Source: Kordia periserrulae
GTDB taxonomy: Bacteria > Bacteroidota > Bacteroidia > Flavobacteriales > Flavobacteriaceae
Length of the DNA: 64,000 bases
Assembly: GCF_003054265.1 (NCBI RefSeq)
Contig: NZ_QBKT01000012.1
Location: 1 to 64,000 of the forward strand
Direction: 5' to 3'
Positions 1-64,000 of this stretch are shown here, piece by piece. The notes below the pieces were generated by a model. That model ran no database searches and was not told the origin of the DNA. It worked only from the letters and a program-made list of their open reading frames with translations. How positions within the stretch are numbered: position 1 is the stretch's first letter; each line of letters starts with the position of its first letter. The position numbers and the translations under genes are program-made.

Positions 1-72
1 GGGTGTTGGGTGTTGGGTGTTGGGTGTTGGGTGTTGGGTGTTGGGTGTTGGGTGTTGGGTGTTGGGTGTTGG
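1..72 (+). repeat. Tandem heptamer repeat (GGGTGTT)n
   Basis: About ten perfect head-to-tail copies of GGGTGTT run from the window edge to position 72, so the array may extend to the left. Each unit carries a GGG run separated by four bases, which is the classical intramolecular G-quadruplex pattern on the plus strand. Shorter, degenerate versions of the same unit occur at 5919-5946 and 47584-47648. The array lies downstream of the minus-strand porin gene. Its function is unknown. Confidence 0.95.
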
Positions 73-123
73 TCGATTTGCTCATTGCTATTCGCTGTTC
101 GCTCTTGGCTCAGTGAAATAGGT

Positions 124-2100
124 TTATGAGAAAAAATTCCATACTAATCCGAAGCGGATGATGAAGTCTCGGTAGGGTTGATTTGGCGCTGAGAAGAAAT
201 CATAACCAGTGAACGATGAGTTTACGTGTTCTAATTTGAAGTAAATGCGCGTTCTTCTTACTTTAGCGTTGATGAATACATCGAAGCGTGGAAAACCTCC
301 GATTTTTTGCTGATTTTGACTGTAGAACTCGCCTAGCAATGGACTATATGCATTTCCAAAATACTCCGTGAAGTAGTTGAATGTAACACCTGTTTGGATG
401 AATAATGCCTTCTTGAACCATTTATCTGTGTAATAGAGCGTGTTTCTAGTAACTAGCTCTGGCACATTGAACACATCACCTGTTTGCCCTACTTTTTGAT
501 ACATGATGGTATTGTTGAGTGCAAATTTTCCGTAACGGAATTCGCGTCCTACTTTTACTTTTAAGTAGGTGATAGCATCTTCACTTTGTTGCGGCGCAAC
601 TTGCGCATCTGGCGTAAGACCAGAAAAGTATGTGAAATTGTCTAACGAAGTAAAACTTACATCAGCGTTGAGCCATTTTTTAGATTTTAGACTAAAGTTG
701 AGACTTTGCGTACGCTCGTTTTTGAGATTGTTTCTCCAGTTGTAATCCATGTAATCACTTTGATTGACAATGAAGTTGAAGTTTGGCGCTTTGGAATTGA
801 TTACAATTGACGCTTCTACTTTTGCATCGTCGTTTAATTGATAGCGGGCGCGCCCTGTAAAGTAATTTCCGCCAAGTTCGCCAGAGATGTTTGCGAGTAA
901 ATCTGCTTTTAATTGAATTCCCGCAATGGTATGTCGCCATTCGCCACCGACTGCCAACACATCACCTTCTAGTCTATTGGGTACTACGCTATCATCTGCC
1001 AAGTAGAGAATTTTATCAAAAAAGTAATCCAATTTGGTATGATTGGCTTTGAATTTTACATCGCCGAAGGTTTTTGTGGTGTAGCTAAGGCTTGCTTCAT
1101 TGAATAGTTTTCGCAGTTGCGAACGATCTCGAAGGTTTGTTGCCACAAAACTTTCTCCAAAAAGACTGTTTTCTCTATCTTGATTGTAGATGTAGTATTT
1201 TGTTTCGTAATTGAACGTGTGACCAATTCGCAAGTTGTTATCGCGAAGTGAATCTTTTTGCTTTACAATTTTATAGTCGTGTTCTAAATAGTAACGTTTT
1301 CCTACCAAAATACTTTCTGCATCTTGAAATTGTACTGCCAATCGCGAGCGATCTAAGAATTCTTCTACGCCATTGACGAAATCCGACACAGCTTCTGTGG
1401 TAAGACCACCATTTTCGTTATTCAATACATCTTGCGAATAAAAATGCGCTCGCAATCCGTAACGGTCATTTTTGGTGCGGTAGTTTGCCGTCAATTTAAA
1501 GTTCCCTGTACTGCTGAGTATGTTTTGATATTTTCCCAACGAACGCATTCCCTTGTATGCAATAGAGAAATTCATACGTTTAGAGGTATTCATTGTAATG
1601 AACGCTTCCAATAATTGTCCTTGCTCCATCGCTGTTTTAAAGAATAATTCTGTCGTTGGCGTTGGCACGTTGAAGTATTTTACATCTTCAATTTCGTCAT
1701 AATTGAAGTGTTTTGCGCGCATTCCCATATTAGGAAGAGCTTGTGTTCTATCAAACGAATAGCCTAAATTGTTATAGGTTTGCCCTAAGTTGGAAAAAGG
1801 AATAAGTTCAAAATCGTCTCTTCGTAGGTAGTTGTATTTGTAATCTTTCTCAATGGTAAGTGTGGTATCAACAATCGTCGTATCACGGTCGTGAGAAATG
1901 ATTTTATAGAGATTGATATCGTATTCTTTTCGTTTGCCAGTTTTGTCTTTTTCAGAGCTACGGTTTTCTCTATTTAACGGCTCTTCTCCTCGTTGGCTCA
2001 TTTTCTGCTTTTTTTCTGGAACAGGCTTAAATTCTTGCGCTTGCACCGTAAAAACAGTCATACATATACATAAAACGAAAAAAATGTGCTTCACTTTCAT
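124..2100 (-). CDS. Putative porin, outer-membrane beta-barrel
   Basis: This 658-residue protein starts with a clear signal peptide (residues 1-21, hydrophobic core FFVLCICMTVF, cut after QA). A charged stretch rich in K, E and R follows to about residue 60. The rest is a long series of alternating hydrophobic/polar strands with aromatic girdle residues, and the chain ends in LVWNFFS, the terminal aromatic expected of an outer-membrane barrel. It matches what I know of the Bacteroidota 'putative porin' family (Pfam Porin_10). The substrate is unknown. The gene stands alone and diverges from rnhB; a possible -7 box (TACTTTTG on the minus strand, 2155-2162) lies upstream. Confident as an outer-membrane barrel, less so for the exact family. 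Confidence 0.82.
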   Translation of the reverse strand: MKVKHIFFVLCICMTVFTVQAQEFKPVPEKKQKMSQRGEEPLNRENRSSEKDKTGKRKEYDINLYKIISHDRDTTIVDTTLTIEKDYKYNYLRRDDFELIPFSNLGQTYNNLGYSFDRTQALPNMGMRAKHFNYDEIEDVKYFNVPTPTTELFFKTAMEQGQLLEAFITMNTSKRMNFSIAYKGMRSLGKYQNILSSTGNFKLTANYRTKNDRYGLRAHFYSQDVLNNENGGLTTEAVSDFVNGVEEFLDRSRLAVQFQDAESILVGKRYYLEHDYKIVKQKDSLRDNNLRIGHTFNYETKYYIYNQDRENSLFGESFVATNLRDRSQLRKLFNEASLSYTTKTFGDVKFKANHTKLDYFFDKILYLADDSVVPNRLEGDVLAVGGEWRHTIAGIQLKADLLANISGELGGNYFTGRARYQLNDDAKVEASIVINSKAPNFNFIVNQSDYMDYNWRNNLKNERTQSLNFSLKSKKWLNADVSFTSLDNFTYFSGLTPDAQVAPQQSEDAITYLKVKVGREFRYGKFALNNTIMYQKVGQTGDVFNVPELVTRNTLYYTDKWFKKALFIQTGVTFNYFTEYFGNAYSPLLGEFYSQNQQKIGGFPRFDVFINAKVRRTRIYFKLEHVNSSFTGYDFFSAPNQPYRDFIIRFGLVWNFFS

Positions 2101-2391
2101 ACTTTTTTGAGCGTATTCTTCATCATACTATGAAATAATACGCTATCGACGCAACAAAAGTATACTTTTTGATTGAAATAAAAAGCCAAGTTTTGTTATT
2201 GAAATCATAAATTGTGGATTTTACTCGATAATCGAGATTTTAAAAGCTTTAATGCTTGTGCCAAAATGTTTTAATAGTGCCAACCGAAAACTTCGTAGAC
2301 TCATCTTTATATAGTTGACAACGTATGGTTTTGTTTTTCTATTTTGATTTGACTGTGATAACTGATAGATTTGTCCGTAAAGATTTTACAG

Positions 2392-2988
2392 ATGTTAGCA
2401 TTGCAATTATTTGATGGACTCGAAGCTGGAACGGACGAAGCTGGACGCGGATGTTTGGCTGGACCTGTGACTGCTGCTGCGGTGATTTTACCCAAAAATT
2501 TTTCAAATGCTATCTTAAACGATTCCAAACAATTAAGCGAGCGAAAGCGCGAAATCTTACGTCCCGTTATTGAATTGGAAGCGATGACTTTTGGCGTGGC
2601 ACATATTTTCCCGAAAGAAATTGATAGCATCAACATTTTAAATGCTTCTATTTTGGGAATGCACAAAGCGATTGACCAACTTTCAATAATACCTGAACAT
2701 ATTATTGTAGACGGAAATAAGTTTAAACCGTATAAAGAAATTCCGCACCAAACGATTATAAAAGGTGATGGAAAATATTTGAATATTGCCGCAGCTTCTG
2801 TATTGGCAAAAACCTATCGTGATGCGTATATGGAGAAGATTCATGAGGAATTCCCCATGTATAATTGGAAGAAAAATAAAGGCTATCCAACCGTAGAACA
2901 TCGTGAAGCCATTAAAAAATATGGCACTACCAAATACCATCGCATGTCATTTCGGTTGCTTCCAGAGCAATATACGTTGGATTTGTAA
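2392..2988 (+). CDS. rnhB: Ribonuclease HII
   Basis: RNase HII cleaves the RNA strand of RNA/DNA hybrids and removes misincorporated ribonucleotides in the cytoplasm. The 198-residue chain carries the diagnostic DEAGRG motif at residues 15-20 (Asp15 and Glu16 are metal ligands). Further acidic residues fit the active site: Asp in IIVDGNK (about 107) and Asp in KTYRDAY (about 134). The length is normal. An in-frame TTG at 2371 would add seven residues, but the ATG at 2392 fits the family N-terminus better. It is followed 26 bp later by a small conserved gene on the same strand. Confidence 0.95.
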
Positions 2989-3014
2989 TCGCCTCATTTT
3001 AATACTTTTTAACC

Positions 3015-3338
3015 ATGTGGAAAGAACGACTTGAAATTTTTGATGCTATTGTGGCAAAATGTCCGCGCTTTGAGCGAAAAGGAAAAAGCATGATTTATAC
3101 GTCGGCAAACGGACACATGTTTGGTTTGTTGAACAAAGCGGGCGAAATTGGCTTTCGATATGACAAAGAAACGCAGGAAAAGTATATCCAAGAATTCAAT
3201 TCTGAGTATTACAAATCGTATGGCGCTACTATGAAAGGCTATGTGTTGATTCCTGAAAACATGTTGGATGATTTAGACCGATTGGCAGAATTGCTCAACG
3301 AAAGTTATGACTATGTGATGTCGCTCGACCCAAAATGA
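3015..3338 (+). CDS. Conserved small protein, TfoX N-terminal-like
   Basis: This 107-residue soluble protein has no signal peptide. The central pattern, MFGLLNKAGEIGFRY followed by MKGYVLIPENMLDDLDRLAELL, resembles the TfoX/Sxy N-terminal fold (a glycine-containing strand, then MxGYxxVPxxxLxD and a C-terminal helix). YjbR/MmcQ-like proteins are the other possibility. TfoX proteins regulate competence in gammaproteobacteria, but no such role is claimed here. It lies 26 bp after rnhB in the same direction and may be cotranscribed with it. The coding call is firm; the family is tentative. Confidence 0.7.
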   Translation: MWKERLEIFDAIVAKCPRFERKGKSMIYTSANGHMFGLLNKAGEIGFRYDKETQEKYIQEFNSEYYKSYGATMKGYVLIPENMLDDLDRLAELLNESYDYVMSLDPK

Positions 3339-3468
3339 TGCGTTCTTGTTAATAACAACTGTAATTCTATTGTTGTCATACTATTTTCTGAATTTATAAG
3401 TTTTATATTTTTGTACACACATCATAAAAAGGGCAACAACATCACACGATGTTACAAAAAATCATTTC

Positions 3469-5919
3469 ATGAAAAGAATCTGCATACTGCTGGGCATTCT
3501 TCTATTTTTTAGCTGCGAAACAGAAACGACTCCAAAAGAATATTCACTATTGGAATTTGCGCCGCAGGATGCTGCTGCTGTGATTCAGATTCAAGATTTG
3601 GAAAGTTTTCGTAGTGAATTGAAGAATAATCAGTTGTTAAAATCGTTTCGTCAGCCTGCTTTTAAGAAGGATTTTAATGCCTTTGTGGACTATTTACAAT
3701 ATGTACAACCCAATTCGAAATCACTCGTTAGCTTTCATGAATTAGGGAAAGATAGTTTTGAGTATCTGTTTGTGACTAAGTTTCACCCAAAACTAATTGT
3801 ACTTGATTCCACCGTAAAACCAATCACAGAAAAAATCACCTATCAAAATAACACCATCACCAAAACAACGATTGGAAATCGTGCAAATTATACGTTTATC
3901 GCAGATAGTGTTTTTGTAAATTCTTCTTCAGAATTGTTGATTGAAAACTGCATTCGTTCCTACCAAAAAGCAACGATTCCAGAAACGCTCAAAAAAGTGT
4001 ATGCCACGATTGACGAAACGAAATCGGCAACGATGTTCATCAATCCGAAATATGTTTCGCCTTTGTTGAAAAAGTTGTTTCCAAATGCAACTACCAACAT
4101 CGTTTCTACAATTGGTCAGCAAGCTGCGCTGGATATAAGTATTTTGCCTGATGAAATTTCCTTTACGGGAATTGTCACCGCGAATGATTCTTTAGGTCAC
4201 GCGTTGAGTTCGTTGAAAAATACGTCGCCAAGAGCATCGAAAATCGCAAAAGTGATCCCGCCGTTTTTTGACTATTTTACCTCTGTAACTTTTGATGCGT
4301 ACGAGAAGTTTCACCCAAAAACGAAAAATTCACAGCTAGATGCCTTAGAAGAAGTGGCTACATTTCGTTTCAACAATACTACTTTTACAGGCTTGCGATT
4401 TATTTCTTCCAGTAATGAAGCCATTACCGAACTCGAAACCAAACCTGTTTTTAGCACCATTCGCAATACAAATATTTACGAGAATACCGACGAAACCCTT
4501 TTTAAAAATCATTTTACGCCGTTCATTAATTCGTTCGACAATAAAATTTTTACCATTTTGGACGAGTATATTATTTTTTCGGATGCAAAAGGCTTGCGCA
4601 GTTTGGCTATGCTGATTGGCATGTACAAAGATGAGCAAACGTTATCGCATCAGAAGAATTATCAAGAAACAATGAACGATTTGAGCGATGAATCGTCACT
4701 CTTGCTATTGGTAAATACGGAACAGTTCAAGAAAACATTCGCGGAAAGCACTTCAAAAAAATATCACAAAGAGATTCTCAGTATCAACTTTGAAGACTAT
4801 CCATTTGCCGCATTGCAGTTTACTAACGAGCGTGGAAACGATTACGCACACGTACACGGAATGTTGAAGCGAAACACCGCCAAACCTTCTGAAAATACCA
4901 TTTCGCAATTGTTGAATGTTGTGTTGGATCATCCTGCAGCAACGGCGCCTCAATTTGTGAAAAATCACATTACGAAACAAAAGGAAATTGTGGTGCAAGA
5001 CAGCCAAAACATGTTGTACTTGATTGCAACTACAGGAAAAGTATTGTGGAAAAAGCAATTGGACGGCACGATTTTAGGCACGATTTCGCAAGTAGATTTG
5101 TATCGAAATGGACGTTTGCAGTTGGCTTTTACAACGCCGCAATCTTTTTATGTGTTGGATAGAAACGGAAACGATGTAAAGCCATATCCTACAAAAGCAA
5201 GCTCAACATATACGCAACCTGTCGCGATTTTTGATTATGACAATTCAAAAAATTATCGTTTTGTGTTTATCGAAGGAAATAATGTGATGATGCGCGATAA
5301 GAAAGGAAAGCAAGTCACAGGTTTTACATTTGCTGGCTCGGAAAACGATTTTATTCATCCGCCGCAGCATTTTAGAGTATTGACGAAAGATTATATTACG
5401 TTTCAAGAAAGCAACGGCAAATTGCATATTTTATCACGAACAGGAAAACCACGAATTACACCAAAGAAAAATGTACAGTTTTCAGACAATACGATGTACA
5501 TTCACGACAATCTTTTTACAACTTCTGACAGGAACGGCAACTTGATTCAAATTGATCAAAAAGGAAATGTGCAAGCAACCAAACTGCCTGTAGAAAGCAA
5601 TCATGCTGTGGTAATGACCAATAAAACTTTGGTGACTTTTTCTGAGAATAAACTACGTATTAAAGATAAAACGGTGGAACTCGATTTTGGCTCGTACAGC
5701 AAACCAAACATCTTCCTCATTCGCAATAAAATCTACGTAAGTATTACAGACAAAGACGCGCAAAAAGTGTATTTGTTTGATAGCAATGCGGAAACGATTC
5801 CTGGATTTCCTGCGTTTGGAACTTCCGCTGCCGATTTGGAGAATTTCGATAAAGACAACAAGTTAGAATTGGTTACCAAAGGAGAAAATAATACAATTTT
5901 GGTGTATAAGTTGAATTGA
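3469..5919 (+). CDS. Large lipoprotein with beta-propeller-like C-terminus
   Basis: The 816-residue protein has an SPII signal: MKRICILLGILLFFSC with the lipidated Cys at 16. Residues about 20-480 are a long alpha/beta region recalling DUF3352-type surface proteins. From about 500 onward there are repeated short strands with PQQ-propeller-like phrases (TGKVLWKKQLDG, LHILSRTGKPR, LIQIDQKGNVQ). It closes with FDKDNKLELVTKG, an FG-GAP-like DxDxxxELV pattern. It is probably an envelope lipoprotein; no catalytic motif was recognised. It is monocistronic, about 130 bp downstream of the preceding small gene, with a TATTTTTG -7-like box at 3406-3413 but no well-spaced TTG. Confidence 0.75.
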   Translation: MKRICILLGILLFFSCETETTPKEYSLLEFAPQDAAAVIQIQDLESFRSELKNNQLLKSFRQPAFKKDFNAFVDYLQYVQPNSKSLVSFHELGKDSFEYLFVTKFHPKLIVLDSTVKPITEKITYQNNTITKTTIGNRANYTFIADSVFVNSSSELLIENCIRSYQKATIPETLKKVYATIDETKSATMFINPKYVSPLLKKLFPNATTNIVSTIGQQAALDISILPDEISFTGIVTANDSLGHALSSLKNTSPRASKIAKVIPPFFDYFTSVTFDAYEKFHPKTKNSQLDALEEVATFRFNNTTFTGLRFISSSNEAITELETKPVFSTIRNTNIYENTDETLFKNHFTPFINSFDNKIFTILDEYIIFSDAKGLRSLAMLIGMYKDEQTLSHQKNYQETMNDLSDESSLLLLVNTEQFKKTFAESTSKKYHKEILSINFEDYPFAALQFTNERGNDYAHVHGMLKRNTAKPSENTISQLLNVVLDHPAATAPQFVKNHITKQKEIVVQDSQNMLYLIATTGKVLWKKQLDGTILGTISQVDLYRNGRLQLAFTTPQSFYVLDRNGNDVKPYPTKASSTYTQPVAIFDYDNSKNYRFVFIEGNNVMMRDKKGKQVTGFTFAGSENDFIHPPQHFRVLTKDYITFQESNGKLHILSRTGKPRITPKKNVQFSDNTMYIHDNLFTTSDRNGNLIQIDQKGNVQATKLPVESNHAVVMTNKTLVTFSENKLRIKDKTVELDFGSYSKPNIFLIRNKIYVSITDKDAQKVYLFDSNAETIPGFPAFGTSAADLENFDKDNKLELVTKGENNTILVYKLN

Positions 5920-6041
5920 GGTGTTGGGTGTTGGGTTTTAGGTGTTGCATCTCAACTGCGCTCGATGTGACAGGTTTTGGGTTTTAAGTCTTGACTCTTA
6001 ATTCTTGGTTCTTTGTTCGACTGCGCATGATGTGACAGATG
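5920..6041. repeat. Intergenic repeat cluster
   Basis: Between the lipoprotein gene and the next gene lie degenerate copies of the GGTGTTG heptamer (from 5919) and two copies of a dispersed motif of the form CTCGACTGCGCTCGATGTGACA. The latter are at 5951-5972 and, more degenerate, 6016-6037. The same motif recurs at 44905-44957, 50153-50175 and, inverted, 54774-54796. No gene is seen here. Confidence 0.8.
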
Positions 6042-6524
6042 TTAGTCTTGTTCTTTTCCGATGGTGTCAATTTCACCAATAACATCATCTTCTGTGCGTA
6101 ATCGGCGAATGCGTTTTCTTAGAATAGAAGCTTCTAAAAAGCCTAAAAAGGCTGGAATTGCAAACAGAAAAAGAAAGAGAAAGTCTTTTGTATTGTATCC
6201 GTATTCAATAAATCGTATCATACTATATATTGCTGAACCTGTGATATATAAGAGAAATGCCGAAAAGCAAATGGTGCCAACCCAAAAGATTTTGCGTACG
6301 TTTTTGTGAATGTTTCGTTTTTCCTTGCTTCTGTAAAAACGAAAACTTTTAATGTGAAATAAAAATGCCAGAAAAGCAGATACAAATGCCAAACTCAAAT
6401 AAATATAAAGTTCGGTTAGTGCAGGATTGTATTGTACTTTCGGAAGTTCAACAAAAACTACATACAATACAGCTCCCATCAGTATTAATGTCGCAACAAT
6501 TAAAAGTATTTTTATTAAACGCAT
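6042..6524 (-). CDS. Four-helix membrane protein, paralogue 1
   Basis: The 160-residue protein has four predicted membrane segments (about residues 5-27, 40-60, 80-102, 115-133). A basic cytoplasmic stretch, FHIKSFRFYRSKEKRNIHK, lies between helices 2 and 3, and the acidic C-terminal tail ends in DDVIGEIDTIGKEQD. The block HIKSFRFYR plus RKRIRRLR is shared with the next gene, which is clearly a paralogue. It is the last of three such genes downstream of lipB on the minus strand. The family is not recognised and the function is unknown. Confidence 0.75.
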   Translation of the reverse strand: MRLIKILLIVATLILMGAVLYVVFVELPKVQYNPALTELYIYLSLAFVSAFLAFLFHIKSFRFYRSKEKRNIHKNVRKIFWVGTICFSAFLLYITGSAIYSMIRFIEYGYNTKDFLFLFLFAIPAFLGFLEASILRKRIRRLRTEDDVIGEIDTIGKEQD

Positions 6525-6533
6525 GCAATCAGT

Positions 6534-7016
6534 TTAGTTGAATTCGCCAATATCATCAATTTCCATTTTTATATCGCGCGTTTCTCTCAGTTTTTTAATG
6601 CGTTTTTGCAATTGTACTGTTTCTGTAAATTCTACAATACTAACAACGAATAATATAACAACCAGCACAAGTTCATCTGCACTGTACAAACCACTGGCAA
6701 AACGCGCGGAATTCCCATAAACAGAAAACGACAATAGTACAAATAGAAATATTGGAAAAGCAAAGCCAATAACCCAAAAAAGTTTGTGTAGCTTTTTGTC
6801 TAATCGCTGGTTTTCTTTGCGCCTATAAAAACGAAAACTTTTGATATGATATAAAATATTTAGCGCTGAAATTGAAATCAGCACTACAATAATTGTGTAC
6901 ATTATTGTATTAAAATTTCCTGGCACATTCATCATTGAGATTTGATGCATTGCTGATAAAAATACAATAATAATAAGCAATGAAACGATGATAAAAATTA
7001 TTTTTAAAACGCGCAT
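6534..7016 (-). CDS. Four-helix membrane protein, paralogue 2
   Basis: This 160-residue protein has the same architecture and length as the gene 9 bp downstream. It has four membrane helices, the shared YHIKSFRFYRRKENQRLDKKLHK loop region after helix 2, KRIKKLRETRD after helix 4, and a tail ending in EIDDIGEFN. The close spacing suggests cotranscription of the pair. I recognise no enzymatic motif. The similarity between the two is strong in the loop and tail and weaker in the helices, which suggests an old local duplication. Confidence 0.75.
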   Translation of the reverse strand: MRVLKIIFIIVSLLIIIVFLSAMHQISMMNVPGNFNTIMYTIIVVLISISALNILYHIKSFRFYRRKENQRLDKKLHKLFWVIGFAFPIFLFVLLSFSVYGNSARFASGLYSADELVLVVILFVVSIVEFTETVQLQKRIKKLRETRDIKMEIDDIGEFN

Positions 7017-7114
7017 AAAAGAAAAAATTGGGGAGTACTCTTATAAAAAAGGGTTATATCTACACCTCAAATATAAGATTTTATGTCAATTATCGAATTC
7101 ATATGACAGAATTA

Positions 7115-7588
7115 TCACGATTCTTTGGTCGTTCCTTTGATATTTTCTATTTCTTCACGACGCTCCAAACGCTCTTTATGCGACACGATAAATTTATTTA
7201 AAACGTACATATCAAGCAACGTCCAAATTCCGAGAAGCATAACCACAATAGAAGGAATTATTTTGGAAAGTTCTTGCGTGCTTTGCAACCAAAAAACAGT
7301 GCTGTATATTCCTAATAGCAACAGTATCAATCCAAAAGAAATGTGCAATGCCCAGTATTTTTTAGAAAGTTCTTCCAAAGGCGCATTGAATTTTTTAAAA
7401 GGATAGAATTCTCTAGTTTTAAAGTGAAAATATACGCTAAACGCGCCTGTACAGCCCAAAAAGAAGATAGCTGGCGAGCGCATACCGTCAGCATTAAGAA
7501 CTCGAAAATAAGTAATAACTCCCACAAATAATAAAACCATCGTAATGATAGCTGTAAAAATCAAAAGAAGGAGTTTTTGTGCTCTCAT
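7115..7588 (-). CDS. Four-helix membrane protein, paralogue 3
   Basis: A 157-residue protein with four predicted helices. The loop [22 protein letters not shown] and the tail [18 protein letters not shown] occupy the same places as the conserved blocks of the two downstream genes, so it is a more distant member of the same family. Its ATG overlaps the TGA of lipB by four bases (ATGA at 7585-7588), implying translational coupling with lipB. The function is unknown; nothing in it indicates a role in lipoate metabolism. Confidence 0.75.
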
Positions 7589-8307
7589 TTTACGGTTTCA
7601 TAAGCGAGTTCAGCTTCAAATAAGGTTTCAAAATGACGCAATAATTTTTCTTTGACTTCTGCTTCGTCTATGTGCATTTTGCCCAACTCTACATTTAATG
7701 ATGTCACTGCTTTTCCACGAATTCCACACGGAATGATATTGTCAAAATAGCCCAAATCGGCATTGACGTTCAGTGCAAAACCGTGCATGGTTACCCAACG
7801 ACTCGCGCGAACGCCCATGGCACAAATTTTACGTGCAAATGGTGTTCCAACATCTAGCCAAACGCCTGTTTCTCCTTCGCTTCTGGTCGCTTTTAAACCG
7901 TATTCTGCCAACGTGAGAATAATCATTTCTTCCAGCAAACGTAGATATTTGTGGATATCTGTAAAGAAATTTTCCAAATCTAAAATCGGATAGCCTACAA
8001 TTTGCCCAGGTCCGTGATAGGTAATATCGCCACCACGATTGATTTTATAAAACGTCGCACCTTTCGCTTTCAATTGCGTTTCATCCAACAACAAATTGGA
8101 AATATCGCCACTTTTTCCCAACGTATACACATGTGGATGTTCTACAAACAAAAAGTGATTTTTGGTTGCCAAACCTGCATTTTCACGTCGATTTTTAATC
8201 TTCGTATCTACGATTTCCTTAAATAACACTTCTTGAAAATCCCAGGTTTCTTTATAATCTTTCGTACCTAAATCTTGTACGTGTATTGTTTTGTTCAATG
8301 TTTCCAT
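7585..8307 (-). CDS. lipB: Octanoyltransferase LipB
   Basis: LipB moves octanoate from acyl carrier protein to lipoyl domains, the first step of endogenous lipoate synthesis in the cytoplasm. The 240-residue chain contains the family signature [12 protein letters not shown] (residues 91-102). The catalytic Lys is in RKICAMGVR (Lys160) and the catalytic Cys is in [14 protein letters not shown] (Cys194). Its targets would include the lipoyl domain of the E2 protein encoded at 17217-18539. It heads a run with three membrane-protein genes on the same strand, the first overlapping by ATGA. LipA is not in the window. Confidence 0.96.
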
Positions 8308-8392
8308 AATTTCGATACAAAAATACGATATTATCTAGGAAGAAACTCCTTTTTTAATCTTCTATTGAGTTAAGTCACTCCTAAATATACCA

Positions 8393-8426
8393 AAAGAGGA
8401 ATTACAAACGTTTGTAATTCCTCTTT
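8393..8426. terminator. Perfect 34-bp palindromic terminator
   Basis: A perfect inverted repeat (17 bp per arm, no spacer) begins AAAGAGGAATTAC and is flanked by T-rich DNA on the minus strand. It lies 23 bp after the stop of the minus-strand lipoprotein gene at 8449-9192 and ahead of lipB. It therefore most likely terminates that transcript. Confidence 0.8.
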
Positions 8427-8448
8427 ATAGTATATAATGTTTAAAATT

Positions 8449-9192
8449 TTACTTTTCCAGCTCTACTTCTACATTTAAAATTTCAGGATCATTCACAAAA
8501 TCCAGCGCATTTACAGTGACCGTCACGCTTTTACCATCTTTTCCAATGACAGCATCTTCTAAGGAAACTGATTTTACCTTTTTTGGAAACTTGTAGTTCA
8601 ACTTATACGTGGAAGAAGCTAATATCATTTGCATTTGTCCTAAATTAGTTCGCAACGAATCCATTAATTTAGTATCAACGATACGTATAAAACGGCGAAA
8701 CTTGTTCTTTTTAAGGGAATATTCTGCAGTCAAAATATCGTCTGAATTTACATCTGACAACGAACTTATACTACCTTGCGTCATTCTATTTTGAGCTAAT
8801 TTTCCAATAGAACTTAGTCCATCAAATGCATTTTGTACATCATTGATACTTGAAAAATTCATATACATATCTGTATTGAGCTTATCTTTATCTGAATCCA
8901 AGACCACATGAAAGTTCAATTTTGCAAGACCTTGAATCAATTCTTGATCTCTTTTTGGCAATTGATTGATGTACTTTTGTTGCCCTGCGAATACTTCTTT
9001 AAAAGAAATCAGTGAGTCCAAAGATTTCATTTCTGCTGGAATTTGACTTTTCATCATCGGCATCAACTCCGATGCGTCTAAATACATTGACATTTTTCCT
9101 GAACCATCTTCGTTGATATAAATAGTTTCCGAAAATTCACAACTGGTAAGCGTTGCTACTGCGACTAAAAGTCCTAAAAAGATTTTTTTCAT
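8449..9192 (-). CDS. Hypothetical lipoprotein
   Basis: The 247-residue protein has an SPII signal, MKKIFLGLLVAVATLTSC, with the lipid Cys at 18. The mature part opens with EFSETIYINEDGSGKMSMYLD, an extended strand pattern seen in other Bacteroidota lipoproteins of unknown role. It continues with a Met/Leu-rich helical middle and a strand-rich C-terminus (YKLNYKFPKKVKSVS, VTVTVNALDF). No catalytic motif is seen. It has its own strong terminator (8393-8426). The YqaE-type gene lies 27 bp upstream on the same strand, so the two may share a transcript. Confidence 0.72.
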   Translation of the reverse strand: MKKIFLGLLVAVATLTSCEFSETIYINEDGSGKMSMYLDASELMPMMKSQIPAEMKSLDSLISFKEVFAGQQKYINQLPKRDQELIQGLAKLNFHVVLDSDKDKLNTDMYMNFSSINDVQNAFDGLSSIGKLAQNRMTQGSISSLSDVNSDDILTAEYSLKKNKFRRFIRIVDTKLMDSLRTNLGQMQMILASSTYKLNYKFPKKVKSVSLEDAVIGKDGKSVTVTVNALDFVNDPEILNVEVELEK

Positions 9193-9219
9193 TATGTTTA
9201 TTCTTGTAAAATTAATTAT

Positions 9220-9378
9220 TTATCTGTCGGGATTGTTAACAATAACTAACGCAGCAATGGTTCCCGGAACCCAACCGCAAAGCCACAAAATAAAGACAAT
9301 TATTACAGAACCGCAACCTTTATCTAACACAGATAACGGCGGAAAAATAATTGCCAATAATACTCTCCATATACTCAT
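9220..9378 (-). CDS. YqaE/Pmp3 family small membrane protein
   Basis: This 52-residue protein, MSIWRVLLAIIFPPLSVLDKG followed by CGSVIIVFILWLCGWVPGTIAALVI, has the two-helix layout and the FPPLxV..G / LxxxGWxPGxIxALxxI signature of the YqaE/Pmp3 (UPF0057) family. These proteolipids affect membrane potential or salt tolerance in other organisms. A longer reading frame begins at 9432, but the conserved family N-terminus starts at the ATG at 9378. It lies just upstream of a lipoprotein gene on the same strand. Confidence 0.85.
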   Translation of the reverse strand: MSIWRVLLAIIFPPLSVLDKGCGSVIIVFILWLCGWVPGTIAALVIVNNPDR

Positions 9379-9493
9379 GCTATTTTTTTGTTTGTTGATT
9401 GATGATACTTGTAAGACCTTAAAAAACAGCAAATGTTACAAGAACACTACTGTAGTAACGCAGTTTGTCTTCAAATATTTCCAAATCAATACA

Positions 9494-9525
9494 TTGGCAT
9501 ACTAACGAAATTGTAAGTATCTTTG
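9494..9525 (+). promoter_or_regulatory. Predicted promoter of lysS
   Basis: TTG at 9494-9496, a 21-bp spacer and TATCTTTG at 9518-9525 fit the Bacteroidota sigma-70 pattern TTG...TAnnTTTG. The spacer is somewhat longer than the commonest value. The predicted transcript would start about 20 bp before the lysS ATG. Confidence 0.6.
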
Positions 9526-9550
9526 CAAACTTAAATTTACACATAATATT

Positions 9551-11239
9551 ATGCAATTATCAGAGCAAGAAATCGTTCGTAGAGAAAAACTTTCAAAGTT
9601 ACGCGAACTCGGCATTAACCCGTATCCAGCAAATTTGTATCCTGTAAATCATACTTCGAAACAGGTAAAGGAAACATTTGCAGAAGGTAAACAGGTGATA
9701 ATTGCAGGAAGATTGATGTCGCGTCGCATTCAAGGTTCTGCCTCTTTTGCGGAATTGCAAGATTCAGAAGGAAGAATTCAAGTGTATTTTAACAGAGACG
9801 AAATTTGTCCTGGAGACGACAAATCACATTATAATGATGTCTACAAAAAGTTATTAGACATTGGCGATTTTATTGGAATTGAAGGCGAATTGTTCACAAC
9901 GAAAGTTGGTGAAAAAACAGTCATGGTGAAAAACTTTACCGTTTTAAGTAAAGCCTTAAAACCCCTACCAATTGCAAAAACAGACGCAGAAGGAAAAGTA
10001 TACGACAAATTTGACGATCCAGAACAACGTTATCGCCAGCGGTATGCGGATTTAGTGGTAAATCCGGAAGTAAAAGAAGTATTTGTAAAGCGTACAAAGT
10101 TATTTAACGCCATGCGTAACTTCTTTAACGAAGCTGGCTATTTTGAGGTAGAAACGCCAATTTTACAACCGATTCCAGGTGGTGCGGCGGCACGTCCGTT
10201 TGTGACGCATCACAACTCGTTGAATATTCCGTTGTATATGCGAATTGCCAATGAATTGTATTTAAAGCGATTGATTGTTGGCGGATTTGACGGCGTGTAC
10301 GAATTCTCCAAAAACTTCCGAAACGAAGGAATGGACCGTACGCACAATCCAGAATTTACCGCGATGGAAATTTATGTAGCTTACAAAGACTACAATTGGA
10401 TGATGGAATTCACCGAAAAGTTGTTAGAACACTGTGCAATTGCCGTAAATGGAACCACAAAAGCTACGTTTGGCGAACATCATATTGATTTTAAAGCACC
10501 ATACAAGCGCGTAACCATGACGCAATCGATTATCGATTTTACAGGATTTGATATTACTGGAAAGTCGGAAGAAGAATTGCGCGAAGCTGCCAAAAATATG
10601 GGTATTGAGGTAGATGAAACAATGGGTAAAGGAAAACTGATTGATGAAATTTTCGGCGAAAAATGTGAAGGAAATTATATTGAACCAACATTTATTACCG
10701 ATTATCCAAAAGAGATGAGTCCGTTGTGTAAAGAACACCGTGACAATCCAGAGTTGACAGAACGCTTTGAATTAATGGTATGTGGAAAAGAAATTGCCAA
10801 TGCCTATTCGGAGTTGAACGATCCTATTGACCAACGCGAACGCTTTGAAGCACAGTTGAAACTTTCTGAAAAAGGTGACGACGAAGCCATGTTTATTGAC
10901 AATGATTTTATCCGCGCGTTGGAATACGGAATGCCACCAACCTCTGGTTTGGGCATCGGAATGGATCGTTTGATTATGTTTTTAACAAACAATGCGTCTA
11001 TTCAAGAAGTATTGTTCTTTCCACAGATGAAACCTGAGCGTAAGCAAGTCGCACTCACAGACGAAGCCAAAGCTGTGTTGGATTTGTTGAAAAAAGCTGA
11101 ACGTATGTCATTGAACGATTTAAAAGCGCAAGCTGGATTGTCTAACAAAAAATGGGACAAGTCTATCAAAGAATTGACCAAAAATAACCTCGCGAAAGTA
11201 GAGAAAAACGACGATGGTCTTTTTGTGGAAATCGTTTAA
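9551..11239 (+). CDS. lysS: Lysyl-tRNA synthetase, class II
   Basis: It charges tRNA-Lys. The 562-residue chain has an N-terminal OB-fold anticodon-binding domain (about 55-165, including RIQGSASFAELQDSEGRIQVY). The class II core carries motif 2 (FRNEGMDRTHNPEFT) and motif 3 (GLGIGMDRLIMFLT). It is about 60 residues longer than the E. coli enzyme because of a C-terminal tail (ALTDEAKAVLDLLKKAERMS to the end) resembling a small helical winged-helix-like extension; such tails occur in Bacteroidota. It is monocistronic, with its own promoter and a strong terminator at 11281-11320. Confidence 0.96.
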   Translation: MQLSEQEIVRREKLSKLRELGINPYPANLYPVNHTSKQVKETFAEGKQVIIAGRLMSRRIQGSASFAELQDSEGRIQVYFNRDEICPGDDKSHYNDVYKKLLDIGDFIGIEGELFTTKVGEKTVMVKNFTVLSKALKPLPIAKTDAEGKVYDKFDDPEQRYRQRYADLVVNPEVKEVFVKRTKLFNAMRNFFNEAGYFEVETPILQPIPGGAAARPFVTHHNSLNIPLYMRIANELYLKRLIVGGFDGVYEFSKNFRNEGMDRTHNPEFTAMEIYVAYKDYNWMMEFTEKLLEHCAIAVNGTTKATFGEHHIDFKAPYKRVTMTQSIIDFTGFDITGKSEEELREAAKNMGIEVDETMGKGKLIDEIFGEKCEGNYIEPTFITDYPKEMSPLCKEHRDNPELTERFELMVCGKEIANAYSELNDPIDQRERFEAQLKLSEKGDDEAMFIDNDFIRALEYGMPPTSGLGIGMDRLIMFLTNNASIQEVLFFPQMKPERKQVALTDEAKAVLDLLKKAERMSLNDLKAQAGLSNKKWDKSIKELTKNNLAKVEKNDDGLFVEIV

Positions 11240-11280
11240 AACGCTTCAATTCTACATAGTATTATTTCAAAAATATTTTC

Positions 11281-11320
11281 AAAAAGGTTGTTTGGTATTA
11301 TTTTCCAAATAACCTTTTTT
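11281..11320 (+). terminator. Rho-independent terminator of lysS
   Basis: A stem formed by AAAAGGTTGTTTGG and CCAAATAACCTTTT (one G-T pair) around TATTATTTT ends in a run of six T. It begins about 40 bp after the lysS stop codon. Confidence 0.85.
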
Positions 11321-11482
11321 ATACCAATTAAACTATAAAATGCGACTTTAGATACGAAGTTGCTTTGGTATCATAGAACGCAGTGGATATTTTGCATAGC
11401 CTTAGCTACGGAAAAAATTCACAAGGAACTAGGATGCCAAATGAACGAGTTTATATGTTGCATTTTATAGTTTAATTGGTAT
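11321..11482. mobile_element. MITE-like palindromic element, 23-bp inverted ends
   Basis: Positions 11321-11343 (starting ATACCAATTAAACT) are the exact reverse complement of 11460-11482. Inside, further segments pair across the centre: TTGGTATC with GGATGCCAA, GTGGATATTTT with AAAAAATTCAC, and TAGC/GCTA at the apex around 11397-11408. The whole 162 bp can therefore fold as one long imperfect hairpin. It has no coding capacity. The right end touches the last base of the minus-strand gene that follows. This is typical of a non-autonomous miniature element or a folded RNA unit. No target duplication could be established. Confidence 0.75.
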
Positions 11483-12912
11483 TAGTTCTTCTTTACAACC
11501 CAATCTTCAATATCCATCGGCACTTTTTTGTTGCGGTATAGTTTTAGAAACGCTAGCATGTTTTTCGCGATAAATTTGGGTTGCATCTGTGGTTGTATCA
11601 AAATAACTTGACCAACAAAACCTTCTTTTCCGGGTGAAAAATCCAATGCATATTTATATGAGTTGTCTGCGTAAAATAGTACCCAATGCGGACTTCTGCT
11701 CGCAGGCAGTAATCTTTTATCATCTACATTCGCGTTTATAGTAAGCTTTTCCATACCAGCAGTTTCATATTCTTTATTCATATTTTCCATACGCCCATGT
11801 AACGAACGCCAATTAAAAAACGGCCCGTTTCCATCATACAACTCCAACATAGCAAACATTTCATCTGGAACATTTCTTCCAGCTTCTAAGACAAACTGAC
11901 ATTCATACTCCACACGTTTTGAAAAGGATGCTTTTTTAAATCGATAGCCAAAACTGAATTCCTTAGTAACATCCATCAATGCTTTTTTCAACGCTGCGGT
12001 ATCGATTGTTGATGATTCTGTTACCGTTTTCGTATTTTCCAGCATCATTTTCCGCTTTGCATCTCTGTCTTTAAAATTATAAACGCTACTATTTGCAAAC
12101 CTGTCTTGACTGTAAAAACTATACATTGGCACAGAATATTTATATTCAGTACTGTATGATTGGTTTGGAGTGTGTACTATTTTTAATGTGCCATTTTCAA
12201 ACAACGCTATATAATAGTCGAAATCTTTGTTTGGATAGGTTTCTATAATTTTATTTTTAAAATCATTAATCAACATACATGCTAAAGCATCTTTTGTGTT
12301 CTTCTTTTCTTGTATATCAATCAAAAGCAAAAGTCTGTTTGTAGATTGCTTTATTTTGGAAAACAAGGCAACGTTAGAAGCGTCTACATTATAGTTGGAG
12401 AATGGAAAATCTTGTTTCAACATGTATGAAATGGAGTCTGTTTCCATATTTGGTGTAATCGCCAAACTTTTTTTATCAGTTAGATACGCGTCTTTGTATG
12501 TCGCTAACTCAGCTTCTTTTCGTTCCTCTTCTTTTTCGTATGCTGCATCTTCTTTGGCATTTTCAAAATACATATAACCGTAAAAAAACACTAACGACAA
12601 AACTTTGTATGCAATGAACGCAGGAACAATAAAATGCCAAAAAGGTCGCCTAACAGGCTGTTCTTTCAATGCTCTTTTAATGTCTTCAGGAAAGTTTTTC
12701 TTACCATTATACGCCTGACCGCAATGCGTGCATTCTGCATAGAGTCGTTTAGCAAGCGGAATTACAGGAATCCAAAACAAGTGGAAATAACTGGCTTCTC
12801 CAGAAACTACAAAAGAACTTTTTCGTTGACAGTTGGAACAAGAGGTATTTGCGTTGAGACGTTTTTCTTTGAGTTTAGAATCGCGTACTCCTAAGATTAA
12901 AAAGTATGTCAT
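11482..12912 (-). CDS. Zinc-ribbon membrane protein of unknown function
   Basis: The 476-residue protein begins MTYFLILGVRDSKLKEKRLN, followed by a zinc ribbon with CSNC and CTHC pairs (about residues 24-65) separated by YFHLFWIPVIPLAKR. This matches the Bacteroidota zinc-ribbon-15 type. A single membrane segment at about 90-118 is followed by a charged coiled stretch (AKEDAAYEKEEERKEAELATYK) and a large domain of unknown fold. The ATG at 12912 is preferred over one at 12936 because it begins the conserved family motif. No operon partner is evident. The stop codon shares its last base with the MITE-like element. Confidence 0.72.
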   Translation of the reverse strand: MTYFLILGVRDSKLKEKRLNANTSCSNCQRKSSFVVSGEASYFHLFWIPVIPLAKRLYAECTHCGQAYNGKKNFPEDIKRALKEQPVRRPFWHFIVPAFIAYKVLSLVFFYGYMYFENAKEDAAYEKEEERKEAELATYKDAYLTDKKSLAITPNMETDSISYMLKQDFPFSNYNVDASNVALFSKIKQSTNRLLLLIDIQEKKNTKDALACMLINDFKNKIIETYPNKDFDYYIALFENGTLKIVHTPNQSYSTEYKYSVPMYSFYSQDRFANSSVYNFKDRDAKRKMMLENTKTVTESSTIDTAALKKALMDVTKEFSFGYRFKKASFSKRVEYECQFVLEAGRNVPDEMFAMLELYDGNGPFFNWRSLHGRMENMNKEYETAGMEKLTINANVDDKRLLPASRSPHWVLFYADNSYKYALDFSPGKEGFVGQVILIQPQMQPKFIAKNMLAFLKLYRNKKVPMDIEDWVVKKN

Positions 12913-12936
12913 AAATATGCAATGAGTAGATACCAA

Positions 12937-13156
12937 ATCTACCTTTTTTTATTCTGAAATACAATCCACAGGCTTTGATACAGAAATTTTCAGCGAAACT
13001 ATTTTCAATCTTACACTTTATATCTAAGATGATTTTTTTTTGTTAAATACTCAATTTTTACAGCCTGTTTCTATAAATTTTACTAGCATTGTAGCACAAC
13101 TTTGATAAATAAATAGACTTCTATCTAAACTTTTTATGTAATTAATTTCAAAATGT
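12937..13156. other. AT-rich intergenic stretch
   Basis: This is the upstream part of a 414-bp gap between the zinc-ribbon gene and the next long reading frame. It is very AT-rich. It presumably contains the promoter of the minus-strand zinc-ribbon gene, but I could not find a convincing TTG/TAnnTTTG pair in either direction. No RNA gene was recognised. Confidence 0.4.
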
Positions 13157-13249
13157 ATGAGTTTATTTAGCTTGCTATTTTTAAGCATTATCATTATTTG
13201 TTTTTCATATCTTGTTGACTATCTTGTTTCAATAAAAAAAGAAAAATAA
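13157..13249 (+). CDS. Possible 30-residue hydrophobic peptide
   Basis: A small frame reads MSLFSLLFLSIIIICFSYLV followed by DYLVSIKKEK. This is one membrane helix with a basic C-terminal tail, the pattern of small single-pass membrane proteins. It is followed 17 bp later by a clean intrinsic terminator (13267-13293) that otherwise has no gene to serve. The alternative is a chance frame inside a short non-coding transcript. There is no homology evidence. Confidence 0.35.
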   Translation: MSLFSLLFLSIIIICFSYLVDYLVSIKKEK

Positions 13250-13266
13250 AACGAACAAAATTTAAT

Positions 13267-13293
13267 AAAAGGAACTGCATAGTTCCTTTTTTT
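13267..13293 (+). terminator. Intrinsic terminator without an annotated long gene
   Basis: A perfect 10-bp stem, AAAAGGAACT / AGTTCCTTTT, with loop GCAT is followed by more T. On the plus strand it can only serve a short transcript starting after lysS and its own terminator. This supports a small gene or RNA at about 13100-13266. Confidence 0.8.
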
Positions 13294-13326
13294 GTACTTT
13301 TAAAATTGAGAAAAATCAGATAGCTT

Positions 13327-14241
13327 TTGAAACGCTCCCGACGCTCAGAATACGACAAAAAACGAAATCGCTCCAAGAAACACTCGGAGCGAAAGTTTCA
13401 CTTTTCCACAAAAACGGACAAAACTGCATCGCGTTCAAAAGCAAAATCGACTTCAAGTTCAAGTTCAGGTTCAAACGCTATTGACCGACTTAAAGGTTTC
13501 GAAATCAACGAAAATCACGAAAAAAAATACAAAAACAGAACTGTCAAACCGAAAAAGAAAACAGACTTTTCAGGCTTGAAAGCGTTTGTCATTTTTGGAA
13601 TTCTCGCATTTTCAATCATACGTCTTGTGGTTAATTTGACCAGTTCACAAACTCAGAGTACACCATCAATCACGCAAGATAAAGCACTAGAAAGAATTCT
13701 TCAAGAAACAAAAAAATTTCGCGAAAACATAAGTGTCAGAACCACCGATTTTATTGTTGGCAAGAACAAAAATATCCGAGAAGTTACGCAACTATACAGA
13801 GATTCTACACTTCCCGTTCTTGAACACGTTACTATACGATTGTTCGAAAAATTTCATATGTATGACACTTCGCCTTTTCCAAATACAGAAGTTTTAGCCA
13901 AGTTCAGCAAATATTACTTTTTTTATGATCGTGTTGAAAAATCGCCCAACATGTCTATGAGCAAGCAATGGGAACAACTACGAAATACCATCGCAAATAA
14001 CGTTACCACATGTGTTGTCGTACTAGAAAAAGGGAAAAATCGCACCTACAAAAACATGGAGATTGAAGAAATTGATTTTAAAATTTTATACAATGGCGCC
14101 GAACTTCACGGCGTCGCAACGTTGATTGCGTTTGAAAACACACGCCACTTTTTCCAGTTCTTTTCCAGAGAAAAACAAGCAGCACATTTTAGACGAAATT
14201 ATCTTAGAAAATACTTAGATTACTATTTGAAGATTCGTTGA
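13327..14241 (+). CDS. Hypothetical membrane protein with basic N-terminus
   Basis: The 304-residue reading frame has no ATG in its N-terminal half. A stop at 13321-13323 and a TTG at 13327 make TTG the only start that covers the whole frame. The N-terminus is strongly basic and Ser-rich (KRSRRSEYDKKRNRSKKHSE, then SSSSSGS). One membrane helix follows at about 87-107 (LKAFVIFGILAFSIIRLVVNL), then an alpha/beta C-terminal domain with a long helix (KALERILQETKKFREN). A later TTG just before the helix is the alternative start. No family is recognised. It converges with the next minus-strand gene, with only 7 bp between them. Confidence 0.6.
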   Translation: MKRSRRSEYDKKRNRSKKHSERKFHFSTKTDKTASRSKAKSTSSSSSGSNAIDRLKGFEINENHEKKYKNRTVKPKKKTDFSGLKAFVIFGILAFSIIRLVVNLTSSQTQSTPSITQDKALERILQETKKFRENISVRTTDFIVGKNKNIREVTQLYRDSTLPVLEHVTIRLFEKFHMYDTSPFPNTEVLAKFSKYYFFYDRVEKSPNMSMSKQWEQLRNTIANNVTTCVVVLEKGKNRTYKNMEIEEIDFKILYNGAELHGVATLIAFENTRHFFQFFSREKQAAHFRRNYLRKYLDYYLKIR

Positions 14242-14248
14242 GTTTTTC

Positions 14249-15064
14249 TTAGTAAAATGTATAGGTATATCGTATGGTCAATATACGCCTATCTTTAAAG
14301 AACATGTCTGTTTTATACGCTAAACCATTTGATTTATAAAATTTCTTAAATGTATAATGACCCTCCAAACTTAAACAAGGATCGGAATAATATTGATATT
14401 TTTCTTTAACTCTACCTTTTGCGTCATACATTATTTTTGTTGACAAGTATTCTATCGGTTGAAAATTAGCATACTCATCATTAAAAAAACGGATTCGGCT
14501 TTCGTCAAATTCTTTTTCTGCTACCAATCGCAATTGCGCATCGTATTCATAACAAATTAAGTTTGCCATTTCACCTTTTTCATAATGTGTTTCTTCTATT
14601 AAATTGTCATACACATCATACTCGAAGGTTTTATAAAAATTGGTCAAACTATCTTCATCAAGCATTACAGATTTTACAAGACGATTTTTTTCATCATAAA
14701 AGTTCCGAAATGCATCAGGATGGTTGTACGAGACATTACCGTGTTCATCATACTCTTTCTTTATCACATACACGTCTGTAGAATCTGATTTACTGGTTCG
14801 GATTGTAGCGATGCACCTATTTTTTTCATCATATTCATATTCAAAATAAGAGTCAATTCGCTCAAAATCCCATTTGATACAATTTCCTTTGTTGTCGTAC
14901 GTTGTATGCGTAGTGGAGCAACTTTCCTTTTTATTGTTGTAATACATTTTTTCCGTAACAGACTTTACCTTGTTTTTTACCAAAACTTCAGTATACTCTG
15001 AAACTTGAGCGCTTAAAGAATACATAAAGAGAATTGTGACAGTAAGAAGAAAACGAATTTTCAT
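14249..15064 (-). CDS. Secreted YD-repeat (RHS-like) protein
   Basis: The 271-residue protein has a signal peptide (MKIRFLLTVTILFMYSLSAQ). The rest is a run of about twenty-residue units of the RHS/YD type: YDNKGNCIKW, YDEKNRCIATI, YDEHGNVSY, YDEKNRLVKS, YDVYDNLIEET, YDAQLRLVAE, YDAKGRVKEK. Such repeats form an extended beta structure in extracellular proteins; this one is short and carries no toxin tip or core domain. It lies 15 bp downstream of an ATP-grasp gene on the same strand. The role is unknown. Confidence 0.75.
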   Translation of the reverse strand: MKIRFLLTVTILFMYSLSAQVSEYTEVLVKNKVKSVTEKMYYNNKKESCSTTHTTYDNKGNCIKWDFERIDSYFEYEYDEKNRCIATIRTSKSDSTDVYVIKKEYDEHGNVSYNHPDAFRNFYDEKNRLVKSVMLDEDSLTNFYKTFEYDVYDNLIEETHYEKGEMANLICYEYDAQLRLVAEKEFDESRIRFFNDEYANFQPIEYLSTKIMYDAKGRVKEKYQYYSDPCLSLEGHYTFKKFYKSNGLAYKTDMFFKDRRILTIRYTYTFY

Positions 15065-15079
15065 GTGTTTTTGATTGCG

Positions 15080-16033
15080 TTAATTTTCCAACATTCGCAA
15101 CACCGCTTTTTCATAAATTGCTTTTACACGACTGTATTCTTGCGGATTGCTGTTTAAAAAATGCTCAATCATCACGCCAGAGTTGATTTCTAGCACTAAA
15201 AATTCGCCAGAAGCAGTTTCAACAACATCTACAGAACAAAAGCGAATGTTGATGGCGTTTGCAGCTTTTACAGCCAATTGATTTATAGTTTTATTTTGAA
15301 TAATTTCCGCCTGTGCGCCTTCTCCTAAATTGCTTTTCCAGTTCACGTTGATGATTTTCCCTTTCGGGAGAATATCACTCAGTTTGTGAGTTTTCGTATT
15401 GGAAAACGTAGCCAATACACTGTCTAAAACTTCGGCTGAAAAGGCTTCTTGTAACAATTCGAGAATGGTTTTTGAACCATCAGCTGTAACAAAAGGAATG
15501 TTTTTTTGGTATAACAATTCCACTTCACCATCTAAAATAACAGCGCGGTATTCTTTTTTTATATCATAAAACGGTGACAAACAAATACTACGATATTTTG
15601 AAAACAACTCGTGAATCGACTGTTCAAGTTGTGTGACGGTTTTTACTAAAAAAACATCATTTCCACCTGTTCCATCGACAGGTTTACAAACAATATGTTG
15701 GCTATTTTCAGTAAAGAAACTTCGTATTTTTTCCCAATTTCCAATGCTTCCCACATACTTTTCCATGGTAGGATTCAAAAATAAGGTATGGACAACTGTG
15801 GGAATATTGGCAGATTGCAATAAATCTGTAGTCGCCGTTTTATCGCCTGCAATCATCTTGGAAGTTGCAGAATTCAATTCAAAATTATAGCCAAACACAT
15901 GTTTCTGAACATGGTTTTTGGTCAATTTTAAAATCCAATCGTATGAAAATGATTCAATAGCAATTCCGTGTTCGTTGGCAATATCATATACAATACGAAC
16001 TAAATTTCGTTGGCTGTTGGTAATGGCTGTCAT
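15080..16033 (-). CDS. ATP-grasp ligase-like protein
   Basis: The 317-residue protein shows an ATP-grasp layout. The pre-ATP segment is DKTATTDLLQSANIPTVVHT (about 68-87), like the entry helix of cyanophycin synthetase and RimK/glutathione synthetase-type enzymes. Next come HIVCKPVDGTGGNDVFLV (nucleotide-binding Lys and Gly-rich loop) and EYRAVILDGEVELLYQK. Close to the end, VLEINSGVMIEHF carries the metal-binding Glu and Asn. These enzymes join a carboxylate to an amine with ATP. The substrate cannot be told, although the order resembles cyanophycin-synthetase-like amide ligases. It may share a transcript with the YD-repeat gene. Confidence 0.78.
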   Translation of the reverse strand: MTAITNSQRNLVRIVYDIANEHGIAIESFSYDWILKLTKNHVQKHVFGYNFELNSATSKMIAGDKTATTDLLQSANIPTVVHTLFLNPTMEKYVGSIGNWEKIRSFFTENSQHIVCKPVDGTGGNDVFLVKTVTQLEQSIHELFSKYRSICLSPFYDIKKEYRAVILDGEVELLYQKNIPFVTADGSKTILELLQEAFSAEVLDSVLATFSNTKTHKLSDILPKGKIINVNWKSNLGEGAQAEIIQNKTINQLAVKAANAINIRFCSVDVVETASGEFLVLEINSGVMIEHFLNSNPQEYSRVKAIYEKAVLRMLEN

Positions 16034-16087
16034 CTATCAATTTAATAAAGAATAAAAGTAACGCAAAGATTGCGAAGCACCATGAAA

Positions 16088-16498
16088 TCAACCATAAAAA
16101 TCAGTTGCATCAACGACCAAAGTGGTCAATTCAACGTCATGTCCGTCCAAATCTTTTGTATAAATGGAATGAAAATAATGATGATCTTGAAAAGAATAGT
16201 CAATTCCCAAACTTTCATAATGCTTGCGAGCTTTGGCAAACGCTTCATTACTCACATGAAATGCAAAATGGTCAATCTTAACATTCATAGATGACGAATC
16301 TAGTTTCGGGTCATTCGTATTCGCAGGAAATAAGGCAATTCCTGTTTTTCCCGACAGCATAAAAATTGGGAAATCGCCCCATTTGGGCAATTGATACCGT
16401 TGCAAACCCAATACTTTTTCGTACCAAGCTACAGAAGCATCGATGTCTTTCACACGAATTGCCACATGATCTAAAAAGTCTAACTTAAAATCTACCAT
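16088..16498 (-). CDS. VOC family (glyoxalase-like) protein
   Basis: The 136-residue single-domain protein has the two-module VOC fold: LDHVAIRVKDIDASVAWYEKV at the start, then KIDHFAFHVSNEAFAKARKH, and HDVELTTL with the usual metal-ligand Glu near the end. His in DHVAI, His in DHFAF and Glu in DVELT would bind a divalent metal. The family includes glyoxalase I, dioxygenases and fosfomycin-resistance enzymes. Nothing here decides the substrate. It sits alone between the Lrp gene and the ATP-grasp gene on the minus strand. Confidence 0.85.
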   Translation of the reverse strand: MVDFKLDFLDHVAIRVKDIDASVAWYEKVLGLQRYQLPKWGDFPIFMLSGKTGIALFPANTNDPKLDSSSMNVKIDHFAFHVSNEAFAKARKHYESLGIDYSFQDHHYFHSIYTKDLDGHDVELTTLVVDATDFYG

Positions 16499-16557
16499 TA
16501 TTTCATCATATTAACGTTTAAAAATACATAAAACTAATGTAGTTTCGTTAGATAAAA

Positions 16558-17025
16558 TCACAACACATCCAAATTCAACTGATTGGTTTGTTTTCCTTTA
16601 GACAAAGCTATATAACTCTGCACGCTTCCCAAATATGGAAGTAAGGTCAATTGGGTAATGATAAACTTTTCATACGCTTCTACATCTTCCACCACAAGTT
16701 TTAACAAATAGTCAAAATTGCCTGTTACGCGGTGACATTCCACTACTTCTGGGAATTCGTTAATCTGCTTTACAAACTTTTCCAAATAGCTACGCGTATG
16801 TCCTTGCAGCGTAATGCCAATAAAAACGGTTTGTTTCAATCCTAACTTTTTCGCGTTTAGTAGTGCCACATAGTTGTCAATATAGCCTTCTTTTTCAAGC
16901 TTTTTAATACGTTCAAAAACTGGCGTGGTTGACATTTGTAATTCCTCTGCCAAACTCTTGGTCGTACGATTGCTATTCTGTTGCAAGAGCTTTAAAATCT
17001 TCAAATCAATTTGGTCTAATTTCAT
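16558..17025 (-). CDS. Lrp/AsnC family transcriptional regulator
   Basis: A 155-residue Lrp-type protein. The N-terminal winged helix-turn-helix spans about residues 1-60 (LDQIDLKILKLLQQNSNRTT, then AEELQMSTTPVFERIKKLEKEGYI). The C-terminal RAM ligand-binding domain (about 70-140) contains GNFDYLLKLVVEDVEAYEKF. Such regulators sense amino acids, often leucine. It is divergently transcribed from the E2 gene of the branched-chain cluster across a 191-bp intergenic region holding a predicted promoter. Local control of branched-chain amino acid breakdown is therefore the simplest reading, as an inference. Confidence 0.93.
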   Translation of the reverse strand: MKLDQIDLKILKLLQQNSNRTTKSLAEELQMSTTPVFERIKKLEKEGYIDNYVALLNAKKLGLKQTVFIGITLQGHTRSYLEKFVKQINEFPEVVECHRVTGNFDYLLKLVVEDVEAYEKFIITQLTLLPYLGSVQSYIALSKGKQTNQLNLDVL

Positions 17026-17148
17026 AGGTTTTCAGATAAAAAATATAAAAAAGCCGCACCAAACAGCTTCTAAAAGAAAAAAATAAAATTAAAAGTCAAA
17101 AATAAAGAAAAAAATACTAGTTAAACTACTTCTAATAGTGTATTTGCA

Positions 17149-17176
17149 TTGAATTACTTTAAATTCAGTATTTTTG
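17149..17176 (+). promoter_or_regulatory. Predicted promoter of the E2-ilvE-E1 cluster
   Basis: TTG at 17149-17151, a 17-bp spacer and TATTTTTG at 17169-17176 match the Bacteroidota consensus (TTG-N17-19-TAnnTTTG) exactly. Transcription would start near 17183, leaving a leader of about 35 nt before the ATG at 17217. It lies in the divergent region shared with the Lrp gene, where a regulator could act on both. Confidence 0.75.
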
Positions 17177-17216
17177 TTCGCCTTTCTAGAAAAGAAATAT
17201 TGAAAAACAAACGCTC

Positions 17217-18539
17217 ATGCCTATTGTACCGTTGAAAATGCCCAAAATGGGTGAAAGTATCTCTGAAGCGACTGTCATCAGTTGGCTAAAAAATGTAGGA
17301 GATACCGTCGAAATAGAAGAAACTATCTTAGAAGTTGCTACTGATAAAGTAGATTCGGAAGTACCGTCGCCTTGTACAGGAACGATTACTGAAATTCGTT
17401 TTCAACCCAACGACATAGTGCCTGTTGGAGAAGTGATTGCATTGATTGATGCTTCCGAAGTTTCAGATGCCGAAGAAGATATCTCAAACAATACTACTAA
17501 AGAAGAAACTTCTGTAAAAACTCCTGCTAAAGAAGCGACTATTTCACAGCCAAATCACTCAGAACTAGCAACTCAAAACGCAGAATTTATACGAAATCCT
17601 GATGCTTTTCTTTCACCATTAGTCGTTAGTATTGCGAAAAAAGAAAACATGACGATTGAAGAAGTGCAAAGCATTCCAGGTACAGGAACGGACGGACGTA
17701 TTCGCAAAAGCGATGTCTTTAACTATCTTAAAAATAGAGCCTATCCGCTGGCAAGTCGCCCGCAACCACAACCACAACAACCGAAAAGCAATTACAATCC
17801 GCCACCAATCAAATTTGTGGAAGGACACGACAATGTGATTGAAATGGATCGCATGCGAAAAATGATTGCGGATCACATGGTATATTCCAAACATACCTCG
17901 CCACACGTGACTGCATATATTGAAATTGACGTGACCAATATGGTGAATTGGCGAAATGCAAACAAAGTAGCTTTTCAAGAAAAGTATGGAGAGCGACTCA
18001 CCTTTACACCATTATTTGTAGAAGCTGTTGCCAAAGCCATTATTGACTTTCCAGGCATCAACGCTTCGGTAACGGAAGACGGTAAAAAAATCATAGAACG
18101 CAAAGACATCAACATCGGAATGGCAACTGCTTTACCAAGTGGAAACTTGATTGTACCCGTAGTCAGAAATGCTGATGAGAAAAACTTAAAAGGTTTGGCT
18201 TCGGAAGTCAATCACTTAGCCAATGCTGCACGCGATAACAAACTTAAACCTGAAGAAATTCAAGGAAGTACATTTACAATCTCGAATGTAGGAACCTTTG
18301 GAAGCTTGATGGGAACGCCTATCATCAATCAACCCGAAGTTGCCATTCTCGCCTTAGGAATCATCAAAAAACGCCCTGAAGTTATCGAAACTGAAAACGG
18401 AGATGAAATTGCCATCAGAAGCATGATGTATCTCTCACTATCATTTGACCACAGAGTTGTAGATGGTTACCTTGGCGGGTCATTCCTAAGAAAAGTAGGT
18501 GATTATTTAGAACAATTTGATGCGAATAGAAGCATTTGA
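17217..18539 (+). CDS. 2-oxo acid dehydrogenase E2 (dihydrolipoyl acyltransferase)
   Basis: A 440-residue E2 core protein. The N-terminal lipoyl domain has the lipoylated Lys44 in ATDKVDSEV. An acidic/Thr linker follows, then a peripheral subunit-binding domain (about 130-170, VSIAKKENMTIEEVQSIPGT). After a Pro/Gln linker (RPQPQPQQP) comes the catalytic acyltransferase domain with SFDHRVVDG, whose His (about 412) is catalytic. It transfers acyl groups to CoA. The aminotransferase next to it and the fused E1 downstream point to branched-chain acyl-CoA formation (BkdB-like), though a pyruvate or broad-specificity complex cannot be excluded. E3 is not in the window. Confidence 0.92.
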   Translation: MPIVPLKMPKMGESISEATVISWLKNVGDTVEIEETILEVATDKVDSEVPSPCTGTITEIRFQPNDIVPVGEVIALIDASEVSDAEEDISNNTTKEETSVKTPAKEATISQPNHSELATQNAEFIRNPDAFLSPLVVSIAKKENMTIEEVQSIPGTGTDGRIRKSDVFNYLKNRAYPLASRPQPQPQQPKSNYNPPPIKFVEGHDNVIEMDRMRKMIADHMVYSKHTSPHVTAYIEIDVTNMVNWRNANKVAFQEKYGERLTFTPLFVEAVAKAIIDFPGINASVTEDGKKIIERKDINIGMATALPSGNLIVPVVRNADEKNLKGLASEVNHLANAARDNKLKPEEIQGSTFTISNVGTFGSLMGTPIINQPEVAILALGIIKKRPEVIETENGDEIAIRSMMYLSLSFDHRVVDGYLGGSFLRKVGDYLEQFDANRSI

Positions 18540-18753
18540 AACTGAACTTGAACTTGAAATCAAAACGTCACTTCGAGTGAATTTGCTGCTCATTGAGCCT
18601 GTCGAAATGCAGCAAATTAGTATCGAGAAGTACTATGAAACGAAAACAGACCTGAGATATTAATATTGAGTAGTGAGATTTCTTCGAATAAAAGCAAAGA
18701 GCAAATCAACAAAAAACGAAAAACAAACAACAAGCAATAAAAAACCCCACAAA
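18540..18753. repeat. Spacer with hairpin-forming repeat
   Basis: The gap between E2 and the aminotransferase gene contains a hairpin, AATTTGCTGC ... GCAGCAAATT (about 18580-18618). It is embedded in GTCACTTCGAG and CTGTCGAAATGC segments related to the dispersed TCGA-type repeats of this window. It could attenuate or process the polycistronic message. No gene is seen. Confidence 0.55.
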
Positions 18754-19815
18754 ATGATACAAACGCAACACATACACATCACACAAGCAAAAGAATCCAA
18801 CGTATCAAAACTTGATTTTGACAACATTCCGTTGGGAAGAACTTTTACTGATCACATGTTTATCTGTTCGTATGAAGATGGCGCATGGCAAACGCCAAGA
18901 ATTGAACCTTTGGGAATGATTCCAACACATCCCGCAGCGATGGCATTGCACTACGGACAAGCTATTTTTGAAGGAATGAAAGCAACGGTTGACGAAAATG
19001 GGGAGCCCTTATTATTTCGTCCAGAAGAAAATGCAAAGCGTTTAAACTTTAGCGCGCGTCGTATGGGAATGCCTGAATTTCCAGAGGAATTGTTTGTGGA
19101 AGGACTTAAAAAATTGGTAGATATGGAGCGCGGTTGGATTCCGCCACAAGAAGGAAGCGCCTTGTATTTACGTCCGTTTATGTATGCTACAGAGCCATTT
19201 ATTGGCATGCGTGCCGCGACAAGTTATCACTTTATGATTATTGCGTCACCTGCAGGACCGTTCTTTACGAAGCGAATCAAACTATATGCAGAAACCAAAT
19301 ACATTCGTGCGGCAGAAGGCGGAACAGGAGAAGCAAAAGCGGCGGGAAACTACGCGGCTGCCATTCGTCCAACGGAAATTGCAAAAAGTAAAGGATTTGA
19401 CCAAGTATTATGGTTAGATGCGCATGAATTTGAATACATTCAGGAAGTAGGAACCATGAATATATTCTTTAAAATCAACGGGAAATTCATCACGCCAAGT
19501 TTGGATGGTGCTATTCTAGACGGAATTACGCGAAAAAGTGTCATCACAATTCTAGAAGACAACGGTTACAAAGTAGAACAACGTCCTATCAAACTTTCAG
19601 AAATTATCGAAGCTTCTAACAACGGAACGCTTGAAGAAGCTTTCGGAACAGGAACAGCCGTTGGTATTGCGATGATTCAAGCTATTGGATACAAAGACGA
19701 AGAAATTCACGTATCTGACGAAAGTCCTGTCGGGCAACTAGTCATGGACACCATCAACGGAATTCGCTCAGGAAAACTAGCAGACACGCACAACTGGATG
19801 GTTGCAGTGAAGTAG
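18754..19815 (+). CDS. ilvE: Branched-chain amino acid aminotransferase
   Basis: A PLP enzyme of fold type IV that interconverts Leu, Ile or Val with their 2-oxo acids. The 353-residue chain shows the eukaryote-like BCAT layout: MALHYGQAIFEGMKA, PLP-binding Lys in EAKAAGNYAA, QVLWLDAHEFEYIQEVGTMN and GTGTAVGIA near the end. The ATG at 18754 is chosen because an upstream GTG (18673) would add 27 Lys/Thr-rich residues not typical of the family. Placed between E2 and E1, it would feed 2-oxo acids directly to the dehydrogenase complex. Confidence 0.93.
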   Translation: MIQTQHIHITQAKESNVSKLDFDNIPLGRTFTDHMFICSYEDGAWQTPRIEPLGMIPTHPAAMALHYGQAIFEGMKATVDENGEPLLFRPEENAKRLNFSARRMGMPEFPEELFVEGLKKLVDMERGWIPPQEGSALYLRPFMYATEPFIGMRAATSYHFMIIASPAGPFFTKRIKLYAETKYIRAAEGGTGEAKAAGNYAAAIRPTEIAKSKGFDQVLWLDAHEFEYIQEVGTMNIFFKINGKFITPSLDGAILDGITRKSVITILEDNGYKVEQRPIKLSEIIEASNNGTLEEAFGTGTAVGIAMIQAIGYKDEEIHVSDESPVGQLVMDTINGIRSGKLADTHNWMVAVK

Positions 19816-19943
19816 TTTTGAGTATTGAGATTATTTTGAAATGTTGAATGCTGAATTTTGAATTGACACTTCGACAAACTCAATTAACTTCACAAATCCA
19901 CAAAAAACAAACAATAAAGAACTAAAGCGAAGTGACCAAAAAC

Positions 19944-22016
19944 ATGAACAAAAAAACACTAGAAAAAGGATTTTCATTGCTCTGTACAGCAAAAGCAATG
20001 GCAACATTATACGAAGACAATTTTAAGCAAGTTTCTAAATACGTACATGCAACTTCACGCGGACACGAAGCGATTCAGTGTGCAGTGGGCATGCAATTGC
20101 TTCCGCAAGATTATGCCTTTCCCTACTATCGTGATGATGCCATGTTGCTTTCTATCGGAATGCGTCCGTATGACTTAATGTTGCAACTCTTAGCTAAAAA
20201 AGACGATCCGTTTTCTGGTGGACGTACCTATTACTCGCATCCAAGTTTAAAAGATGCAGACAAACCTAAAATTCCACACCAATCTTCGGCTACGGGAATG
20301 CAAACCATTCCTGCTACAGGTGTTGCGATGGGAATGAAATACAAAGAAATCCAAGGCATTGAAGACCAAGCGGCAAAAGATTCTCCGTTTGAAGATACGC
20401 GCGATTTGAATCCAATCACGGTGTGTTCATTGGGAGATGCTTCGGTGACCGAAGGAGAAATTGCAGAAGCGTTTCAAATGGCAGCCTTAAAACAATTGCC
20501 TATTCTCTATTTGGTACAAGACAATGGTTGGGATATTTCCGCAAATGAAGCGGAAACCAGAGCGCAAAATGCCGCAGAATATGCAGAAGGTTTCAAAGGA
20601 TTGGAAGCAATTTCTATTGATGGTGCTAATTTTATAGAAAGCTATCAAACGCTGGAAAAAGTGATTAAAACTATTCGTGACGAACGTCGTCCTATCTTGG
20701 TTCATGCGAAAGTTCCATTGCTCAATCACCATACTTCAGGTGTGCGTATGGAATGGTACCGTGACGATTTGGAAGAAGCACGCTCGCGCGATCCGTATCC
20801 TGTGTTAAAACAGCAGTTAGTAGACAATGGTTTTTCTGCGGAAGCCATAAAAAAGATAGAAACAGACGCTATTGCCAAAGTAAAAGCTGATTTTGAAGAA
20901 GCGGTACAAGCAGAAGATCCAACACCAGCCGATTTATTTACACACGATTTTGCTCCAACACCTGTAACAGCTGAAGTTGGCGAACGCAGTCCAGCACGCG
21001 AAGAAAAAGTCGTGATGGTTGATTGTGCCTTATTTGCGGTTGAAGAACTCATGCGCGAACACAAAGAATGTCTGCTTTACGGACAAGATGTAGGCGGCCG
21101 TTTGGGTGGTGTTTTCCGTGAAGCGGCAACCTTAGCGCAAAAATTTGGAGACGACCGCGTGTTCAATACGCCTATTCAAGAAGCCTTTATTGTGGGTTCT
21201 ACGGTGGGAATGAGTGCGGTTGGACTAAAACCCATCGTGGAAGTTCAGTTTGCCGATTATATTTGGCCAGGACTCAATCAGTTGTTTACGGAAGTGAGTC
21301 GTTCGTGTTACTTATCTAACGGAAAATGGCCTGTTTCTATGATTCTACGTGTGCCGATTGGGGCATATGGAAGTGGCGGACCGTATCATTCATCTTCGGT
21401 AGAATCTGTTTTAACGAATATTAGAGGTATCAAAATTGCCTATCCAAGCAACGGAGCCGATTTAAAAGGTTTGATGAAAGCAGCTTATCACGATCCAAAT
21501 CCCGTAGTTATTTTAGAGCATAAAGGTTTGTATTGGTCAAAAGTACCAGGCACCAAAGGCGCAACTTCGATAGAGCCTTCAGAAGACTATATGTTGCCTT
21601 TCGGGAAAGCAAATGTGCTACAAGAAATATGGAAGCAAGACGAAAAAGAAACTTTAACAGTGATTACCTACGGAATGGGAACGCATTGGGCAATGAATGC
21701 TTCGGAAGGACGACGCGAAAATATTGAAATCATCGACTTGCGAACGTTGTTTCCATTAGATGAAGAAACAATTATCGAATCGGTTCAAAAAACAGGAAAG
21801 TGTTTGATCGTTACCGAAGAACCTGTCAACAACTCGTTTGCGCGCGCTATAGCGGGAATGATTCAAGAAAAATGCTTTAAATATTTGGATGCGCCAGTCA
21901 TGGTAATTGGTTCGGAAAACATGCCTGCCATTCCACTCAACAGCACATTAGAACAAACTATGATTCCATCTACAGAAAAAGTAAAAGTGAAGATTGAAGA
22001 GTTGTTAATGTTTTAA
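19944..22016 (+). CDS. 2-oxo acid dehydrogenase E1, fused alpha and beta subunits
   Basis: A 690-residue protein joins both halves of a heterotetrameric E1. Residues about 1-330 are the alpha part, with SRGHEAIQCAVG and the thiamine-diphosphate motif GDASVTEGE...QDNGWDIS. Residues about 350-690 are the beta part, with LLYGQDVGGRLGGVFREAA, TPIQEAFIVG and VEVQFADYIWPGLNQL. With E2 and ilvE upstream, the likely substrates are branched-chain 2-oxo acids. A GTG at 19932 would add four residues; the ATG is preferred. Alpha-beta fusions of this sort are common in Bacteroidota. The gene is 128 bp after ilvE and probably cotranscribed. Confidence 0.9.
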   Translation: MNKKTLEKGFSLLCTAKAMATLYEDNFKQVSKYVHATSRGHEAIQCAVGMQLLPQDYAFPYYRDDAMLLSIGMRPYDLMLQLLAKKDDPFSGGRTYYSHPSLKDADKPKIPHQSSATGMQTIPATGVAMGMKYKEIQGIEDQAAKDSPFEDTRDLNPITVCSLGDASVTEGEIAEAFQMAALKQLPILYLVQDNGWDISANEAETRAQNAAEYAEGFKGLEAISIDGANFIESYQTLEKVIKTIRDERRPILVHAKVPLLNHHTSGVRMEWYRDDLEEARSRDPYPVLKQQLVDNGFSAEAIKKIETDAIAKVKADFEEAVQAEDPTPADLFTHDFAPTPVTAEVGERSPAREEKVVMVDCALFAVEELMREHKECLLYGQDVGGRLGGVFREAATLAQKFGDDRVFNTPIQEAFIVGSTVGMSAVGLKPIVEVQFADYIWPGLNQLFTEVSRSCYLSNGKWPVSMILRVPIGAYGSGGPYHSSSVESVLTNIRGIKIAYPSNGADLKGLMKAAYHDPNPVVILEHKGLYWSKVPGTKGATSIEPSEDYMLPFGKANVLQEIWKQDEKETLTVITYGMGTHWAMNASEGRRENIEIIDLRTLFPLDEETIIESVQKTGKCLIVTEEPVNNSFARAIAGMIQEKCFKYLDAPVMVIGSENMPAIPLNSTLEQTMIPSTEKVKVKIEELLMF

Positions 22017-22356
22017 TTGTCAATTTGTTAATGTGTTAATTTGATGATTTGAAAATACCTAGCGTCTAGCAGCAAAGTGAAGTTTTCAAAATCAAAATAA
22101 TAGATTCCTGCCTACGCAGGAATGACAGGTTGAAAAAAACGAAAAAACTTGAATTGAGCAAAGCGATAGAAAAAAAGTCTAAAAATCTAATAGCAAAGCG
22201 GTCTAGACTCTAGCAGCGAAGCGAATCTAATTCTTAATCGTAAATATATAAAATTACGCTAGATGCGAATTCTAATAGAAACTTAAAATATGCTAATTTA
22301 AAGCGTTTGCAACCATAAGATAAGAGCATTTTTAGTCCAAAAACATCAAAACTTTT
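22017..22356. repeat. Intergenic region with palindromic repeats
   Basis: This gap holds a hairpin repeat at 22104-22127 (ATTCCTGC-CTAC-GCAGGAAT followed by GACA), which recurs at 48578-48601 and 50315-50338. It also holds several decayed copies of a CTAGCAGCAAAGTGA / CTAGCAGCGAAGCGA unit (22068-22225). No promoter or RNA gene could be assigned. Confidence 0.7.
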
Positions 22357-22497
22357 ATGGATTTACAGACGAAAATCAGTCATTTTAAAAAAGCTGCGGT
22401 ACTTTTGAACAAAAGCAACGGAGGTTTTCGTAGAAAGATGCGGAGGTTGTACCTAAAAGTAGCGGAGAAAAAAATAAAAGCTGCGGTGCTTTTATAG
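22357..22497 (+). CDS. Possible 46-residue basic peptide
   Basis: The frame reads MDLQTKISHFKKAAVLLNKS, then NGGFRRKMRRLYLKVAEKK, and ends IKAAVLL. It is strongly basic, with a KKAAVLL-like segment at both ends. The DNA carries a recurring GCTGCGG / GCAACGGAGG / GATGCGGAGG / GTAGCGGAG pattern, so the frame may be a by-product of a repeat rather than a gene. A terminator at 22521-22553 lies just after it, but that also serves the minus-strand gene. No homology evidence and no clear promoter. Confidence 0.3.
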   Translation: MDLQTKISHFKKAAVLLNKSNGGFRRKMRRLYLKVAEKKIKAAVLL

Positions 22498-22520
22498 CTG
22501 TTTTCATTAGAAAAAATAAA

Positions 22521-22553
22521 AAAAGCCTTGAAACTAAATGCTTCAAGGCTTTT
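22521..22553. terminator. Bidirectional terminator
   Basis: AAAAGCCTTGAA and TTCAAGGCTTTT form a perfect 12-bp stem around ACTAAATGC, with A/T runs on both sides. It serves the minus-strand DUF4136 gene (ending at 22572) and can also stop plus-strand transcripts. Confidence 0.85.
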
Positions 22554-22571
22554 CTCTATGTGATATTGTCT

Positions 22572-23126
22572 TTATTGCGATTCTGCCATTGGCGGATATT
22601 CCTTCATAATTTCCTTGACAAATTCTTGAATACGCGCTTCTTTCTTTTCAATATTGCTTGTATTTAATAAATTTCCTGCGCCTCTTCCCTGCCATACCAA
22701 TTCTTTCTGTTTGGTATCAATCAAATCGATGTAAAGGACACCTTCAATGCGAGTTCGTACGGTTTGCATTCCGCCGCCCCAAATCCAAGGATTCCAGCCC
22801 CAGCCCCAACCGCCGAAGCCACCCCAACCCCAATTGTTGTTAAGGTCTACGCGCTTGTTCGCTTTGGTCATGATGTTTACCAATAAATCTGGATTCTCTG
22901 ATTTTACAAAACCTTTGGCAATCATTTCATTTTCAATAGATCGAAGAATTCTTTTTTTGTCTAAGTCTGAAATCTCTGCTTGGTCAATTCCAGTTTTATA
23001 AAACGCGAAGGTTTTATAGGATTTAAAATCTGCTTCTTGGTCATAATCGGCAACCACTCTTACCGAAATACAAGAAGTGACGAGCAATAAGGCAACTATT
23101 GGAAATAGTAGTTTTAATTTTTTCAT
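22572..23126 (-). CDS. DUF4136 domain lipoprotein
   Basis: A 184-residue protein with SPII signal MKKLKLLFPIVALLLVTSC (Cys19). The mature part follows the DUF4136 pattern: ADFKSYKTFAFYKTG, then a helix IENEMIAKGFV, then NPDLLVNIMTK, a Trp/Gly-rich loop (about 97-117, repeated GWGG and GWGW), and GVLYIDLIDTKQKELVWQGRG. Members are envelope lipoproteins of unknown role. It lies 44 bp downstream of hutU on the same strand; the pairing is probably coincidental. Confidence 0.88.
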   Translation of the reverse strand: MKKLKLLFPIVALLLVTSCISVRVVADYDQEADFKSYKTFAFYKTGIDQAEISDLDKKRILRSIENEMIAKGFVKSENPDLLVNIMTKANKRVDLNNNWGWGGFGGWGWGWNPWIWGGGMQTVRTRIEGVLYIDLIDTKQKELVWQGRGAGNLLNTSNIEKKEARIQEFVKEIMKEYPPMAESQ

Positions 23127-23170
23127 ATCACTGCTTTTTTTGGGTTACTATATTATACGTAATCGAGGTT

Positions 23171-25159
23171 TCAACTTAATAACGCATCGTCTACCATGTT
23201 GGGAAGTGTTACTTTTAAATTTGGTTCGACTTCCATGGCACGCTTTATCGCAAAAATAGCTTCTTCATTTCGCGCCCAACTTCTTCTGGCAATTCCATTA
23301 TTTACATCCCAAAATAACATGGATTGCAAACGTTTTGATGCTTCTTTACTACCATCAAGAACCATGCCGAAGCCACCATTAATTACTTCGCCCCAACCAA
23401 CGCCACCACCGTTGTGAATGGATACCCAAGTAGCACCTCTAAAACTGTCACCAATAACATTGTGAATTGCCATATCTGCCGTAAATCGAGAACCATCATA
23501 TATGTTTGAAGTTTCTCTGTAAGGCGAGTCGGTTCCAGAAACATCATGATGATCGCGACCGAGAATGACTGGTCCAATTTCACCACGTTCAATAGCATCG
23601 TTAAACGCTTGCGCAATTTTCACGCGCCCTTCTGCATCGGCATAAAGAATTCGCGCTTGCGAACCAACGACCAGTTTGTTTTCCTGCGCGCCTTGTATCC
23701 AACGAATATTGTCTGCCATTTGCTGCTGAATTTCCGCAGGAGATACTTTCATGATTTCTTCCAATACCTCACACGCAATTTGATCGGTTTTGGCTAAATC
23801 TTCTGGTTTTCCAGATGCACAAACCCAACGGAAAGGTCCAAATCCGTAATCGAAACACATTGGACCCATAATGTCTTGTACGTAACTTGGATATTTAAAA
23901 TCGATATTGTTTTCTGCCATGATATCTGCGCCAGCGCGAGAAGCTTCCAACAAAAAGGCATTTCCATAGTCAAAGAAATACGTTCCTTTTGCCGCATGCT
24001 TGTTAACAGACGCTGCGTGTCTGCGCAAGGTTTCTTGTATTTTTTCTTTAAAAAGCGAAGGATTATTTGCCATCATCTCATTGGATTCCTCATAGGAAAG
24101 TCCGATAGGATAATATCCACCAGCCCACGGATTGTGCAACGAGGTTTGATCGCTTCCTAAATCGACAAACACATCTTCCACATCAAACTTTTCCCAAACA
24201 TCCACCACATTTCCTTGATAGGCAATAGAAACGACTTCTTTATTCGCTTTTGCCGTACGAACTCTTGTGACCAATTCATCTAGATCATGAATAACTTCAT
24301 CTACCCAACCTTGCGAGTGACGCGTTTGTGTTGCTTTCGGATTGACTTCCGCACAGACGGTTATACAACCTGCAATGTTTCCAGCTTTGGGTTGCGCGCC
24401 GCTCATACCTCCCAATCCAGCAGTGAGGAATAGTTTTCCTTCCAAACCTTCACCGTTTTTGGCAATTTTTCGTCCGCCGTTGAGTACCGTAATCGTTGTT
24501 CCGTGTACAATTCCTTGTGGTCCGATATACATATAACTTCCTGCGGTCATTTGTCCGTACTGCGTAACGCCTAATGCGTTGAACTTTTCCCAATCGTCAG
24601 GTTGTGAGTAGTTCGGAATCATCATTCCGTTAGTTACCACCACTCTTGGCGCATCTTTGTGCGATGGAAACAATCCTAGCGGATGCCCAGAATACATGAC
24701 CAACGTTTGCTCGTCGTTCATTTCTGCCAAATACTGCATCACCAACAGATATTGCGCCCAATTTTGAAACACAGCTCCGTTTCCTCCATACGTAATTAAT
24801 TCGTGCGGATGTTGCGCTACAGCATAATCTAAATTGTTTTGAATCATCAACATGATGGCTTTAGCCTGTGTTGATTTTCCAGGATATTCGTCTATTGGAC
24901 GCGCATACATTTTATAATCTGGACGAAAACGATACATGTAGATTCTCCCATAAGTTTCCAATTCGTTTTTAAACTCTGGCAACAATACTTCATGATGTTT
25001 TTTGTCAAAATAGCGCAGCGCATTTCGCAATGCTAGTTTCTTTTCTTCTGCGGAGAGTATTTCTTTTCGCTTTGGTGCATGATTGATGTTGGTGTCGTAG
25101 GGTTTTGGTGTTGGTAATTCGTTTGGAATTCCTTGTAAAATATGTGCTTTAAACGTCAT
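23171..25159 (-). CDS. hutU: Urocanate hydratase
   Basis: Second step of histidine breakdown: urocanate plus water gives imidazolone propionate, using NAD+ as an electrophilic cofactor. The 662-residue chain holds the family blocks YGGNGAVFQNWAQY, TAGLGGMSGAQPKAGNIAG, FVDLGSDQTSLHNPWAGGYYP, FDYGFGPFRWVC and NGGGVGWGEVINGGFG. It is about 100 residues longer than the Pseudomonas and Bacillus enzymes, a length I associate with the Bacteroidota subgroup. The other hut genes are not in the window. Confidence 0.95.
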   Translation of the reverse strand: MTFKAHILQGIPNELPTPKPYDTNINHAPKRKEILSAEEKKLALRNALRYFDKKHHEVLLPEFKNELETYGRIYMYRFRPDYKMYARPIDEYPGKSTQAKAIMLMIQNNLDYAVAQHPHELITYGGNGAVFQNWAQYLLVMQYLAEMNDEQTLVMYSGHPLGLFPSHKDAPRVVVTNGMMIPNYSQPDDWEKFNALGVTQYGQMTAGSYMYIGPQGIVHGTTITVLNGGRKIAKNGEGLEGKLFLTAGLGGMSGAQPKAGNIAGCITVCAEVNPKATQTRHSQGWVDEVIHDLDELVTRVRTAKANKEVVSIAYQGNVVDVWEKFDVEDVFVDLGSDQTSLHNPWAGGYYPIGLSYEESNEMMANNPSLFKEKIQETLRRHAASVNKHAAKGTYFFDYGNAFLLEASRAGADIMAENNIDFKYPSYVQDIMGPMCFDYGFGPFRWVCASGKPEDLAKTDQIACEVLEEIMKVSPAEIQQQMADNIRWIQGAQENKLVVGSQARILYADAEGRVKIAQAFNDAIERGEIGPVILGRDHHDVSGTDSPYRETSNIYDGSRFTADMAIHNVIGDSFRGATWVSIHNGGGVGWGEVINGGFGMVLDGSKEASKRLQSMLFWDVNNGIARRSWARNEEAIFAIKRAMEVEPNLKVTLPNMVDDALLS

Positions 25160-25294
25160 TTTTGTGTGTGATTAGATAAGTATTCGTATTTCTTAAAGTT
25201 TGCTAATAATAGCGTGTACTAAGGATACCGAATGTCCACACGATGAAAATGTGCCGTTGCTTTTTTGTATTTCATAAAAGTATGATCCATGAAA

Positions 25295-25447
25295 TTACGT
25301 TCTTTTTTTGTTAAATCCGTACGGGCAATGTTTGCAACCGCTTTCGCAACAATAGCCTCTTTTTAGGTGAAATTGCTCCGTAAACACCTTATAACCTTCG
25401 GGCGAAAGATAAAAATCGCCTTCTTCGATGGGAATTAATTTCTTCAT
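25295..25447 (-). CDS. DUF5522-type small Cys-rich protein
   Basis: A 50-residue protein, MKKLIPIEEGDFYLSPEGYK followed by VFTEQFHLKRGYCCESGCKH and CPYGF. It has the DFYxxxEGYxVFTExFHLxRGYCCxSGCxHCPYGF block I know from DUF5522, a family probably binding a metal through its four Cys and His. A -7-like box TACCTTTG (minus strand, 25453-25460) ends so close to the ATG that the message could be nearly leaderless. It lies upstream of hutU on the same strand and divergent from the next gene. Confidence 0.85.
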   Translation of the reverse strand: MKKLIPIEEGDFYLSPEGYKVFTEQFHLKRGYCCESGCKHCPYGFNKKRT

Positions 25448-25494
25448 TTCTACAAAGGTACTTAAATTGGCTCAAATTTTGAACGGCAATAGTC

Positions 25495-25818
25495 ATGGTT
25501 TTGATATGGAAATTTATGGTTCCTAAAGGTTTTCGGGGAATTACCTTGTTTCCTTTTATTTTTTTGCGTGATGCGAATGATAAAAGCAATGCTACGTTGA
25601 TTCATCATGAAAAGATTCATTTGCGACAGCAGCTAGAATTGTTGATTGTTCCTTTTTATATCGTGTATTTTTTAGAGTGGTTGATTCGATTTTGCATTTA
25701 CAGAAATAGTTATGTTGCCTACAAAACCTTGAGTTTTGAACAGGAAGCCTATCGAAACGAACACAATTTTGAGTATTTAAAAACACGAAAGTTATTTCAA
25801 TTTTTACGGTATTTTTGA
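25495..25818 (+). CDS. Membrane protein with HExxH motif
   Basis: The 107-residue protein reads VPKGFRGITLFPFIFLRD, then LIHHEKIHLRQQLELL, a membrane segment (IVPFYIVYFLEWLIRFCIY) and FEQEAYRNEHNFEYLKTRK. HEKIH is an HExxH zinc site, and the downstream Glu-rich helix (EQEAYRNE) could supply the third ligand, as in small M48/M56-like membrane proteases. The protein is very short for a peptidase, so activity is not proven. Its stop lies 6 bp before the next gene, and the following genes form a tight plus-strand run through hemL. Confidence 0.7.
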   Translation: MVLIWKFMVPKGFRGITLFPFIFLRDANDKSNATLIHHEKIHLRQQLELLIVPFYIVYFLEWLIRFCIYRNSYVAYKTLSFEQEAYRNEHNFEYLKTRKLFQFLRYF

Positions 25819-25824
25819 GCTTGA

Positions 25825-26736
25825 ATGGAATTTGAAACAAAAAACATCCCGATTCAAGAAGTCAAGCTCGATTTTGAGGCTGATACGCGTTTGTTTGTCA
25901 AACGTGAAGATTTGATTCATCCGTTTGTTTCTGGTAATAAATTCAGGAAGCTGAAATACAATCTCGCGGAAGCGAAAACACAGCAACATACTACATTATT
26001 GACGTTTGGCGGCGCATTTTCTAATCATATTGCGGCAGTGGCAGCTGCGGGAAAACTAAACGGTTTTCAAACGATTGGCGTGATTCGAGGAGAAGAAGTA
26101 CGCACAAAAATAGACAACAATCCAACACTCAAATTCGCACAGCAAAACGGGATGCGATTGCATTTTGTTTCGCGAGAAGCGTATCGCACCAAAACTTCAA
26201 AAGCATTTACTACACAATTAAATCGAACATTTGGACGTTTTTATACTATTCCAGAAGGTGGCACAAATAGTTTGGCGGTGAAAGGCTGTGCAGAAATCAT
26301 CACGGAAAATGAACAGGATTTTGATATCATTTGTTGTGCCGTAGGAACTGGCGGAACAATTGCAGGAATTACCAATGGCGCATTTCCACATCAAAAAGTG
26401 CTCGGATTTCCAGCCTTGAAAGGTGATTTTTTACAGAAAGACATCGCGAAATTGACCAACAAAACCAATTGGGAATTGATGACCAAGTATCATTTTGGCG
26501 GATACGGAAAAGTGACAGACGAACTGATTGCATTTATCAATCAATTTAAACAACAAACAAGCATTCCGCTTGATCCCATTTATACAGGAAAAATGCTTTT
26601 TGGAATTATTGATTTGATGAAAAACGGGTATTTTGGCAAACAAAATCGTATTTTAGCAATTCATTCTGGCGGATTGCAAGGAATTGCAGGAATGAACCAA
26701 AAACTACAGCAAAAAGGACAACAAACGATTATATAA
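25825..26736 (+). CDS. ACC deaminase / D-cysteine desulfhydrase family PLP enzyme
   Basis: The 303-residue protein has the fold-type II signature of this family: LFVKREDLIHPFVSGNKFRK (the PLP Lys is the one in GNKFRK), FGGAFSNHIAAVAAAG (the Ser/Asn/His loop binding the substrate carboxylate) and VGTGGTIAGITNG (phosphate-binding Gly loop). Members deaminate 1-aminocyclopropane-1-carboxylate or release H2S from D-cysteine; the sequence alone does not decide. It is slightly shorter than the 325-340 residues of most members. It sits 4 bp before the glucosaminidase gene. Confidence 0.88.
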   Translation: MEFETKNIPIQEVKLDFEADTRLFVKREDLIHPFVSGNKFRKLKYNLAEAKTQQHTTLLTFGGAFSNHIAAVAAAGKLNGFQTIGVIRGEEVRTKIDNNPTLKFAQQNGMRLHFVSREAYRTKTSKAFTTQLNRTFGRFYTIPEGGTNSLAVKGCAEIITENEQDFDIICCAVGTGGTIAGITNGAFPHQKVLGFPALKGDFLQKDIAKLTNKTNWELMTKYHFGGYGKVTDELIAFINQFKQQTSIPLDPIYTGKMLFGIIDLMKNGYFGKQNRILAIHSGGLQGIAGMNQKLQQKGQQTII

Positions 26737-26740
26737 ATAG

Positions 26741-27583
26741 ATGAAGAAACAGCTTATTTATACACTTTTAGGATTATTGATACTATCAAGTTGCGGCACA
26801 CAAAATCGGGTTTCTAAGTCAAAAAAGAAAACCAAAAAAACGACTACGGTTGTCAAAACAACGGTTCCTGAAAAGGAAGTAACGGATATAAAACCTTCCA
26901 CAGATGTTACCATTAAAGTTCCTGAAGCCACCGCTACCAAAAGTTTAACCGAAGTGTATATTGAAACCTACAGCGACGTTGCCAAACGCGAAATGGAGTT
27001 GCACGGTATTCCTGCAAGCATTACACTCGCTCAGGGAATTTTAGAATCAGGTTCAGGAAAAGGCGAACTTACCTTACGTTCTAACAATCACTTTGGCATT
27101 AAATGTCACAAAGGTTGGAAAGGCGAACGCGTATACCACGATGATGATGAAGACCAAGAATGTTTCCGAAAGTATGCCAATCCGGCGTATTCGTTTACCG
27201 ATCATTCCTTATTCTTAACAGGACGATCGCGCTATGCAGGTTTGTTCAAACTCCCAAAAGATGATTATAAAGGTTGGGCACGAGGCTTGAAAAAAGCAGG
27301 ATACGCAACCGACAGAAAATATCCGAACAAATTAATTTCACTCATAGAGCGTTACGAATTGTATAAATACGATGCGGAAGTATTGGGCAAAAAACCAGAA
27401 GACGCTCAAAAAGTAACGACGCATAATGACCGCTACACCGTAAAAAAAGGCGATACGTTGTATAGTATTGCTAGAAAACACAAAATCACCGTTGCCAAAT
27501 TGAAGTCCTTAAACGGATTGGAAACTAATGATATTTTTATTGGTCAGGTGTTATTTGTAAAACCACTTCCGAAAGATTTTTAA
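26741..27583 (+). CDS. LysM glucosaminidase lipoprotein
   Basis: A 280-residue peptidoglycan hydrolase. It has SPII signal [18 protein letters not shown] (Cys18) and a Lys/Thr-rich linker. The glucosaminidase domain (about 70-215) contains [20 protein letters not shown] (catalytic Glu in LESG), [12 protein letters not shown] and [15 protein letters not shown]. The C-terminal LysM is [20 protein letters not shown] followed by [10 protein letters not shown]. It would cut glycan strands beside N-acetylglucosamine in the periplasm, anchored to a membrane. It lies 23 bp before hemL; cotranscription is likely. Confidence 0.92.
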
Positions 27584-27606
27584 TTTTAAAAAAAAGCATA
27601 AAAAAG

Positions 27607-28893
27607 ATGGAATATAAACGAAGCAGCGCGCTGTTTGCTGAAGCACAGAAAGTGATTCCTGGCGGCGTAAATTCACCTGTTCGTGCGTTTAAAGCCGTTG
27701 GCGGCACGCCAATTTTTGTAAAAGAAGCCAAAGGTGCGTATATCACCGATGAAGATGGCAAACAGTATATAGAATATATCAATTCGTGGGGACCGATGAT
27801 TTTAGGACACGCACATCCACCTGTGATTGATGCTGTTGTTGAAAAAGCTAAGAAAGGAACTTCTTTCGGAATGCCAACTGAGATTGAAACTAAAATTGCG
27901 GAACTTGCTGTGTCGATGGTACCTAATATTGACATGATTCGCTTTGTGAATAGTGGAACGGAAGCGTGCATGAGTGCCGTTCGTTTGGCGCGTGGGTATA
28001 CTGGAAAAGATAAAATTATAAAGTTTGCGGGTTGTTATCACGGACATAGTGATGCTTTTTTGATTCAGGCAGGAAGTGGTGCGGTAACGTTTGGAAGTCC
28101 GAACAGTCCAGGTGTGACGCAAGGAACGGCAAAAGATACCTTACTTGCGCGTTATAACGATTTGCATCATGTACAAGAAATCATCGCACAAAATGAAGGT
28201 GAAATCGCTTGTATTATTATAGAACCTGTAGCTGGAAATATGGGTTGTATTCCGCCCGTAGAAGGCTTTTTGGAAGGATTGCGTGCTGTGTGTGACGAAC
28301 ACAATATTTTGTTAGTGTTTGACGAAGTTATGACGGGATTCCGATTGGCAAAAGGTGGCGTACAAGAATTGTTAGGTGTGAATGCAGATATTGTTTGTTT
28401 TGGAAAAGTGATTGGTGGCGGATTGCCCGTAGGTGCGTTTGCATCACGTAAAGAAATTATGAGTCATTTAGCGCCTTTAGGCCCTGTGTACCAAGCAGGA
28501 ACTTTGAGTGGAAATCCACTGGCAATGGCTGCAGGCTTGGCAATGTTGCAAGAGTTGAACGAGCGCGAAGACGTATTTGCAAGTTTGATGAAAAAGACTA
28601 TGTACTTACACGAAGGCATGGAAAAAGTATTGTCTGATGCTGGCGTTACCTATCAAATTAACCGAATTGGTTCTATGATTTCCGTACATTTTTGCGATGA
28701 ACCTGTGATTGATTTTGCGTCTTCAGCTAAAGGAAATAACGATACGTTTAAGAAATTTTTTCACGGTTTATTGAAGCGAGGCATTTATATTGCGCCATCC
28801 GCTTTTGAAACTTGGTTTTTATCAGATGCGCTTTCGTATGAAGATTTGGATAAAACGATTGAAGCAGTAAAAGAAGTAGCGAAGGAATTGTAA
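27607..28893 (+). CDS. hemL: Glutamate-1-semialdehyde 2,1-aminomutase
   Basis: It makes 5-aminolevulinate from glutamate-1-semialdehyde, the last step of the C5 route into haem synthesis. The 428-residue length is standard. Blocks include [36 protein letters not shown] (PLP phosphate loop), [21 protein letters not shown] and [15 protein letters not shown] with the PLP Lys267. It closes a tight plus-strand run and is followed by a strong terminator. Confidence 0.97.
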
Positions 28894-28916
28894 GCTTCTG
28901 CTAAAATATACGCATA

Positions 28917-28947
28917 AAAAAACTCGGTTATAGCAACCGAGTTTTTT
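28917..28947. terminator. Terminator after hemL (bidirectional)
   Basis: AAAAACTCGGTT / AACCGAGTTTTTTT with loop ATAGC forms a 12-bp stem. It starts 24 bp after the hemL stop, and its symmetry also allows termination of the minus-strand gene ending at 28963. Confidence 0.9.
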
Positions 28948-28962
28948 TATATGTTTTGGAAT

Positions 28963-29319
28963 TTATTGGTCTCTTCCTCTTTCCATTTTTCGTTCTCTAG
29001 CAACTTCTTTTGAAAATGTTTTTGCAAATTTTTCTCGTTGACCTGGCAACAATAAATTTGTAATTTCTTTTCTAGCTCTCGCTAAAGTCATTCCTTCAAT
29101 TCCTTGACTGTTATTCTCATACGCCAAGAAAATTTCATAGACTTGCTTTATTTGTACATCTGTAAGTTCTACTGTTTTTGCCAAATCTATAGTTTTAAGT
29201 TTGGCTTTAATTTCAGGAGTGTCCATTGCTGATGGCTCTACATCTTCTTGAGCCGCAGCTGTCTGCATTCCTAAAAATAACATACATACAAATGCGAATA
29301 GTGTAATGTATTTTTTCAT
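28963..29319 (-). CDS. Small secreted helical protein
   Basis: The 118-residue protein has a signal peptide (MKKYITLFAFVCMLFLGMQT, cut around AAAQ) and an all-helical mature part. It contains TVELTDVQIKQVYEIFLAYE and LLPGQREKFAKTFSKEVARE. The LTDxQ plus a later helix recall the LTxxQ motif of Spy/CpxP-type periplasmic proteins, like the gene 143 bp upstream. A link to envelope stress is possible but not shown. It has its own terminator arrangement, so it is probably separate from the neighbour. Confidence 0.7.
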   Translation of the reverse strand: MKKYITLFAFVCMLFLGMQTAAAQEDVEPSAMDTPEIKAKLKTIDLAKTVELTDVQIKQVYEIFLAYENNSQGIEGMTLARARKEITNLLLPGQREKFAKTFSKEVARERKMERGRDQ

Positions 29320-29383
29320 AATTTGTTGGTTGTTGTTAGCTAAATTGATATTCCAATATTACTAAAATTGTGTAGAAATAACA

Positions 29384-29414
29384 AAAAAAGAGAAGCCTTT
29401 TCACTTCTCTTTTC
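29384..29414. terminator. Terminator of the Spy-like gene
   Basis: AAAGAGAAG / CTTCTCTTT with loop CCTTTTCA, followed on the minus strand by a run of T, lies about 50 bp after the stop of the gene at 29463-29924. Confidence 0.8.
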
Positions 29415-29462
29415 TAATTTTAACTCGATAATCGAGGTTTTAATGACGATACAGTCTTGCAA

Positions 29463-29924
29463 TTATTTTTTAGCCATTCGTTTTCCTCCTCGTTGTTTCT
29501 TTTGTTTTCCTTTGTGATGCTGCATTTTTTCCCAACGCTCATATTGTTCGTTAGTTAAGATTTTTTTCATGCTTTTTTTATAAGCAATTTGTGCATCTAA
29601 ACGCTCGTTCATTAGTTGATAACGCTGTTCTTCAGTCGGTTTTTCACCTTTCTCTTTCATTGCTTTGTGCGCTTCCATTTTGGCTTTACGCTCTGTAGCT
29701 TGTTTTGTTTGTAAGCTCAGTACTTTTGCTTGTTGTTGCTCTGACAAATCTAGCGCCAATGTTAACTTCTTCGTTTGCAAGGTTGCGTGTTGTTCTGGAG
29801 TAAGGCTTTGTAAAAATTCTTTGTGTGCTTTCATTTTGCCTTTTCTTCCTTCGTGCTCTGGATGTTCTTGTGCTGCTACATTTAACGTGAATACTATAGC
29901 GAGTGCAAACAGGATGTTTTTCAT
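29463..29924 (-). CDS. Spy/CpxP-like periplasmic protein
   Basis: The 153-residue protein has a short signal peptide (to NVAAQ) and a highly charged helical mature chain rich in Lys, Glu, Gln and His. Two copies of the family motif are visible: SLTPEQHATLQ and ILTNEQYERW, with LSEQQQAKVLSLQ between. The C-terminus is a basic tail (KGKQKKQRGGKRMAKK). Spy-like proteins act as ATP-independent chaperones or metal-responsive factors in the periplasm. The exact role here is inferred from family only. Confidence 0.8.
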   Translation of the reverse strand: MKNILFALAIVFTLNVAAQEHPEHEGRKGKMKAHKEFLQSLTPEQHATLQTKKLTLALDLSEQQQAKVLSLQTKQATERKAKMEAHKAMKEKGEKPTEEQRYQLMNERLDAQIAYKKSMKKILTNEQYERWEKMQHHKGKQKKQRGGKRMAKK

Positions 29925-30087
29925 AATTGTTGTTTTTTAAATTCTTGCTTTTAGGACTTTTTAATTGAGAAAAGGTTTAACAGTTTTTTTCTTTTAGCAA
30001 GAGTTTAACAATTACTTTTTACGAAAAGCTTTTTAGTACGCCTTCCATTTTGTTATGATAGCTTAGTCATATTACACATAACAGTTA

Positions 30088-30795
30088 TTATTTTTTATGA
30101 ATACTAAGAGTTCCCGAAATATTACTAAAACCATTAAATCCACTAATTGTAAGTTGCGCAGATTCTAACAATCCCGTTTTAGTATTTAGAACATAATCGC
30201 CTTGAAGATTTTTTGAAAAAGCCACTGTACTTCTTTTGCTATTATCTTCTTTGAAATCGCTAAAAACTTCAATGATAGCTACCGAATTTTCAGTTACTTT
30301 TTTTAAGGTATACCTGGTTTTAACTTTATCAAATACCATATCTTCAACAGGTCTTTCGATAGTCCACGAATCGCCAATTTTCAGATTCCCTTTTGGCAAA
30401 GCAATAAAGAAACTATTGATATCAAAAATCGCTTCTTCTCGACCGCTATTTTTGTATGAAAGATTTTCTAAAATGTCACCTTGCGTGTCAATAGCAAATT
30501 CAAAAGGAATGTTGATATAATTATTTTTATAGTATTCATTCGTTTCTTTTTCAAGTTCTCCGCCATCACCTTTCCATCTCATCGCTTGAATTTCAGCTTC
30601 TATTTTTAGTGTGTCATTGGTGGCTGCTATCAATTTAAAGTCAATTTCGTGTGTGATGGTTAGAATCTTTGATAATAAAGCGAAATTATATGTGTGTGTT
30701 TCATTTGGTGTAAAGCTGTATGAAAGCGTGATTTCTTGTTGCTTCATACAACCAGTAAGCATGACAACAAGCAAAAGAAAAGTGATTTTTTTCAT
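30088..30795 (-). CDS. Lipoprotein, possibly DUF6263-like
   Basis: The 235-residue protein has SPII signal MKKITFLLLVVMLTGC (Cys16). The mature part is beta-rich: LSYSFTPNETHTYNF, IDTQGDILENLSY, LPKGNLKIGDSWTIERPV, ending LSIHKK. The LPxGxLKxGDSW phrase occurs in Bacteroidota lipoproteins that I associate with DUF6263, but the assignment is from memory. It lies 29 bp after the GDYXXLXY gene on the same strand and may be cotranscribed with it. Confidence 0.65.
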   Translation of the reverse strand: MKKITFLLLVVMLTGCMKQQEITLSYSFTPNETHTYNFALLSKILTITHEIDFKLIAATNDTLKIEAEIQAMRWKGDGGELEKETNEYYKNNYINIPFEFAIDTQGDILENLSYKNSGREEAIFDINSFFIALPKGNLKIGDSWTIERPVEDMVFDKVKTRYTLKKVTENSVAIIEVFSDFKEDNSKRSTVAFSKNLQGDYVLNTKTGLLESAQLTISGFNGFSNISGTLSIHKK

Positions 30796-30824
30796 AATAT
30801 AAAAAATGTGTGATTGCGAATATA

Positions 30825-31379
30825 CTATTTTTTCACTGCATCTTTGATGGAAATTCCATTCACAACAACATCCGTTAACACATGCGTTCCCTCTTGAATA
30901 TGTACAACAGCATACACCTCTTGTGCTTCGCCTCGTCTGTTATTTTCTCGGTATAACAATTCGGCATCATAGGCTTTGCTTTCTTCCATGTAATACGTAT
31001 CAAAAGGCAAATCGAAGTGAATTTTTCCATTGTAATGACTTCCCAATTCTACTAGTATATAATCGTTCGGATTGTTCGCTAACTTCGTTTTTGAAAGTGT
31101 ATCTATATATGCATAACCGTTTGCATTTTTCCCAAGGTAGAGATAGGCTTTTTCACCATAATTCCAATCTTCGTCAGTAGTCGGAAATGAGTTTATGTCA
31201 AAATCTAACACAATATATTTTCCGCGAAACGGATCGCTTGGGTCAATGGGAGCAGTTGTAAATTTATACACGTTCCCTGAATTAATTACAGTTTCATGCT
31301 TGTAGACGATTTGCGCTGATGCTACAATTTGCGCAATGACCATCAAACCAAAAAGTAGGTATATATATGTTTTTTTCAT
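30825..31379 (-). CDS. GDYXXLXY domain protein
   Basis: The 184-residue protein has one N-terminal membrane segment (YLLFGLMVIAQIVASAQIVY). Its exported beta domain holds DPSDPFRGKYIVLDFDINSF, a variant of the GDYXXLXY signature (here GKYIVLDF), and a later VELGSHYNGKIHFDLPF. The ATG at 31379 is chosen over one 63 bp upstream because the latter would overlap the DUF2157 gene and lacks the family start. This family is usually encoded directly after a DUF2157 membrane protein, exactly as here (4-bp gap). Confidence 0.85.
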   Translation of the reverse strand: MKKTYIYLLFGLMVIAQIVASAQIVYKHETVINSGNVYKFTTAPIDPSDPFRGKYIVLDFDINSFPTTDEDWNYGEKAYLYLGKNANGYAYIDTLSKTKLANNPNDYILVELGSHYNGKIHFDLPFDTYYMEESKAYDAELLYRENNRRGEAQEVYAVVHIQEGTHVLTDVVVNGISIKDAVKK

Positions 31380-31383
31380 CTGT

Positions 31384-32655
31384 TTATTTTTTGAGTTGTT
31401 TTTTGTACATGATGTAATTGGTGATAAAAAATCCAACACCAATACTTAAAAAGATCAATCCGCGAATGGCAAAGCTGATTTCAGTATCGTAAAAACGACA
31501 GATGATTAATGCGGTGATGATGACCATTCCATAATTCAACGTGCTAAATTGAATGTGATCTGCTCCCTTTTTAATCAGCACGATTCCTATGGCAAATAGT
31601 AATATGTTTATGAGAATGGTTGCTGTAGCCGTATCTACTAATCCAATCAAAAAGATAATTCCAAAGACCAGAAAAATAAGTTGAAACATGGATAGTTGCT
31701 GTAGCTTTTGAAATTTTGTATTTATGTAAAACACAAAACAAGCACCTAAAAATAACGTTATAACACTGATTACTTCTACCGTATCTACAACGCCGTAACG
31801 GAAATCATACTTCCAAGCATCGTGAAAACTCGTCAATAGCAATAAAATAATGGTTCCTATAGTTCCTAAACACAGATATCCATTTTGAAGCAAGGATTTA
31901 TTTTTAAAATACGGAAACTGTCCGATGTTGATATAAATTCCAAACAAAAACATGTACAACAAATACGCAATTTGTGGACTTCGGTCATAACATACCGGCA
32001 ACGATAGTAACAAGCTTGCAGGCAAAAGCCAGTGTAAAGCGTTTGCGATGGCTGACTCTTTTTCTTTCATAGAAGAAATATATCTCGGAATACACGCGCT
32101 GATTAATACAAAATAAAGCAACGGAGTTGTTTGCACATTGTATCCGTATCCTGTAATGAGCGCATAATAGGTACTAAAAATTAAGTGTAAAAAGATGGCC
32201 GATTTCGATTTGGTAACGTACAATAACGGAGTACATAAAACAGTCCACGCAAGTATAAACGATTCCAAATTTCCTGAAATATGATAAACTTGACTCACCA
32301 AAGCAATACACGCACCCACAGAAAAGTAGAGAAATACCGTGGCAGTTTCTTTCCAAAGCATGCTTTTATTTTTTGCAATGCTGTAGCCTAAAGCTACTTG
32401 TCCTAATATCATAGGAAAAAAGGCAGCGATAAGTTTGACAAATTTGGGCAACTCGTCCCAATTGTGCGCCATGATTAAGATAATCCCTAATCCGACGAGT
32501 GCTGCACCTAAAATTCCAAAAACGATAAATAGTTTATTCGAATTCGATACCTCTTTCGGCTTGTCGTAATATGCGATGATTTTTTGCGCCGTTTCTTCTG
32601 TAATGATGTTATTTTCCACCAATTCAGGTAACGCATTTGTGATTTTTAAACTCAT
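31384..32655 (-). CDS. DUF2157 multispanning membrane protein
   Basis: A 423-residue integral membrane protein. It has a short N-terminal helical domain (residues 1-40, ending with ETAQKIIAYY) and then about twelve membrane helices. The first (LFIVFGILGAALVGLGIILI), with AHNWDELPKFVK after it, is the DUF2157 hallmark. Its partner is the GDYXXLXY protein just downstream. The pair is conserved in many bacteria without a known biochemical role. Confidence 0.88.
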   Translation of the reverse strand: MSLKITNALPELVENNIITEETAQKIIAYYDKPKEVSNSNKLFIVFGILGAALVGLGIILIMAHNWDELPKFVKLIAAFFPMILGQVALGYSIAKNKSMLWKETATVFLYFSVGACIALVSQVYHISGNLESFILAWTVLCTPLLYVTKSKSAIFLHLIFSTYYALITGYGYNVQTTPLLYFVLISACIPRYISSMKEKESAIANALHWLLPASLLLSLPVCYDRSPQIAYLLYMFLFGIYINIGQFPYFKNKSLLQNGYLCLGTIGTIILLLLTSFHDAWKYDFRYGVVDTVEVISVITLFLGACFVFYINTKFQKLQQLSMFQLIFLVFGIIFLIGLVDTATATILINILLFAIGIVLIKKGADHIQFSTLNYGMVIITALIICRFYDTEISFAIRGLIFLSIGVGFFITNYIMYKKQLKK

Positions 32656-32715
32656 GATATTTTATTTTTATAAAGTCAAAAAGTTAAACTCATCTAACTT
32701 TTACTATTTTTCATT

Positions 32716-33039
32716 CTATTTAATAAGTGTTCCATTGAAATCATACTCTTTTCGCTTCTCAACAATTTCCTCGCCTTCCTTATAAGTGTAGATAAAGGCA
32801 ACATTTCCGTTATAGTGATACTCAATACTTGTTCCAGAAAATTTTTCACCATTAAAATATTGGTAACACACCGTTTTATTTTCGGGGCGCAAAAACAACC
32901 AGCTTTCATAATTAGGTTTACTTTCACATTTTTCCGTTAAAAATTCATGCTTTAAGTTACCATTTCCATCGCCTTTCTCACCATAATTTTCACAGGAAAT
33001 TAAACTAATTAAAATAATCATTAGATAAAACTTTTTCAT
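32716..33039 (-). CDS. Small lipoprotein
   Basis: The 107-residue protein has SPII signal MKKFYLMIILISLISC (Cys16). The C-terminal half, VCYQYFNGEKFSGTSIEYHY followed by NGNVAFIYTYKEGE and KRKEYDFNGTL, looks like two or three short MORN-like strand repeats (YNGxxF / YxxxG). No catalytic residues are evident. Its start codon lies 2 bp after the stop of the upstream small membrane-protein gene, so the two are translationally close and probably function together. Confidence 0.68.
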   Translation of the reverse strand: MKKFYLMIILISLISCENYGEKGDGNGNLKHEFLTEKCESKPNYESWLFLRPENKTVCYQYFNGEKFSGTSIEYHYNGNVAFIYTYKEGEEIVEKRKEYDFNGTLIK

Positions 33040-33041
33040 AA

Positions 33042-33311
33042 TTATTGAAATGGATACGTTATAAAGGTAAGCAGTATCATAAGACTTATAAACAACAAAA
33101 AACTGGTGTTTTTACGACGAATACTACTGTCTTTACCTCTTGAAATTAAGTAATAAATTCCACTTAAAATAATACTAAGAACTATAAGTGCTGGAATCGT
33201 AATGAATACATACATGCTGTAAACTCTGTCCTTAACAGGAAAACACACAAAAAGTAGCAATTGCAAAAAACCACTCATTATAATTAAAAAGATTCTGAAT
33301 TGATTACTCAT
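33042..33311 (-). CDS. Small three-helix membrane protein
   Basis: The 89-residue protein has three predicted membrane helices (about 6-26, 32-56, 68-86) and short basic loops (KDSSIRRKN). I recognise no family. It is immediately followed (2 bp) by a small lipoprotein gene on the same strand. The pair lies between the DUF2157 gene and YiaA, and a hairpin at 33328-33366 isolates it from the latter. Confidence 0.62.
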   Translation of the reverse strand: MSNQFRIFLIIMSGFLQLLLFVCFPVKDRVYSMYVFITIPALIVLSIILSGIYYLISRGKDSSIRRKNTSFLLFISLMILLTFITYPFQ

Positions 33312-33327
33312 GTTATTTATATTTGAA

Positions 33328-33366
33328 AACCTCGCAACAATATAAATATAATTGCTACGAGGTTAG
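33328..33366 (-). terminator. Hairpin after yiaA-like gene
   Basis: AACCTCG ... CGAGGTT, with an inner CAAT/ATTG pairing around an AT-rich loop, makes a stem just after the minus-strand YiaA gene. The following T run is short, so it may be a weak terminator. Confidence 0.55.
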
Positions 33367-33382
33367 GGTAAATCAACCACAT

Positions 33383-33859
33383 TTAATTGTCTTGATTTGC
33401 AAATGCGCTGATATCTCTCGTATTTTTCTGAACGGCTACGGCGGCAAATAAACTCAAGGTAAACGACATGCCGTAAAACCCTTTTTCACTCAATTCCATC
33501 TCTGCGTTCCACAATCCGACCACTAATAATAAAATGGCGGCGATAGTTGTAAACCAGCTGATTCCATAATAAATTGCAGTTACAGGAATGTCTTCCATTT
33601 TGTCTCGTACTGCTTTTTGAACCGAAACCACGGAGAATAACCCGAAGAGTAAAATAGTGAAGTAATAGCCTTTTTCGTTGAGTTCCATGGTTGCGTTCCA
33701 CAATCCTACACAATAGGCAATCATTCCGACACCTAATGCTGCCCACGCAGCAGAAATAAATGCAGGCGTTGGTTTGAATGGATTTTTTTCTGTAGTGTTT
33801 GTTGTTCTTTTAATTTTCTTTGTTTTTTCTTCTGAAGTTGAAAATGCTTGTTGTTCCAT
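33383..33859 (-). CDS. YiaA/YiaB family inner-membrane protein
   Basis: The 158-residue protein has a basic cytoplasmic N-terminus ([12 protein letters not shown]). It contains two copies of the YiaAB repeat, each of two helices: [20 protein letters not shown] with [26 protein letters not shown], and [21 protein letters not shown] with [26 protein letters not shown]. The GLWNAxMELxEKGxY block is diagnostic. The physiological role is unknown in this family. Confidence 0.85.
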
Positions 33860-34039
33860 AATGGGTTGATTTTAAATGTAAATTGATTTATTTTTTTGTT
33901 TTGATTACGGAGCAAATATGCAATCGGAATTTTAGTTGTGAAACATAGTTTTTCATAAAAAAGGATTATATTTATATTGCTATTTTATATTTAACATATT
34001 AATAATCAATGTTTTTAATTATTTAAAAAGGATGATATA

Positions 34040-35545
34040 ATGATTGCGATTGATGCTATTATTTCTCAATTTTCTACGGAAGAACAACAAGAATTCGTAA
34101 AATATTTAAAGTATAAGAACAAACGACACGATACTAAGAACGTGCAATTGTTTGAGTTGCTTCTCGCGAAATATCCCGCAAAGGAAATTCCTCAAAAGTT
34201 ATATGGAAACGATAATAAAACAGCGTATCACGGATTGCGGAAACGTTTGTGGAGCGCATTGGTCGATTTTATGGCAACTCAAAGTTTGACACATGAAGTT
34301 TCTGCCGAATTGGACATCACCAAGCGAATTCTTGTCGCCCGCAATTTATTATTACAAAAACAATACAAAACCGCATTTAAAATTTTAGACAAAGCCGAAA
34401 AGAAAGCGCGTGATATTTTACATTTTTCACTACTCAACGAAGTGTATCACACACAAATACAATACGCACATAACATAAACTCTCCATCATTGTTAGAAGA
34501 ATTGATTGGAAAATGCATCAGGAATCAACAAGATTTTTTACAAGAAGAAAAGCTAAATATGGCGTATGCAGTCATTCAAAAAAAATTGCAAAAAGTCATG
34601 TTCCAAGGAGAAGTGATTTCGCTACAAACATTAATTCAGGAAACCTACGAACGTTTTGGCGTTTCAAAGGAAATGGGTTTGTCCTACAAATCGTTGTATC
34701 AATTGGCGCAAATTATCAATTCAGTAGCTGCGGTGACCAAAGGATATTTTGCAGTTGAGCCGTTTCTAATTGAAAATTATCATGATATTTCCAACCGATT
34801 AAAACAAAGCGAAAAACATTTATTTTATCATATCAAAGTATTGTATTTGATTGCGAATATTTTCTTCCGAAAAAAAGAATTCACGCAAAGTGTACACTAT
34901 TTAACACGCATGAAACAACAAATGGAACTACAAAAACAACGTTTTTATAAGGATGGATTGCTGTCGTATCAATGTTTGTTGGCGTTGAATTATAATTATT
35001 TAGGAGAAGCCGAAAAAGCTATTGCGCTATTGGAAGAAGTTGCGCAACTGAAAAAGTACGATTTAGAAACCATGCTCGATGTACATTTGAGCCTGATTGT
35101 ATGTTATTTTCAGCAAAGGGAATTTAAAAAAGCGCAGCAGGTATTTTCTAAATTTTACCATACCGATAAATGGTACGAGGAAAAAGCAGGAATCGATTGG
35201 GTTTTAAAAAAGAACTTGATTGAGTTGTTATTGCACATTGAACTGGGCAATATTTCCTATGTCGATTCACGATTTGCAAGTTTTCAGCGCAAGTACTATC
35301 CGTTTTTGCGAAAATCGGGAGAAGTGCGTGTGATTACATTTTTAAAATTTGTAAAACAATACTACAACGCACCTGAAATAGTAACCTCAACAGCATTTCA
35401 TAGGCAAGTAGAAGCTTCGTTTCAATGGAAAGCACGCGTCGAAGAAGATATTTTTGTGATGAGTTTTTATGCGTGGCTTAAAGCCAAAATGCACAAAACG
35501 GATTTGTATAAAACCACGCTAGAATTAGTGAATACAGACAATTAA
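34040..35545 (+). CDS. Large all-helical protein, TPR-like
   Basis: The 501-residue soluble protein has no signal or membrane helix and is almost entirely helical. Helical hairpins with TPR-like spacing are visible, for example QYKTAFKILDKAEKKARDIL, YLGEAEKAIALLEEVAQL and REFKKAQQVFSKFY. The opening, ISQFSTEEQQEFVKYLKYKN, is a short DNA-binding-like or capping helix pair. It is probably a scaffold; nothing shows the partner. It is monocistronic and convergent with paaY, with 19 bp between stops. Confidence 0.65.
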   Translation: MIAIDAIISQFSTEEQQEFVKYLKYKNKRHDTKNVQLFELLLAKYPAKEIPQKLYGNDNKTAYHGLRKRLWSALVDFMATQSLTHEVSAELDITKRILVARNLLLQKQYKTAFKILDKAEKKARDILHFSLLNEVYHTQIQYAHNINSPSLLEELIGKCIRNQQDFLQEEKLNMAYAVIQKKLQKVMFQGEVISLQTLIQETYERFGVSKEMGLSYKSLYQLAQIINSVAAVTKGYFAVEPFLIENYHDISNRLKQSEKHLFYHIKVLYLIANIFFRKKEFTQSVHYLTRMKQQMELQKQRFYKDGLLSYQCLLALNYNYLGEAEKAIALLEEVAQLKKYDLETMLDVHLSLIVCYFQQREFKKAQQVFSKFYHTDKWYEEKAGIDWVLKKNLIELLLHIELGNISYVDSRFASFQRKYYPFLRKSGEVRVITFLKFVKQYYNAPEIVTSTAFHRQVEASFQWKARVEEDIFVMSFYAWLKAKMHKTDLYKTTLELVNTDN

Positions 35546-35564
35546 TCTGCGAAAAATCAAGTTA

Positions 35565-36161
35565 TCATTTCTTCATAAAATCACGCAAGGTATCGTAAAA
35601 GGCTTCTTGCGTAGGACGATTTTTCGGGACTTTGCGCAGTGGCACTACTTCGCGTAAGGTGTCGTGACAATCTTTTGGCAATTGTTGATAAAGCTGTGTT
35701 CCTTTGGTTTTCCAAGCAATCATTTCGTCACTAACTTGCTTGATGATTTTTGCAGGATTTCCCACCACCAAACTACGACGTGGAATCACTGTTTGTGCTT
35801 TTACAAATGCCATCGCGCCAATAATGCTTTCATCGCCGATTTCTGCATCGTCCATGATAACTGTGTTCATTCCGACCAACACATTTTTGCCAATATTCGC
35901 GCCGTGAATAATGGCGCCATGCCCAATATGCGCACTTTCTTTCAATACAATCGACTTTCCTGGAAACATGTGTATGGTACAGTTTTCCTGCACATTCACA
36001 CCATCTTCCAAAATAATTTCGCCCCAATCGCCACGAATTGCCGCGCCTGGACCGATGTAACAATCTTTTCCAATAATCACATTTCCCGTAACTGCCGCCA
36101 ACGGATGCACAAAACTGCTTTCGTGTACGACGGGAATGTAGCCTTTAAAACTGTAAATCAT
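35565..36161 (-). CDS. paaY: PaaY hexapeptide-repeat thioesterase
   Basis: The 198-residue protein is a left-handed beta-helix of the gamma-carbonic-anhydrase group. Repeats include VIIGKDCYIGPGAAIRGDWG, ESAHIGHGAIIHGANI and VLVGMNTVIMDDAEIGDESI, with metal-ligand His in CTIHMF, AHIGHG and AIIHG. The C-terminal part AWKTKGTQLYQQLPKDCHDT, then LREVVPLRKVP, matches E. coli PaaY rather than a plain carbonic anhydrase. PaaY hydrolyses dead-end CoA thioesters and protects the phenylacetate pathway. It lies about 2 kb from the main cluster, separated by two unrelated genes. Confidence 0.9.
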   Translation of the reverse strand: MIYSFKGYIPVVHESSFVHPLAAVTGNVIIGKDCYIGPGAAIRGDWGEIILEDGVNVQENCTIHMFPGKSIVLKESAHIGHGAIIHGANIGKNVLVGMNTVIMDDAEIGDESIIGAMAFVKAQTVIPRRSLVVGNPAKIIKQVSDEMIAWKTKGTQLYQQLPKDCHDTLREVVPLRKVPKNRPTQEAFYDTLRDFMKK

Positions 36162-36257
36162 TGTTTGATTCGATTTGAGATGTTAGTATTGAAATTTTTC
36201 ATGGTGAGTACAAAGGTACATTATTTCCGATTCTTGACTTAGTTGTATTTTTAATTC

Positions 36258-36300
36258 AAAAAAAGCAGCAAAAATGTGTTAAAAACTACACTTTCGCTGC
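36258..36300 (-). terminator. Terminator after the small membrane-protein gene
   Basis: GCAGC ... GCTGC outer stem with an inner near-complementary AAATGTG / CACTTT, followed on the minus strand by seven T. It lies 27 bp after the stop at 36327. Confidence 0.7.
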
Positions 36301-36326
36301 CATATTTATAGCTTTATGTATTTTAA

Positions 36327-36512
36327 TTAGGGCATTACTATTTCACTTAAAAAAAGGATTAATAGGATTAGGAGAATGGTAATTAGTAAAAGAAAAATCT
36401 CTGAAGTTTTTTTCTCTTCATAATGATGTTTAAATGTGACAGAAATACTATTAATCCTCAAGTATAATAAATATCCCATTAAAGGCAATAAAGCAATTGT
36501 GACAAGACTCAT
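36327..36512 (-). CDS. Small two-helix membrane protein, possible immunity partner
   Basis: The 61-residue protein has two membrane helices (LVTIALLPLMGYLLYLRI and IFLLLITILLILLILFLS) joined by a charged loop, KHHYEEKKTSE. No family is recognised. It begins 10 bp after the stop of the lipoprotein with a bacteriocin-like tail and ends before a terminator, so the two form a two-gene unit. Size and topology are those of many bacteriocin immunity proteins, but this is inference from context only. Confidence 0.6.
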   Translation of the reverse strand: MSLVTIALLPLMGYLLYLRINSISVTFKHHYEEKKTSEIFLLLITILLILLILFLSEIVMP

Positions 36513-36522
36513 ATTGATATAT

Positions 36523-37443
36523 TTAATCTTGCGATTCTGTCAATAAACAAAGACCGAATGAAACTACGGCAATCGCAACTCCGATAGGTCCTAAAAGCTT
36601 TTTGGCGGCAGTTTTAAATGCTTTTTTAATAGCTGCTTTCGACCAAGATGATGCATTAGAACCTCCTAATGCCCACAATATGTCAGCTCCAATAGCAATT
36701 AAAGCACAAGTACCAATTTCTTCCGCAGTAAGTTCATTTTCTTGAGTAGTTGATACTGTACCTGTATCACCTGTGCCGTCTACTGTATCTGATGGTGCTT
36801 GTGGAAGATTTTCTATTTCTTTCATCACCATTACAATAAGTACCAAGTCATATTCTGTACCACCAGCTTCTTCTATCATTAGATCAATTTCATCTTGCGT
36901 AAAGCCCTTCGTTTCTAAATATACTCTTGCTTCTGCAACCAAAGGTGTTAACATCGCTATGGCTTCTGCTTCATCCATCTCGTGAGCAGAGACAGGTTCT
37001 TCATCTGCGGTAGTAGTATTTACAGTAGTATCGCCATTTTTTGCAATAGTATTGTTTAATTGAGAAGCCGTTTTAATCTGCAACCCATACATATCTCTCG
37101 CCTCTATTAAGTCTTCAAGATTGTAAATTGAATTTGTAAAATCAGTATTTGGTAATTTTTGACCTTCATATTTTAACAAATACACTAGGTTGCTTCTTGC
37201 ATCTTTTGCAGAAGGTAATCCATTTAATGTTGAAAGTCGGATATCATTTAATAATTGGTAACTAGTCATATCTAAGACTTCTGAAAAAGAATCGTCCGAT
37301 ACGTTAATTTCAGAGGTGTCTTCTGTTGTACATGCTTGGAAAGTGAAAACAACAAAAATTAGTACAAGATTCAATGCAAAAAAATCTACGAATCCTTTCG
37401 CAATTTTTGAGGTAATGTCGATGGTTTTTTCTTTTAATTTCAT
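36523..37443 (-). CDS. Lipoprotein-like precursor with bacteriocin-like C-terminus
   Basis: The 306-residue protein has an unusually long N-region before a hydrophobic segment (NLVLIFVVFTFQACTTEDTS, lipobox-like FQAC). An acidic, Thr-rich middle follows (about 130-235, with TVNTTTADEEPVSAHEMDEA and DTVDGTGDTGTVSTTQ). The last 70 residues are quite different: a Cys-containing hydrophobic helix (IGTCALIAIGADILWALGG), a cationic amphipathic helix (WSKAAIKKAFKTAAKKLL) and another hydrophobic helix (GPIGVAIAVVSFGLCLLTE). This tail looks like a pore-forming bacteriocin module. No homologue is recognised with certainty. Confidence 0.65.
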   Translation of the reverse strand: MKLKEKTIDITSKIAKGFVDFFALNLVLIFVVFTFQACTTEDTSEINVSDDSFSEVLDMTSYQLLNDIRLSTLNGLPSAKDARSNLVYLLKYEGQKLPNTDFTNSIYNLEDLIEARDMYGLQIKTASQLNNTIAKNGDTTVNTTTADEEPVSAHEMDEAEAIAMLTPLVAEARVYLETKGFTQDEIDLMIEEAGGTEYDLVLIVMVMKEIENLPQAPSDTVDGTGDTGTVSTTQENELTAEEIGTCALIAIGADILWALGGSNASSWSKAAIKKAFKTAAKKLLGPIGVAIAVVSFGLCLLTESQD

Positions 37444-37976
37444 TTTTTTTTGGTTTTAAATGTTAATTTGGAATTGTCTATGCAAACAGTTCTAGCCGAT
37501 TTCCGTGAACATTTTTTACGTTATGAAAATGAAATGTAAAGTGCGATTTAAAGTTGATTGCTGTAGAAATGATAAAGAAAAATCTTTATGTAGCAAGTAG
37601 CAATCTATAAATCAAACGCTTATTTAAGTATTTTATCAAAAAATATCTAAAAACAAAATTTAGGCGTTTATTTTAACGTAATTTTAACAAACAAAGTAGT
37701 TGTTGCTTATTCGATATTTCCTGTTAACTAAAGGAGAAATTTAATGTGATTTTAATTTTTAGATTACATCAAATTTTAAAAATGAGACTCTGAAAAGAAG
37801 GTAGAGTTTGTCTAAATGGAAATAAAAAAAATATCGAGAACAGTCTTGAAATTCATAACTATTCTCAATACTTTTTTCTTCATTTCATTACGAATATCGC
37901 TCGAAAATGACATTTTGAACAATCATATTTAGTAAAGAGAAAAAATCTCAATTCTCAATACTAAAATCTAATAAAA
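37444..37976. other. AT-rich intergenic region
   Basis: The 533-bp gap is very AT-rich. Its right part (37830-37915) has a segment of the form TATCGAGAACAG..TTGAAATTC...TCTCAATAC that recurs, diverged, at 38806-38945 on the other side of the crotonase gene. Both end in a CTCGAAA(A/T)GACATTT motif. I see no gene or RNA in it and no convincing promoter for the minus-strand gene to its left. Confidence 0.5.
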
Positions 37977-38729
37977 CTATTTAAATCGCTTCAGTGTTTC
38001 CTTCGTAAAATCACTCAACACCAATCGTCCAGAAATCGCCGCGCGTTCTGCTAACAATTCGTCCCAATCTTCCGTTCCTTTCCAAAACGCTTTTTTCATT
38101 TCTGCCATCGCTTCTGGATTGTACGTGCATAAATGATTGGCAAATTTTGTCACTTCTTCATCCAATTCTTCATTCGAATCAAAAACTTGCATATACAAAC
38201 CTTTGCTTCTTGCCCATTCTGCGTCGTAAAAACTGTTCGCGTCAATGGCAATTTGCGACATGCCACTTAATCCTAACTTACGTTCAACCGCAGGTCCAAC
38301 CACAAACGGTCCAATCCCGACATTCAATTCACTCAATTTGATGGACGCATATTTAGAAGCCATACAATAATCTACCGCAGATGCCAAACCAACGCCGCCG
38401 CCAACGGTTTTCCCTTGCACACGACCAATGATGAATTTTGGACATTTTCGCATCGCGTTAATCACATTGGCAAATCCTGAAAAGAAGATTTTCCCTGTTT
38501 CCGCATCGTTGATATTAATCAATTCTTTAAAGCTCGCACCTGCACAAAACGTGCGGTCTTTTCCACTTTTTAGAACAATTACTTTGATCTCCTCATTCGT
38601 TCCTGCATCTGTAATGGTTTGTGCCAATTTCGCTAAAATATCGCCTGGCAACGAGTTGTGTGCTGGATGAAAAAATTCAATGGTAGCTACACCGTTTTCT
38701 ATGTGTTGTTTTACGTAAGGTTCACTCAT
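37977..38729 (-). CDS. Enoyl-CoA hydratase/isomerase, PaaF-like
   Basis: A 250-residue crotonase-fold protein. CoA/oxyanion-hole segments are DRTFCAGASFKEL and QGKTVGGGVGLASAVDYCMA. The first catalytic Glu of classical hydratases (as in GGGCELA) is replaced by Gly in GGGVGLA. The second Glu position is kept in LSELNVGIGPFVVGPAVER, which resembles methylglutaconyl-CoA hydratase-like members. Start ATG 38729 is chosen because the upstream extension is Asn/Ser-rich and non-conserved. It lies downstream of paaZ on the same strand, and a PaaF role (2,3-dehydroadipyl-CoA hydration) is likely but not certain. Confidence 0.8.
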   Translation of the reverse strand: MSEPYVKQHIENGVATIEFFHPAHNSLPGDILAKLAQTITDAGTNEEIKVIVLKSGKDRTFCAGASFKELININDAETGKIFFSGFANVINAMRKCPKFIIGRVQGKTVGGGVGLASAVDYCMASKYASIKLSELNVGIGPFVVGPAVERKLGLSGMSQIAIDANSFYDAEWARSKGLYMQVFDSNEELDEEVTKFANHLCTYNPEAMAEMKKAFWKGTEDWDELLAERAAISGRLVLSDFTKETLKRFK

Positions 38730-38805
38730 ATTCTTAGATATTAGTAGTGAGTATTTAGACTCGCTACTCATGTTTATATTGTTATTTTTATTTATTCTGA
38801 CCGTC

Positions 38806-38945
38806 AATTCGAGTGATTTTCGTAATAAAATGAAGAAAATTGTATCGAGAATAGCTTTGAAATTCTCAGTATTTCTCGATACATTTTTTATTTCCGCTTC
38901 GCTTTATAAAAAACACTCGAAATGACATTTATTTTCTCAATACTA
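38806..38945. repeat. Diverged dispersed repeat
   Basis: This spacer between paaZ and the crotonase gene contains TTCGAGTGATTTTCG, TATCGAGAATAGCTTTGAAATTC and CACTCGAAATGACATTT. These are related to the segment at 37830-37915, so the crotonase gene is bracketed by two diverged copies. They resemble the TCGA-type dispersed repeats elsewhere in the window. Confidence 0.55.
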
Positions 38946-38949
38946 GCAC

Positions 38950-41442
38950 CTACAAAAGTCCAAACTGAGTAAAATGGTGGTTGAAGTGTTTCATATGCAT
39001 CAAATCCCATTCAAATTTATCCAAATGTCCAAAGACTGCATTTTTGGTAGTCGCTTCTGGATGTTCTTTAAAGTATGCTTCAAATTCGTCGTACGCTTCT
39101 AGTAATTTTGTTTTGGCTTCCGCCAGATTTTCATAGCGTGTTTTTGAAAGTTCTTTTTGCAGTAACTTTGGCGCGTCGTAATTTTTGGGCATCGGATTGT
39201 GCGTATACAAACTCTCGTTTACTTTTTCAAGAATCTTCTCAGGAGTTTCTATCTCAAAATCTTGAATTTCCCCAGAAGCTACGCGCAACGAATACTCCAA
39301 ATGCTCTACCATTTGTTGCGCATTCATACTTCCCCAAGCTGGTTTTGTATCTTCTGTTAATTTTGCTAAGTATTTTTGAACAGTATTTTTGTTAATAGTT
39401 ACAAACGGATTTTTCTTTTGAACCATCGTTAAAATCGTCGCAATCGCTACCAATTCATCTTCTTGATCAAATACTTCTACAAACCACTTTACAATGCCGC
39501 TTGGCAATTCTTTTCCTCTCGAATCTCGGTCTACTTTCTCCTTACACGTCAATCGAACATAAATGGTGTCATTGTGATAAATTGGACGCAAGAAACGACA
39601 TTCTTCCAATCCATAATTCGCCGCAACAGGCCCTTTATTCGGATAGACAAATAATCCCGCTGCAGCGGAAATGATAAAGTATCCGTGTGCCGTGCGTTTT
39701 TCAAAAATACTTCCATCTAGCGAAGTAATATCGGTATGTGCGTAGAAATGATCCCACGTCAAATTTCCGAAATTGATAATATCGGTATCGGTTACCGTGC
39801 GTTTGTGTGTTTTGATAGACATTCCTGCTTCAATATCCTCCCAATGATACGCAAATGGATGCTTCTCCGTTTCTTTGTATTCGGCATTCGCCTGATAGAT
39901 TCCGGTAACTTCCGTCAACGTAGTCGGTGAACCTTGAATCGCACAACGTTGCATATAATGCTTGATACCGCGCATTCCACCCATTTCTTCGCCACCACCC
40001 GCACGTCCTGGACCTCCATGTACCAATAGTGGCAATGGCGAACCGTGCCCTGTACTTTGCTTTGCCATATCGCGATTTCCTACTAAAATTCTCCCGTGAT
40101 GCGATGCTGCTCCTACCACATATGCTCTCGCAATGGTATCGTCATTCGTAAAAATAGATGATACTAACGAACCTTTTCCTAGTTGTGCTAATTCAATAGC
40201 TTCGTCCATGTTTTTGTAAGGCATGATGGTACTTACTGGACCGAATGCTTCAATTTCGTGTACGTCTGTATTTTTGAACGGATGGTTTTCTCTGAGTAAG
40301 ATTGGACTTAAAAATGCCCCTTTTTCTCCGTCGGCTCCAACAGCTTCAATGGTATCTAAAGTTCCGTAAACAATATCTGCGGTTTTAGCCAATTTGGACA
40401 CTTGATCTTTTACCGTTTGCACTTGCGTTTGATTAATCAACGCGCCCATGCGAACTTCTTTTAGTCTTGGATCACCAATCGTGACTTTACTCAGTTGCTT
40501 TCCTAAAGCGATTTGTACATCTTCCACTAAATTTTCTGGCACTACAATTCTACGGATAGCGGTACATTTTTGACCTGTTTTCACGGTCATTTCCTTACGA
40601 ACTTCTTTGATAAACAAATCAAATTCTGGCGTTCCTGGCACGGCATCTTCTCCTAAAACCGAACAGTTTAACGAATCCGCTTCCATCGTAAATGGTACTG
40701 CTTCTTGCGTTAATCGCGGATGTGCTTTTAAGATGCGACCTGTATGTGCCGAACCTGTAAATGTAACGACATCTTGCGATTCTACCGTATCTAAAATCGA
40801 TTTGGTCATTCCGCTTAACAACTGCAACGAACCTTCTGGTAGAATTCCAGAATCCACAATGACTCTTACAACTGCTTCGGTAAGATAGGCTGTTTGCGGC
40901 GCTGGCAATACTACTGCTGCCATTCCTGCCATCCAGTTTACGGCGCATTTTTCCAACATTCCCCACACTGGAAAGTTGAATGCGTTGATATGTACCGCTA
41001 CTCCACGTTTTGGTACTAGAATATGATGCGCCATGAAGCGTCCACCACGCGATAAATCGATAGGATCTCCTTCTACGTGAAAGGGCTGGTTAGGAAAGAG
41101 TTTACGCAACGAAGCATTGGCAAAGAGATTTCCGAATCCACCTTCGATGTCTATCCAGCTATCTACACGCGTTGCGCCTGTTTTGTAACTGATGTCGTAG
41201 AATTGCTCTTTGCGTTTCGTTAAATACAAGGCAAGTTTTTTGAGCATGTTTCCACGTTCTTGGAAGGTCATTTTTCGAAGTTGTTCGCCTCCTTTGGTAC
41301 GTCCGTATTGCAACGCAGCTGGAATGTCAAGTCCTTCCGTTGTGGCATATCCGATGGTTTCTCCTGTGACAGCATCAAACATTGGAGAACCTTCTCCTGT
41401 TCCTGCTATCCATTGTCCGTTGATGTAGCTTTGTAGTTTCAT
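38950..41442 (-). CDS. paaZ: PaaZ bifunctional oxepin-CoA hydrolase / aldehyde dehydrogenase with extra C-terminal domain
   Basis: PaaZ opens the oxepin-CoA ring and oxidises the resulting aldehyde. The aldehyde dehydrogenase part (about 1-515) shows [14 protein letters not shown] (catalytic Glu), [14 protein letters not shown] (catalytic Cys) and [18 protein letters not shown]. The MaoC hydratase (about 535-680) has [14 protein letters not shown] with the Asp-His pair. Unlike the 681-residue E. coli protein, this one has 830 residues. About 140 extra at the end ([20 protein letters not shown] ... [15 protein letters not shown]) resemble a DUF1569/DinB-like helical domain with a His triad. 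The start codon is unambiguous. Confidence 0.93.
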
Positions 41443-41542
41443 GTGTGTGGTTGTTCGTTTTTCGTTGATTCGTCGATTTGTTTACTATTCGTTAATTTGT
41501 TATCTATTGACTATAATTATTTTTTAACAAGACTATTCACTT

Positions 41543-42424
41543 TTAATATCTATTTTTTTCATCATAAAAATGTTCAAGATGATATTTTAGAAACTCTTTA
41601 TTTATTTGATGTTTGTTATTAACTGTTAACTTACCGTATTCCCCAATTAAATCGTAATCATCAAGAATAGAAAATCCGCCATAATCAAACATTACATGAT
41701 GATTAGGACATAAACACAATAAATTATCCAGACTATCAGGTCCATTATGAGGCTTTCCTAGTGGTTTAATATGAGCAGCTTCTGCATATAAACCTGATGA
41801 AGTTTCAATAGTAACATCACAAACTTGACATTTATACCTGTAAAGTTTCTTAACTTCTTGACTTAGTTTTGTGTCTCTAATGATCCTTTGTACAATCTCC
41901 TCTTTTCTTTTGGTCTTTTCATAATCCTCTGACTCTTCTTTTAAAATGTTTTCCTCAAATATTAAATTATCTTCTATTTTTTTAAGCTTATATCTCCATA
42001 CATTAAAACCACTCACCCCTTTTTCTTTCCAATAAGATTCCACGCGAAATAATCCATCATACCTATATCCTTCTTCTGGTGAAAATTTAGATTTTTTATC
42101 TCTTCCTCGGATTACTCTAACAGGCAAACCATTTTTAACATTTTGTGCTAATGCGAGATTACCTCTTATTAATTCCTGATCAACAACTTGCTTGGTTGAG
42201 CCGTCTTTCCTACCTCCGTGACCTGTATAAATGATAAGGTTTCCATAATCCTCGTCATCTTCATAACCTCCTGAAATAACGATTGAATCTGAGCCCTCAT
42301 TTTGACTTCCGCTTATCCCTGCCTGAATAGGCTTATGAACCCCACTAAAGGAAAGTTCCAACCTATTAGAAAAATACTGCCCTTCATCAACACCTTCTAT
42401 ATGTCCAAATATTCTATCTGACAT
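41543..42424 (-). CDS. SRA(YDG)-HNH endonuclease, modified-DNA restriction type
   Basis: The 293-residue protein has an N-terminal SRA/YDG domain (about 1-150: IFGHIEGVDEGQYFSNRLEL, GVHKPIQAGISGSQ, IVISGGYEDDEDYG, IIYTGHGG, GYRYDGLFRVESYW). A charged linker leads to an HNH nuclease (about 195-255: CQVC, EAAHIKPLG, LCLCPNHHVMFD). SRA-HNH proteins cut DNA containing 5-methyl- or hydroxymethylcytosine, as type IV restriction. The DNA is visibly more AT-rich than the paa genes around it, suggesting acquisition. Its ATG overlaps the paaJ stop codon by one base (TAATG), and paaZ lies 100 bp downstream. Confidence 0.92.
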   Translation of the reverse strand: MSDRIFGHIEGVDEGQYFSNRLELSFSGVHKPIQAGISGSQNEGSDSIVISGGYEDDEDYGNLIIYTGHGGRKDGSTKQVVDQELIRGNLALAQNVKNGLPVRVIRGRDKKSKFSPEEGYRYDGLFRVESYWKEKGVSGFNVWRYKLKKIEDNLIFEENILKEESEDYEKTKRKEEIVQRIIRDTKLSQEVKKLYRYKCQVCDVTIETSSGLYAEAAHIKPLGKPHNGPDSLDNLLCLCPNHHVMFDYGGFSILDDYDLIGEYGKLTVNNKHQINKEFLKYHLEHFYDEKNRY

Positions 42425-43632
42425 TATTTCACATTTTCAATAATTGCTGCGTAGCCTTGTCCGACGCCAATACACATGGTGATGAGTGCGTAACGCTTGC
42501 CTGTTTCCTGCAATTGCAACGCCGCCGAATAGGCAATACGCGTTCCTGTAACGCCCAACGGATGTCCGATAGCAATAGCGCCACCGTTTGGATTGATGCG
42601 TTCGTCATCGTCTGCCAATCCCCATTCGCGAATGCAGGCTAAACTTTGTGCTGCAAAGGCTTCGTTGAGTTCTATGATGTCCATGTCGTCCATAGTTAAT
42701 CCTGCTTTTTCAAGCGCTTTGTTAGACGCATTTACAGGACCGATACCCATAATACGAGGTTCCACACCAACAACTGCCGAACTTACAATACGCGCCATCG
42801 GTTTGAGATTGTATTTTTTGACTGCTGCTTCGGATGCGATAATGGTTGCCGCCGCGCCATCGTTGAGTCCCGAAGCGTTTCCTGCGGTGACACTTCCGCC
42901 TTCACTTTTAAACGCTGGACGTAGTTTTGCTAAGATTTCTGGTGTTGTGGTTGGTTTGATGAATTCATCTTGATTAAAGATAATTGGATCTTTTTTTCGT
43001 TGCGGAATTTCAACCGCCACAATTTCTTTTGCCAATCGCCCAGATGCTTGTGCTTGACTGGCTTTCATTTGACTTCTGTAGGCAAACGCATCTTGATCTT
43101 CGCGAGAGATGTTGTATTTTTCTACGAGATTTTCTGCCGTTTGTCCCATACCATCCGTTCCGTACATTTTTTCCATTTTCGGATTGATGAATCGCCATCC
43201 GAAACTGGTATCATACATTTTAGCATCAGTTCCAAAAGCACTGGATGGTTTTGCAATCGCGTACGGTCCGCGCGTCATATTTTCCACGCCACCCGCAATG
43301 AATACATCGCCATCGCCTGCTTTGATAGCGCGATTGGCGTGAATGATAGCAGATAATCCAGAGCTACACAATCTGTTAACTGTTTCGCCAGGTACGGTAT
43401 GCGGTAATCCTGCCAGCAATAACGACATACGCGCTACGTTTCGATTGTCTTCTCCTGCTTGATTGGCACAACCGATGATGACATCGTCGTATGCGTCTTT
43501 TGGTATGTTTGGATTACGATCGGTTACTTCTTTGATGACCAATGCACCTAAGTCGTCTACGCGTTTGGTTGACAATGTTCCTTTAAAATTTCCTATGGGA
43601 GTTCTGACTCCGTCTATGATGTATGATTCCAT
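42424..43632 (-). CDS. paaJ: 3-oxoadipyl-CoA / 3-oxo-5,6-dehydrosuberyl-CoA thiolase
   Basis: PaaJ performs the thiolytic steps that release acetyl-CoA and succinyl-CoA from phenylacetate intermediates. The 402-residue chain has the nucleophilic Cys89 in NRLCSSGLSAI, the His in GGAIAIGHPLGVTG and the second Cys in CIGVGQGYA. Length and context (between paaI and paaZ) favour PaaJ over a generic acetyl-CoA acetyltransferase. Its stop overlaps the start of the SRA-HNH gene. Confidence 0.92.
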   Translation of the reverse strand: MESYIIDGVRTPIGNFKGTLSTKRVDDLGALVIKEVTDRNPNIPKDAYDDVIIGCANQAGEDNRNVARMSLLLAGLPHTVPGETVNRLCSSGLSAIIHANRAIKAGDGDVFIAGGVENMTRGPYAIAKPSSAFGTDAKMYDTSFGWRFINPKMEKMYGTDGMGQTAENLVEKYNISREDQDAFAYRSQMKASQAQASGRLAKEIVAVEIPQRKKDPIIFNQDEFIKPTTTPEILAKLRPAFKSEGGSVTAGNASGLNDGAAATIIASEAAVKKYNLKPMARIVSSAVVGVEPRIMGIGPVNASNKALEKAGLTMDDMDIIELNEAFAAQSLACIREWGLADDDERINPNGGAIAIGHPLGVTGTRIAYSAALQLQETGKRYALITMCIGVGQGYAAIIENVK

Positions 43633-43661
43633 TTCTTTTATATTTGAGATTTTTGATTGAC

Positions 43662-43700
43662 GATTGTTGATTTTTGGAGTTCAATCTTAAATCAACAATC
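43662..43700. repeat. Hairpin in the paaI-paaJ spacer
   Basis: GATTGTTGATTT and AAATCAACAATC form a 12-bp stem with a 15-nt loop between paaI and paaJ. A similar GACGATTGTAGATTAACGATT unit occurs upstream of paaH (about 45819-45840). It may be an mRNA processing or stability element; no terminator-like T run is present. Confidence 0.6.
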
Positions 43701-43718
43701 AAATATCGTAAATCGTAC

Positions 43719-44135
43719 TTATTCTTCCCAGTCTTTTTGTGTTCGGTATACAACACCTTTGAATAATGCTATGAGTTCATCACCGCGTTTGACTTCGACA
43801 ATGTTGAACCCGAGTTTGTTTTTTACTTTCTCAATGACCGATTCGGCGGTAATGAAATCGCCTTCCTCTAATGCTTCTATGTGGTTGATGGACGTTTCTA
43901 TAGAAACTGCATATTTACCATGCGTATTAGCAGCAAAACCAAAAGCCGTATCTGCCAGCGAGTAACTAATTCCGCCATGTGCTTTTCCCATACTGTTGAG
44001 CATTTCTTTTCGCACCGTTAATCCAACCTTGCATCGCCCAATTTCACATTCTAGAATTTCAATTCCCAACCATGTACTGAATGGATCTTGGCTTAGCATT
44101 TTGGTTGGTATTTTTTCACCTTTTATTTTAGTCAT
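43719..44135 (-). CDS. paaI: Hotdog-fold acyl-CoA thioesterase PaaI
   Basis: The 138-residue hotdog thioesterase has NSMGKAHGGISYSLADTAFG, whose HGG loop and following Asp are typical of the PaaI group, and a C-terminal strand series (FNIVEVKRGDELIALFKGVV). PaaI hydrolyses phenylacetyl-CoA intermediates as a rescue enzyme. It lies in the paa gene order between paaH and paaJ on the minus strand. Confidence 0.92.
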   Translation of the reverse strand: MTKIKGEKIPTKMLSQDPFSTWLGIEILECEIGRCKVGLTVRKEMLNSMGKAHGGISYSLADTAFGFAANTHGKYAVSIETSINHIEALEEGDFITAESVIEKVKNKLGFNIVEVKRGDELIALFKGVVYRTQKDWEE

Positions 44136-44163
44136 TGAGTGTATTAGTTGTTGAGTATTTGAG

Positions 44164-44547
44164 TTATTTCTTAGTGTTCATTCGCTTTTTCAGATGATTT
44201 TTGTAAGCTGTTATCATTTTTGATATTTCAGTAATCATCTCTCTGTTTTTTTCATCTTGTTCTTGTGTAATAAATTTTCTCAGTTTTGCTTTTGTACTAC
44301 AGACAACACATTCATGCGCACTATCCCATGCTAATTGTAAATATCTATTAAATTGTGCGTCTGAACTTGCTGAACCTTCTGCTATATTAAGAGCGATGGA
44401 ATCTGCAGCTCTGATAAATTGAGAACTTAATCGGTATGTTTCTTCTTTTGGGAAAGAGCTTATTTGATTATTTACTTCTTCACCAAATAGAATTGCCTTT
44501 TGATAAATCTTTAATTCTTCAAATTTAAAATAATACTTACTTTTCAT
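44164..44547 (-). CDS. Four-helix-bundle (S23/IVP-like) protein
   Basis: The 127-residue protein reads FKFEELKIYQKAILFGEEVN, RLSSQFIRAADSIALNIAEG and FNRYLQLAWDSAHECVVCST. This is the family first seen encoded in 23S rRNA intervening sequences. In Bacteroidota these genes occur at scattered places, often beside repeats, and their function is unknown. Here the gene interrupts the paa order between paaH and paaI. A second, frameshifted member lies on the other side of paaH. Confidence 0.9.
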   Translation of the reverse strand: MKSKYYFKFEELKIYQKAILFGEEVNNQISSFPKEETYRLSSQFIRAADSIALNIAEGSASSDAQFNRYLQLAWDSAHECVVCSTKAKLRKFITQEQDEKNREMITEISKMITAYKNHLKKRMNTKK

Positions 44548-44623
44548 CGGTTACAAACTAAAAACACTCAACTACTCACACACTTAAAAATTATGTTAAT
44601 ACTTTATTTCTAATACAAGATTG

Positions 44624-45814
44624 CTAATCGAAAAATTTCTTCCCTTGACGATTCATTTTTCTTAGCAACGGCGAACAGCGATATCTGTCTTCATGATATT
44701 CGTCGTACAATTCATCTAGTTTTTGCACGCACCAATCAATGCCTTTTTCATCTGCCCAAGCGAGTAATCCTTTTGGATAGTTGACACCTTTGGTCATGGC
44801 ATTGTCAATGTCTTCTGCGGAAGCGATATTGAGAAATAACGCATCTGCCGCTTCGTTGATGAGCATTACTAGGACGCGGTTGAAGATGGTTTGTTGCAAA
44901 GACTTCTCGACTGCGCTCGAAGTGACATTTTGCGTCTCGACTGCGCTCGAAGTGACACGTCCGTTTTCATCGTAATCGTAATACCCTTTTCCTGTTTTTC
45001 TTCCTAAGTATCCTGCTTCTGACAAGCGTTTTTGCGTGAATGACGGTTTGTATCTTGAATCGTAATAGAACGCTGTAAATACGGTTTCCGTTACGGTATA
45101 GTTGACGTCGTTTCCGATGAAATCCATCAATTCGAAAGGTCCCATGCGGAAATTCCCAAGTGTTTTTAAAGCATTGTCAATCGTAGCAAAATCCGCAATT
45201 CCTTCTTCGTAGATGCGCAACGATTCTCCATAGAAAGGTCGCGCCACTCTGTTTACGATAAATCCAGGTGTGTCTTTGGCAACGGCAACTACTTTTTTCC
45301 AATCGGAAATGGTTTTTGTAACAGTTTGCAACACTTCTTTCGAGGTCTGAATCGCAGGAATCACCTCAACTAATTTCATTAATGGTGCTGGATTGAAGAA
45401 GTGAATTCCGATACAACGCTCTGGTTTTTGTAATGCTGAAGCGATAGAAGCAATGGAAAGCGATGATGTGTTGGACGCAATAATTGCGGTATCACTAACA
45501 TACGTTTCTAGCTCTGCAAATACTTTTTGCTTGATTTCGAGATTTTCAACAATCGCTTCGATTGTTAGGTCTGAATCGCCTAAATCTTTGAGTGCATCCA
45601 CATACGAAATGTTTCCTTGAATGCGATTTTTTTCGGCTTCGTCAATGCGTCCTTTTTGCACTAATCGATTGAGTATTTTTTCCAAAGCAGCTTTGCTTTT
45701 GTCTAAAGCTTCTTGTTTGGTATCGTATAACTTAACCATGCATCCCGCAGTTGCCGCCACTTGTGCAATTCCGCTTCCCATGGTTCCTGAACCTATGATT
45801 CCTATATTCTTCAT
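44624..45814 (-). CDS. paaH: 3-hydroxyadipyl-CoA dehydrogenase PaaH with in-frame repeat insertion
   Basis: PaaH oxidises 3-hydroxyadipyl-CoA with NAD+. The 396-residue protein has the Rossmann loop GSGTMGSGIAQVAA, the catalytic region ASNTSSLSI and GIHFFNPAPLMKLVEV, and the C-terminal domain TPGFIVNRVARPFYGE. Between GKGYYDYDENG and IFNRVLVMLINEAADAL lies an insertion, RVTSSAVETQNVTSSAVEKS. It is the translation of two copies of a dispersed palindromic repeat (44905-44957), kept in frame by a 30-bp period. The insertion sits in a linker between helical subdomains, so activity is plausibly kept. Confidence 0.93.
   Translation of the reverse strand: MKNIGIIGSGTMGSGIAQVAATAGCMVKLYDTKQEALDKSKAALEKILNRLVQKGRIDEAEKNRIQGNISYVDALKDLGDSDLTIEAIVENLEIKQKVFAELETYVSDTAIIASNTSSLSIASIASALQKPERCIGIHFFNPAPLMKLVEVIPAIQTSKEVLQTVTKTISDWKKVVAVAKDTPGFIVNRVARPFYGESLRIYEEGIADFATIDNALKTLGNFRMGPFELMDFIGNDVNYTVTETVFTAFYYDSRYKPSFTQKRLSEAGYLGRKTGKGYYDYDENGRVTSSAVETQNVTSSAVEKSLQQTIFNRVLVMLINEAADALFLNIASAEDIDNAMTKGVNYPKGLLAWADEKGIDWCVQKLDELYDEYHEDRYRCSPLLRKMNRQGKKFFD
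44905..44957. repeat. Two in-frame copies of the CTCGACTGCGCTCGA repeat inside paaH
   Basis: TCTCGACTGCGCTCGAAGTG + ACA occurs at 44905-44927 and again at 44935-44957, exactly 30 bp apart. On the coding strand each gives Val-Thr-Ser-Ser-Ala-Val-Glu. Related copies are intergenic at 5951-5972, 6016-6037 and 50153-50175, and inverted at 54774-54796. Confidence 0.93.
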
Positions 45815-45830
45815 ATTTGACGATTGTAGA

Positions 45831-46183
45831 TTAACGATTTTTGATTTTTGAAGTAGCTGTTTTGATACTTGCGACGAAAATCGAGATTAGTTGATTATTC
45901 TCATCTATTAATCTATTTATTATTTCTTTATCTTTAATTAACTGTGCTTGTTTTAGAATTTTCATGTTTACTATAGACTCTCGCAACTCTTTTAAACATA
46001 ATTTCATTTTATGGAGAAAGTCTCTAGATGATTCAGCACTTCTTGCTTCTCCGTAATTTAAAGCCACTGAATGAGCTGTTTTACTAAATGTTGTGACGCA
46101 AAAGAATCATCTGCTTTTTTACAACAATTAATCACATTTACAGAGAATTCAATGAGCCTGTCTTCTAATTGATTTGACTTCAT
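45831..46183 (-). pseudogene. Frameshifted four-helix-bundle (S23-like) gene
   Basis: Starting at ATG 46183 the frame reads MKSNQLEDRLIEFSVNVINC and stops at 46058 after 41 codons (ending KQLIQWL). The family sequence continues in another frame: SVALNYGEARSAESSRDFLH then KMKLCLKELRES, to the stop at 45831. A one-base change in the stretch around 46070-46082 (coding AGTAAAACAGCTCATT) would join the two parts. It is therefore a four-helix-bundle gene broken by one frameshift, unless the base is a sequencing error. It lies between paaG and paaH. Confidence 0.82.
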
Positions 46184-46225
46184 AGTTAGTTCTTACATCA
46201 AAATTCAACAATCAGCAATCGTTGA

Positions 46226-47011
46226 TCATTTTCCTTTAAAATTTGGCATGCGTTTTTCAACAAAGGCAGCTACGCCTTCACGATAGTCTTCCGATTCGCT
46301 GGCTTCTATTTGGTGTTTTGATTCTAATGCTAATTGCGCTTCCAAGTCGTTTGTTAACGATTGATTTAATACTCTTTTTGTCAAACCCAATGCTTTGGTT
46401 GGCATTTTTGCGAGTTTTTCTGCTAGCGCGATGATTTCTTGATTGAATGTTTCTAAAGGTAATACTTTGTATAGCATTCCCAAGCGTTCTCCTTCTTCGG
46501 CAGATATTTTGTCTCCCAACATCATTAACGCAGATGCTTTTTGAAATCCTATTAATCGCGGTAAAAAGAACGTACCTGCGCTGTCTGGAATGAGTCCAAT
46601 TTTACTGAATGCCTGAATGAAACTTACTTTTTCGTGTGCTACTACAATATCACAAGCCAATGCAATGTTTGCTCCCGCACCAGCGGCAACGCCATTGACA
46701 GCACCGATGACAGGTTTTTCAATAGAACGAATTCGCTGAATGATAGGATTGTAATGCTCTTCAAGTATTTTTTTGAATCCTGGATTGAGTTCTGGGTGTG
46801 TGACTTCTTTTAAGTCTTGTCCCGCACAAAACGCTTTTCCTTCGCCTGTTAAAACGATAGCACGAACGTCTTCATTTTGTTCGCAATTATCTAAGGTTTC
46901 TTGAAGTAATAATGCCATTTCGCGATTGAAACTGTTGAATACTTCCGGGCGATTGAGCGTGATGTACGCTACTTGATTTTGAATGATGAGTTTAATTGAT
47001 TGGTCGCTCAT
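46226..47011 (-). CDS. paaG: PaaG, ring-1,2-epoxyphenylacetyl-CoA isomerase
   Basis: PaaG converts the ring epoxide to oxepin-CoA and also shifts a double bond later in the pathway. The 261-residue crotonase-fold chain aligns by eye to E. coli PaaG along its full length: GKAFCAGQDL, PVIGAVNGVAAGAGANIALA, FIQAFSKIGLIPDSAGTFFL with the catalytic Asp in PDSAG, and the end SEDYREGVAAFVEKRMPNFK. It follows paaD by 67 bp on the minus strand. Confidence 0.95.
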   Translation of the reverse strand: MSDQSIKLIIQNQVAYITLNRPEVFNSFNREMALLLQETLDNCEQNEDVRAIVLTGEGKAFCAGQDLKEVTHPELNPGFKKILEEHYNPIIQRIRSIEKPVIGAVNGVAAGAGANIALACDIVVAHEKVSFIQAFSKIGLIPDSAGTFFLPRLIGFQKASALMMLGDKISAEEGERLGMLYKVLPLETFNQEIIALAEKLAKMPTKALGLTKRVLNQSLTNDLEAQLALESKHQIEASESEDYREGVAAFVEKRMPNFKGK

Positions 47012-47078
47012 GTGTTGATTTTTATATCATAAAGATTCCCGCTTTTACTTCAACAAGCTCAGTATTTAACGGGAATTA

Positions 47079-47579
47079 TCATTTTAAACATTTGAAATAA
47101 TCAAAAGGTTCTAAACAGTCTTCGCATTTGAATAATGCTTTGCAGGCTGTAGAACCAAATTGACTTACGAGTTTTGTATTTGTGGAACCGCAATTGGTAC
47201 ATTTTACGATTCGTTTTTCACCTAACAACGCTTCTTTGTCTGCATCTGCTGTTAATGGCGGCGCAATTCCATATTCTTGAAGTGCTTTCCGACCACGTTC
47301 CGTAATCCAATCGGTAGTCCAAGCTGGTGATAGAATGAGTTTCACTTTTGATTCATAACCATGCTCTTTTAAAGCTTTAGATATATCCTCTCCAATAACA
47401 TCCATCGCAGGGCAACCTGTATAGGTTGGTGTGATGCTCACTTCCACAATTCCATCAACCAATATTGCAGAACGTACCACTCCCATATCCATGATGGAAA
47501 GTACCGGAATTTCAGGATCGGATACTTTTTCCAAGATGGGAATTAAGTTTTCGTCTATGTGTTGTTTTGTGGAAAGCAT
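47079..47579 (-). CDS. paaD: PaaD, phenylacetyl-CoA epoxidase maturation subunit
   Basis: The 166-residue protein has an N-terminal MIP18/DUF59-type domain (VSDPEIPVLSIMDMGVVRSA, TPTYTGCPAMDVIGEDI). A C-terminal zinc-ribbon-like part has four Cys (KCTNCGST ... FKCEDCLEPF). PaaD is needed for an active epoxidase, probably for metal-cluster handling. It sits between paaC and paaG. Confidence 0.95.
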   Translation of the reverse strand: MLSTKQHIDENLIPILEKVSDPEIPVLSIMDMGVVRSAILVDGIVEVSITPTYTGCPAMDVIGEDISKALKEHGYESKVKLILSPAWTTDWITERGRKALQEYGIAPPLTADADKEALLGEKRIVKCTNCGSTNTKLVSQFGSTACKALFKCEDCLEPFDYFKCLK

Positions 47580-47583
47580 TTCT

Positions 47584-47648
47584 TTTGGGTGTTGGGTTTT
47601 AGGTTTTTGGTGTTGGGTTTTTGGTGTTGGGTGTTGGGTGTTGGGTGT
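47584..47648 (+). repeat. Degenerate GGGTGTT tandem repeat
   Basis: A run of TTGGGTG/TTGGTGT units with GGG tracts lies in the paaC-paaD spacer, ending in four near-perfect copies of the heptamer found at 1-72. A variant of the dispersed ATTCCTGC...GGAATGACA hairpin follows (about 47673-47720). On the transcribed (minus) strand the tract is C-rich. Confidence 0.85.
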
Positions 47649-47729
47649 TAGTTTAAAATTATGCTTTTATATTCCTGCATTTCTTCGGTAAGCTCAGTAC
47701 AGCTCGTAGGAATGACAAGCATTTGTTAG

Positions 47730-48482
47730 TTACCACTTCATATTTGGATAGGCTCTTTGCATGTATTGCATGTCAGCTAATAAATAGCCCATGTGTTCTG
47801 TGTGAATTCCTGATTTTCCTCCTTTTTGAAAGTATTTTGATTCAGGAACTGTCAATGTTGCTTCTTCTAGTAGAGCCGTTACTTTTTCGTAATAGGTTTC
47901 TTTTAGTGTAGCTACATCAACGCCGATTCCTTCCTCAGCCATCATTTTTGCATCTTCGGTTACTTCAAACAATTCGTTGGTGTATGTCCATAAATCATTG
48001 ATGGCGTTTTGCATTTTTTCGTGACTTTCCTCTGTACCATCACCTAAACGCTTCACCCAATCGCCCGTAAAACGTACGTGATACGACGCTTCTTTGATAG
48101 ATTTTTTAGCAATCGCACTTAACGTGATATCTTGACTGAATTGTAGCTTTTCTAGTAGTAACAAATGAAAAACATCATATAAGTACTGTCGCGCCATTGT
48201 ATACGCAAAATCGTGATTTGGTTGCTCTACCAAGAGTACGTTTTTATATTCACGTTCATAACGTAAAAAGGCAATACTGTCTTCGGTAGCGCCTTCGCCT
48301 TTGATATCAGCAGCATATTGAAAATAACTGCGTGTTTGCCCAAACAAATCGAGTGAAATATTGGTACAGGCAATGTCTGTTTCTAAACTTGGTCCATGAC
48401 CGCAAAGTTCGCCCAAACGCTGTCCTGCGATCAAGCAGTTATCACCAAGTTCGAGTATGTAGTTGTATAGGTTTGTTTTCAT
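47730..48482 (-). CDS. paaC: PaaC, epoxidase structural subunit
   Basis: The 250-residue ferritin-like protein pairs with PaaA to form the phenylacetyl-CoA epoxidase core but lacks the full iron site. Visible blocks are GDNCLIAGQRLGELCGHGPS, IALDLFGQT-like NISLDLFGQTRSYFQYAA, RYEREYKNVLLVEQPNHDFA and IKEASYHVRFTGDWVKRLGD. It lies in the conserved A-B-C-D order. Confidence 0.95.
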   Translation of the reverse strand: MKTNLYNYILELGDNCLIAGQRLGELCGHGPSLETDIACTNISLDLFGQTRSYFQYAADIKGEGATEDSIAFLRYEREYKNVLLVEQPNHDFAYTMARQYLYDVFHLLLLEKLQFSQDITLSAIAKKSIKEASYHVRFTGDWVKRLGDGTEESHEKMQNAINDLWTYTNELFEVTEDAKMMAEEGIGVDVATLKETYYEKVTALLEEATLTVPESKYFQKGGKSGIHTEHMGYLLADMQYMQRAYPNMKW

Positions 48483-48577
48483 ATGTATTGCCCACGAAAG
48501 TGGGTAACTTTATTTTTGAATTTCTGACTATATGTAGATTAGATTCAATATTAAATTTTCATATCGTATCAAATTGG

Positions 48578-48601
48578 ATTCCTGCCTTCGCAGGAATGAC
48601 A
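48578..48601. repeat. Dispersed hairpin repeat
   Basis: ATTCCTGC-CTTC-GCAGGAAT followed by GACA, a perfect 8-bp stem, lies in the 231-bp paaB-paaC spacer. Other copies are at 22104-22127 and 50315-50338. The same spacer also carries ACTTCGACAAGCTCAGCAA (about 48673), a second dispersed motif. Confidence 0.85.
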
Positions 48602-48713
48602 AAATGCTAGGTTAATGAGATTGATGCTTAACATAGAAATGACAAATTTCGTTTCATAGAGATTACCGCCTTACTTCGACAAGCTCAGCAAGCATCGGGA
48701 ATAGCGCAAAGCG

Positions 48714-48998
48714 CTACATATGCTTCACATCATCTGGTAAATCGTAAAATGTTGGATGACGATAGATTTTGTCTTGGGCAGGCTCAAATAATTCGCCGTT
48801 ATGTTCTGGATTTGACGCTGTAATGTGTTTGGACTCTACAACCCAAATGCTTACACCTTCGCTTCTGCGTGTGTACACGTCTCTTGCGTTTTCCAATGCC
48901 ATTTCTGCATCAGCAGCGTGTAAACTTCCAAAGTGTCGGTGTTCCAATCCGTTTTTGCTTCGTACGAATATTTCCCAAAGAGGCCAGTTTTTGTTCAT
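48714..48998 (-). CDS. paaB: PaaB, epoxidase small subunit
   Basis: The 94-residue protein has the PaaB signature WPLWEIFVRSKNGLEHRHFG, SLHAADAEMALENARDVYTR and GVSIWVVESKHI, ending DKIYRHPTFYDLPDDVKHM. PaaB bridges the two PaaAC heterodimers of the epoxidase. It is 51 bp after paaA. Confidence 0.97.
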   Translation of the reverse strand: MNKNWPLWEIFVRSKNGLEHRHFGSLHAADAEMALENARDVYTRRSEGVSIWVVESKHITASNPEHNGELFEPAQDKIYRHPTFYDLPDDVKHM

Positions 48999-49049
48999 CT
49001 TTTTTAGTATTAAGTTTTGAGTATTTAGTATTGAGATGATTTCAATAAT

Positions 49050-50036
49050 TTACCCTGCTTTTGCTTGATTTTCTTTTTTGTTTTGTTGCTTTTCAGCATA
49101 CGCCATGGCTGCATCACGAACCCACGTTCCGCGTTCCCATGCGCCAACTCTGGCATTCATACGTTCTTTGTTGCATGGTCCGTGACCTTTGACAACTTGC
49201 CAAAATTCGTCCCAGTCAATTTCACCGAAGTCGTAATGTCCTGTTTCTTCATTCCATTTTAGGTCTGGATCTGGAATGGTTAACCCTAAGATATCTGCTT
49301 GTGGCACGGTTTGATCGATGAATTGCTGACGCAAATCATCGTTGGTTTTACGTTTGAGTTTCCATTTCATCGATTGTTCTGTGTGAATCGATTCAGCATC
49401 TGTTGGTCCTAACATCATTAGTGAAGGCCACCACCATCTGTTTAAAGCATCTTGCGCCATTTGCTTTTGCGCTTCAGTTCCGTTGCAAAGTGTTAACATG
49501 ATTTCGAATCCTTGACGTTGGTGGAAACTTTCTTCTTTACATACACGAATCATCGCTCTTGCATACGGTCCGTATGAAGTATTACATAATGGCACCTGAT
49601 TGATAATTGCGGCGCCATCAACCAACCAACCAATAGCTCCCATATCTGCCCAAGTGATGGTAGGATAGTTGAAAATACTCGAATATTTGGCTTTCCCAGA
49701 GTGTAATTGTTCGTACAATTCTTCACGTGAGATTCCTAGTGTTTCGCATGCGCTGTAGAGATATAGACCGTGTCCAGCTTCGTCTTGTACTTTTGCCAAC
49801 AACGCTACTTTTCTACGCAACGAAGGCGCTCTGGTAATCCAGTTTCCTTCTGGCAACATTCCTATAATTTCAGAATGTGCGTGTTGCGATATTTGTCGGA
49901 TGTGTGTTTTCCTGTATTTTTCAGGCATCCAATCTTTTGGCTCTATCTTTTCATCATTTGCAATGCGCTGCTCAAATATTTCTTCTAAACTTAAACTGCG
50001 CTCTGCTCCATTGTTATTTTGTTGTGCTTCACTCAT
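49050..50036 (-). CDS. paaA: PaaA, catalytic subunit of phenylacetyl-CoA epoxidase
   Basis: The 328-residue di-iron ferritin-like oxygenase epoxidises the aromatic ring of phenylacetyl-CoA. Metal-ligand patterns are visible: [33 protein letters not shown] (ExxH-type), [14 protein letters not shown] (second ExxH) and [11 protein letters not shown]. The N-terminus is extended by an Asn/Glu-rich stretch before [20 protein letters not shown]. It heads the A-B-C-D block. A 351-bp repeat-filled gap separates it from paaE. Confidence 0.97.
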
Positions 50037-50387
50037 TACAGTATGTTTTTTTGTTGTTTGTTGTTTGTTTTTTGTGTAATTCTTTGATTTATTGGAATTA
50101 CTTTTTCTTTTTCATTTTTACTTCAAGACTGATATTTCGTACTTTGAAGGCATCTCGACTGCGCTCGATGTGACATTTTATTATTTTATTTTTTTGTTGT
50201 GTGATACTGAATCAAGTTCAGCATGACGTTTTGTTTTCCTTTTGTTTTTAAAAAATTCTCACTTTCGTGGGAATTTGCGTTAGGGATTGAGGTTTTGTTG
50301 AAGCTCTTTTTGAGATTCCTGCCTACACAGGAATGACAAAAAAGCGACTACCGAAAGCCCGACCCGTAGGGAAACGCCCTAATTATA
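50037..50387. repeat. Repeat-rich spacer between paaE and paaA
   Basis: This gap contains TCTCGACTGCGCTCGATGTG + ACA (50153-50175), the hairpin ATTCCTGC-CTAC-ACAGGAAT + GACA (50315-50338), a TTCTCACTTTCGTGGGAA inverted pair and a short AGGG/CCCT hairpin before the paaE stop. No gene is seen. I could not identify a convincing separate promoter for paaA, so paaE and paaABCD may be one message or may be separated by these hairpins. Confidence 0.7.
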
Positions 50388-51461
50388 CTAAACATCAAAA
50401 TCGACCACGACTTTTTCTGTGGTTGGAACGGCTTGGCACGACAATACCAATCCGCTCGCGAGTTCTTCTTCAACGAGTGCATAGTTGATTTTCATTTCTA
50501 CAGCACCTTCTAGCACTCTACATTTACAGGTACTACACACGCCACCTTTACAGGCGAACGGCAAATCGGCTCCTGCTGCCAATGCGCCATCGAGGATGTT
50601 ATCGTATGCGTCTTCCATGATGAAATGAAATTCTTTTCCGCCATCGACAATTGTTACATCGGTACCGTCGACTTTATGTTCTAACGCTTGTGCAATTTGC
50701 GCATCATTTGCTTTTTTATCGCCAGAGAAAAATAGTTCGTAATGAATGTTTTCTTTAGGCAATCCGGCAGCTTCCAATTCGTCTCTGATGAGGAAAATCA
50801 TTTCTTCTGGTCCACAAATAAAACAATCTGCCGTATCATCCACGTCAATGAACATTTTGGTGAGTAATTGAATTTTTTCTGGAGTAAATCGCCCGTTTAA
50901 AAATTCGATATCACGTTGCTCTTTTGTCAAGAAATAGAAGATATTGAAACGCTCTAAGTATTTGTTTTTCAACTGTTCTATCGCTTCTTTAAAGATAATG
51001 GATTTTACGGTGCGATTCAAGTAAAATAACTTGAAAGTACTTTGTGGCTCTGCTTCTAAGTGTGTTTTTATGATGGAAAGCATCGGCGTTATTCCACTTC
51101 CTGCCGCAAATGCGATGTAATTTTTCTTTGCATTCGGATCAACTTCTACGAAAAAACGACCTGCTGGCACCATTAATTCGAGCGTATCGCCTGCTTTTAA
51201 TTCGGTATTGGCATAGGTAGAAAATCTCCCGCCTGGAATTTGTTTTACAGCGACTTTCCATTCGCCATCAATTGGACTGGAGCATAACGAGTACGACCTG
51301 CGTACATCTTCGTCGTTGATGATTTTGCGCAAAGTCAGATATTGTCCTTGCTTGTATTGAAATTCTTTTTTGAGATTTTCGGGAATGTTGAGTGTGATTA
51401 CCGTACAATCTGAAGTCTCTTTGTACACGTCTGCGACTTCAATTTCATGAAACTTTGCCAT
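50388..51461 (-). CDS. paaE: PaaE, epoxidase reductase
   Basis: PaaE passes electrons from NADPH through FAD and a 2Fe-2S cluster to PaaA. The 357-residue chain has the FAD-binding RRSYSLCSSP and the NAD(P)-binding FAAGSGITPMLSIIKTHLEA and FICGPEEMI. The C-terminal plant-type ferredoxin has CKGGVCSTCKCRVLEG and the distant Cys in VLSCQAVP. ATG 51461 begins the conserved MAKFHEIEV; an upstream start at 51494 would place coding sequence over the operator. The promoter and palindromic operator are just upstream. Confidence 0.96.
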   Translation of the reverse strand: MAKFHEIEVADVYKETSDCTVITLNIPENLKKEFQYKQGQYLTLRKIINDEDVRRSYSLCSSPIDGEWKVAVKQIPGGRFSTYANTELKAGDTLELMVPAGRFFVEVDPNAKKNYIAFAAGSGITPMLSIIKTHLEAEPQSTFKLFYLNRTVKSIIFKEAIEQLKNKYLERFNIFYFLTKEQRDIEFLNGRFTPEKIQLLTKMFIDVDDTADCFICGPEEMIFLIRDELEAAGLPKENIHYELFFSGDKKANDAQIAQALEHKVDGTDVTIVDGGKEFHFIMEDAYDNILDGALAAGADLPFACKGGVCSTCKCRVLEGAVEMKINYALVEEELASGLVLSCQAVPTTEKVVVDFDV

Positions 51462-51482
51462 GCAATTTTTAGTTATTTTACA

Positions 51483-51513
51483 CAAAACTAACAATTGTTA
51501 GTTTGACTTGCAA
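51483..51513 (-). promoter_or_regulatory. paaE promoter overlapped by PaaR-type palindromic operator
   Basis: On the minus strand TTG (51513-51511), a 20-bp spacer and TAGTTTTG (51490-51483) form a Bacteroidota promoter. Over it lies a perfect 20-bp palindrome at 51485-51504, AAACTAACAATTGTTAGTTT. Its core CTAACAATTGTTAG fits the pattern CNAACGNNCGTTNG that I recall for Thermus PaaR, except the inner G/C pair. A repressor bound here would cover the -7 box. The TetR gene at 51914-52492 is the obvious candidate. Confidence 0.75.
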
Positions 51514-51556
51514 CTAAATTTTTGTTAAATAGTACATATCAGTCATTTACATAAAA

Positions 51557-51584
51557 AAAAGAGCGCTTATATAAGCACTCTTTT
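51557..51584. terminator. Terminator of the GG-leader peptide gene
   Basis: AAAAGAGCGCTTAT and ATAAGCACTCTTTT pair over 14 bp with one mismatch, ending in T on the minus strand. It lies 27 bp after the stop at 51611 and upstream of the paaE promoter, so it separates the peptide gene from paaE. Confidence 0.8.
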
Positions 51585-51610
51585 CTCTGTTTTGTGATAT
51601 TAAAAATTAT

Positions 51611-51790
51611 TTAAACACAAGTTCTATCGCATGTATGTTCGCAAGTATTGCCTTCACAAGTAAGACAAGTTTGCTCTTCTACACATGAGTTACTTCCTGG
51701 CGGAGGAGGCGGTCCACCAGCAACAATAGCATTTAGTTTTGAGATACTACATTTTTTTAATCTCAAAACGTTCATAGGTTCTCTTTTCAT
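51611..51790 (-). CDS. RiPP-like precursor peptide with GG leader and Cys-rich core
   Basis: The 59-residue peptide has leader MNVLRLKKCSISKLNAIVAGG (from an inner Met; five more residues from ATG 51790). The core begins PPPPPGSNSC and continues as CVEEQTC, TCEGNTC, EHTC, DRTCV: six Cys, five of them preceded by Thr and one by Ser. The leader pattern LxLKKxSISKL...GG matches the Bacteroidota natural-product precursor type (GG-Bacteroidales family) and the two peptides at 54950-55398. No modifying enzyme, peptidase or transporter is nearby. It has its own promoter and terminator between the TetR gene and paaE. Confidence 0.8.
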   Translation of the reverse strand: MKREPMNVLRLKKCSISKLNAIVAGGPPPPPGSNSCVEEQTCLTCEGNTCEHTCDRTCV

Positions 51791-51823
51791 TAAGTCTTTG
51801 GGTTTTTTAAATTAAATTCAATG

Positions 51824-51855
51824 CAAAGATACGTAAGATTAACCTTGTTAATCAA
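51824..51855 (-). promoter_or_regulatory. Predicted promoter of the GG-leader peptide gene
   Basis: On the minus strand TTG (51855-51853), a 21-bp spacer and TATCTTTG (51831-51824) fit the Bacteroidota pattern. The spacer holds an inverted repeat, GATTAAC-CTT-GTTAATC (51837-51853 as read on the plus strand), a possible operator. Confidence 0.65.
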
Positions 51856-51913
51856 TGGCTTTCCAATACATTTGTTAATCAAAAACTATAGAATCTTTAC
51901 AGATTTCCCCTAG

Positions 51914-52492
51914 TTATGCCGTAACGCCTGTAAGCAATACGTGACTTAATTTTCCTAGCAAATCTTGCTTTATGATTTCATCTTTTTTAGGAATCCAAAG
52001 GTATAAGGAGCGTAGTGTGGAAAGAATGGAAAATAGAATCACTTCAGGGTTTACGTCTTTAATTTCTCCTTTTGCAATGCCTTTTATTAATATTTGACGA
52101 AAGCTTTCTTCATAGTTTCGCCGTAACTGCAAGTAGTAATCGAGTTTTTCTTCTAAGTGCATCCAATCGTTGTTCATGGTTGCCATTCGGGAAGGATTTT
52201 CCATCGTAATTTGCACATGCAGTTTGATGATTCGCTCCAATTTTTCAATACTTGTCGCTTCTTCCATCGCAACGATTTCTGCCATTCCTGCGGTAAATTG
52301 TTCACCAATTTTCATGATGATATCCGCCAAAATTTCCTGTTTGGATTGAATGTGATTGTACAAACTTGCCGCTTTAATTCCCATAGCTTGCGCAATGTCG
52401 CGCATGGTTACCGCGCTGTAACCTTTCTTTTTGAAAAGCAATTCCGCAGTTTGTACTATTTCTTCTTTCCGTGTTGTTGGTTTTTGCGCCAT
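51914..52492 (-). CDS. TetR family regulator, probable PaaR-like repressor
   Basis: The 192-residue protein has a TetR N-terminal helix-turn-helix (EEIVQTAELLFKKKGYSAVT, then MRDIAQAMGIKAASLYNHIQ) and a helical ligand domain rich in aromatic residues (NNDWMHLEEKLDYYLQLRRN). ATG 52492 (MAQKPTTRKEE) is preferred; ten more residues are possible from 52522. It lies upstream of the paa genes on the same strand and diverges from the aromatic amino acid hydroxylase gene. By analogy with Thermus PaaR the ligand would be phenylacetyl-CoA; this is inference from context and the operator. Confidence 0.88.
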   Translation of the reverse strand: MAQKPTTRKEEIVQTAELLFKKKGYSAVTMRDIAQAMGIKAASLYNHIQSKQEILADIIMKIGEQFTAGMAEIVAMEEATSIEKLERIIKLHVQITMENPSRMATMNNDWMHLEEKLDYYLQLRRNYEESFRQILIKGIAKGEIKDVNPEVILFSILSTLRSLYLWIPKKDEIIKQDLLGKLSHVLLTGVTA

Positions 52493-52555
52493 GGTAGCAA
52501 CTTTTTTATGGTGAAGATACATATTTTATGAAATACGTTGAATTTCTACATTTTC

Positions 52556-52587
52556 TTGCGATGCTATTTAATGTTTTAATAGCTTTG
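52556..52587 (+). promoter_or_regulatory. Predicted promoter of the aromatic amino acid hydroxylase gene
   Basis: TTG at 52556-52558, a 21-bp spacer and TAGCTTTG at 52580-52587. Transcription would begin a few bases before the ATG at 52602, which also argues against the GTG at 52587 as start codon. Confidence 0.6.
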
Positions 52588-52601
52588 TGAAAATTTGCCT
52601 C

Positions 52602-54347
52602 ATGAACGAGAATATTGAAACCAATCCTTTATTAGACAGACTTCCGCCGCATTTACAACAGTATATTAAACCGCAAAATTATGAAGAATATACGCCAATT
52701 AATCAAGCTGTTTGGCGCTATGTAATGCGGAAAAGTGTTTCATATTTGAGTACCGTTGCGCATGATTCGTACTTGGAAGGTTTGCAAAAAACAGGAATTT
52801 CCATTGATGCTATTCCAAGCATGTACGGCATGAATCGTATTTTGAAAGAAATTGGTTGGGCAGCTGTTGCGGTTGATGGTTTTATTCCGCCAAATGCGTT
52901 TATGGAATTTCAAGCGTATAAAGTGTTGGTGATTGCCAGTGATATTCGTCAATTGGAACACATTTCGTACACGCCAGCACCTGATATTATTCATGAAGCT
53001 GCGGGACATGCGCCTATTATTGCCAATCCCGATTATGCAGAATATTTACGTCGTTTTGGAGAAATTGGCGCAAAAGCAATTTTGTCTTCACATGATAACG
53101 ACATGTATGAAGCCGTACGAAAATTGTCTATTTTAAAAGAAGCACCAAGCTCTACGGAAGCAGAAATTGAAGCCGCTGAAAATCGCGTCAACGAATTGCA
53201 AGCTAAAAAGGTTGAATTATCAGAAATGGCTATGATTCGAAATTTGCATTGGTGGACGGTTGAATATGGTTTGATTGGCAATGTAGACAATCCGAAGATT
53301 TATGGCGCAGGTTTGTTGTCTTCTATCGGCGAAAGCAAATGGTGCATGACCGATGAAGTGAAAAAACTTCCGTATTCGGTTGATGCGGCATATCAAGAGT
53401 TTGACATTACCAAACCACAACCACAGTTGTACGTTACACCCGATTTTTCATATTTGATGCAGGTTTTGGAAGAATTTGCGCAAACTATGGCACTGCGAAA
53501 AGGTGGCTTTCGAGGCTTGCAAAAGTTGATAGATTCGAAAAAGATTGGAACCATTGAATTGAGTACAGGCTTGCAAGTTTCTGGAGTATTCACCGAAATG
53601 ATTACGAATGAAGATAATGAAGTAGTATTTTTTAGAACGGAAGGTCCAACTGCCTTATCGAATCGGGAGAAGGAATTGATTGGTCATGGAATTGCGATGC
53701 ATCCACACGGTTTTAGTTCGCCTTTAGGCAAATTGAAAGGCATCAATTTAGCCATTGAAGATATGAGTCCGCGCGACTTAAAAGCGTATAATTTTTATGA
53801 TGGCGAACGCATTGCTTTTGAGTACGAAAGTGGCATCAAAGTTGAAGGGTTGAACGTTACTGGAATTCGAAATCTTAACGGAAAATTGATTTTAATTCAG
53901 TTTACGGATTGCACCGTGACGTATGGCGATCGTGTGTTGTTTAAGCCCGAATATGGTACGTTTGATTTAGCTTTAGGAAAAAACATTGTATCAGCATACG
54001 CTGGTGCGGCAGATTATAATTCGTTTGATAGTATCCATTTTAAATCGGAAACGTTGACCGTGAAAATTCCGAAATCGAAAGAAGATAAAGCATTGGAAAA
54101 ATTGTATGCGCAAGTTTGCGACTATAGAACTGGGAAAAACAACGATGTTTCTTTACAGAAAATTTTTGACGAACTTACCGAAAATCATCCCAAAGATTGG
54201 CTGTTGTTGATTGAATTATTCGAATTGAGTTCAACGCAGTATGCATCACTCAGCAAACACATTTTACAACGTTTAGAAGCAATGCAAAAAGAACGCCCAA
54301 ATATCGCACATTTAATTGCAGACGGTATTGAATTGGTTACTAACTAG
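52602..54347 (+). CDS. Biopterin-dependent aromatic amino acid hydroxylase, long form
   Basis: It probably hydroxylates phenylalanine to tyrosine with tetrahydrobiopterin and O2. Iron ligands are His131 and His136 in DIIHEAAGHAPII and Glu221 in WWTVEYGLIG. The catalytic part covers about residues 30-330. The chain is 581 residues, roughly twice the bacterial PhhA. The additional C-terminal 250 residues (strand-rich, with GERIAFEYESGIKVEGLNVT, then a helical end) match no domain I can name; similar long forms occur in Bacteroidota. It diverges from the TetR gene and is followed by a GldL-like gene in the opposite direction. Confidence 0.9.
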   Translation: MNENIETNPLLDRLPPHLQQYIKPQNYEEYTPINQAVWRYVMRKSVSYLSTVAHDSYLEGLQKTGISIDAIPSMYGMNRILKEIGWAAVAVDGFIPPNAFMEFQAYKVLVIASDIRQLEHISYTPAPDIIHEAAGHAPIIANPDYAEYLRRFGEIGAKAILSSHDNDMYEAVRKLSILKEAPSSTEAEIEAAENRVNELQAKKVELSEMAMIRNLHWWTVEYGLIGNVDNPKIYGAGLLSSIGESKWCMTDEVKKLPYSVDAAYQEFDITKPQPQLYVTPDFSYLMQVLEEFAQTMALRKGGFRGLQKLIDSKKIGTIELSTGLQVSGVFTEMITNEDNEVVFFRTEGPTALSNREKELIGHGIAMHPHGFSSPLGKLKGINLAIEDMSPRDLKAYNFYDGERIAFEYESGIKVEGLNVTGIRNLNGKLILIQFTDCTVTYGDRVLFKPEYGTFDLALGKNIVSAYAGAADYNSFDSIHFKSETLTVKIPKSKEDKALEKLYAQVCDYRTGKNNDVSLQKIFDELTENHPKDWLLLIELFELSSTQYASLSKHILQRLEAMQKERPNIAHLIADGIELVTN

Positions 54348-54349
54348 TT

Positions 54350-54547
54350 TTAACTATTCAAGAAGTCTTGAAACTTTTTAGTAGAAAACAATTTCCATAT
54401 TCCTAATAGTATTGCCAAACTTTCTGTGAGTGAACCTACTGTGAGCAATTCTCCGCCGTACGGCCAGTGTTGTATTTTAAACAAAGAGCCGACAATAGTA
54501 ATCAAAATTCCCAAAAGAAATATGGCAATGATATGTTTTACTTTCAT
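54350..54547 (-). CDS. Small GldL-like membrane protein
   Basis: The 65-residue protein is MKVKHIIAIFLLGILITIVG, then SLFKIQHWPYGGELLTVGSL and a second helix (ESLAILLGIWKLF). The motif FKIxHWPxG..LLxxG is the signature of the first part of GldL, the gliding-motility and type IX secretion motor protein, but the cytoplasmic domain is missing. ATG 54547 is preferred to an upstream start at 54577. Such stand-alone two-helix proteins are frequent in Flavobacteriia. The function is unproven. Confidence 0.75.
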   Translation of the reverse strand: MKVKHIIAIFLLGILITIVGSLFKIQHWPYGGELLTVGSLTESLAILLGIWKLFSTKKFQDFLNS

Positions 54548-54708
54548 CCAATATAATTTTAAATGGTATTCTTGCAAGTATACTCATAATAAATCATTTT
54601 ACAACTTTTTCACACTTCTTCTGCGCTCACTAATGAAGCTTACTTTGGTTTTCAGAAATAAAAAAACTACTTCAAAAGTTTTGAATTTAAAACTCTCGAA
54701 GCAGTATA

Positions 54709-54934
54709 TAATTAACGTGAGTTCGACTTAAGAAATCACTATGTAATTCATAATTCGCTGAGAAATAACTAATTGTCAGTTCGAGCGCAGTCGAGAACAA
54801 CTAAGAATTGATAATTCCAAAGGAATCTCGTGAGCTATGCTCGGTATCTACGATAATGCTCGATTTGACATTGAGTATAATCTATTAGTAATCAGTTATA
54901 TAATAAAATAGTTATATCGAACTCACGTTAATTA
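54709..54934. mobile_element. 226-bp element with 18-bp perfect inverted ends
   Basis: Positions 54709-54726 (TAATTAACGTGAGTTCGA) are the exact reverse complement of 54917-54934. The interior is non-coding and includes an inverted copy of the CTCGACTGCGCTCGA repeat (54774-54796) and several TCGAG/CTCGA half-sites. It resembles a miniature non-autonomous element, different in sequence from that at 11321-11482. It ends 16 bp downstream of a GG-leader peptide gene. Confidence 0.65.
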
Positions 54935-54949
54935 ACTTTTCAGTATTCT

Positions 54950-55147
54950 CTAATACGTTCCACAATTACAATAGGAGGCAAATGTTTGACAGCCTGTTGC
55001 ATTCGTATTACAATCTGCACCTTCCGTATCTGGTTCTGGACAAATAATTCGGCTATCATAGGTATTTCCTCCTTTTACAGATAGATTTTCTAAAATTGAA
55101 ATTGAACTTTTTCGTAGTTGTAAATTTTTTAAACTTTTCTTTTTCAT
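54950..55147 (-). CDS. RiPP-like precursor peptide with GG leader (second)
   Basis: The 65-residue peptide has leader MKKKSLKNLQLRKSSISILE then NLSVKGG, and a core starting NTYDSRIICPEPDTEGADC and ending QTFASYCNCGTY, with five Cys and several Thr/Ser. The L.L.K.SIS.L......GG leader is shared with the peptides at 51611 and 55225. ATG 55147 is chosen; a longer frame from 55195 adds a non-leader segment. It is 77 bp after the third peptide gene on the same strand, so they are probably one unit. No maturation genes are in view. Confidence 0.8.
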   Translation of the reverse strand: MKKKSLKNLQLRKSSISILENLSVKGGNTYDSRIICPEPDTEGADCNTNATGCQTFASYCNCGTY

Positions 55148-55224
55148 AGTTTTCTTTTTAATTAATTCATAACAACTAAAAAAACAGTAAAACAAAATTA
55201 AATTCGCTTTACTGTTTCTTTATT

Positions 55225-55398
55225 TTATCTTTCTCTTGGACATGGAGGACAATCTGTTACAGTTACATTACACCAACACGAGCCAGCCAATCCTGTACAC
55301 AATGCTGTGTTGTTTCCTCCTTTAATTCGTGCTGCTTCGTTTAAAACGGACACAGAATTTTTGTTTAAGTGTAAATTTTTGATTCCTTTCTTTTTCAT
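55225..55398 (-). CDS. RiPP-like precursor peptide with GG leader (third)
   Basis: The 57-residue peptide has leader MKKKGIKNLHLNKNSVSVLN then EAARIKGG, and a core beginning NNTALCTGLAGSCWCN and ending DCPPCPRER, with five Cys. The leader aligns with the neighbouring peptide (MKKK..KNL.L.K.S.S.L......KGG), while the cores differ completely. This is the usual sign of a precursor family processed at the GG by a Cys-peptidase transporter. It lies downstream of the GSCFA gene and its terminator. Confidence 0.8.
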   Translation of the reverse strand: MKKKGIKNLHLNKNSVSVLNEAARIKGGNNTALCTGLAGSCWCNVTVTDCPPCPRER

Positions 55399-55445
55399 AA
55401 TTATTAAATTTTTAGTTTGATTTAAAATTACTCGAAAGAAAATAT

Positions 55446-55470
55446 CAAAAAGTACGGTTTTCCCGTACTT
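55446..55470 (-). terminator. Terminator of the GSCFA gene
   Basis: AAGTACGG / CCGTACTT with loop TTTTC, followed on the minus strand by T-rich DNA, lies about 30 bp after the stop at 55503. Confidence 0.8.
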
Positions 55471-55502
55471 AACTATAAATTAAGAAGTTACACGTAAATT
55501 TG

Positions 55503-56453
55503 TTAAAATTTTATAAAAGAAAACTCTTGCTGTAGTTTTTCAATTTTAGTGTGAAGATTGGCTAAAAACTTTTGATGCTGTTCCGAATTCGGATGGAACG
55601 GTTTGTGCGCGAGTCCTTTTTGAATACTTGCTACAACTTCCATTGTTTGTTCACTTTCGTGAGAAATCCACGCGTGTTGAAATTTTTCCCAAATGTAATT
55701 CACCGCCAAGGTATTTGGATGCAGCATATCGTCCGCATAAAAACGATAATCGCGCAGTTCGTCCATCATCAATTCATAGGAAGGAAAGTAATGAACGTTC
55801 TCTCGTTTGGAAATGTGTTGATGAATTCCCGCCAACAAATGCGCTTTGCTTTGCTGATTTTCCACAAAACCATCTTTTACATGTCGCACAGGCGAAACCG
55901 TATACAAAATGGTCAATTTTGGGTTAAAACTTTTTAACAACGCAATACAGTTTTCAACACTTGCCGCCACTTCATCGACTGACAATAATTCTTTTAAAAA
56001 TTGCTTTTGTGGTACTTTGTGACAATTCGCGACAAGCGTATCTGTTTCAATAAAACGATAGGTCCACGCCGTGCCTAACGTAATGATGATATGCGAAGCT
56101 TCTTGTAAAGTTTGATGCGTTTGTGCAATTGCAGTATTCAATCGCTTTAAAACGGTTTCTTTGTCTTCGTGACTCAACTCAGAATGCGCTTCAAAACAAT
56201 GCCAACGTTCGTTTTGATAAAAAACAGCAGCTTCCGTAAAAACTTCTTGATTGATAGCTTTTACAATCAGATTTTCAATGGCTTTGGGATGAAATAATAT
56301 TCCAAACGGATTTTGAAATGTGTTGAATTTATAATACGCCAATTTGTCACCAATATGTTCCGAAAAACAAGAACCCAATAAGCAGATATTGGATTTGTAG
56401 CTTATTGGGTTGTACGGTTCTTTTACAAACGGAATGTTGGTTTGTAATTGCAT
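55503..56453 (-). CDS. GSCFA domain protein
   Basis: The 316-residue protein is named after its motif, visible as ICLLGSCFSEHIGDKL near the start, followed by FNTFQNPFGILFHPKAIENL, ITLGTAWTYR and YTVSPVRHVKDGF. The end region contains DDMLHPNTLAVNYIW, a DxxH pair. The GSC block and the late DxxH suggest an SGNH-hydrolase-like active site, possibly an O-acyl esterase; no substrate is known. It starts 2 bp after the stop of the secreted-protein gene upstream. Confidence 0.9.
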   Translation of the reverse strand: MQLQTNIPFVKEPYNPISYKSNICLLGSCFSEHIGDKLAYYKFNTFQNPFGILFHPKAIENLIVKAINQEVFTEAAVFYQNERWHCFEAHSELSHEDKETVLKRLNTAIAQTHQTLQEASHIIITLGTAWTYRFIETDTLVANCHKVPQKQFLKELLSVDEVAASVENCIALLKSFNPKLTILYTVSPVRHVKDGFVENQQSKAHLLAGIHQHISKRENVHYFPSYELMMDELRDYRFYADDMLHPNTLAVNYIWEKFQHAWISHESEQTMEVVASIQKGLAHKPFHPNSEQHQKFLANLHTKIEKLQQEFSFIKF

Positions 56454-56455
56454 CT

Positions 56456-56854
56456 TTACTGCTTTTCTTTGGCTTCTGCGGCTCTTTTAGCAATGTGATA
56501 CATGAGGTTTAGCCTGTTTTTCATTCCTTGTGTAAATCCGACTAATTCTTTGCTTTCATACGTCACACCTTTGATTTTTTCCATTTTCAAAATAGCATCA
56601 CTTGTAGCGCGATCTAGCTTTCCTTTTTCAACAATATCGTACGGATTTAACAACTCAAGATAGATAAGTTTGTCTTGAAAATCGGTCACAACTTTCGTTG
56701 TTGGTTTTTCCAATTTGTACCATTTCCCTTTTTTGTTGGGCATGATACACCAAACGTACACATCGTCGTTTTTTTCTTCTTTTTGAGTTTCTTCTTGTGC
56801 AAATATTGGCGCCGCAAACAACAGTGCCAATACAAGGATATACATTTTTTTCAT
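56456..56854 (-). CDS. Small secreted protein of unknown function
   Basis: The 132-residue protein has a signal peptide (MKKMYILVLALLFAAPIFAQ) and an acidic stretch (EETQKEEKNDD). The rest is a compact domain beginning VYVWCIMPNKKGKWYKLEKP and ending in a Lys/Glu helix (MYHIAKRAAEAKEKQ). I do not recognise a family. It is tightly linked (2 bp) to the GSCFA gene and lies downstream of alaS with a terminator-like structure between. Confidence 0.65.
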   Translation of the reverse strand: MKKMYILVLALLFAAPIFAQEETQKEEKNDDVYVWCIMPNKKGKWYKLEKPTTKVVTDFQDKLIYLELLNPYDIVEKGKLDRATSDAILKMEKIKGVTYESKELVGFTQGMKNRLNLMYHIAKRAAEAKEKQ

Positions 56855-56910
56855 TCGGCTATTCTATATTATTTTTCAGTTTTACGAGTATGCAATATAA
56901 GTTTCTTTCT

Positions 56911-56955
56911 AAAAAAAAATCCTTCAACATGTAAGAAAATGGTTGAACTTACATT
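56911..56955 (-). terminator. Terminator region of alaS with interlocking hairpins
   Basis: On the minus strand ATGTAAG, TTCAACC, ATTTT, CTTACAT and GTTGAAGG are followed by nine T. ATGTAAG pairs with CTTACAT, and TTCAAC pairs with GTTGAA, but the two stems cross (A-B-A'-B'). They are mutually exclusive or pseudoknotted. The second stem ends two bases before the T run and so is the terminating one. Confidence 0.65.
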
Positions 56956-56964
56956 TTTAATCGA

Positions 56965-59577
56965 TTATTTCACATACTCTCTAACGCGCTCCATCACTTT
57001 CGGAATTCCTCCCGGGTTTTTTCCGCCAGCTGTTGCAAAAAACGGTTGTCCGCCGCCGCCGCCGTGAATCAGTTTTCCCAATTCGCGCACTACTTTTCCA
57101 GCATCATAGCCGCGTTCTGCAGCCAATTCTTTTGAAATATAGCAGGTCAACATGACCTTATTTTCGGTTGCGGTTGCAAAGAATAAGAATAGATTTTTGA
57201 TTTCACCTCCAAGTTCAAACGCTAGATTTTTAATACCGTTTTGGTCTAAATCTACTTGTTTTGCTAAAAACTGAACACCGTTGATTTCTTCTAATTCATT
57301 CTTTAAATCGCCTTTTAGATTTTTTGCCTTTTCTTTGAGTAAATCTTCAATCTGTTTTTTCAGCTTCGCGTTTTCATCTTTTAAATCTGTTACTGCTTTG
57401 ACCGCATCTTTCGGATTGTTTAAAGCGTCTTTGATTTCATAATACGCACGATTGTTCTCAAAGTAAAACTCTTTCGTAGCATCATACGTGATTGCTTCAA
57501 TTCTTCGAATTCCCGCCGCAACAGCACCTTCCGATTTGATTTTGAAATGCCAAATATCCGCCGTATTTTCTACATGCGTTCCTCCACACAATTCAATCGA
57601 TTGTCCAAAACGTACGGAACGAACTGTATCACCGTATTTTTCACCAAATAAAGCCATCGCGCCTTCTTCCATCGCTTCTGCCAAGGGTTGATTGCGTTTT
57701 TCAATTAATGGTAACTTTCCTTCAATACGTGCATTGACAAAATCTTCAACATCGCGTAATTCTTCTGAGGTCAATTTTGAAAAGTGCGAAAAGTCGAAGC
57801 GTAAATATTTGGAGTGCACTGCCGAACCTTTTTGCTCCACATGTGTTCCCAACACTTCACGCAATGCTTGATGCAATAGGTGTGTCGCCGTGTGATTTGC
57901 CGCTGTACGCATACGTTGTTTTTCATCCACCACTGCTTTAAACGTGGTATCTAACTTTTTAGGCAATGTTTTCGCAATATGAACAATCAAATTGTTTTCT
58001 TTCTTCGTGTCAATGATGTACACTATATCTCCATCTTGCGATTCTAAATAGCCTTTATCGCCTACTTGTCCGCCGCCTTCAGGATAGAAAGGCGTCAAAT
58101 TGAATACTAGTTGATATTGTACACCGTCTTTTTTGGTTTCGATTTTACGATATTTAACTAGTTTTACATCTACTTCTAGCGTATCGTAGCCAACAAATTC
58201 TTCCTCTTCATCTTCTAAAATTGTGACCCAATCGTCCGTTTGAATTGCTGTTGCTTCACGTCCTTTTCCTTTTTGTTCTTCTAACAGCTTTTCAAATTCT
58301 TTTTTATTATATGTGAGATTGTTTTCTTTCAGAATCAACTCGGTTAAATCTTCAGGAAAACCGTAAGTATCTTTGAGTTCGAATACTTTTTGTCCAGAAA
58401 CTTCTGTGCCTTTTACATTTTCCATCAAACCATCTAACAATACCAAACCTTGGTCTAGCGTACGTAAGAACGAAGCTTCCTCTTCCTTTATCACATTTTG
58501 AATCAGGTGTTTTTGGTCTTTGATTTCTGGGAAGGCTTTGCCCATTTTTTTGTCTAAAACTTCTACTAAGCGATAGATAAATGGCTCTTTTTTGTTTAAG
58601 AACGTAAATCCGTAACGCACAGCACGACGTAAAATTCGGCGAATGACATACCCCGCAGTATTGTTGCTTGGTAGTTGTCCGTCAGCAATCGAAAATGACA
58701 CAGCTCGCACGTGATCGGCAATGACACGAATAGCAACATTCGTTTTTTCATCTTTTCCGTATTCGGTATTGGTAATTGCTTCTATTTCACGAATTATTGG
58801 CGTAAAAACATCGGTGTCATAATTTGATTTCACATCTTGCAACACCATACACAAACGCTCAAAGCCCATTCCTGTATCAACGTGTCTTTCTGGTAATTTT
58901 TCAAGCGATTTGTCTGCTTTACGATTGTATTGCATGAATACCAAGTTCCAAATTTCCACGACTTGCGGATGGTCTTGATTGACCAATTCGGCACCAGGTA
59001 TTTTTGCTTTTTCTTCATCAGAACGAATATCGACATGAATTTCAGAACACGGTCCGCATGGTCCTTGACTTCCCATTTCCCAGAAATTGTCTTTTTTATT
59101 TCCCATCAAAATGCGCTCTTCAGGAACAATTTCTTTCCACAAATCGTATGCTTCTTGATCGAGTTGCAATCCGTCTTCGTCGCTTCCTTCAAAAACAGTT
59201 ACGTATAAAATATCTTTGTCTATTTTATAAACTTCAGTCAACAATTCCCAAGCCCAAGCAATTGCTTCTTTCTTGAAATAATCGCCAAAACTCCAGTTCC
59301 CCAACATTTCAAACATGGTGTGGTGATAGGTGTCGTATCCAACTTCTTCTAAGTCGTTGTGTTTTCCGCTTACGCGCAAACATTTTTGAGTATCGGCAAT
59401 ACGATTATTTTTTGGCGTTCCATTTCCTAAAAAATATTCTTTAAAAGGCGCCATTCCAGAGTTAATAAACATCAACGTAGGATCGTTTTTCATTACCATA
59501 GGTGCTGATGGTACAATTTGATGTTTTTTTGATTCAAAAAACTCCAAAAATTTCGCTCTGATATCTTGAGATTTCAT
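56965..59577 (-). CDS. alaS: Alanyl-tRNA synthetase
   Basis: It charges tRNA-Ala and edits mischarged Ser/Gly. The 870-residue chain follows the family order. The class II catalytic domain starts [20 protein letters not shown], with [19 protein letters not shown]. The editing domain has [20 protein letters not shown] and [12 protein letters not shown] (zinc-binding His and Cys). A coiled-coil linker (about 715-760) leads to the C-Ala domain ending [16 protein letters not shown]. Monocistronic, divergent from the M23 peptidase gene. Confidence 0.98.
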
Positions 59578-59750
59578 GTGTTATATATTTACGTTCAGCT
59601 CGCCAGATACTTCTTTTGTATTATTAAAATTATCTTAAGCTACTTTAAAATTTCTAAAAACTGTAAAACTATAGCTATATTTGTTTGTTTTACAAGTTTC
59701 TCGCGAACTATTTTCACGAAAAACTGTACAAAAATAGTATAATTTAAGAA

Positions 59751-60725
59751 ATGAGTAAGGTAAAATATTATTACGATTCAGAAACATTATCATATCGGAA
59801 GATTGAAACAAAGCGCGGACGTAAAGTTGGCGTGATGGTTTTGTTTGTAGCCGCTGTTGTTTTGTGCTCTTTTATTTTGGTAACTATCATGTTTAATACG
59901 GCTCTCGAAACACCGAAAGAGAAAATGTTGAAGCGTGAGTTGGCGCAAATGCAATTGCAATACAAATTGCTCAATAAGAAAATGACACAAGCGCAAGCCG
60001 TGTTGGCAAATTTGGAAGAACGCGACAACAATATTTATCGTTTGTATTTTGAAGCTAACCCAATTCCGGAAGAACAACGCAAAGCAGGTTTTGGTGGTGT
60101 GAATAGGTACGAAGCCTTGTATAATTATGAAAATGCTGACTTGTTGGTTTCTACCACAAGAGATTTAGAAAAGCTACAAAAACGCTTAATTGTGCATTCA
60201 AAATCCTTGGATGAAATTGCAAAATTGGCAGAAGATAAAGAAAAGTTTTTAGCGTCTATTCCTGCGATTCAACCTGTAAATAATGAAGATTTAACACGCA
60301 TGGCTTCTGGTTATGGTTTCCGAAGCGATCCATTTACAAAAGCACGAAAAATGCATTGGGGAATGGATTTTACAGCACCAAGAGGAACGCCTGTATATGC
60401 TTCTGGAGATGGTGTCGTGATTCGATCAGACAATACTGCTTCTGGTTTTGGAAAGCATATTCGCATTGACCATGGGTATGGCTATGTGTCTTTGTACGCA
60501 CATTTGAGTCGATACAATGTACGCAAAGGAGAAAAAGTAAAACGTGGTGATTTGATAGGTTTTGTAGGGAGTACAGGACGATCGCAAGCCCCGCATTTGC
60601 ACTATGAAATTCATAAAAATGGTGATAAAATCAATCCGATTAATTTCTACTACGGAAACTTATCGCCACAAGAGTTTGAAGAATTATTGAAAAACGCTGC
60701 AAAGCAAAATCAATCGCTCGACTAA
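59751..60725 (+). CDS. M23 family metallopeptidase, membrane-anchored
   Basis: The 324-residue protein has a short cytoplasmic N-terminus, one membrane helix (about 28-48, VMVLFVAAVVLCSFILVTIM) and a coiled coil (about 55-95, KRELAQMQLQYKLLNKKMTQ). The C-terminal LytM domain has zinc ligands in HWGMDFTAP and HLHYEI. It would cut peptidoglycan cross-links in the periplasm or regulate such enzymes. A TATATTTG box lies at 59676-59683. Its stop overlaps the start of the MerR gene by one base (TAATG). Confidence 0.92.
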   Translation: MSKVKYYYDSETLSYRKIETKRGRKVGVMVLFVAAVVLCSFILVTIMFNTALETPKEKMLKRELAQMQLQYKLLNKKMTQAQAVLANLEERDNNIYRLYFEANPIPEEQRKAGFGGVNRYEALYNYENADLLVSTTRDLEKLQKRLIVHSKSLDEIAKLAEDKEKFLASIPAIQPVNNEDLTRMASGYGFRSDPFTKARKMHWGMDFTAPRGTPVYASGDGVVIRSDNTASGFGKHIRIDHGYGYVSLYAHLSRYNVRKGEKVKRGDLIGFVGSTGRSQAPHLHYEIHKNGDKINPINFYYGNLSPQEFEELLKNAAKQNQSLD

Positions 60726-61054
60726 TGCATGTTGATTTACCAGATAAATTATATTACAGCATCGGAGAAGTTGCCAAAGCTTTCGATGTCAATGCTTCTT
60801 TGATTCGCTTTTGGGAAAAAGAATTTGATGAAATTCAACCTAAAAAAAATGCCAAGGGAAATCGCAAATTTACTCCCGAAGACATTAAATACTTAGAACT
60901 CATTTATCATTTGGTAAAAGAACGTGGCTTTACCCTTGAAGGTGCCAAAGTGCATTTAAAAGAAGAAAAGAAAAAAACACTTTCCAATTTTGAGATTATT
61001 CGTAAATTACAACATATAAGAGCCGAACTTGTAAAAATTAAAGACAACTTGTAA
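60725..61054 (+). CDS. MerR family regulator
   Basis: The 109-residue protein is LYYSIGEVAKAFDVNASLIR, FWEKEFDEIQPKKNAKGNRK and FTPEDIKYLELIYHLVKERG: a MerR winged helix-turn-helix with a short dimerisation helix and no ligand domain. This short type is common beside M23 peptidase genes in Flavobacteriia. One-base overlap with the upstream gene implies translational coupling, and LemA follows 47 bp later. Confidence 0.9.
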   Translation: MHVDLPDKLYYSIGEVAKAFDVNASLIRFWEKEFDEIQPKKNAKGNRKFTPEDIKYLELIYHLVKERGFTLEGAKVHLKEEKKKTLSNFEIIRKLQHIRAELVKIKDNL

Positions 61055-61101
61055 CGCTTACACCAAACTCAATACAAACCAATAGATAAACCCGAATAAT
61101 T

Positions 61102-61701
61102 ATGAGTAAAAAATCGATTATCATCTTAGTCGTTCTCGCGGTGATTGCCATTTTCGTCTATACTAGATACAACGGAACGATTGTATTACGAGAAAATGCC
61201 AAAACTGCATGGTCTAATGTGGAAGCAGAATACCAACGTAAAAGTAATTTAATCGGAAACTTGGTAAAAACCGTACGAGGTGCTGCCGATTTTGAGCGAA
61301 CGACCTTGCAAAACGTGATTGAAGCACGTGCCAAAGCTACACAAACACAAATCAACGTAGATGATTTAACGCCTGAAAATTTAGCCAAATTTCAAGAAGC
61401 ACAATCCGGTCTTTCTAGTGCTTTGTCTAGATTATTAGTAACCGTTGAGCGTTATCCTGACTTGAAAAGTAATGAAAACTTCTTAAAACTTCAAGATGAA
61501 TTGGCAAGTACGGAAAACTCTGTTCGCACAGCTATCAAGCGTTTTAACGAAGAGGTTAAAGATTACAATATTAGTATAAAAACTTTTCCAAATAATCTCT
61601 TTGCTGGTTTTTTTGGCTTTACCGAAATGGCACAATTCAAAGCCGATGAAGGCGCTAAAGACTACGAAATTAAGGATGATGATTTTGATTTCAGTTCGTA
61701 A
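61102..61701 (+). CDS. LemA family protein
   Basis: The 199-residue protein has an N-terminal membrane helix (KSIIILVVLAVIAIFVYTRY) and a helical bundle with the LemA blocks AKTAWSNVEAEYQRKSNLIG, NLVKTVRGAADFE and DYNISIKTFPNNLFAGFFGF. LemA proteins are usually encoded with TPM-domain proteins, as here. Their role in the envelope is not established. The operon continues with two TPM genes. Confidence 0.95.
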   Translation: MSKKSIIILVVLAVIAIFVYTRYNGTIVLRENAKTAWSNVEAEYQRKSNLIGNLVKTVRGAADFERTTLQNVIEARAKATQTQINVDDLTPENLAKFQEAQSGLSSALSRLLVTVERYPDLKSNENFLKLQDELASTENSVRTAIKRFNEEVKDYNISIKTFPNNLFAGFFGFTEMAQFKADEGAKDYEIKDDDFDFSS

Positions 61702-61719
61702 ATAAAATACCGAAACACT

Positions 61720-62157
61720 ATGTCGAAAGTAGAAGATTTCCTTACTACAGAAGAAGAACAAGAAATCATTGCTGCCATACGCACCGCAGAACGAAAAACG
61801 TCTGGTGAAATTCGTGTGCACATTGAAGATCACGTTGAAATCGATGCGTTTGACCGCGCTTTGGAGGTATTTCATCTTCTCAAAATGGACAATACTAAAC
61901 TTCGAAATGGTGTGCTTATTTATGTCGCTGTGCGCGATCGGAAATTTGTGATATATGGCGATGAAGGTATTAATAATGTCGTACCCGATAATTTTTGGAA
62001 TGCAACACGCGACTTGATGCGCGACCATTTTACGAAAGGAAATTTTACACAAGGACTCATTGCAGGTGTTTTACAAGCTGGAAAAGAATTGCAACAACAT
62101 TTTCCGTGGGACGTAGATGATAAAAACGAACTCTCAAACGAAATTTCCAAAGGTTGA
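61720..62157 (+). CDS. TPM domain protein, soluble
   Basis: The 145-residue protein has a single TPM domain without signal peptide: AERKTSGEIRVHIEDHVEID, LRNGVLIYVAVRDRKFVIYG, DEGINNVVPDNFW and FTQGLIAGVLQAGKEL. The family includes acid phosphatase-like proteins and Psb32. It lies 18 bp after lemA and overlaps the next gene by four bases. Confidence 0.9.
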   Translation: MSKVEDFLTTEEEQEIIAAIRTAERKTSGEIRVHIEDHVEIDAFDRALEVFHLLKMDNTKLRNGVLIYVAVRDRKFVIYGDEGINNVVPDNFWNATRDLMRDHFTKGNFTQGLIAGVLQAGKELQQHFPWDVDDKNELSNEISKG

Positions 62158-62972
62158 TAACAACATTCACATATAAAAAATCGATTCGCACGTTACTTTT
62201 TGTGGTTGGATTGTTCTTTTTGAACGTTTCATACGCGCAATATGACATTCCTCCAAAACCCACAAAAGCCAATCCTGATGCGGTGTATGACTATGCAAAT
62301 TTACTCGAAAAGCAAGAAAAAGATGCGCTAGAATACAAACTCATCAAATATTCGGATACGACGTCTACACAAATTATTGTGGTCATTATTGAAAGTTTAC
62401 AAGGAGAAAGTATTGGAATGCTGGCACCCGAATGGGGACAAAAATGGGAAGTTGGACAACAGGGAAAAGATAATGGTGTCGTGATTTTATTAGCCGAAAA
62501 AGAACGAAAAATCTGGATTTCTCCAGGCTACGGAGCCGAAAATGAACTGACTGCTGGAATTGTGGGACAAATTACCCGAAATAGAATTATTCCCTTTTTT
62601 AAACGCGGCGATTATTACGGCGGCTTAAACGCTGGCGTTGATAGCATTATTGAAGTACTCGCAGGTGAGTTTACAGGCGAACGCAAAACTTCCTCTAAAG
62701 GAATTCGAGTCGGTGTTTTGTTCTTTTTACTGATTATTTTTATCGTTTTAGTGTCTATTTTAGGAAATAACAAACGGAATGGCGGCGGAAACCATCGTGG
62801 CGGCAGAAGAAGTACTGGAAATGATTTATTAGATATTATTATTTTAAGTAATCTTGGAAAAGGCTCGTTCGGTGGCGGAAGCAGCGGCGGTGGATTCAGT
62901 GGTGGCGGCGGATTCGGCGGTGGATTTGGCGGCGGCGGATTTAGTGGCGGTGGCGCTGGTGGAAGTTGGTAG
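62154..62972 (+). CDS. TPM domain membrane protein with Gly-rich tail
   Basis: The 272-residue frame begins at a TTG that overlaps the upstream TGA (TTGA), since no ATG lies near. It has a signal-like helix (TLLFVVGLFFLNVSYAQ), a TPM domain (about 40-185: VYDYANLLEKQEKDALEYKL, DNGVVILLAEKERKIWISPG), a membrane helix (about 188-204) and a C-terminal tail of Gly, Ser and Phe ending GGGAGGSW. This layout is the standard YgcG type. It is the last gene of the M23-MerR-LemA-TPM series. Confidence 0.9.
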   Translation: MITTFTYKKSIRTLLFVVGLFFLNVSYAQYDIPPKPTKANPDAVYDYANLLEKQEKDALEYKLIKYSDTTSTQIIVVIIESLQGESIGMLAPEWGQKWEVGQQGKDNGVVILLAEKERKIWISPGYGAENELTAGIVGQITRNRIIPFFKRGDYYGGLNAGVDSIIEVLAGEFTGERKTSSKGIRVGVLFFLLIIFIVLVSILGNNKRNGGGNHRGGRRSTGNDLLDIIILSNLGKGSFGGGSSGGGFSGGGGFGGGFGGGGFSGGGAGGSW

Positions 62973-62973
62973 C

Positions 62974-63060
62974 TTCGACAAACTCAGCTACCTTTTTGTT
63001 TGGTTTTGCTCAGCTACCATTTTTTAGCTTCGCTGCGCTCAATTCAAGGATTTAAAAATT
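62974..63060. repeat. Dispersed repeats after the TPM gene
   Basis: AGCTTCGACAAACTCAGCTACC (22 bp, about 62972-62993), a second CTCAGCTACC and AGCTTCGCTGCGCTCAATTC follow the stop codon. The CTTCGACAAACTCA motif also occurs near 19869 and, varied, near 47049 and 48673. No gene is seen up to 63128. Confidence 0.7.
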
Positions 63061-63128
63061 CAATGATTAAAGGTTTTTTTGATTTTAAAATAATAGTCAA
63101 CTAAAAACAAACAACTAGCAACCAAACA

Positions 63129-64000
63129 TCATCTTTTCAACGTAAAATGTCCTGTAAAAGTTCGTCCGTCTTGCAATTGTACAGAAAACCAATAATCGCT
63201 TGATGGCATTCTGGTTCCGTTGATGGTTCCATTCCACGCGTCTTCGGAATTGATAAGGATTCTTAGCAATTTTCCATAACGATCATAAATAAACACTTGT
63301 GAATTCGCTTGAAACACACTGGAAATTCCTTTTAATTGCCACGTGTCGTTAACGCCGTCATTGTTGGGCGTGAAGAATTTTGGATAACCTATAACGGCAA
63401 TTTCTTCTGAAACTATGCCGCAATTGTTTTTAACGTCTTTGATGTACACTGTGTGAAATCCCGCAGGAACATTCTGAAAAACGTTCGATTCTTGATAAAT
63501 CCCGTTTGGATTGTTTAAGGCATATACATAGTCGCCTTCTCCAGAAACCAACACCGTAACGACATTAGTATCTGAAATATCATCAATTTGAATGTCCGTA
63601 ATTGTCGCAATATTTGAGGGTTCAACTGTAATGGTTTTTGTTTTAGTGCAAGCGCCTATTTGCGTCACTTCAACCGTATACGTTCCTATTTCGTTGACGT
63701 GTATTTCAGGCGTCATTTCTCCTGTGGACCATAGAAATGTGTAATTGTTAAAATCAGTCGTAATACCACTTTCTAACGTAATGTTTTGTGGAAAAAAGTT
63801 TAAGCAGTAATACGCCGTTTCTTCCGTTGCAATTGCTGGTAGATTCAACACCGTTAGCGTGACTTCGCCAATTCCGTAACAATCGCCATTTTGTTCCAAT
63901 CGCGCAAAAATTGTTTGTGAATAGGGTATTGTATTTGTGAATTGAGTTCCCAACGGATTGCTCAATAGCAACGCATCATCTAAGGTTTCATAATACACAA
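63129..64000 (-). CDS. C-terminal part of a large secreted protein with type B T9SS sorting domain (partial)
   Basis: The frame runs off the right end of the window, so the start is missing; the first codon near 63998 is an internal GTG. At least two Ig/PKD-like modules are visible (FLWSTGEMTPEIHVNEIGTY and VLVSGEGDYVYALNNPNGIY). The gliding-motility-associated C-terminal domain follows: PKFFTPNNDGVNDTWQLKGI, VFIYDRYGKLL, WNGTINGTRMPSSDYWFSVQ, ending FTGHFTLKR. This tag directs secretion through the type IX system and surface attachment. The functional part lies outside the window. Confidence 0.93.
   Translation of the reverse strand, partial: VYYETLDDALLLSNPLGTQFTNTIPYSQTIFARLEQNGDCYGIGEVTLTVLNLPAIATEETAYYCLNFFPQNITLESGITTDFNNYTFLWSTGEMTPEIHVNEIGTYTVEVTQIGACTKTKTITVEPSNIATITDIQIDDISDTNVVTVLVSGEGDYVYALNNPNGIYQESNVFQNVPAGFHTVYIKDVKNNCGIVSEEIAVIGYPKFFTPNNDGVNDTWQLKGISSVFQANSQVFIYDRYGKLLRILINSEDAWNGTINGTRMPSSDYWFSVQLQDGRTFTGHFTLKR

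Follow-up and report, generated by a model that had tools for sequence, protein, structure and literature searches.

A 59-residue reading frame on the minus strand of Kordia periserrulae (51611-51790 of the 64,000-nucleotide window, the whole stretch of DNA that was analysed) encodes a Gly-Gly leader joined to a Cys-rich core, raising the question of whether it is a working RiPP precursor gene and which enzymes could act on its product. The frame is flanked upstream by the gene of a TetR-family regulator (51914-52522; PF00440, PF17932) and downstream by that of a PaaE-like reductase (50388-51461; FAD, NAD and 2Fe-2S domains, the name being taken from a preliminary description of this DNA), all three on the minus strand. 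That description had called the peptide an orphan and had noted no LanB/LanC, radical SAM or peptidase-transporter gene in the window, which holds more widely, as no LanB, LanC, C39 or SPASM match occurs on the whole contig (C12).

Re-reading of the frame (translation MKREPMNVLRLKKCSISKLNAIVAGG / PPPPPGSNSCVEEQTCLTCEGNTCEHTCDRTCV) bears out its earlier reading as an open reading frame with a GG leader, five Pro at the start of the core and six core Cys, each behind Thr or Ser. The leader (residues 1-26; 51713-51790, minus strand), delimited by orthologue alignment and a profile match (hhalign) to sibling precursors, contains an LxLxKx5L motif (L9, L11, K13, L19) and ends in VAGG (Gly25-Gly26). 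The core (33 residues; 51614-51712, minus strand), delimited from the sequence and orthologue alignment, begins Pro5-Gly-Ser-Asn-Ser-Cys and continues with five Thr-Cys pairs, and its 6 Cys and 7 Ser/Thr at spacings of 3-6 would be capable of ring formation. Thr or Ser directly precedes 6/6 core Cys, an arrangement found in about 1 in 100,000 core shuffles (p about 1e-5). The 59-residue precursor and its sibling at 54950 have no Pfam match, and no relative of the precursor with a solved structure was found.

Homologues in related genomes, about which the preliminary description had asked, are present. Among 11 Kordia genomes searched, its own included, orthologues (E <= 0.001) occur in nine of the other ten, and seven named records encode the peptide, all from Kordia (K. 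jejudonensis, K. aestuariivivens, K. zhangzhouensis, K. algicida, two uncultured Kordia and one metagenome-assembled Kordia). In the 9-row orthologue alignment, from which the diverged copy of genome G007 was left out, residues M1, K2, L9, R10, K13, S17, L19, A24, G25, P27, P28, P30, P31, G32, S33, N34, C36, T41, C42, T44 and C50 are invariant and position 11 is L or F; the invariant set includes 3 of the 7 core Ser/Thr (S33, T41, T44) and 3 of the 6 core Cys (C36, C42, C50). The Gly-Gly pair is replaced by GN in G004 and by GL in G007. Codon comparison of 28 pairs from eight genomes (truncated G002 and diverged G007 dropped) gives a mean pN/pS of 0.31 overall, 0.40 for the leader and 0.25 for the core, so that the core is under tighter constraint than the leader. 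The G002 copy stops after CVTCKDLACN with the last Cys pairs missing, while G003 retains the TetR-paaE interval from which the gene is gone. Lost in one genome, shortened in another and otherwise conserved, the gene is thus useful but dispensable. Orthologues, purifying selection and a kept terminator rule out a chance ORF, and by these comparative measures the frame at 51611-51790 is a real, conserved gene.

The terminator proposed in the preliminary description is upheld by folding. The T-tailed hairpin at 51553-51588 (minus strand) folds at -18.5 kcal/mol against -5.9 for shuffles (z = -5.7), and a T-tailed hairpin of 10-16 pairs lies 3' of the gene in 10/10 orthologous loci with base changes that keep pairing. 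A simple scan (sigma-70 promoters and a stricter hairpin rule) lists 0 promoters and 0 terminators between 51000 and 52400, and no Rfam element lies in 51400-52000. Both elements of the promoter first read as TTG-N21-TATCTTTG are present on the minus strand (51855-51824), with the -33 TTG (51853-51855) lying 21 bases before the -7 box (51824-51831), which is of the Bacteroidetes type, and TAnnTTTG is exact in 6/10 orthologous loci (G000, G006, G005, G010, G004 and G002). As a promoter common to all siblings TAnnTTTG was rejected, being not enriched (19/147 precursors versus 20.4 in shuffles), while with TTG 18-22 bases ahead it occurs at 6/147 versus 1.65. The 17-bp inverted repeat GATTAAC-N3-GTTAATC described in the promoter spacer (51837-51853; with up to 2 mismatches allowed, the window would be expected to hold 0.49 matches) is present in the K. 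periserrulae genome but absent from the other nine orthologous loci; private to one genome, it is ruled out as a conserved operator. The neighbouring TetR finds no support as regulator of the precursor: the AACTAACAATTGTTAGTT palindrome precedes paaE, not the peptide.

Seen across the genome, the peptide is no orphan, since at least 148 leader-profile matches, one LanB/LanC locus and five C39 matches over cut-off accompany it elsewhere. Searching the genome with the 59-residue precursor gave 16 matches, itself included, the rest weak; from an 11-row alignment (A1) drawn from these matches a leader profile was built that finds at least 148 places at E <= 1 (150 of 203 candidates scored), 147 of them with an ATG start. 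The family is spread over 14 contigs and 104 sites (neighbours within 1 kb pooled), 75 of the sites being single. Two siblings overlooked in the preliminary description lie in the same window, 3.2-3.6 kb from the 59-residue precursor (65 residues at 54950-55147 and 57 residues at 55225-55398, both on the minus strand and located by the leader profile). Leaders are closely alike within the family and cores wildly different. The exact LxLxKx5L motif is found in 79/147 ATG-starting precursors, and a GG end in 139/146 siblings with a recognised cut; Cys is present in 144/146 cores (median 4) and makes up 11.7% of core residues versus 0.1% of leader residues. T-tailed hairpins lie within 110 bases past the stop of 69/147 precursors, versus 0-1 in five mononucleotide shuffles. 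Before the start codon the 147 precursors show a strong consensus of an A-rich block at -11 to -13 and A-T-C/T at -3 to -1. In addition, three otherwise different cores of this genome (C4:416953, C2:89790 and C8:183752) carry a near-identical end, NDSCxSxCxxxCNDF, which looks like an exchange of core ends.

Against the 146 siblings the 59-residue precursor alone aligns with an hhalign probability of 96.3%, and the profile of its orthologues, with the precursor itself left out, with 97.9%. NF038153 (class I lanthipeptide leader L1a, lant_leader_L1a) matches 97/146 siblings at E <= 0.1, with 4.4e-6 as the lowest value, though not every one reaches its 22-bit cut-off (one sibling row scores 16.5 bits). 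At E <= 10 it also matches 5/9 aligned orthologue rows weakly (0.021 for the best of them), and the 59-residue precursor itself has no match to it at that limit. NF038158 matches 12 of 146 siblings. TIGR04149, the model favoured in the preliminary description, matches 7/146 siblings at E <= 0.1 and not the 59-residue precursor. By these scores NF038153 is the model fitting the relatives of the precursor. The accessible part of PMC7268733 assigns the LxLxKx5L leader, often with a Gly-Gly end and a cluster-encoded C39 protease, to a number of class I precursors from Bacteroidetes. The preliminary view of a genuine GG-leader RiPP-type precursor, from a known natural-product family and with an unusual core, thus survives. 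Pro after GG is seen in just one other of the 146 family cores, and in no other of the 119 family cores with at least 3 Cys is each Cys preceded by Thr or Ser; the core is extreme for direct Thr-Cys neighbours, and so atypical of its family.

The candidate enzymes are encoded on a contig other than that of the window. The genome's only Lant_dehydr_N protein (C7:159909-161879) marks a LanB + LanC locus (C7:158646-161879; Lant_dehydr_N and LANC_like matches), where it is surrounded by a TPR protein, LANC_like, LanB-C (PF14028), HlyD and two TPR proteins with an AraC-type helix-turn-helix. The locus also contains a 735-residue C39-ABC exporter and a sigma-70-region-2 protein (25.7 bits, cut-off 24), and three leader relatives, of which two are weak matches (E 0.02 and 0.001), lie within 6 kb of LanB. 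The genome-wide search outlined in the preliminary description, for similar leaders, for LanB/LanC and for a C39 transporter, therefore finds all three, with none of the five C39 matches over cut-off on the window contig. Directly before the LanC-LanB genes (L034:7057-8420), the sigma-70-region-2 and TPR proteins may control them. LanC-like proteins are also found in other settings. On C1 a lone LanC, with no LanB next to it, adjoins two precursors of the LxLxKx5L type (C1:236881-237441); a transglutaminase-like protein lies with them (L037:7620-10344), and the two precursors are similar, their core ends being nearly identical. Immediately upstream of the class II LanM (DUF4135 + LANC_like) lies a GG peptide of its own, 64 residues long and of a different kind (L035:7717-10858, C2). 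On C10, LANC_like, HopA1-family and APH-like proteins lie side by side (L036:8856-12250) with a long Thr/Cys/Pro-rich frame adjoining at 12445-13386; this set resembles that of class V lanthipeptides.

The association of leader and LanB extends across the genus. Exactly one LanB is found in each of the 11 Kordia genomes, and 103 to at least 150 leader-profile matches (E <= 1e-4, not checked frame by frame) in each of the ten other Kordia genomes. LanB occurs in 10 of 120 genomes drawn evenly from the Flavobacteriaceae, K. periserrulae included. The leader profile was run on 39 of 129 drawn genomes (K. periserrulae not counted), of which the 29 outside Kordia comprise 9 with LanB and 20 without (3 of the 20 under 90% complete), and there it matches 2/9 LanB-positive genomes (12 and 1 matches) and 0/20 LanB-negative ones. 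As seven of the nine LanB-positive genomes outside Kordia are without leader matches, LanB does not imply an LxLxKx5L leader. The co-occurrence is support, not proof, of a functional link, being confounded by genus-level kinship.

The family cores provide a further clue. Across 146 cores, Ser/Thr is over-represented at 3, 4, 5 and 6 residues before Cys relative to shuffled cores (1.35, 1.28, 1.64 and 1.29 fold), with ratios of about 1 at 7-8, 0.89 at 1 and 1.03 at 2. The opposite order, Cys then Ser/Thr, is depleted at 1 and 3-8 (0.54-0.92; 0.64 to 0.92 at 3-8 alone) and enriched at 2 (1.46). Rings closed between Ser/Thr and a Cys further on would produce such a spacing, and a composition gradient along the core could contribute to it. 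In the 59-residue precursor each Thr of a Thr-Cys pair is followed by the next Cys at a distance of 4-6 residues, which would permit ordinary overlapping rings despite the atypical core; the compatible pairs (core numbering) are Ser7-Cys10, Thr15-Cys19, Thr18-Cys24, Thr23-Cys28 and Thr27-Cys32, at distances of 3, 4, 6, 5 and 5.

A subset of the precursors shares an upstream palindrome. TACGG-N5-CCGTA (0 or 1 mismatch) is found upstream (-110 to -30) of 29/147 precursors, mostly 65-90 bases before their starts, versus 2/147 downstream and 14/1470 random stretches. The 23 exact sites in the genome (versus 3 for the reversed control) divide into 13 upstream of LxLxKx5L precursors, 5 before a GG family beginning MLKN/MLQS and 5 elsewhere, one of the last inside a long coding frame. 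With a weight matrix built from these 29 sites, which are included in its counts, 36/147 precursors score 8 or more versus 0.6 in shuffles. Within the window an exact copy (55453-55467, minus strand) precedes the sibling at 55225-55398. The copy at the 59-residue precursor (51854-51868, minus strand), located with the weight matrix and the orthologous loci, is degenerate, with 4/10 arm bases differing, and weak (shuffle p 0.083). The site reads TAnnG-N5-CCnTn in 9/10 orthologous loci; the best match lies at -72 to -78 in 9/10, with p below 0.05 in 7/10, these loci being related and not independent. In other Kordia genomes the palindrome with one mismatch lies upstream of 4/14 siblings, orthologues of the 59-residue precursor not counted. 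The MLKN.../MLQS... family, small and GG-leader-like with Cys-bearing cores, lies directly downstream of the palindrome at L122, L124 (two sites), L087 and L041, its member at L041 beside a protein with a C39 match.

Taken together, the published LxLxKx5L leader, the at least 148 siblings, the one LanB locus with siblings and exporter, the genus-wide co-occurrence and the core spacing argue for modification in trans by class I enzymes, while orthologue conservation, selection and the kept terminator argue for a working gene. We thus propose, with a probability of roughly 0.66, that the gene encodes a working class I lanthipeptide-type precursor, probably on its own small transcript, which is modified in trans by the single LanB/LanC and exported via C39. 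Following transcription from a predicted start, the LxLxKx5L leader would be recognized by the genome's single LanB, whose glutamylation and elimination halves are split, and which would dehydrate core Ser and Thr; the adjacent LanC would then add Cys thiols to form overlapping (methyl)lanthionine rings. The C39-peptidase ABC exporter would cut the leader at or near Gly-Gly, upon which the product would leave the cell. These enzymes would serve nearly 150 scattered substrates, the 59-residue precursor among them. Counting against this proposal are the NF038153 miss, the Pro after GG, the GN and GL orthologues, the LanC-only neighbours, the four SPASM proteins and the lack of enrichment of direct Thr/Ser-Cys in the family, as well as the 7/9 LanB genomes outside Kordia without the leader, the G003 loss, the early end in G002 and the absence of promoter and terminator from the simple scan.

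The gene could instead encode a genuine RiPP precursor served by another maturase, either one of the four SPASM radical-SAM proteins of the genome or a LanC-only route as at C1:236881-238825, leading to other thioethers or other chemistry. One SPASM protein is directly beside a C39 exporter (C2:611620), the same leader type adjoins the lone LanC, and TIGR04149 recognizes a few siblings; in the accessible part of PMC11118758, moreover, a cluster predicted to be rSAM-modified co-localizes with class I lanthipeptide enzymes, and misclassification is called an issue. The window contig, however, holds no SPASM match any more than it holds LanB, LanC or C39, a listed leader relative lies within 5 kb of just one of the four SPASM proteins (C5:280722) versus three within 6 kb of LanB, and the spacing of Ser/Thr before Cys suits lanthionine rings, making another maturase unlikely in our estimate.

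Modification might also be absent altogether, the GG leader serving C39 export only and the Thr-Cys repeats forming disulfides or binding metal in a secreted Cys-rich peptide. The six core Cys would suit such a role, and the MLKN... family shares the palindrome and has a GG leader with no maturase linked to it. LxLxKx5L, however, exceeds a plain GG signal in both length and specificity and is common to the LanB-adjacent precursors, and across the nine orthologue rows core Ser/Thr (3/7 invariant) is about as conserved as Cys (3/6); an unmodified product is in our judgement improbable. That the gene is a decaying former precursor kept by chance, as its loss in G003 and truncation in G002 might suggest, is very improbable given the core pN/pS of 0.25 (28 pairs, 8 genomes) and the terminator hairpin in all ten loci.

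The class I reading places the precursor close to, and partly apart from, described systems. In the accessible text of PMC7268733, the Bacteroidetes class I LxLxKx5L precursors (NF038153) resemble it in leader motif, Gly-Gly, Ser/Thr/Cys-rich core and the genome's split LanB (as in pinensin), LanC and C39 exporter, but it differs from them in lacking an adjoining modification enzyme, in its Pro5 core start, in the Thr/Ser before every Cys and in having no NF038153 match. The prochlorosins and synechococsins (ProcM/SyncM), as far as the consulted parts of PMC10783134 and PMC9872173 describe them, are like the proposed Kordia system in that a single enzyme serves dozens of precursors scattered over the genome of a marine bacterium, with 79 putative precursors in one Synechococcus versus at least 148 profile matches in K. 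periserrulae; unlike the Kordia set, with class I LanB/LanC and a short LxLxKx5L leader, they use a class II LanM and Nif11-type leaders. With its LxLxKx5L leader the 59-residue precursor does not fit the LanM-modified, Nif11-type prochlorosins, and the genome's LanM has its own GG peptide. Pinensins and the class I lanthipeptides of Pedobacter lusitanus are Bacteroidetes class I products as here, pinensin being cited for its split LanB, and have been described as clustered genes; in the accessible parts of their accounts no dispersed precursor set was found, unlike in Kordia.

The richness of Kordia in RiPPs is itself already published, as far as the available parts of the literature go: up to 176 precursors per Bacteroidota genome are predicted by TrRiPP with Kordia a named example, and for precursors with no enzyme nearby, the use of distant or tolerant enzymes like ProcM is suggested (PMC11118758), while a lanthipeptide cluster is listed in K. 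antarctica (PMC7477175). The accessible part of the TrRiPP account (PMC11118758) gives counts and selected clusters, among which the single-LanB set, the palindrome and the 59-residue precursor gene were not found, and a search of titles and abstract openings (covering few subscription journals) returned no paper on a single LanB with over 100 dispersed precursors. Measured against these partial sources, the 59-residue precursor adds a member to a leader family already described, and the arrangement around it is a new variant. The system as a whole may be a class I counterpart of the prochlorosin system, a proposal we hold at even odds, in which one split LanB and one LanC would act in trans on about 150 scattered, mostly single precursors whose cores are hypervariable. 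The operator TACGG-N5-CCGTA would tie together about one in five of these and the second GG family, and the 59-residue precursor would be a genus-wide conserved member.

Should some 150 substrates indeed depend on a single set of class I enzymes, that set would amount to a natural library maker distinct from the ProcM family, of value in engineering and in understanding how LanB and LanC tolerate such diverse cores, and the common palindrome would give a handle on the timing of library production. The genus-wide conservation of the 59-residue precursor would suggest a fixed task rather than diversification, and a core kept across the genus in a family of very different cores would be a good candidate for learning what these peptides do.
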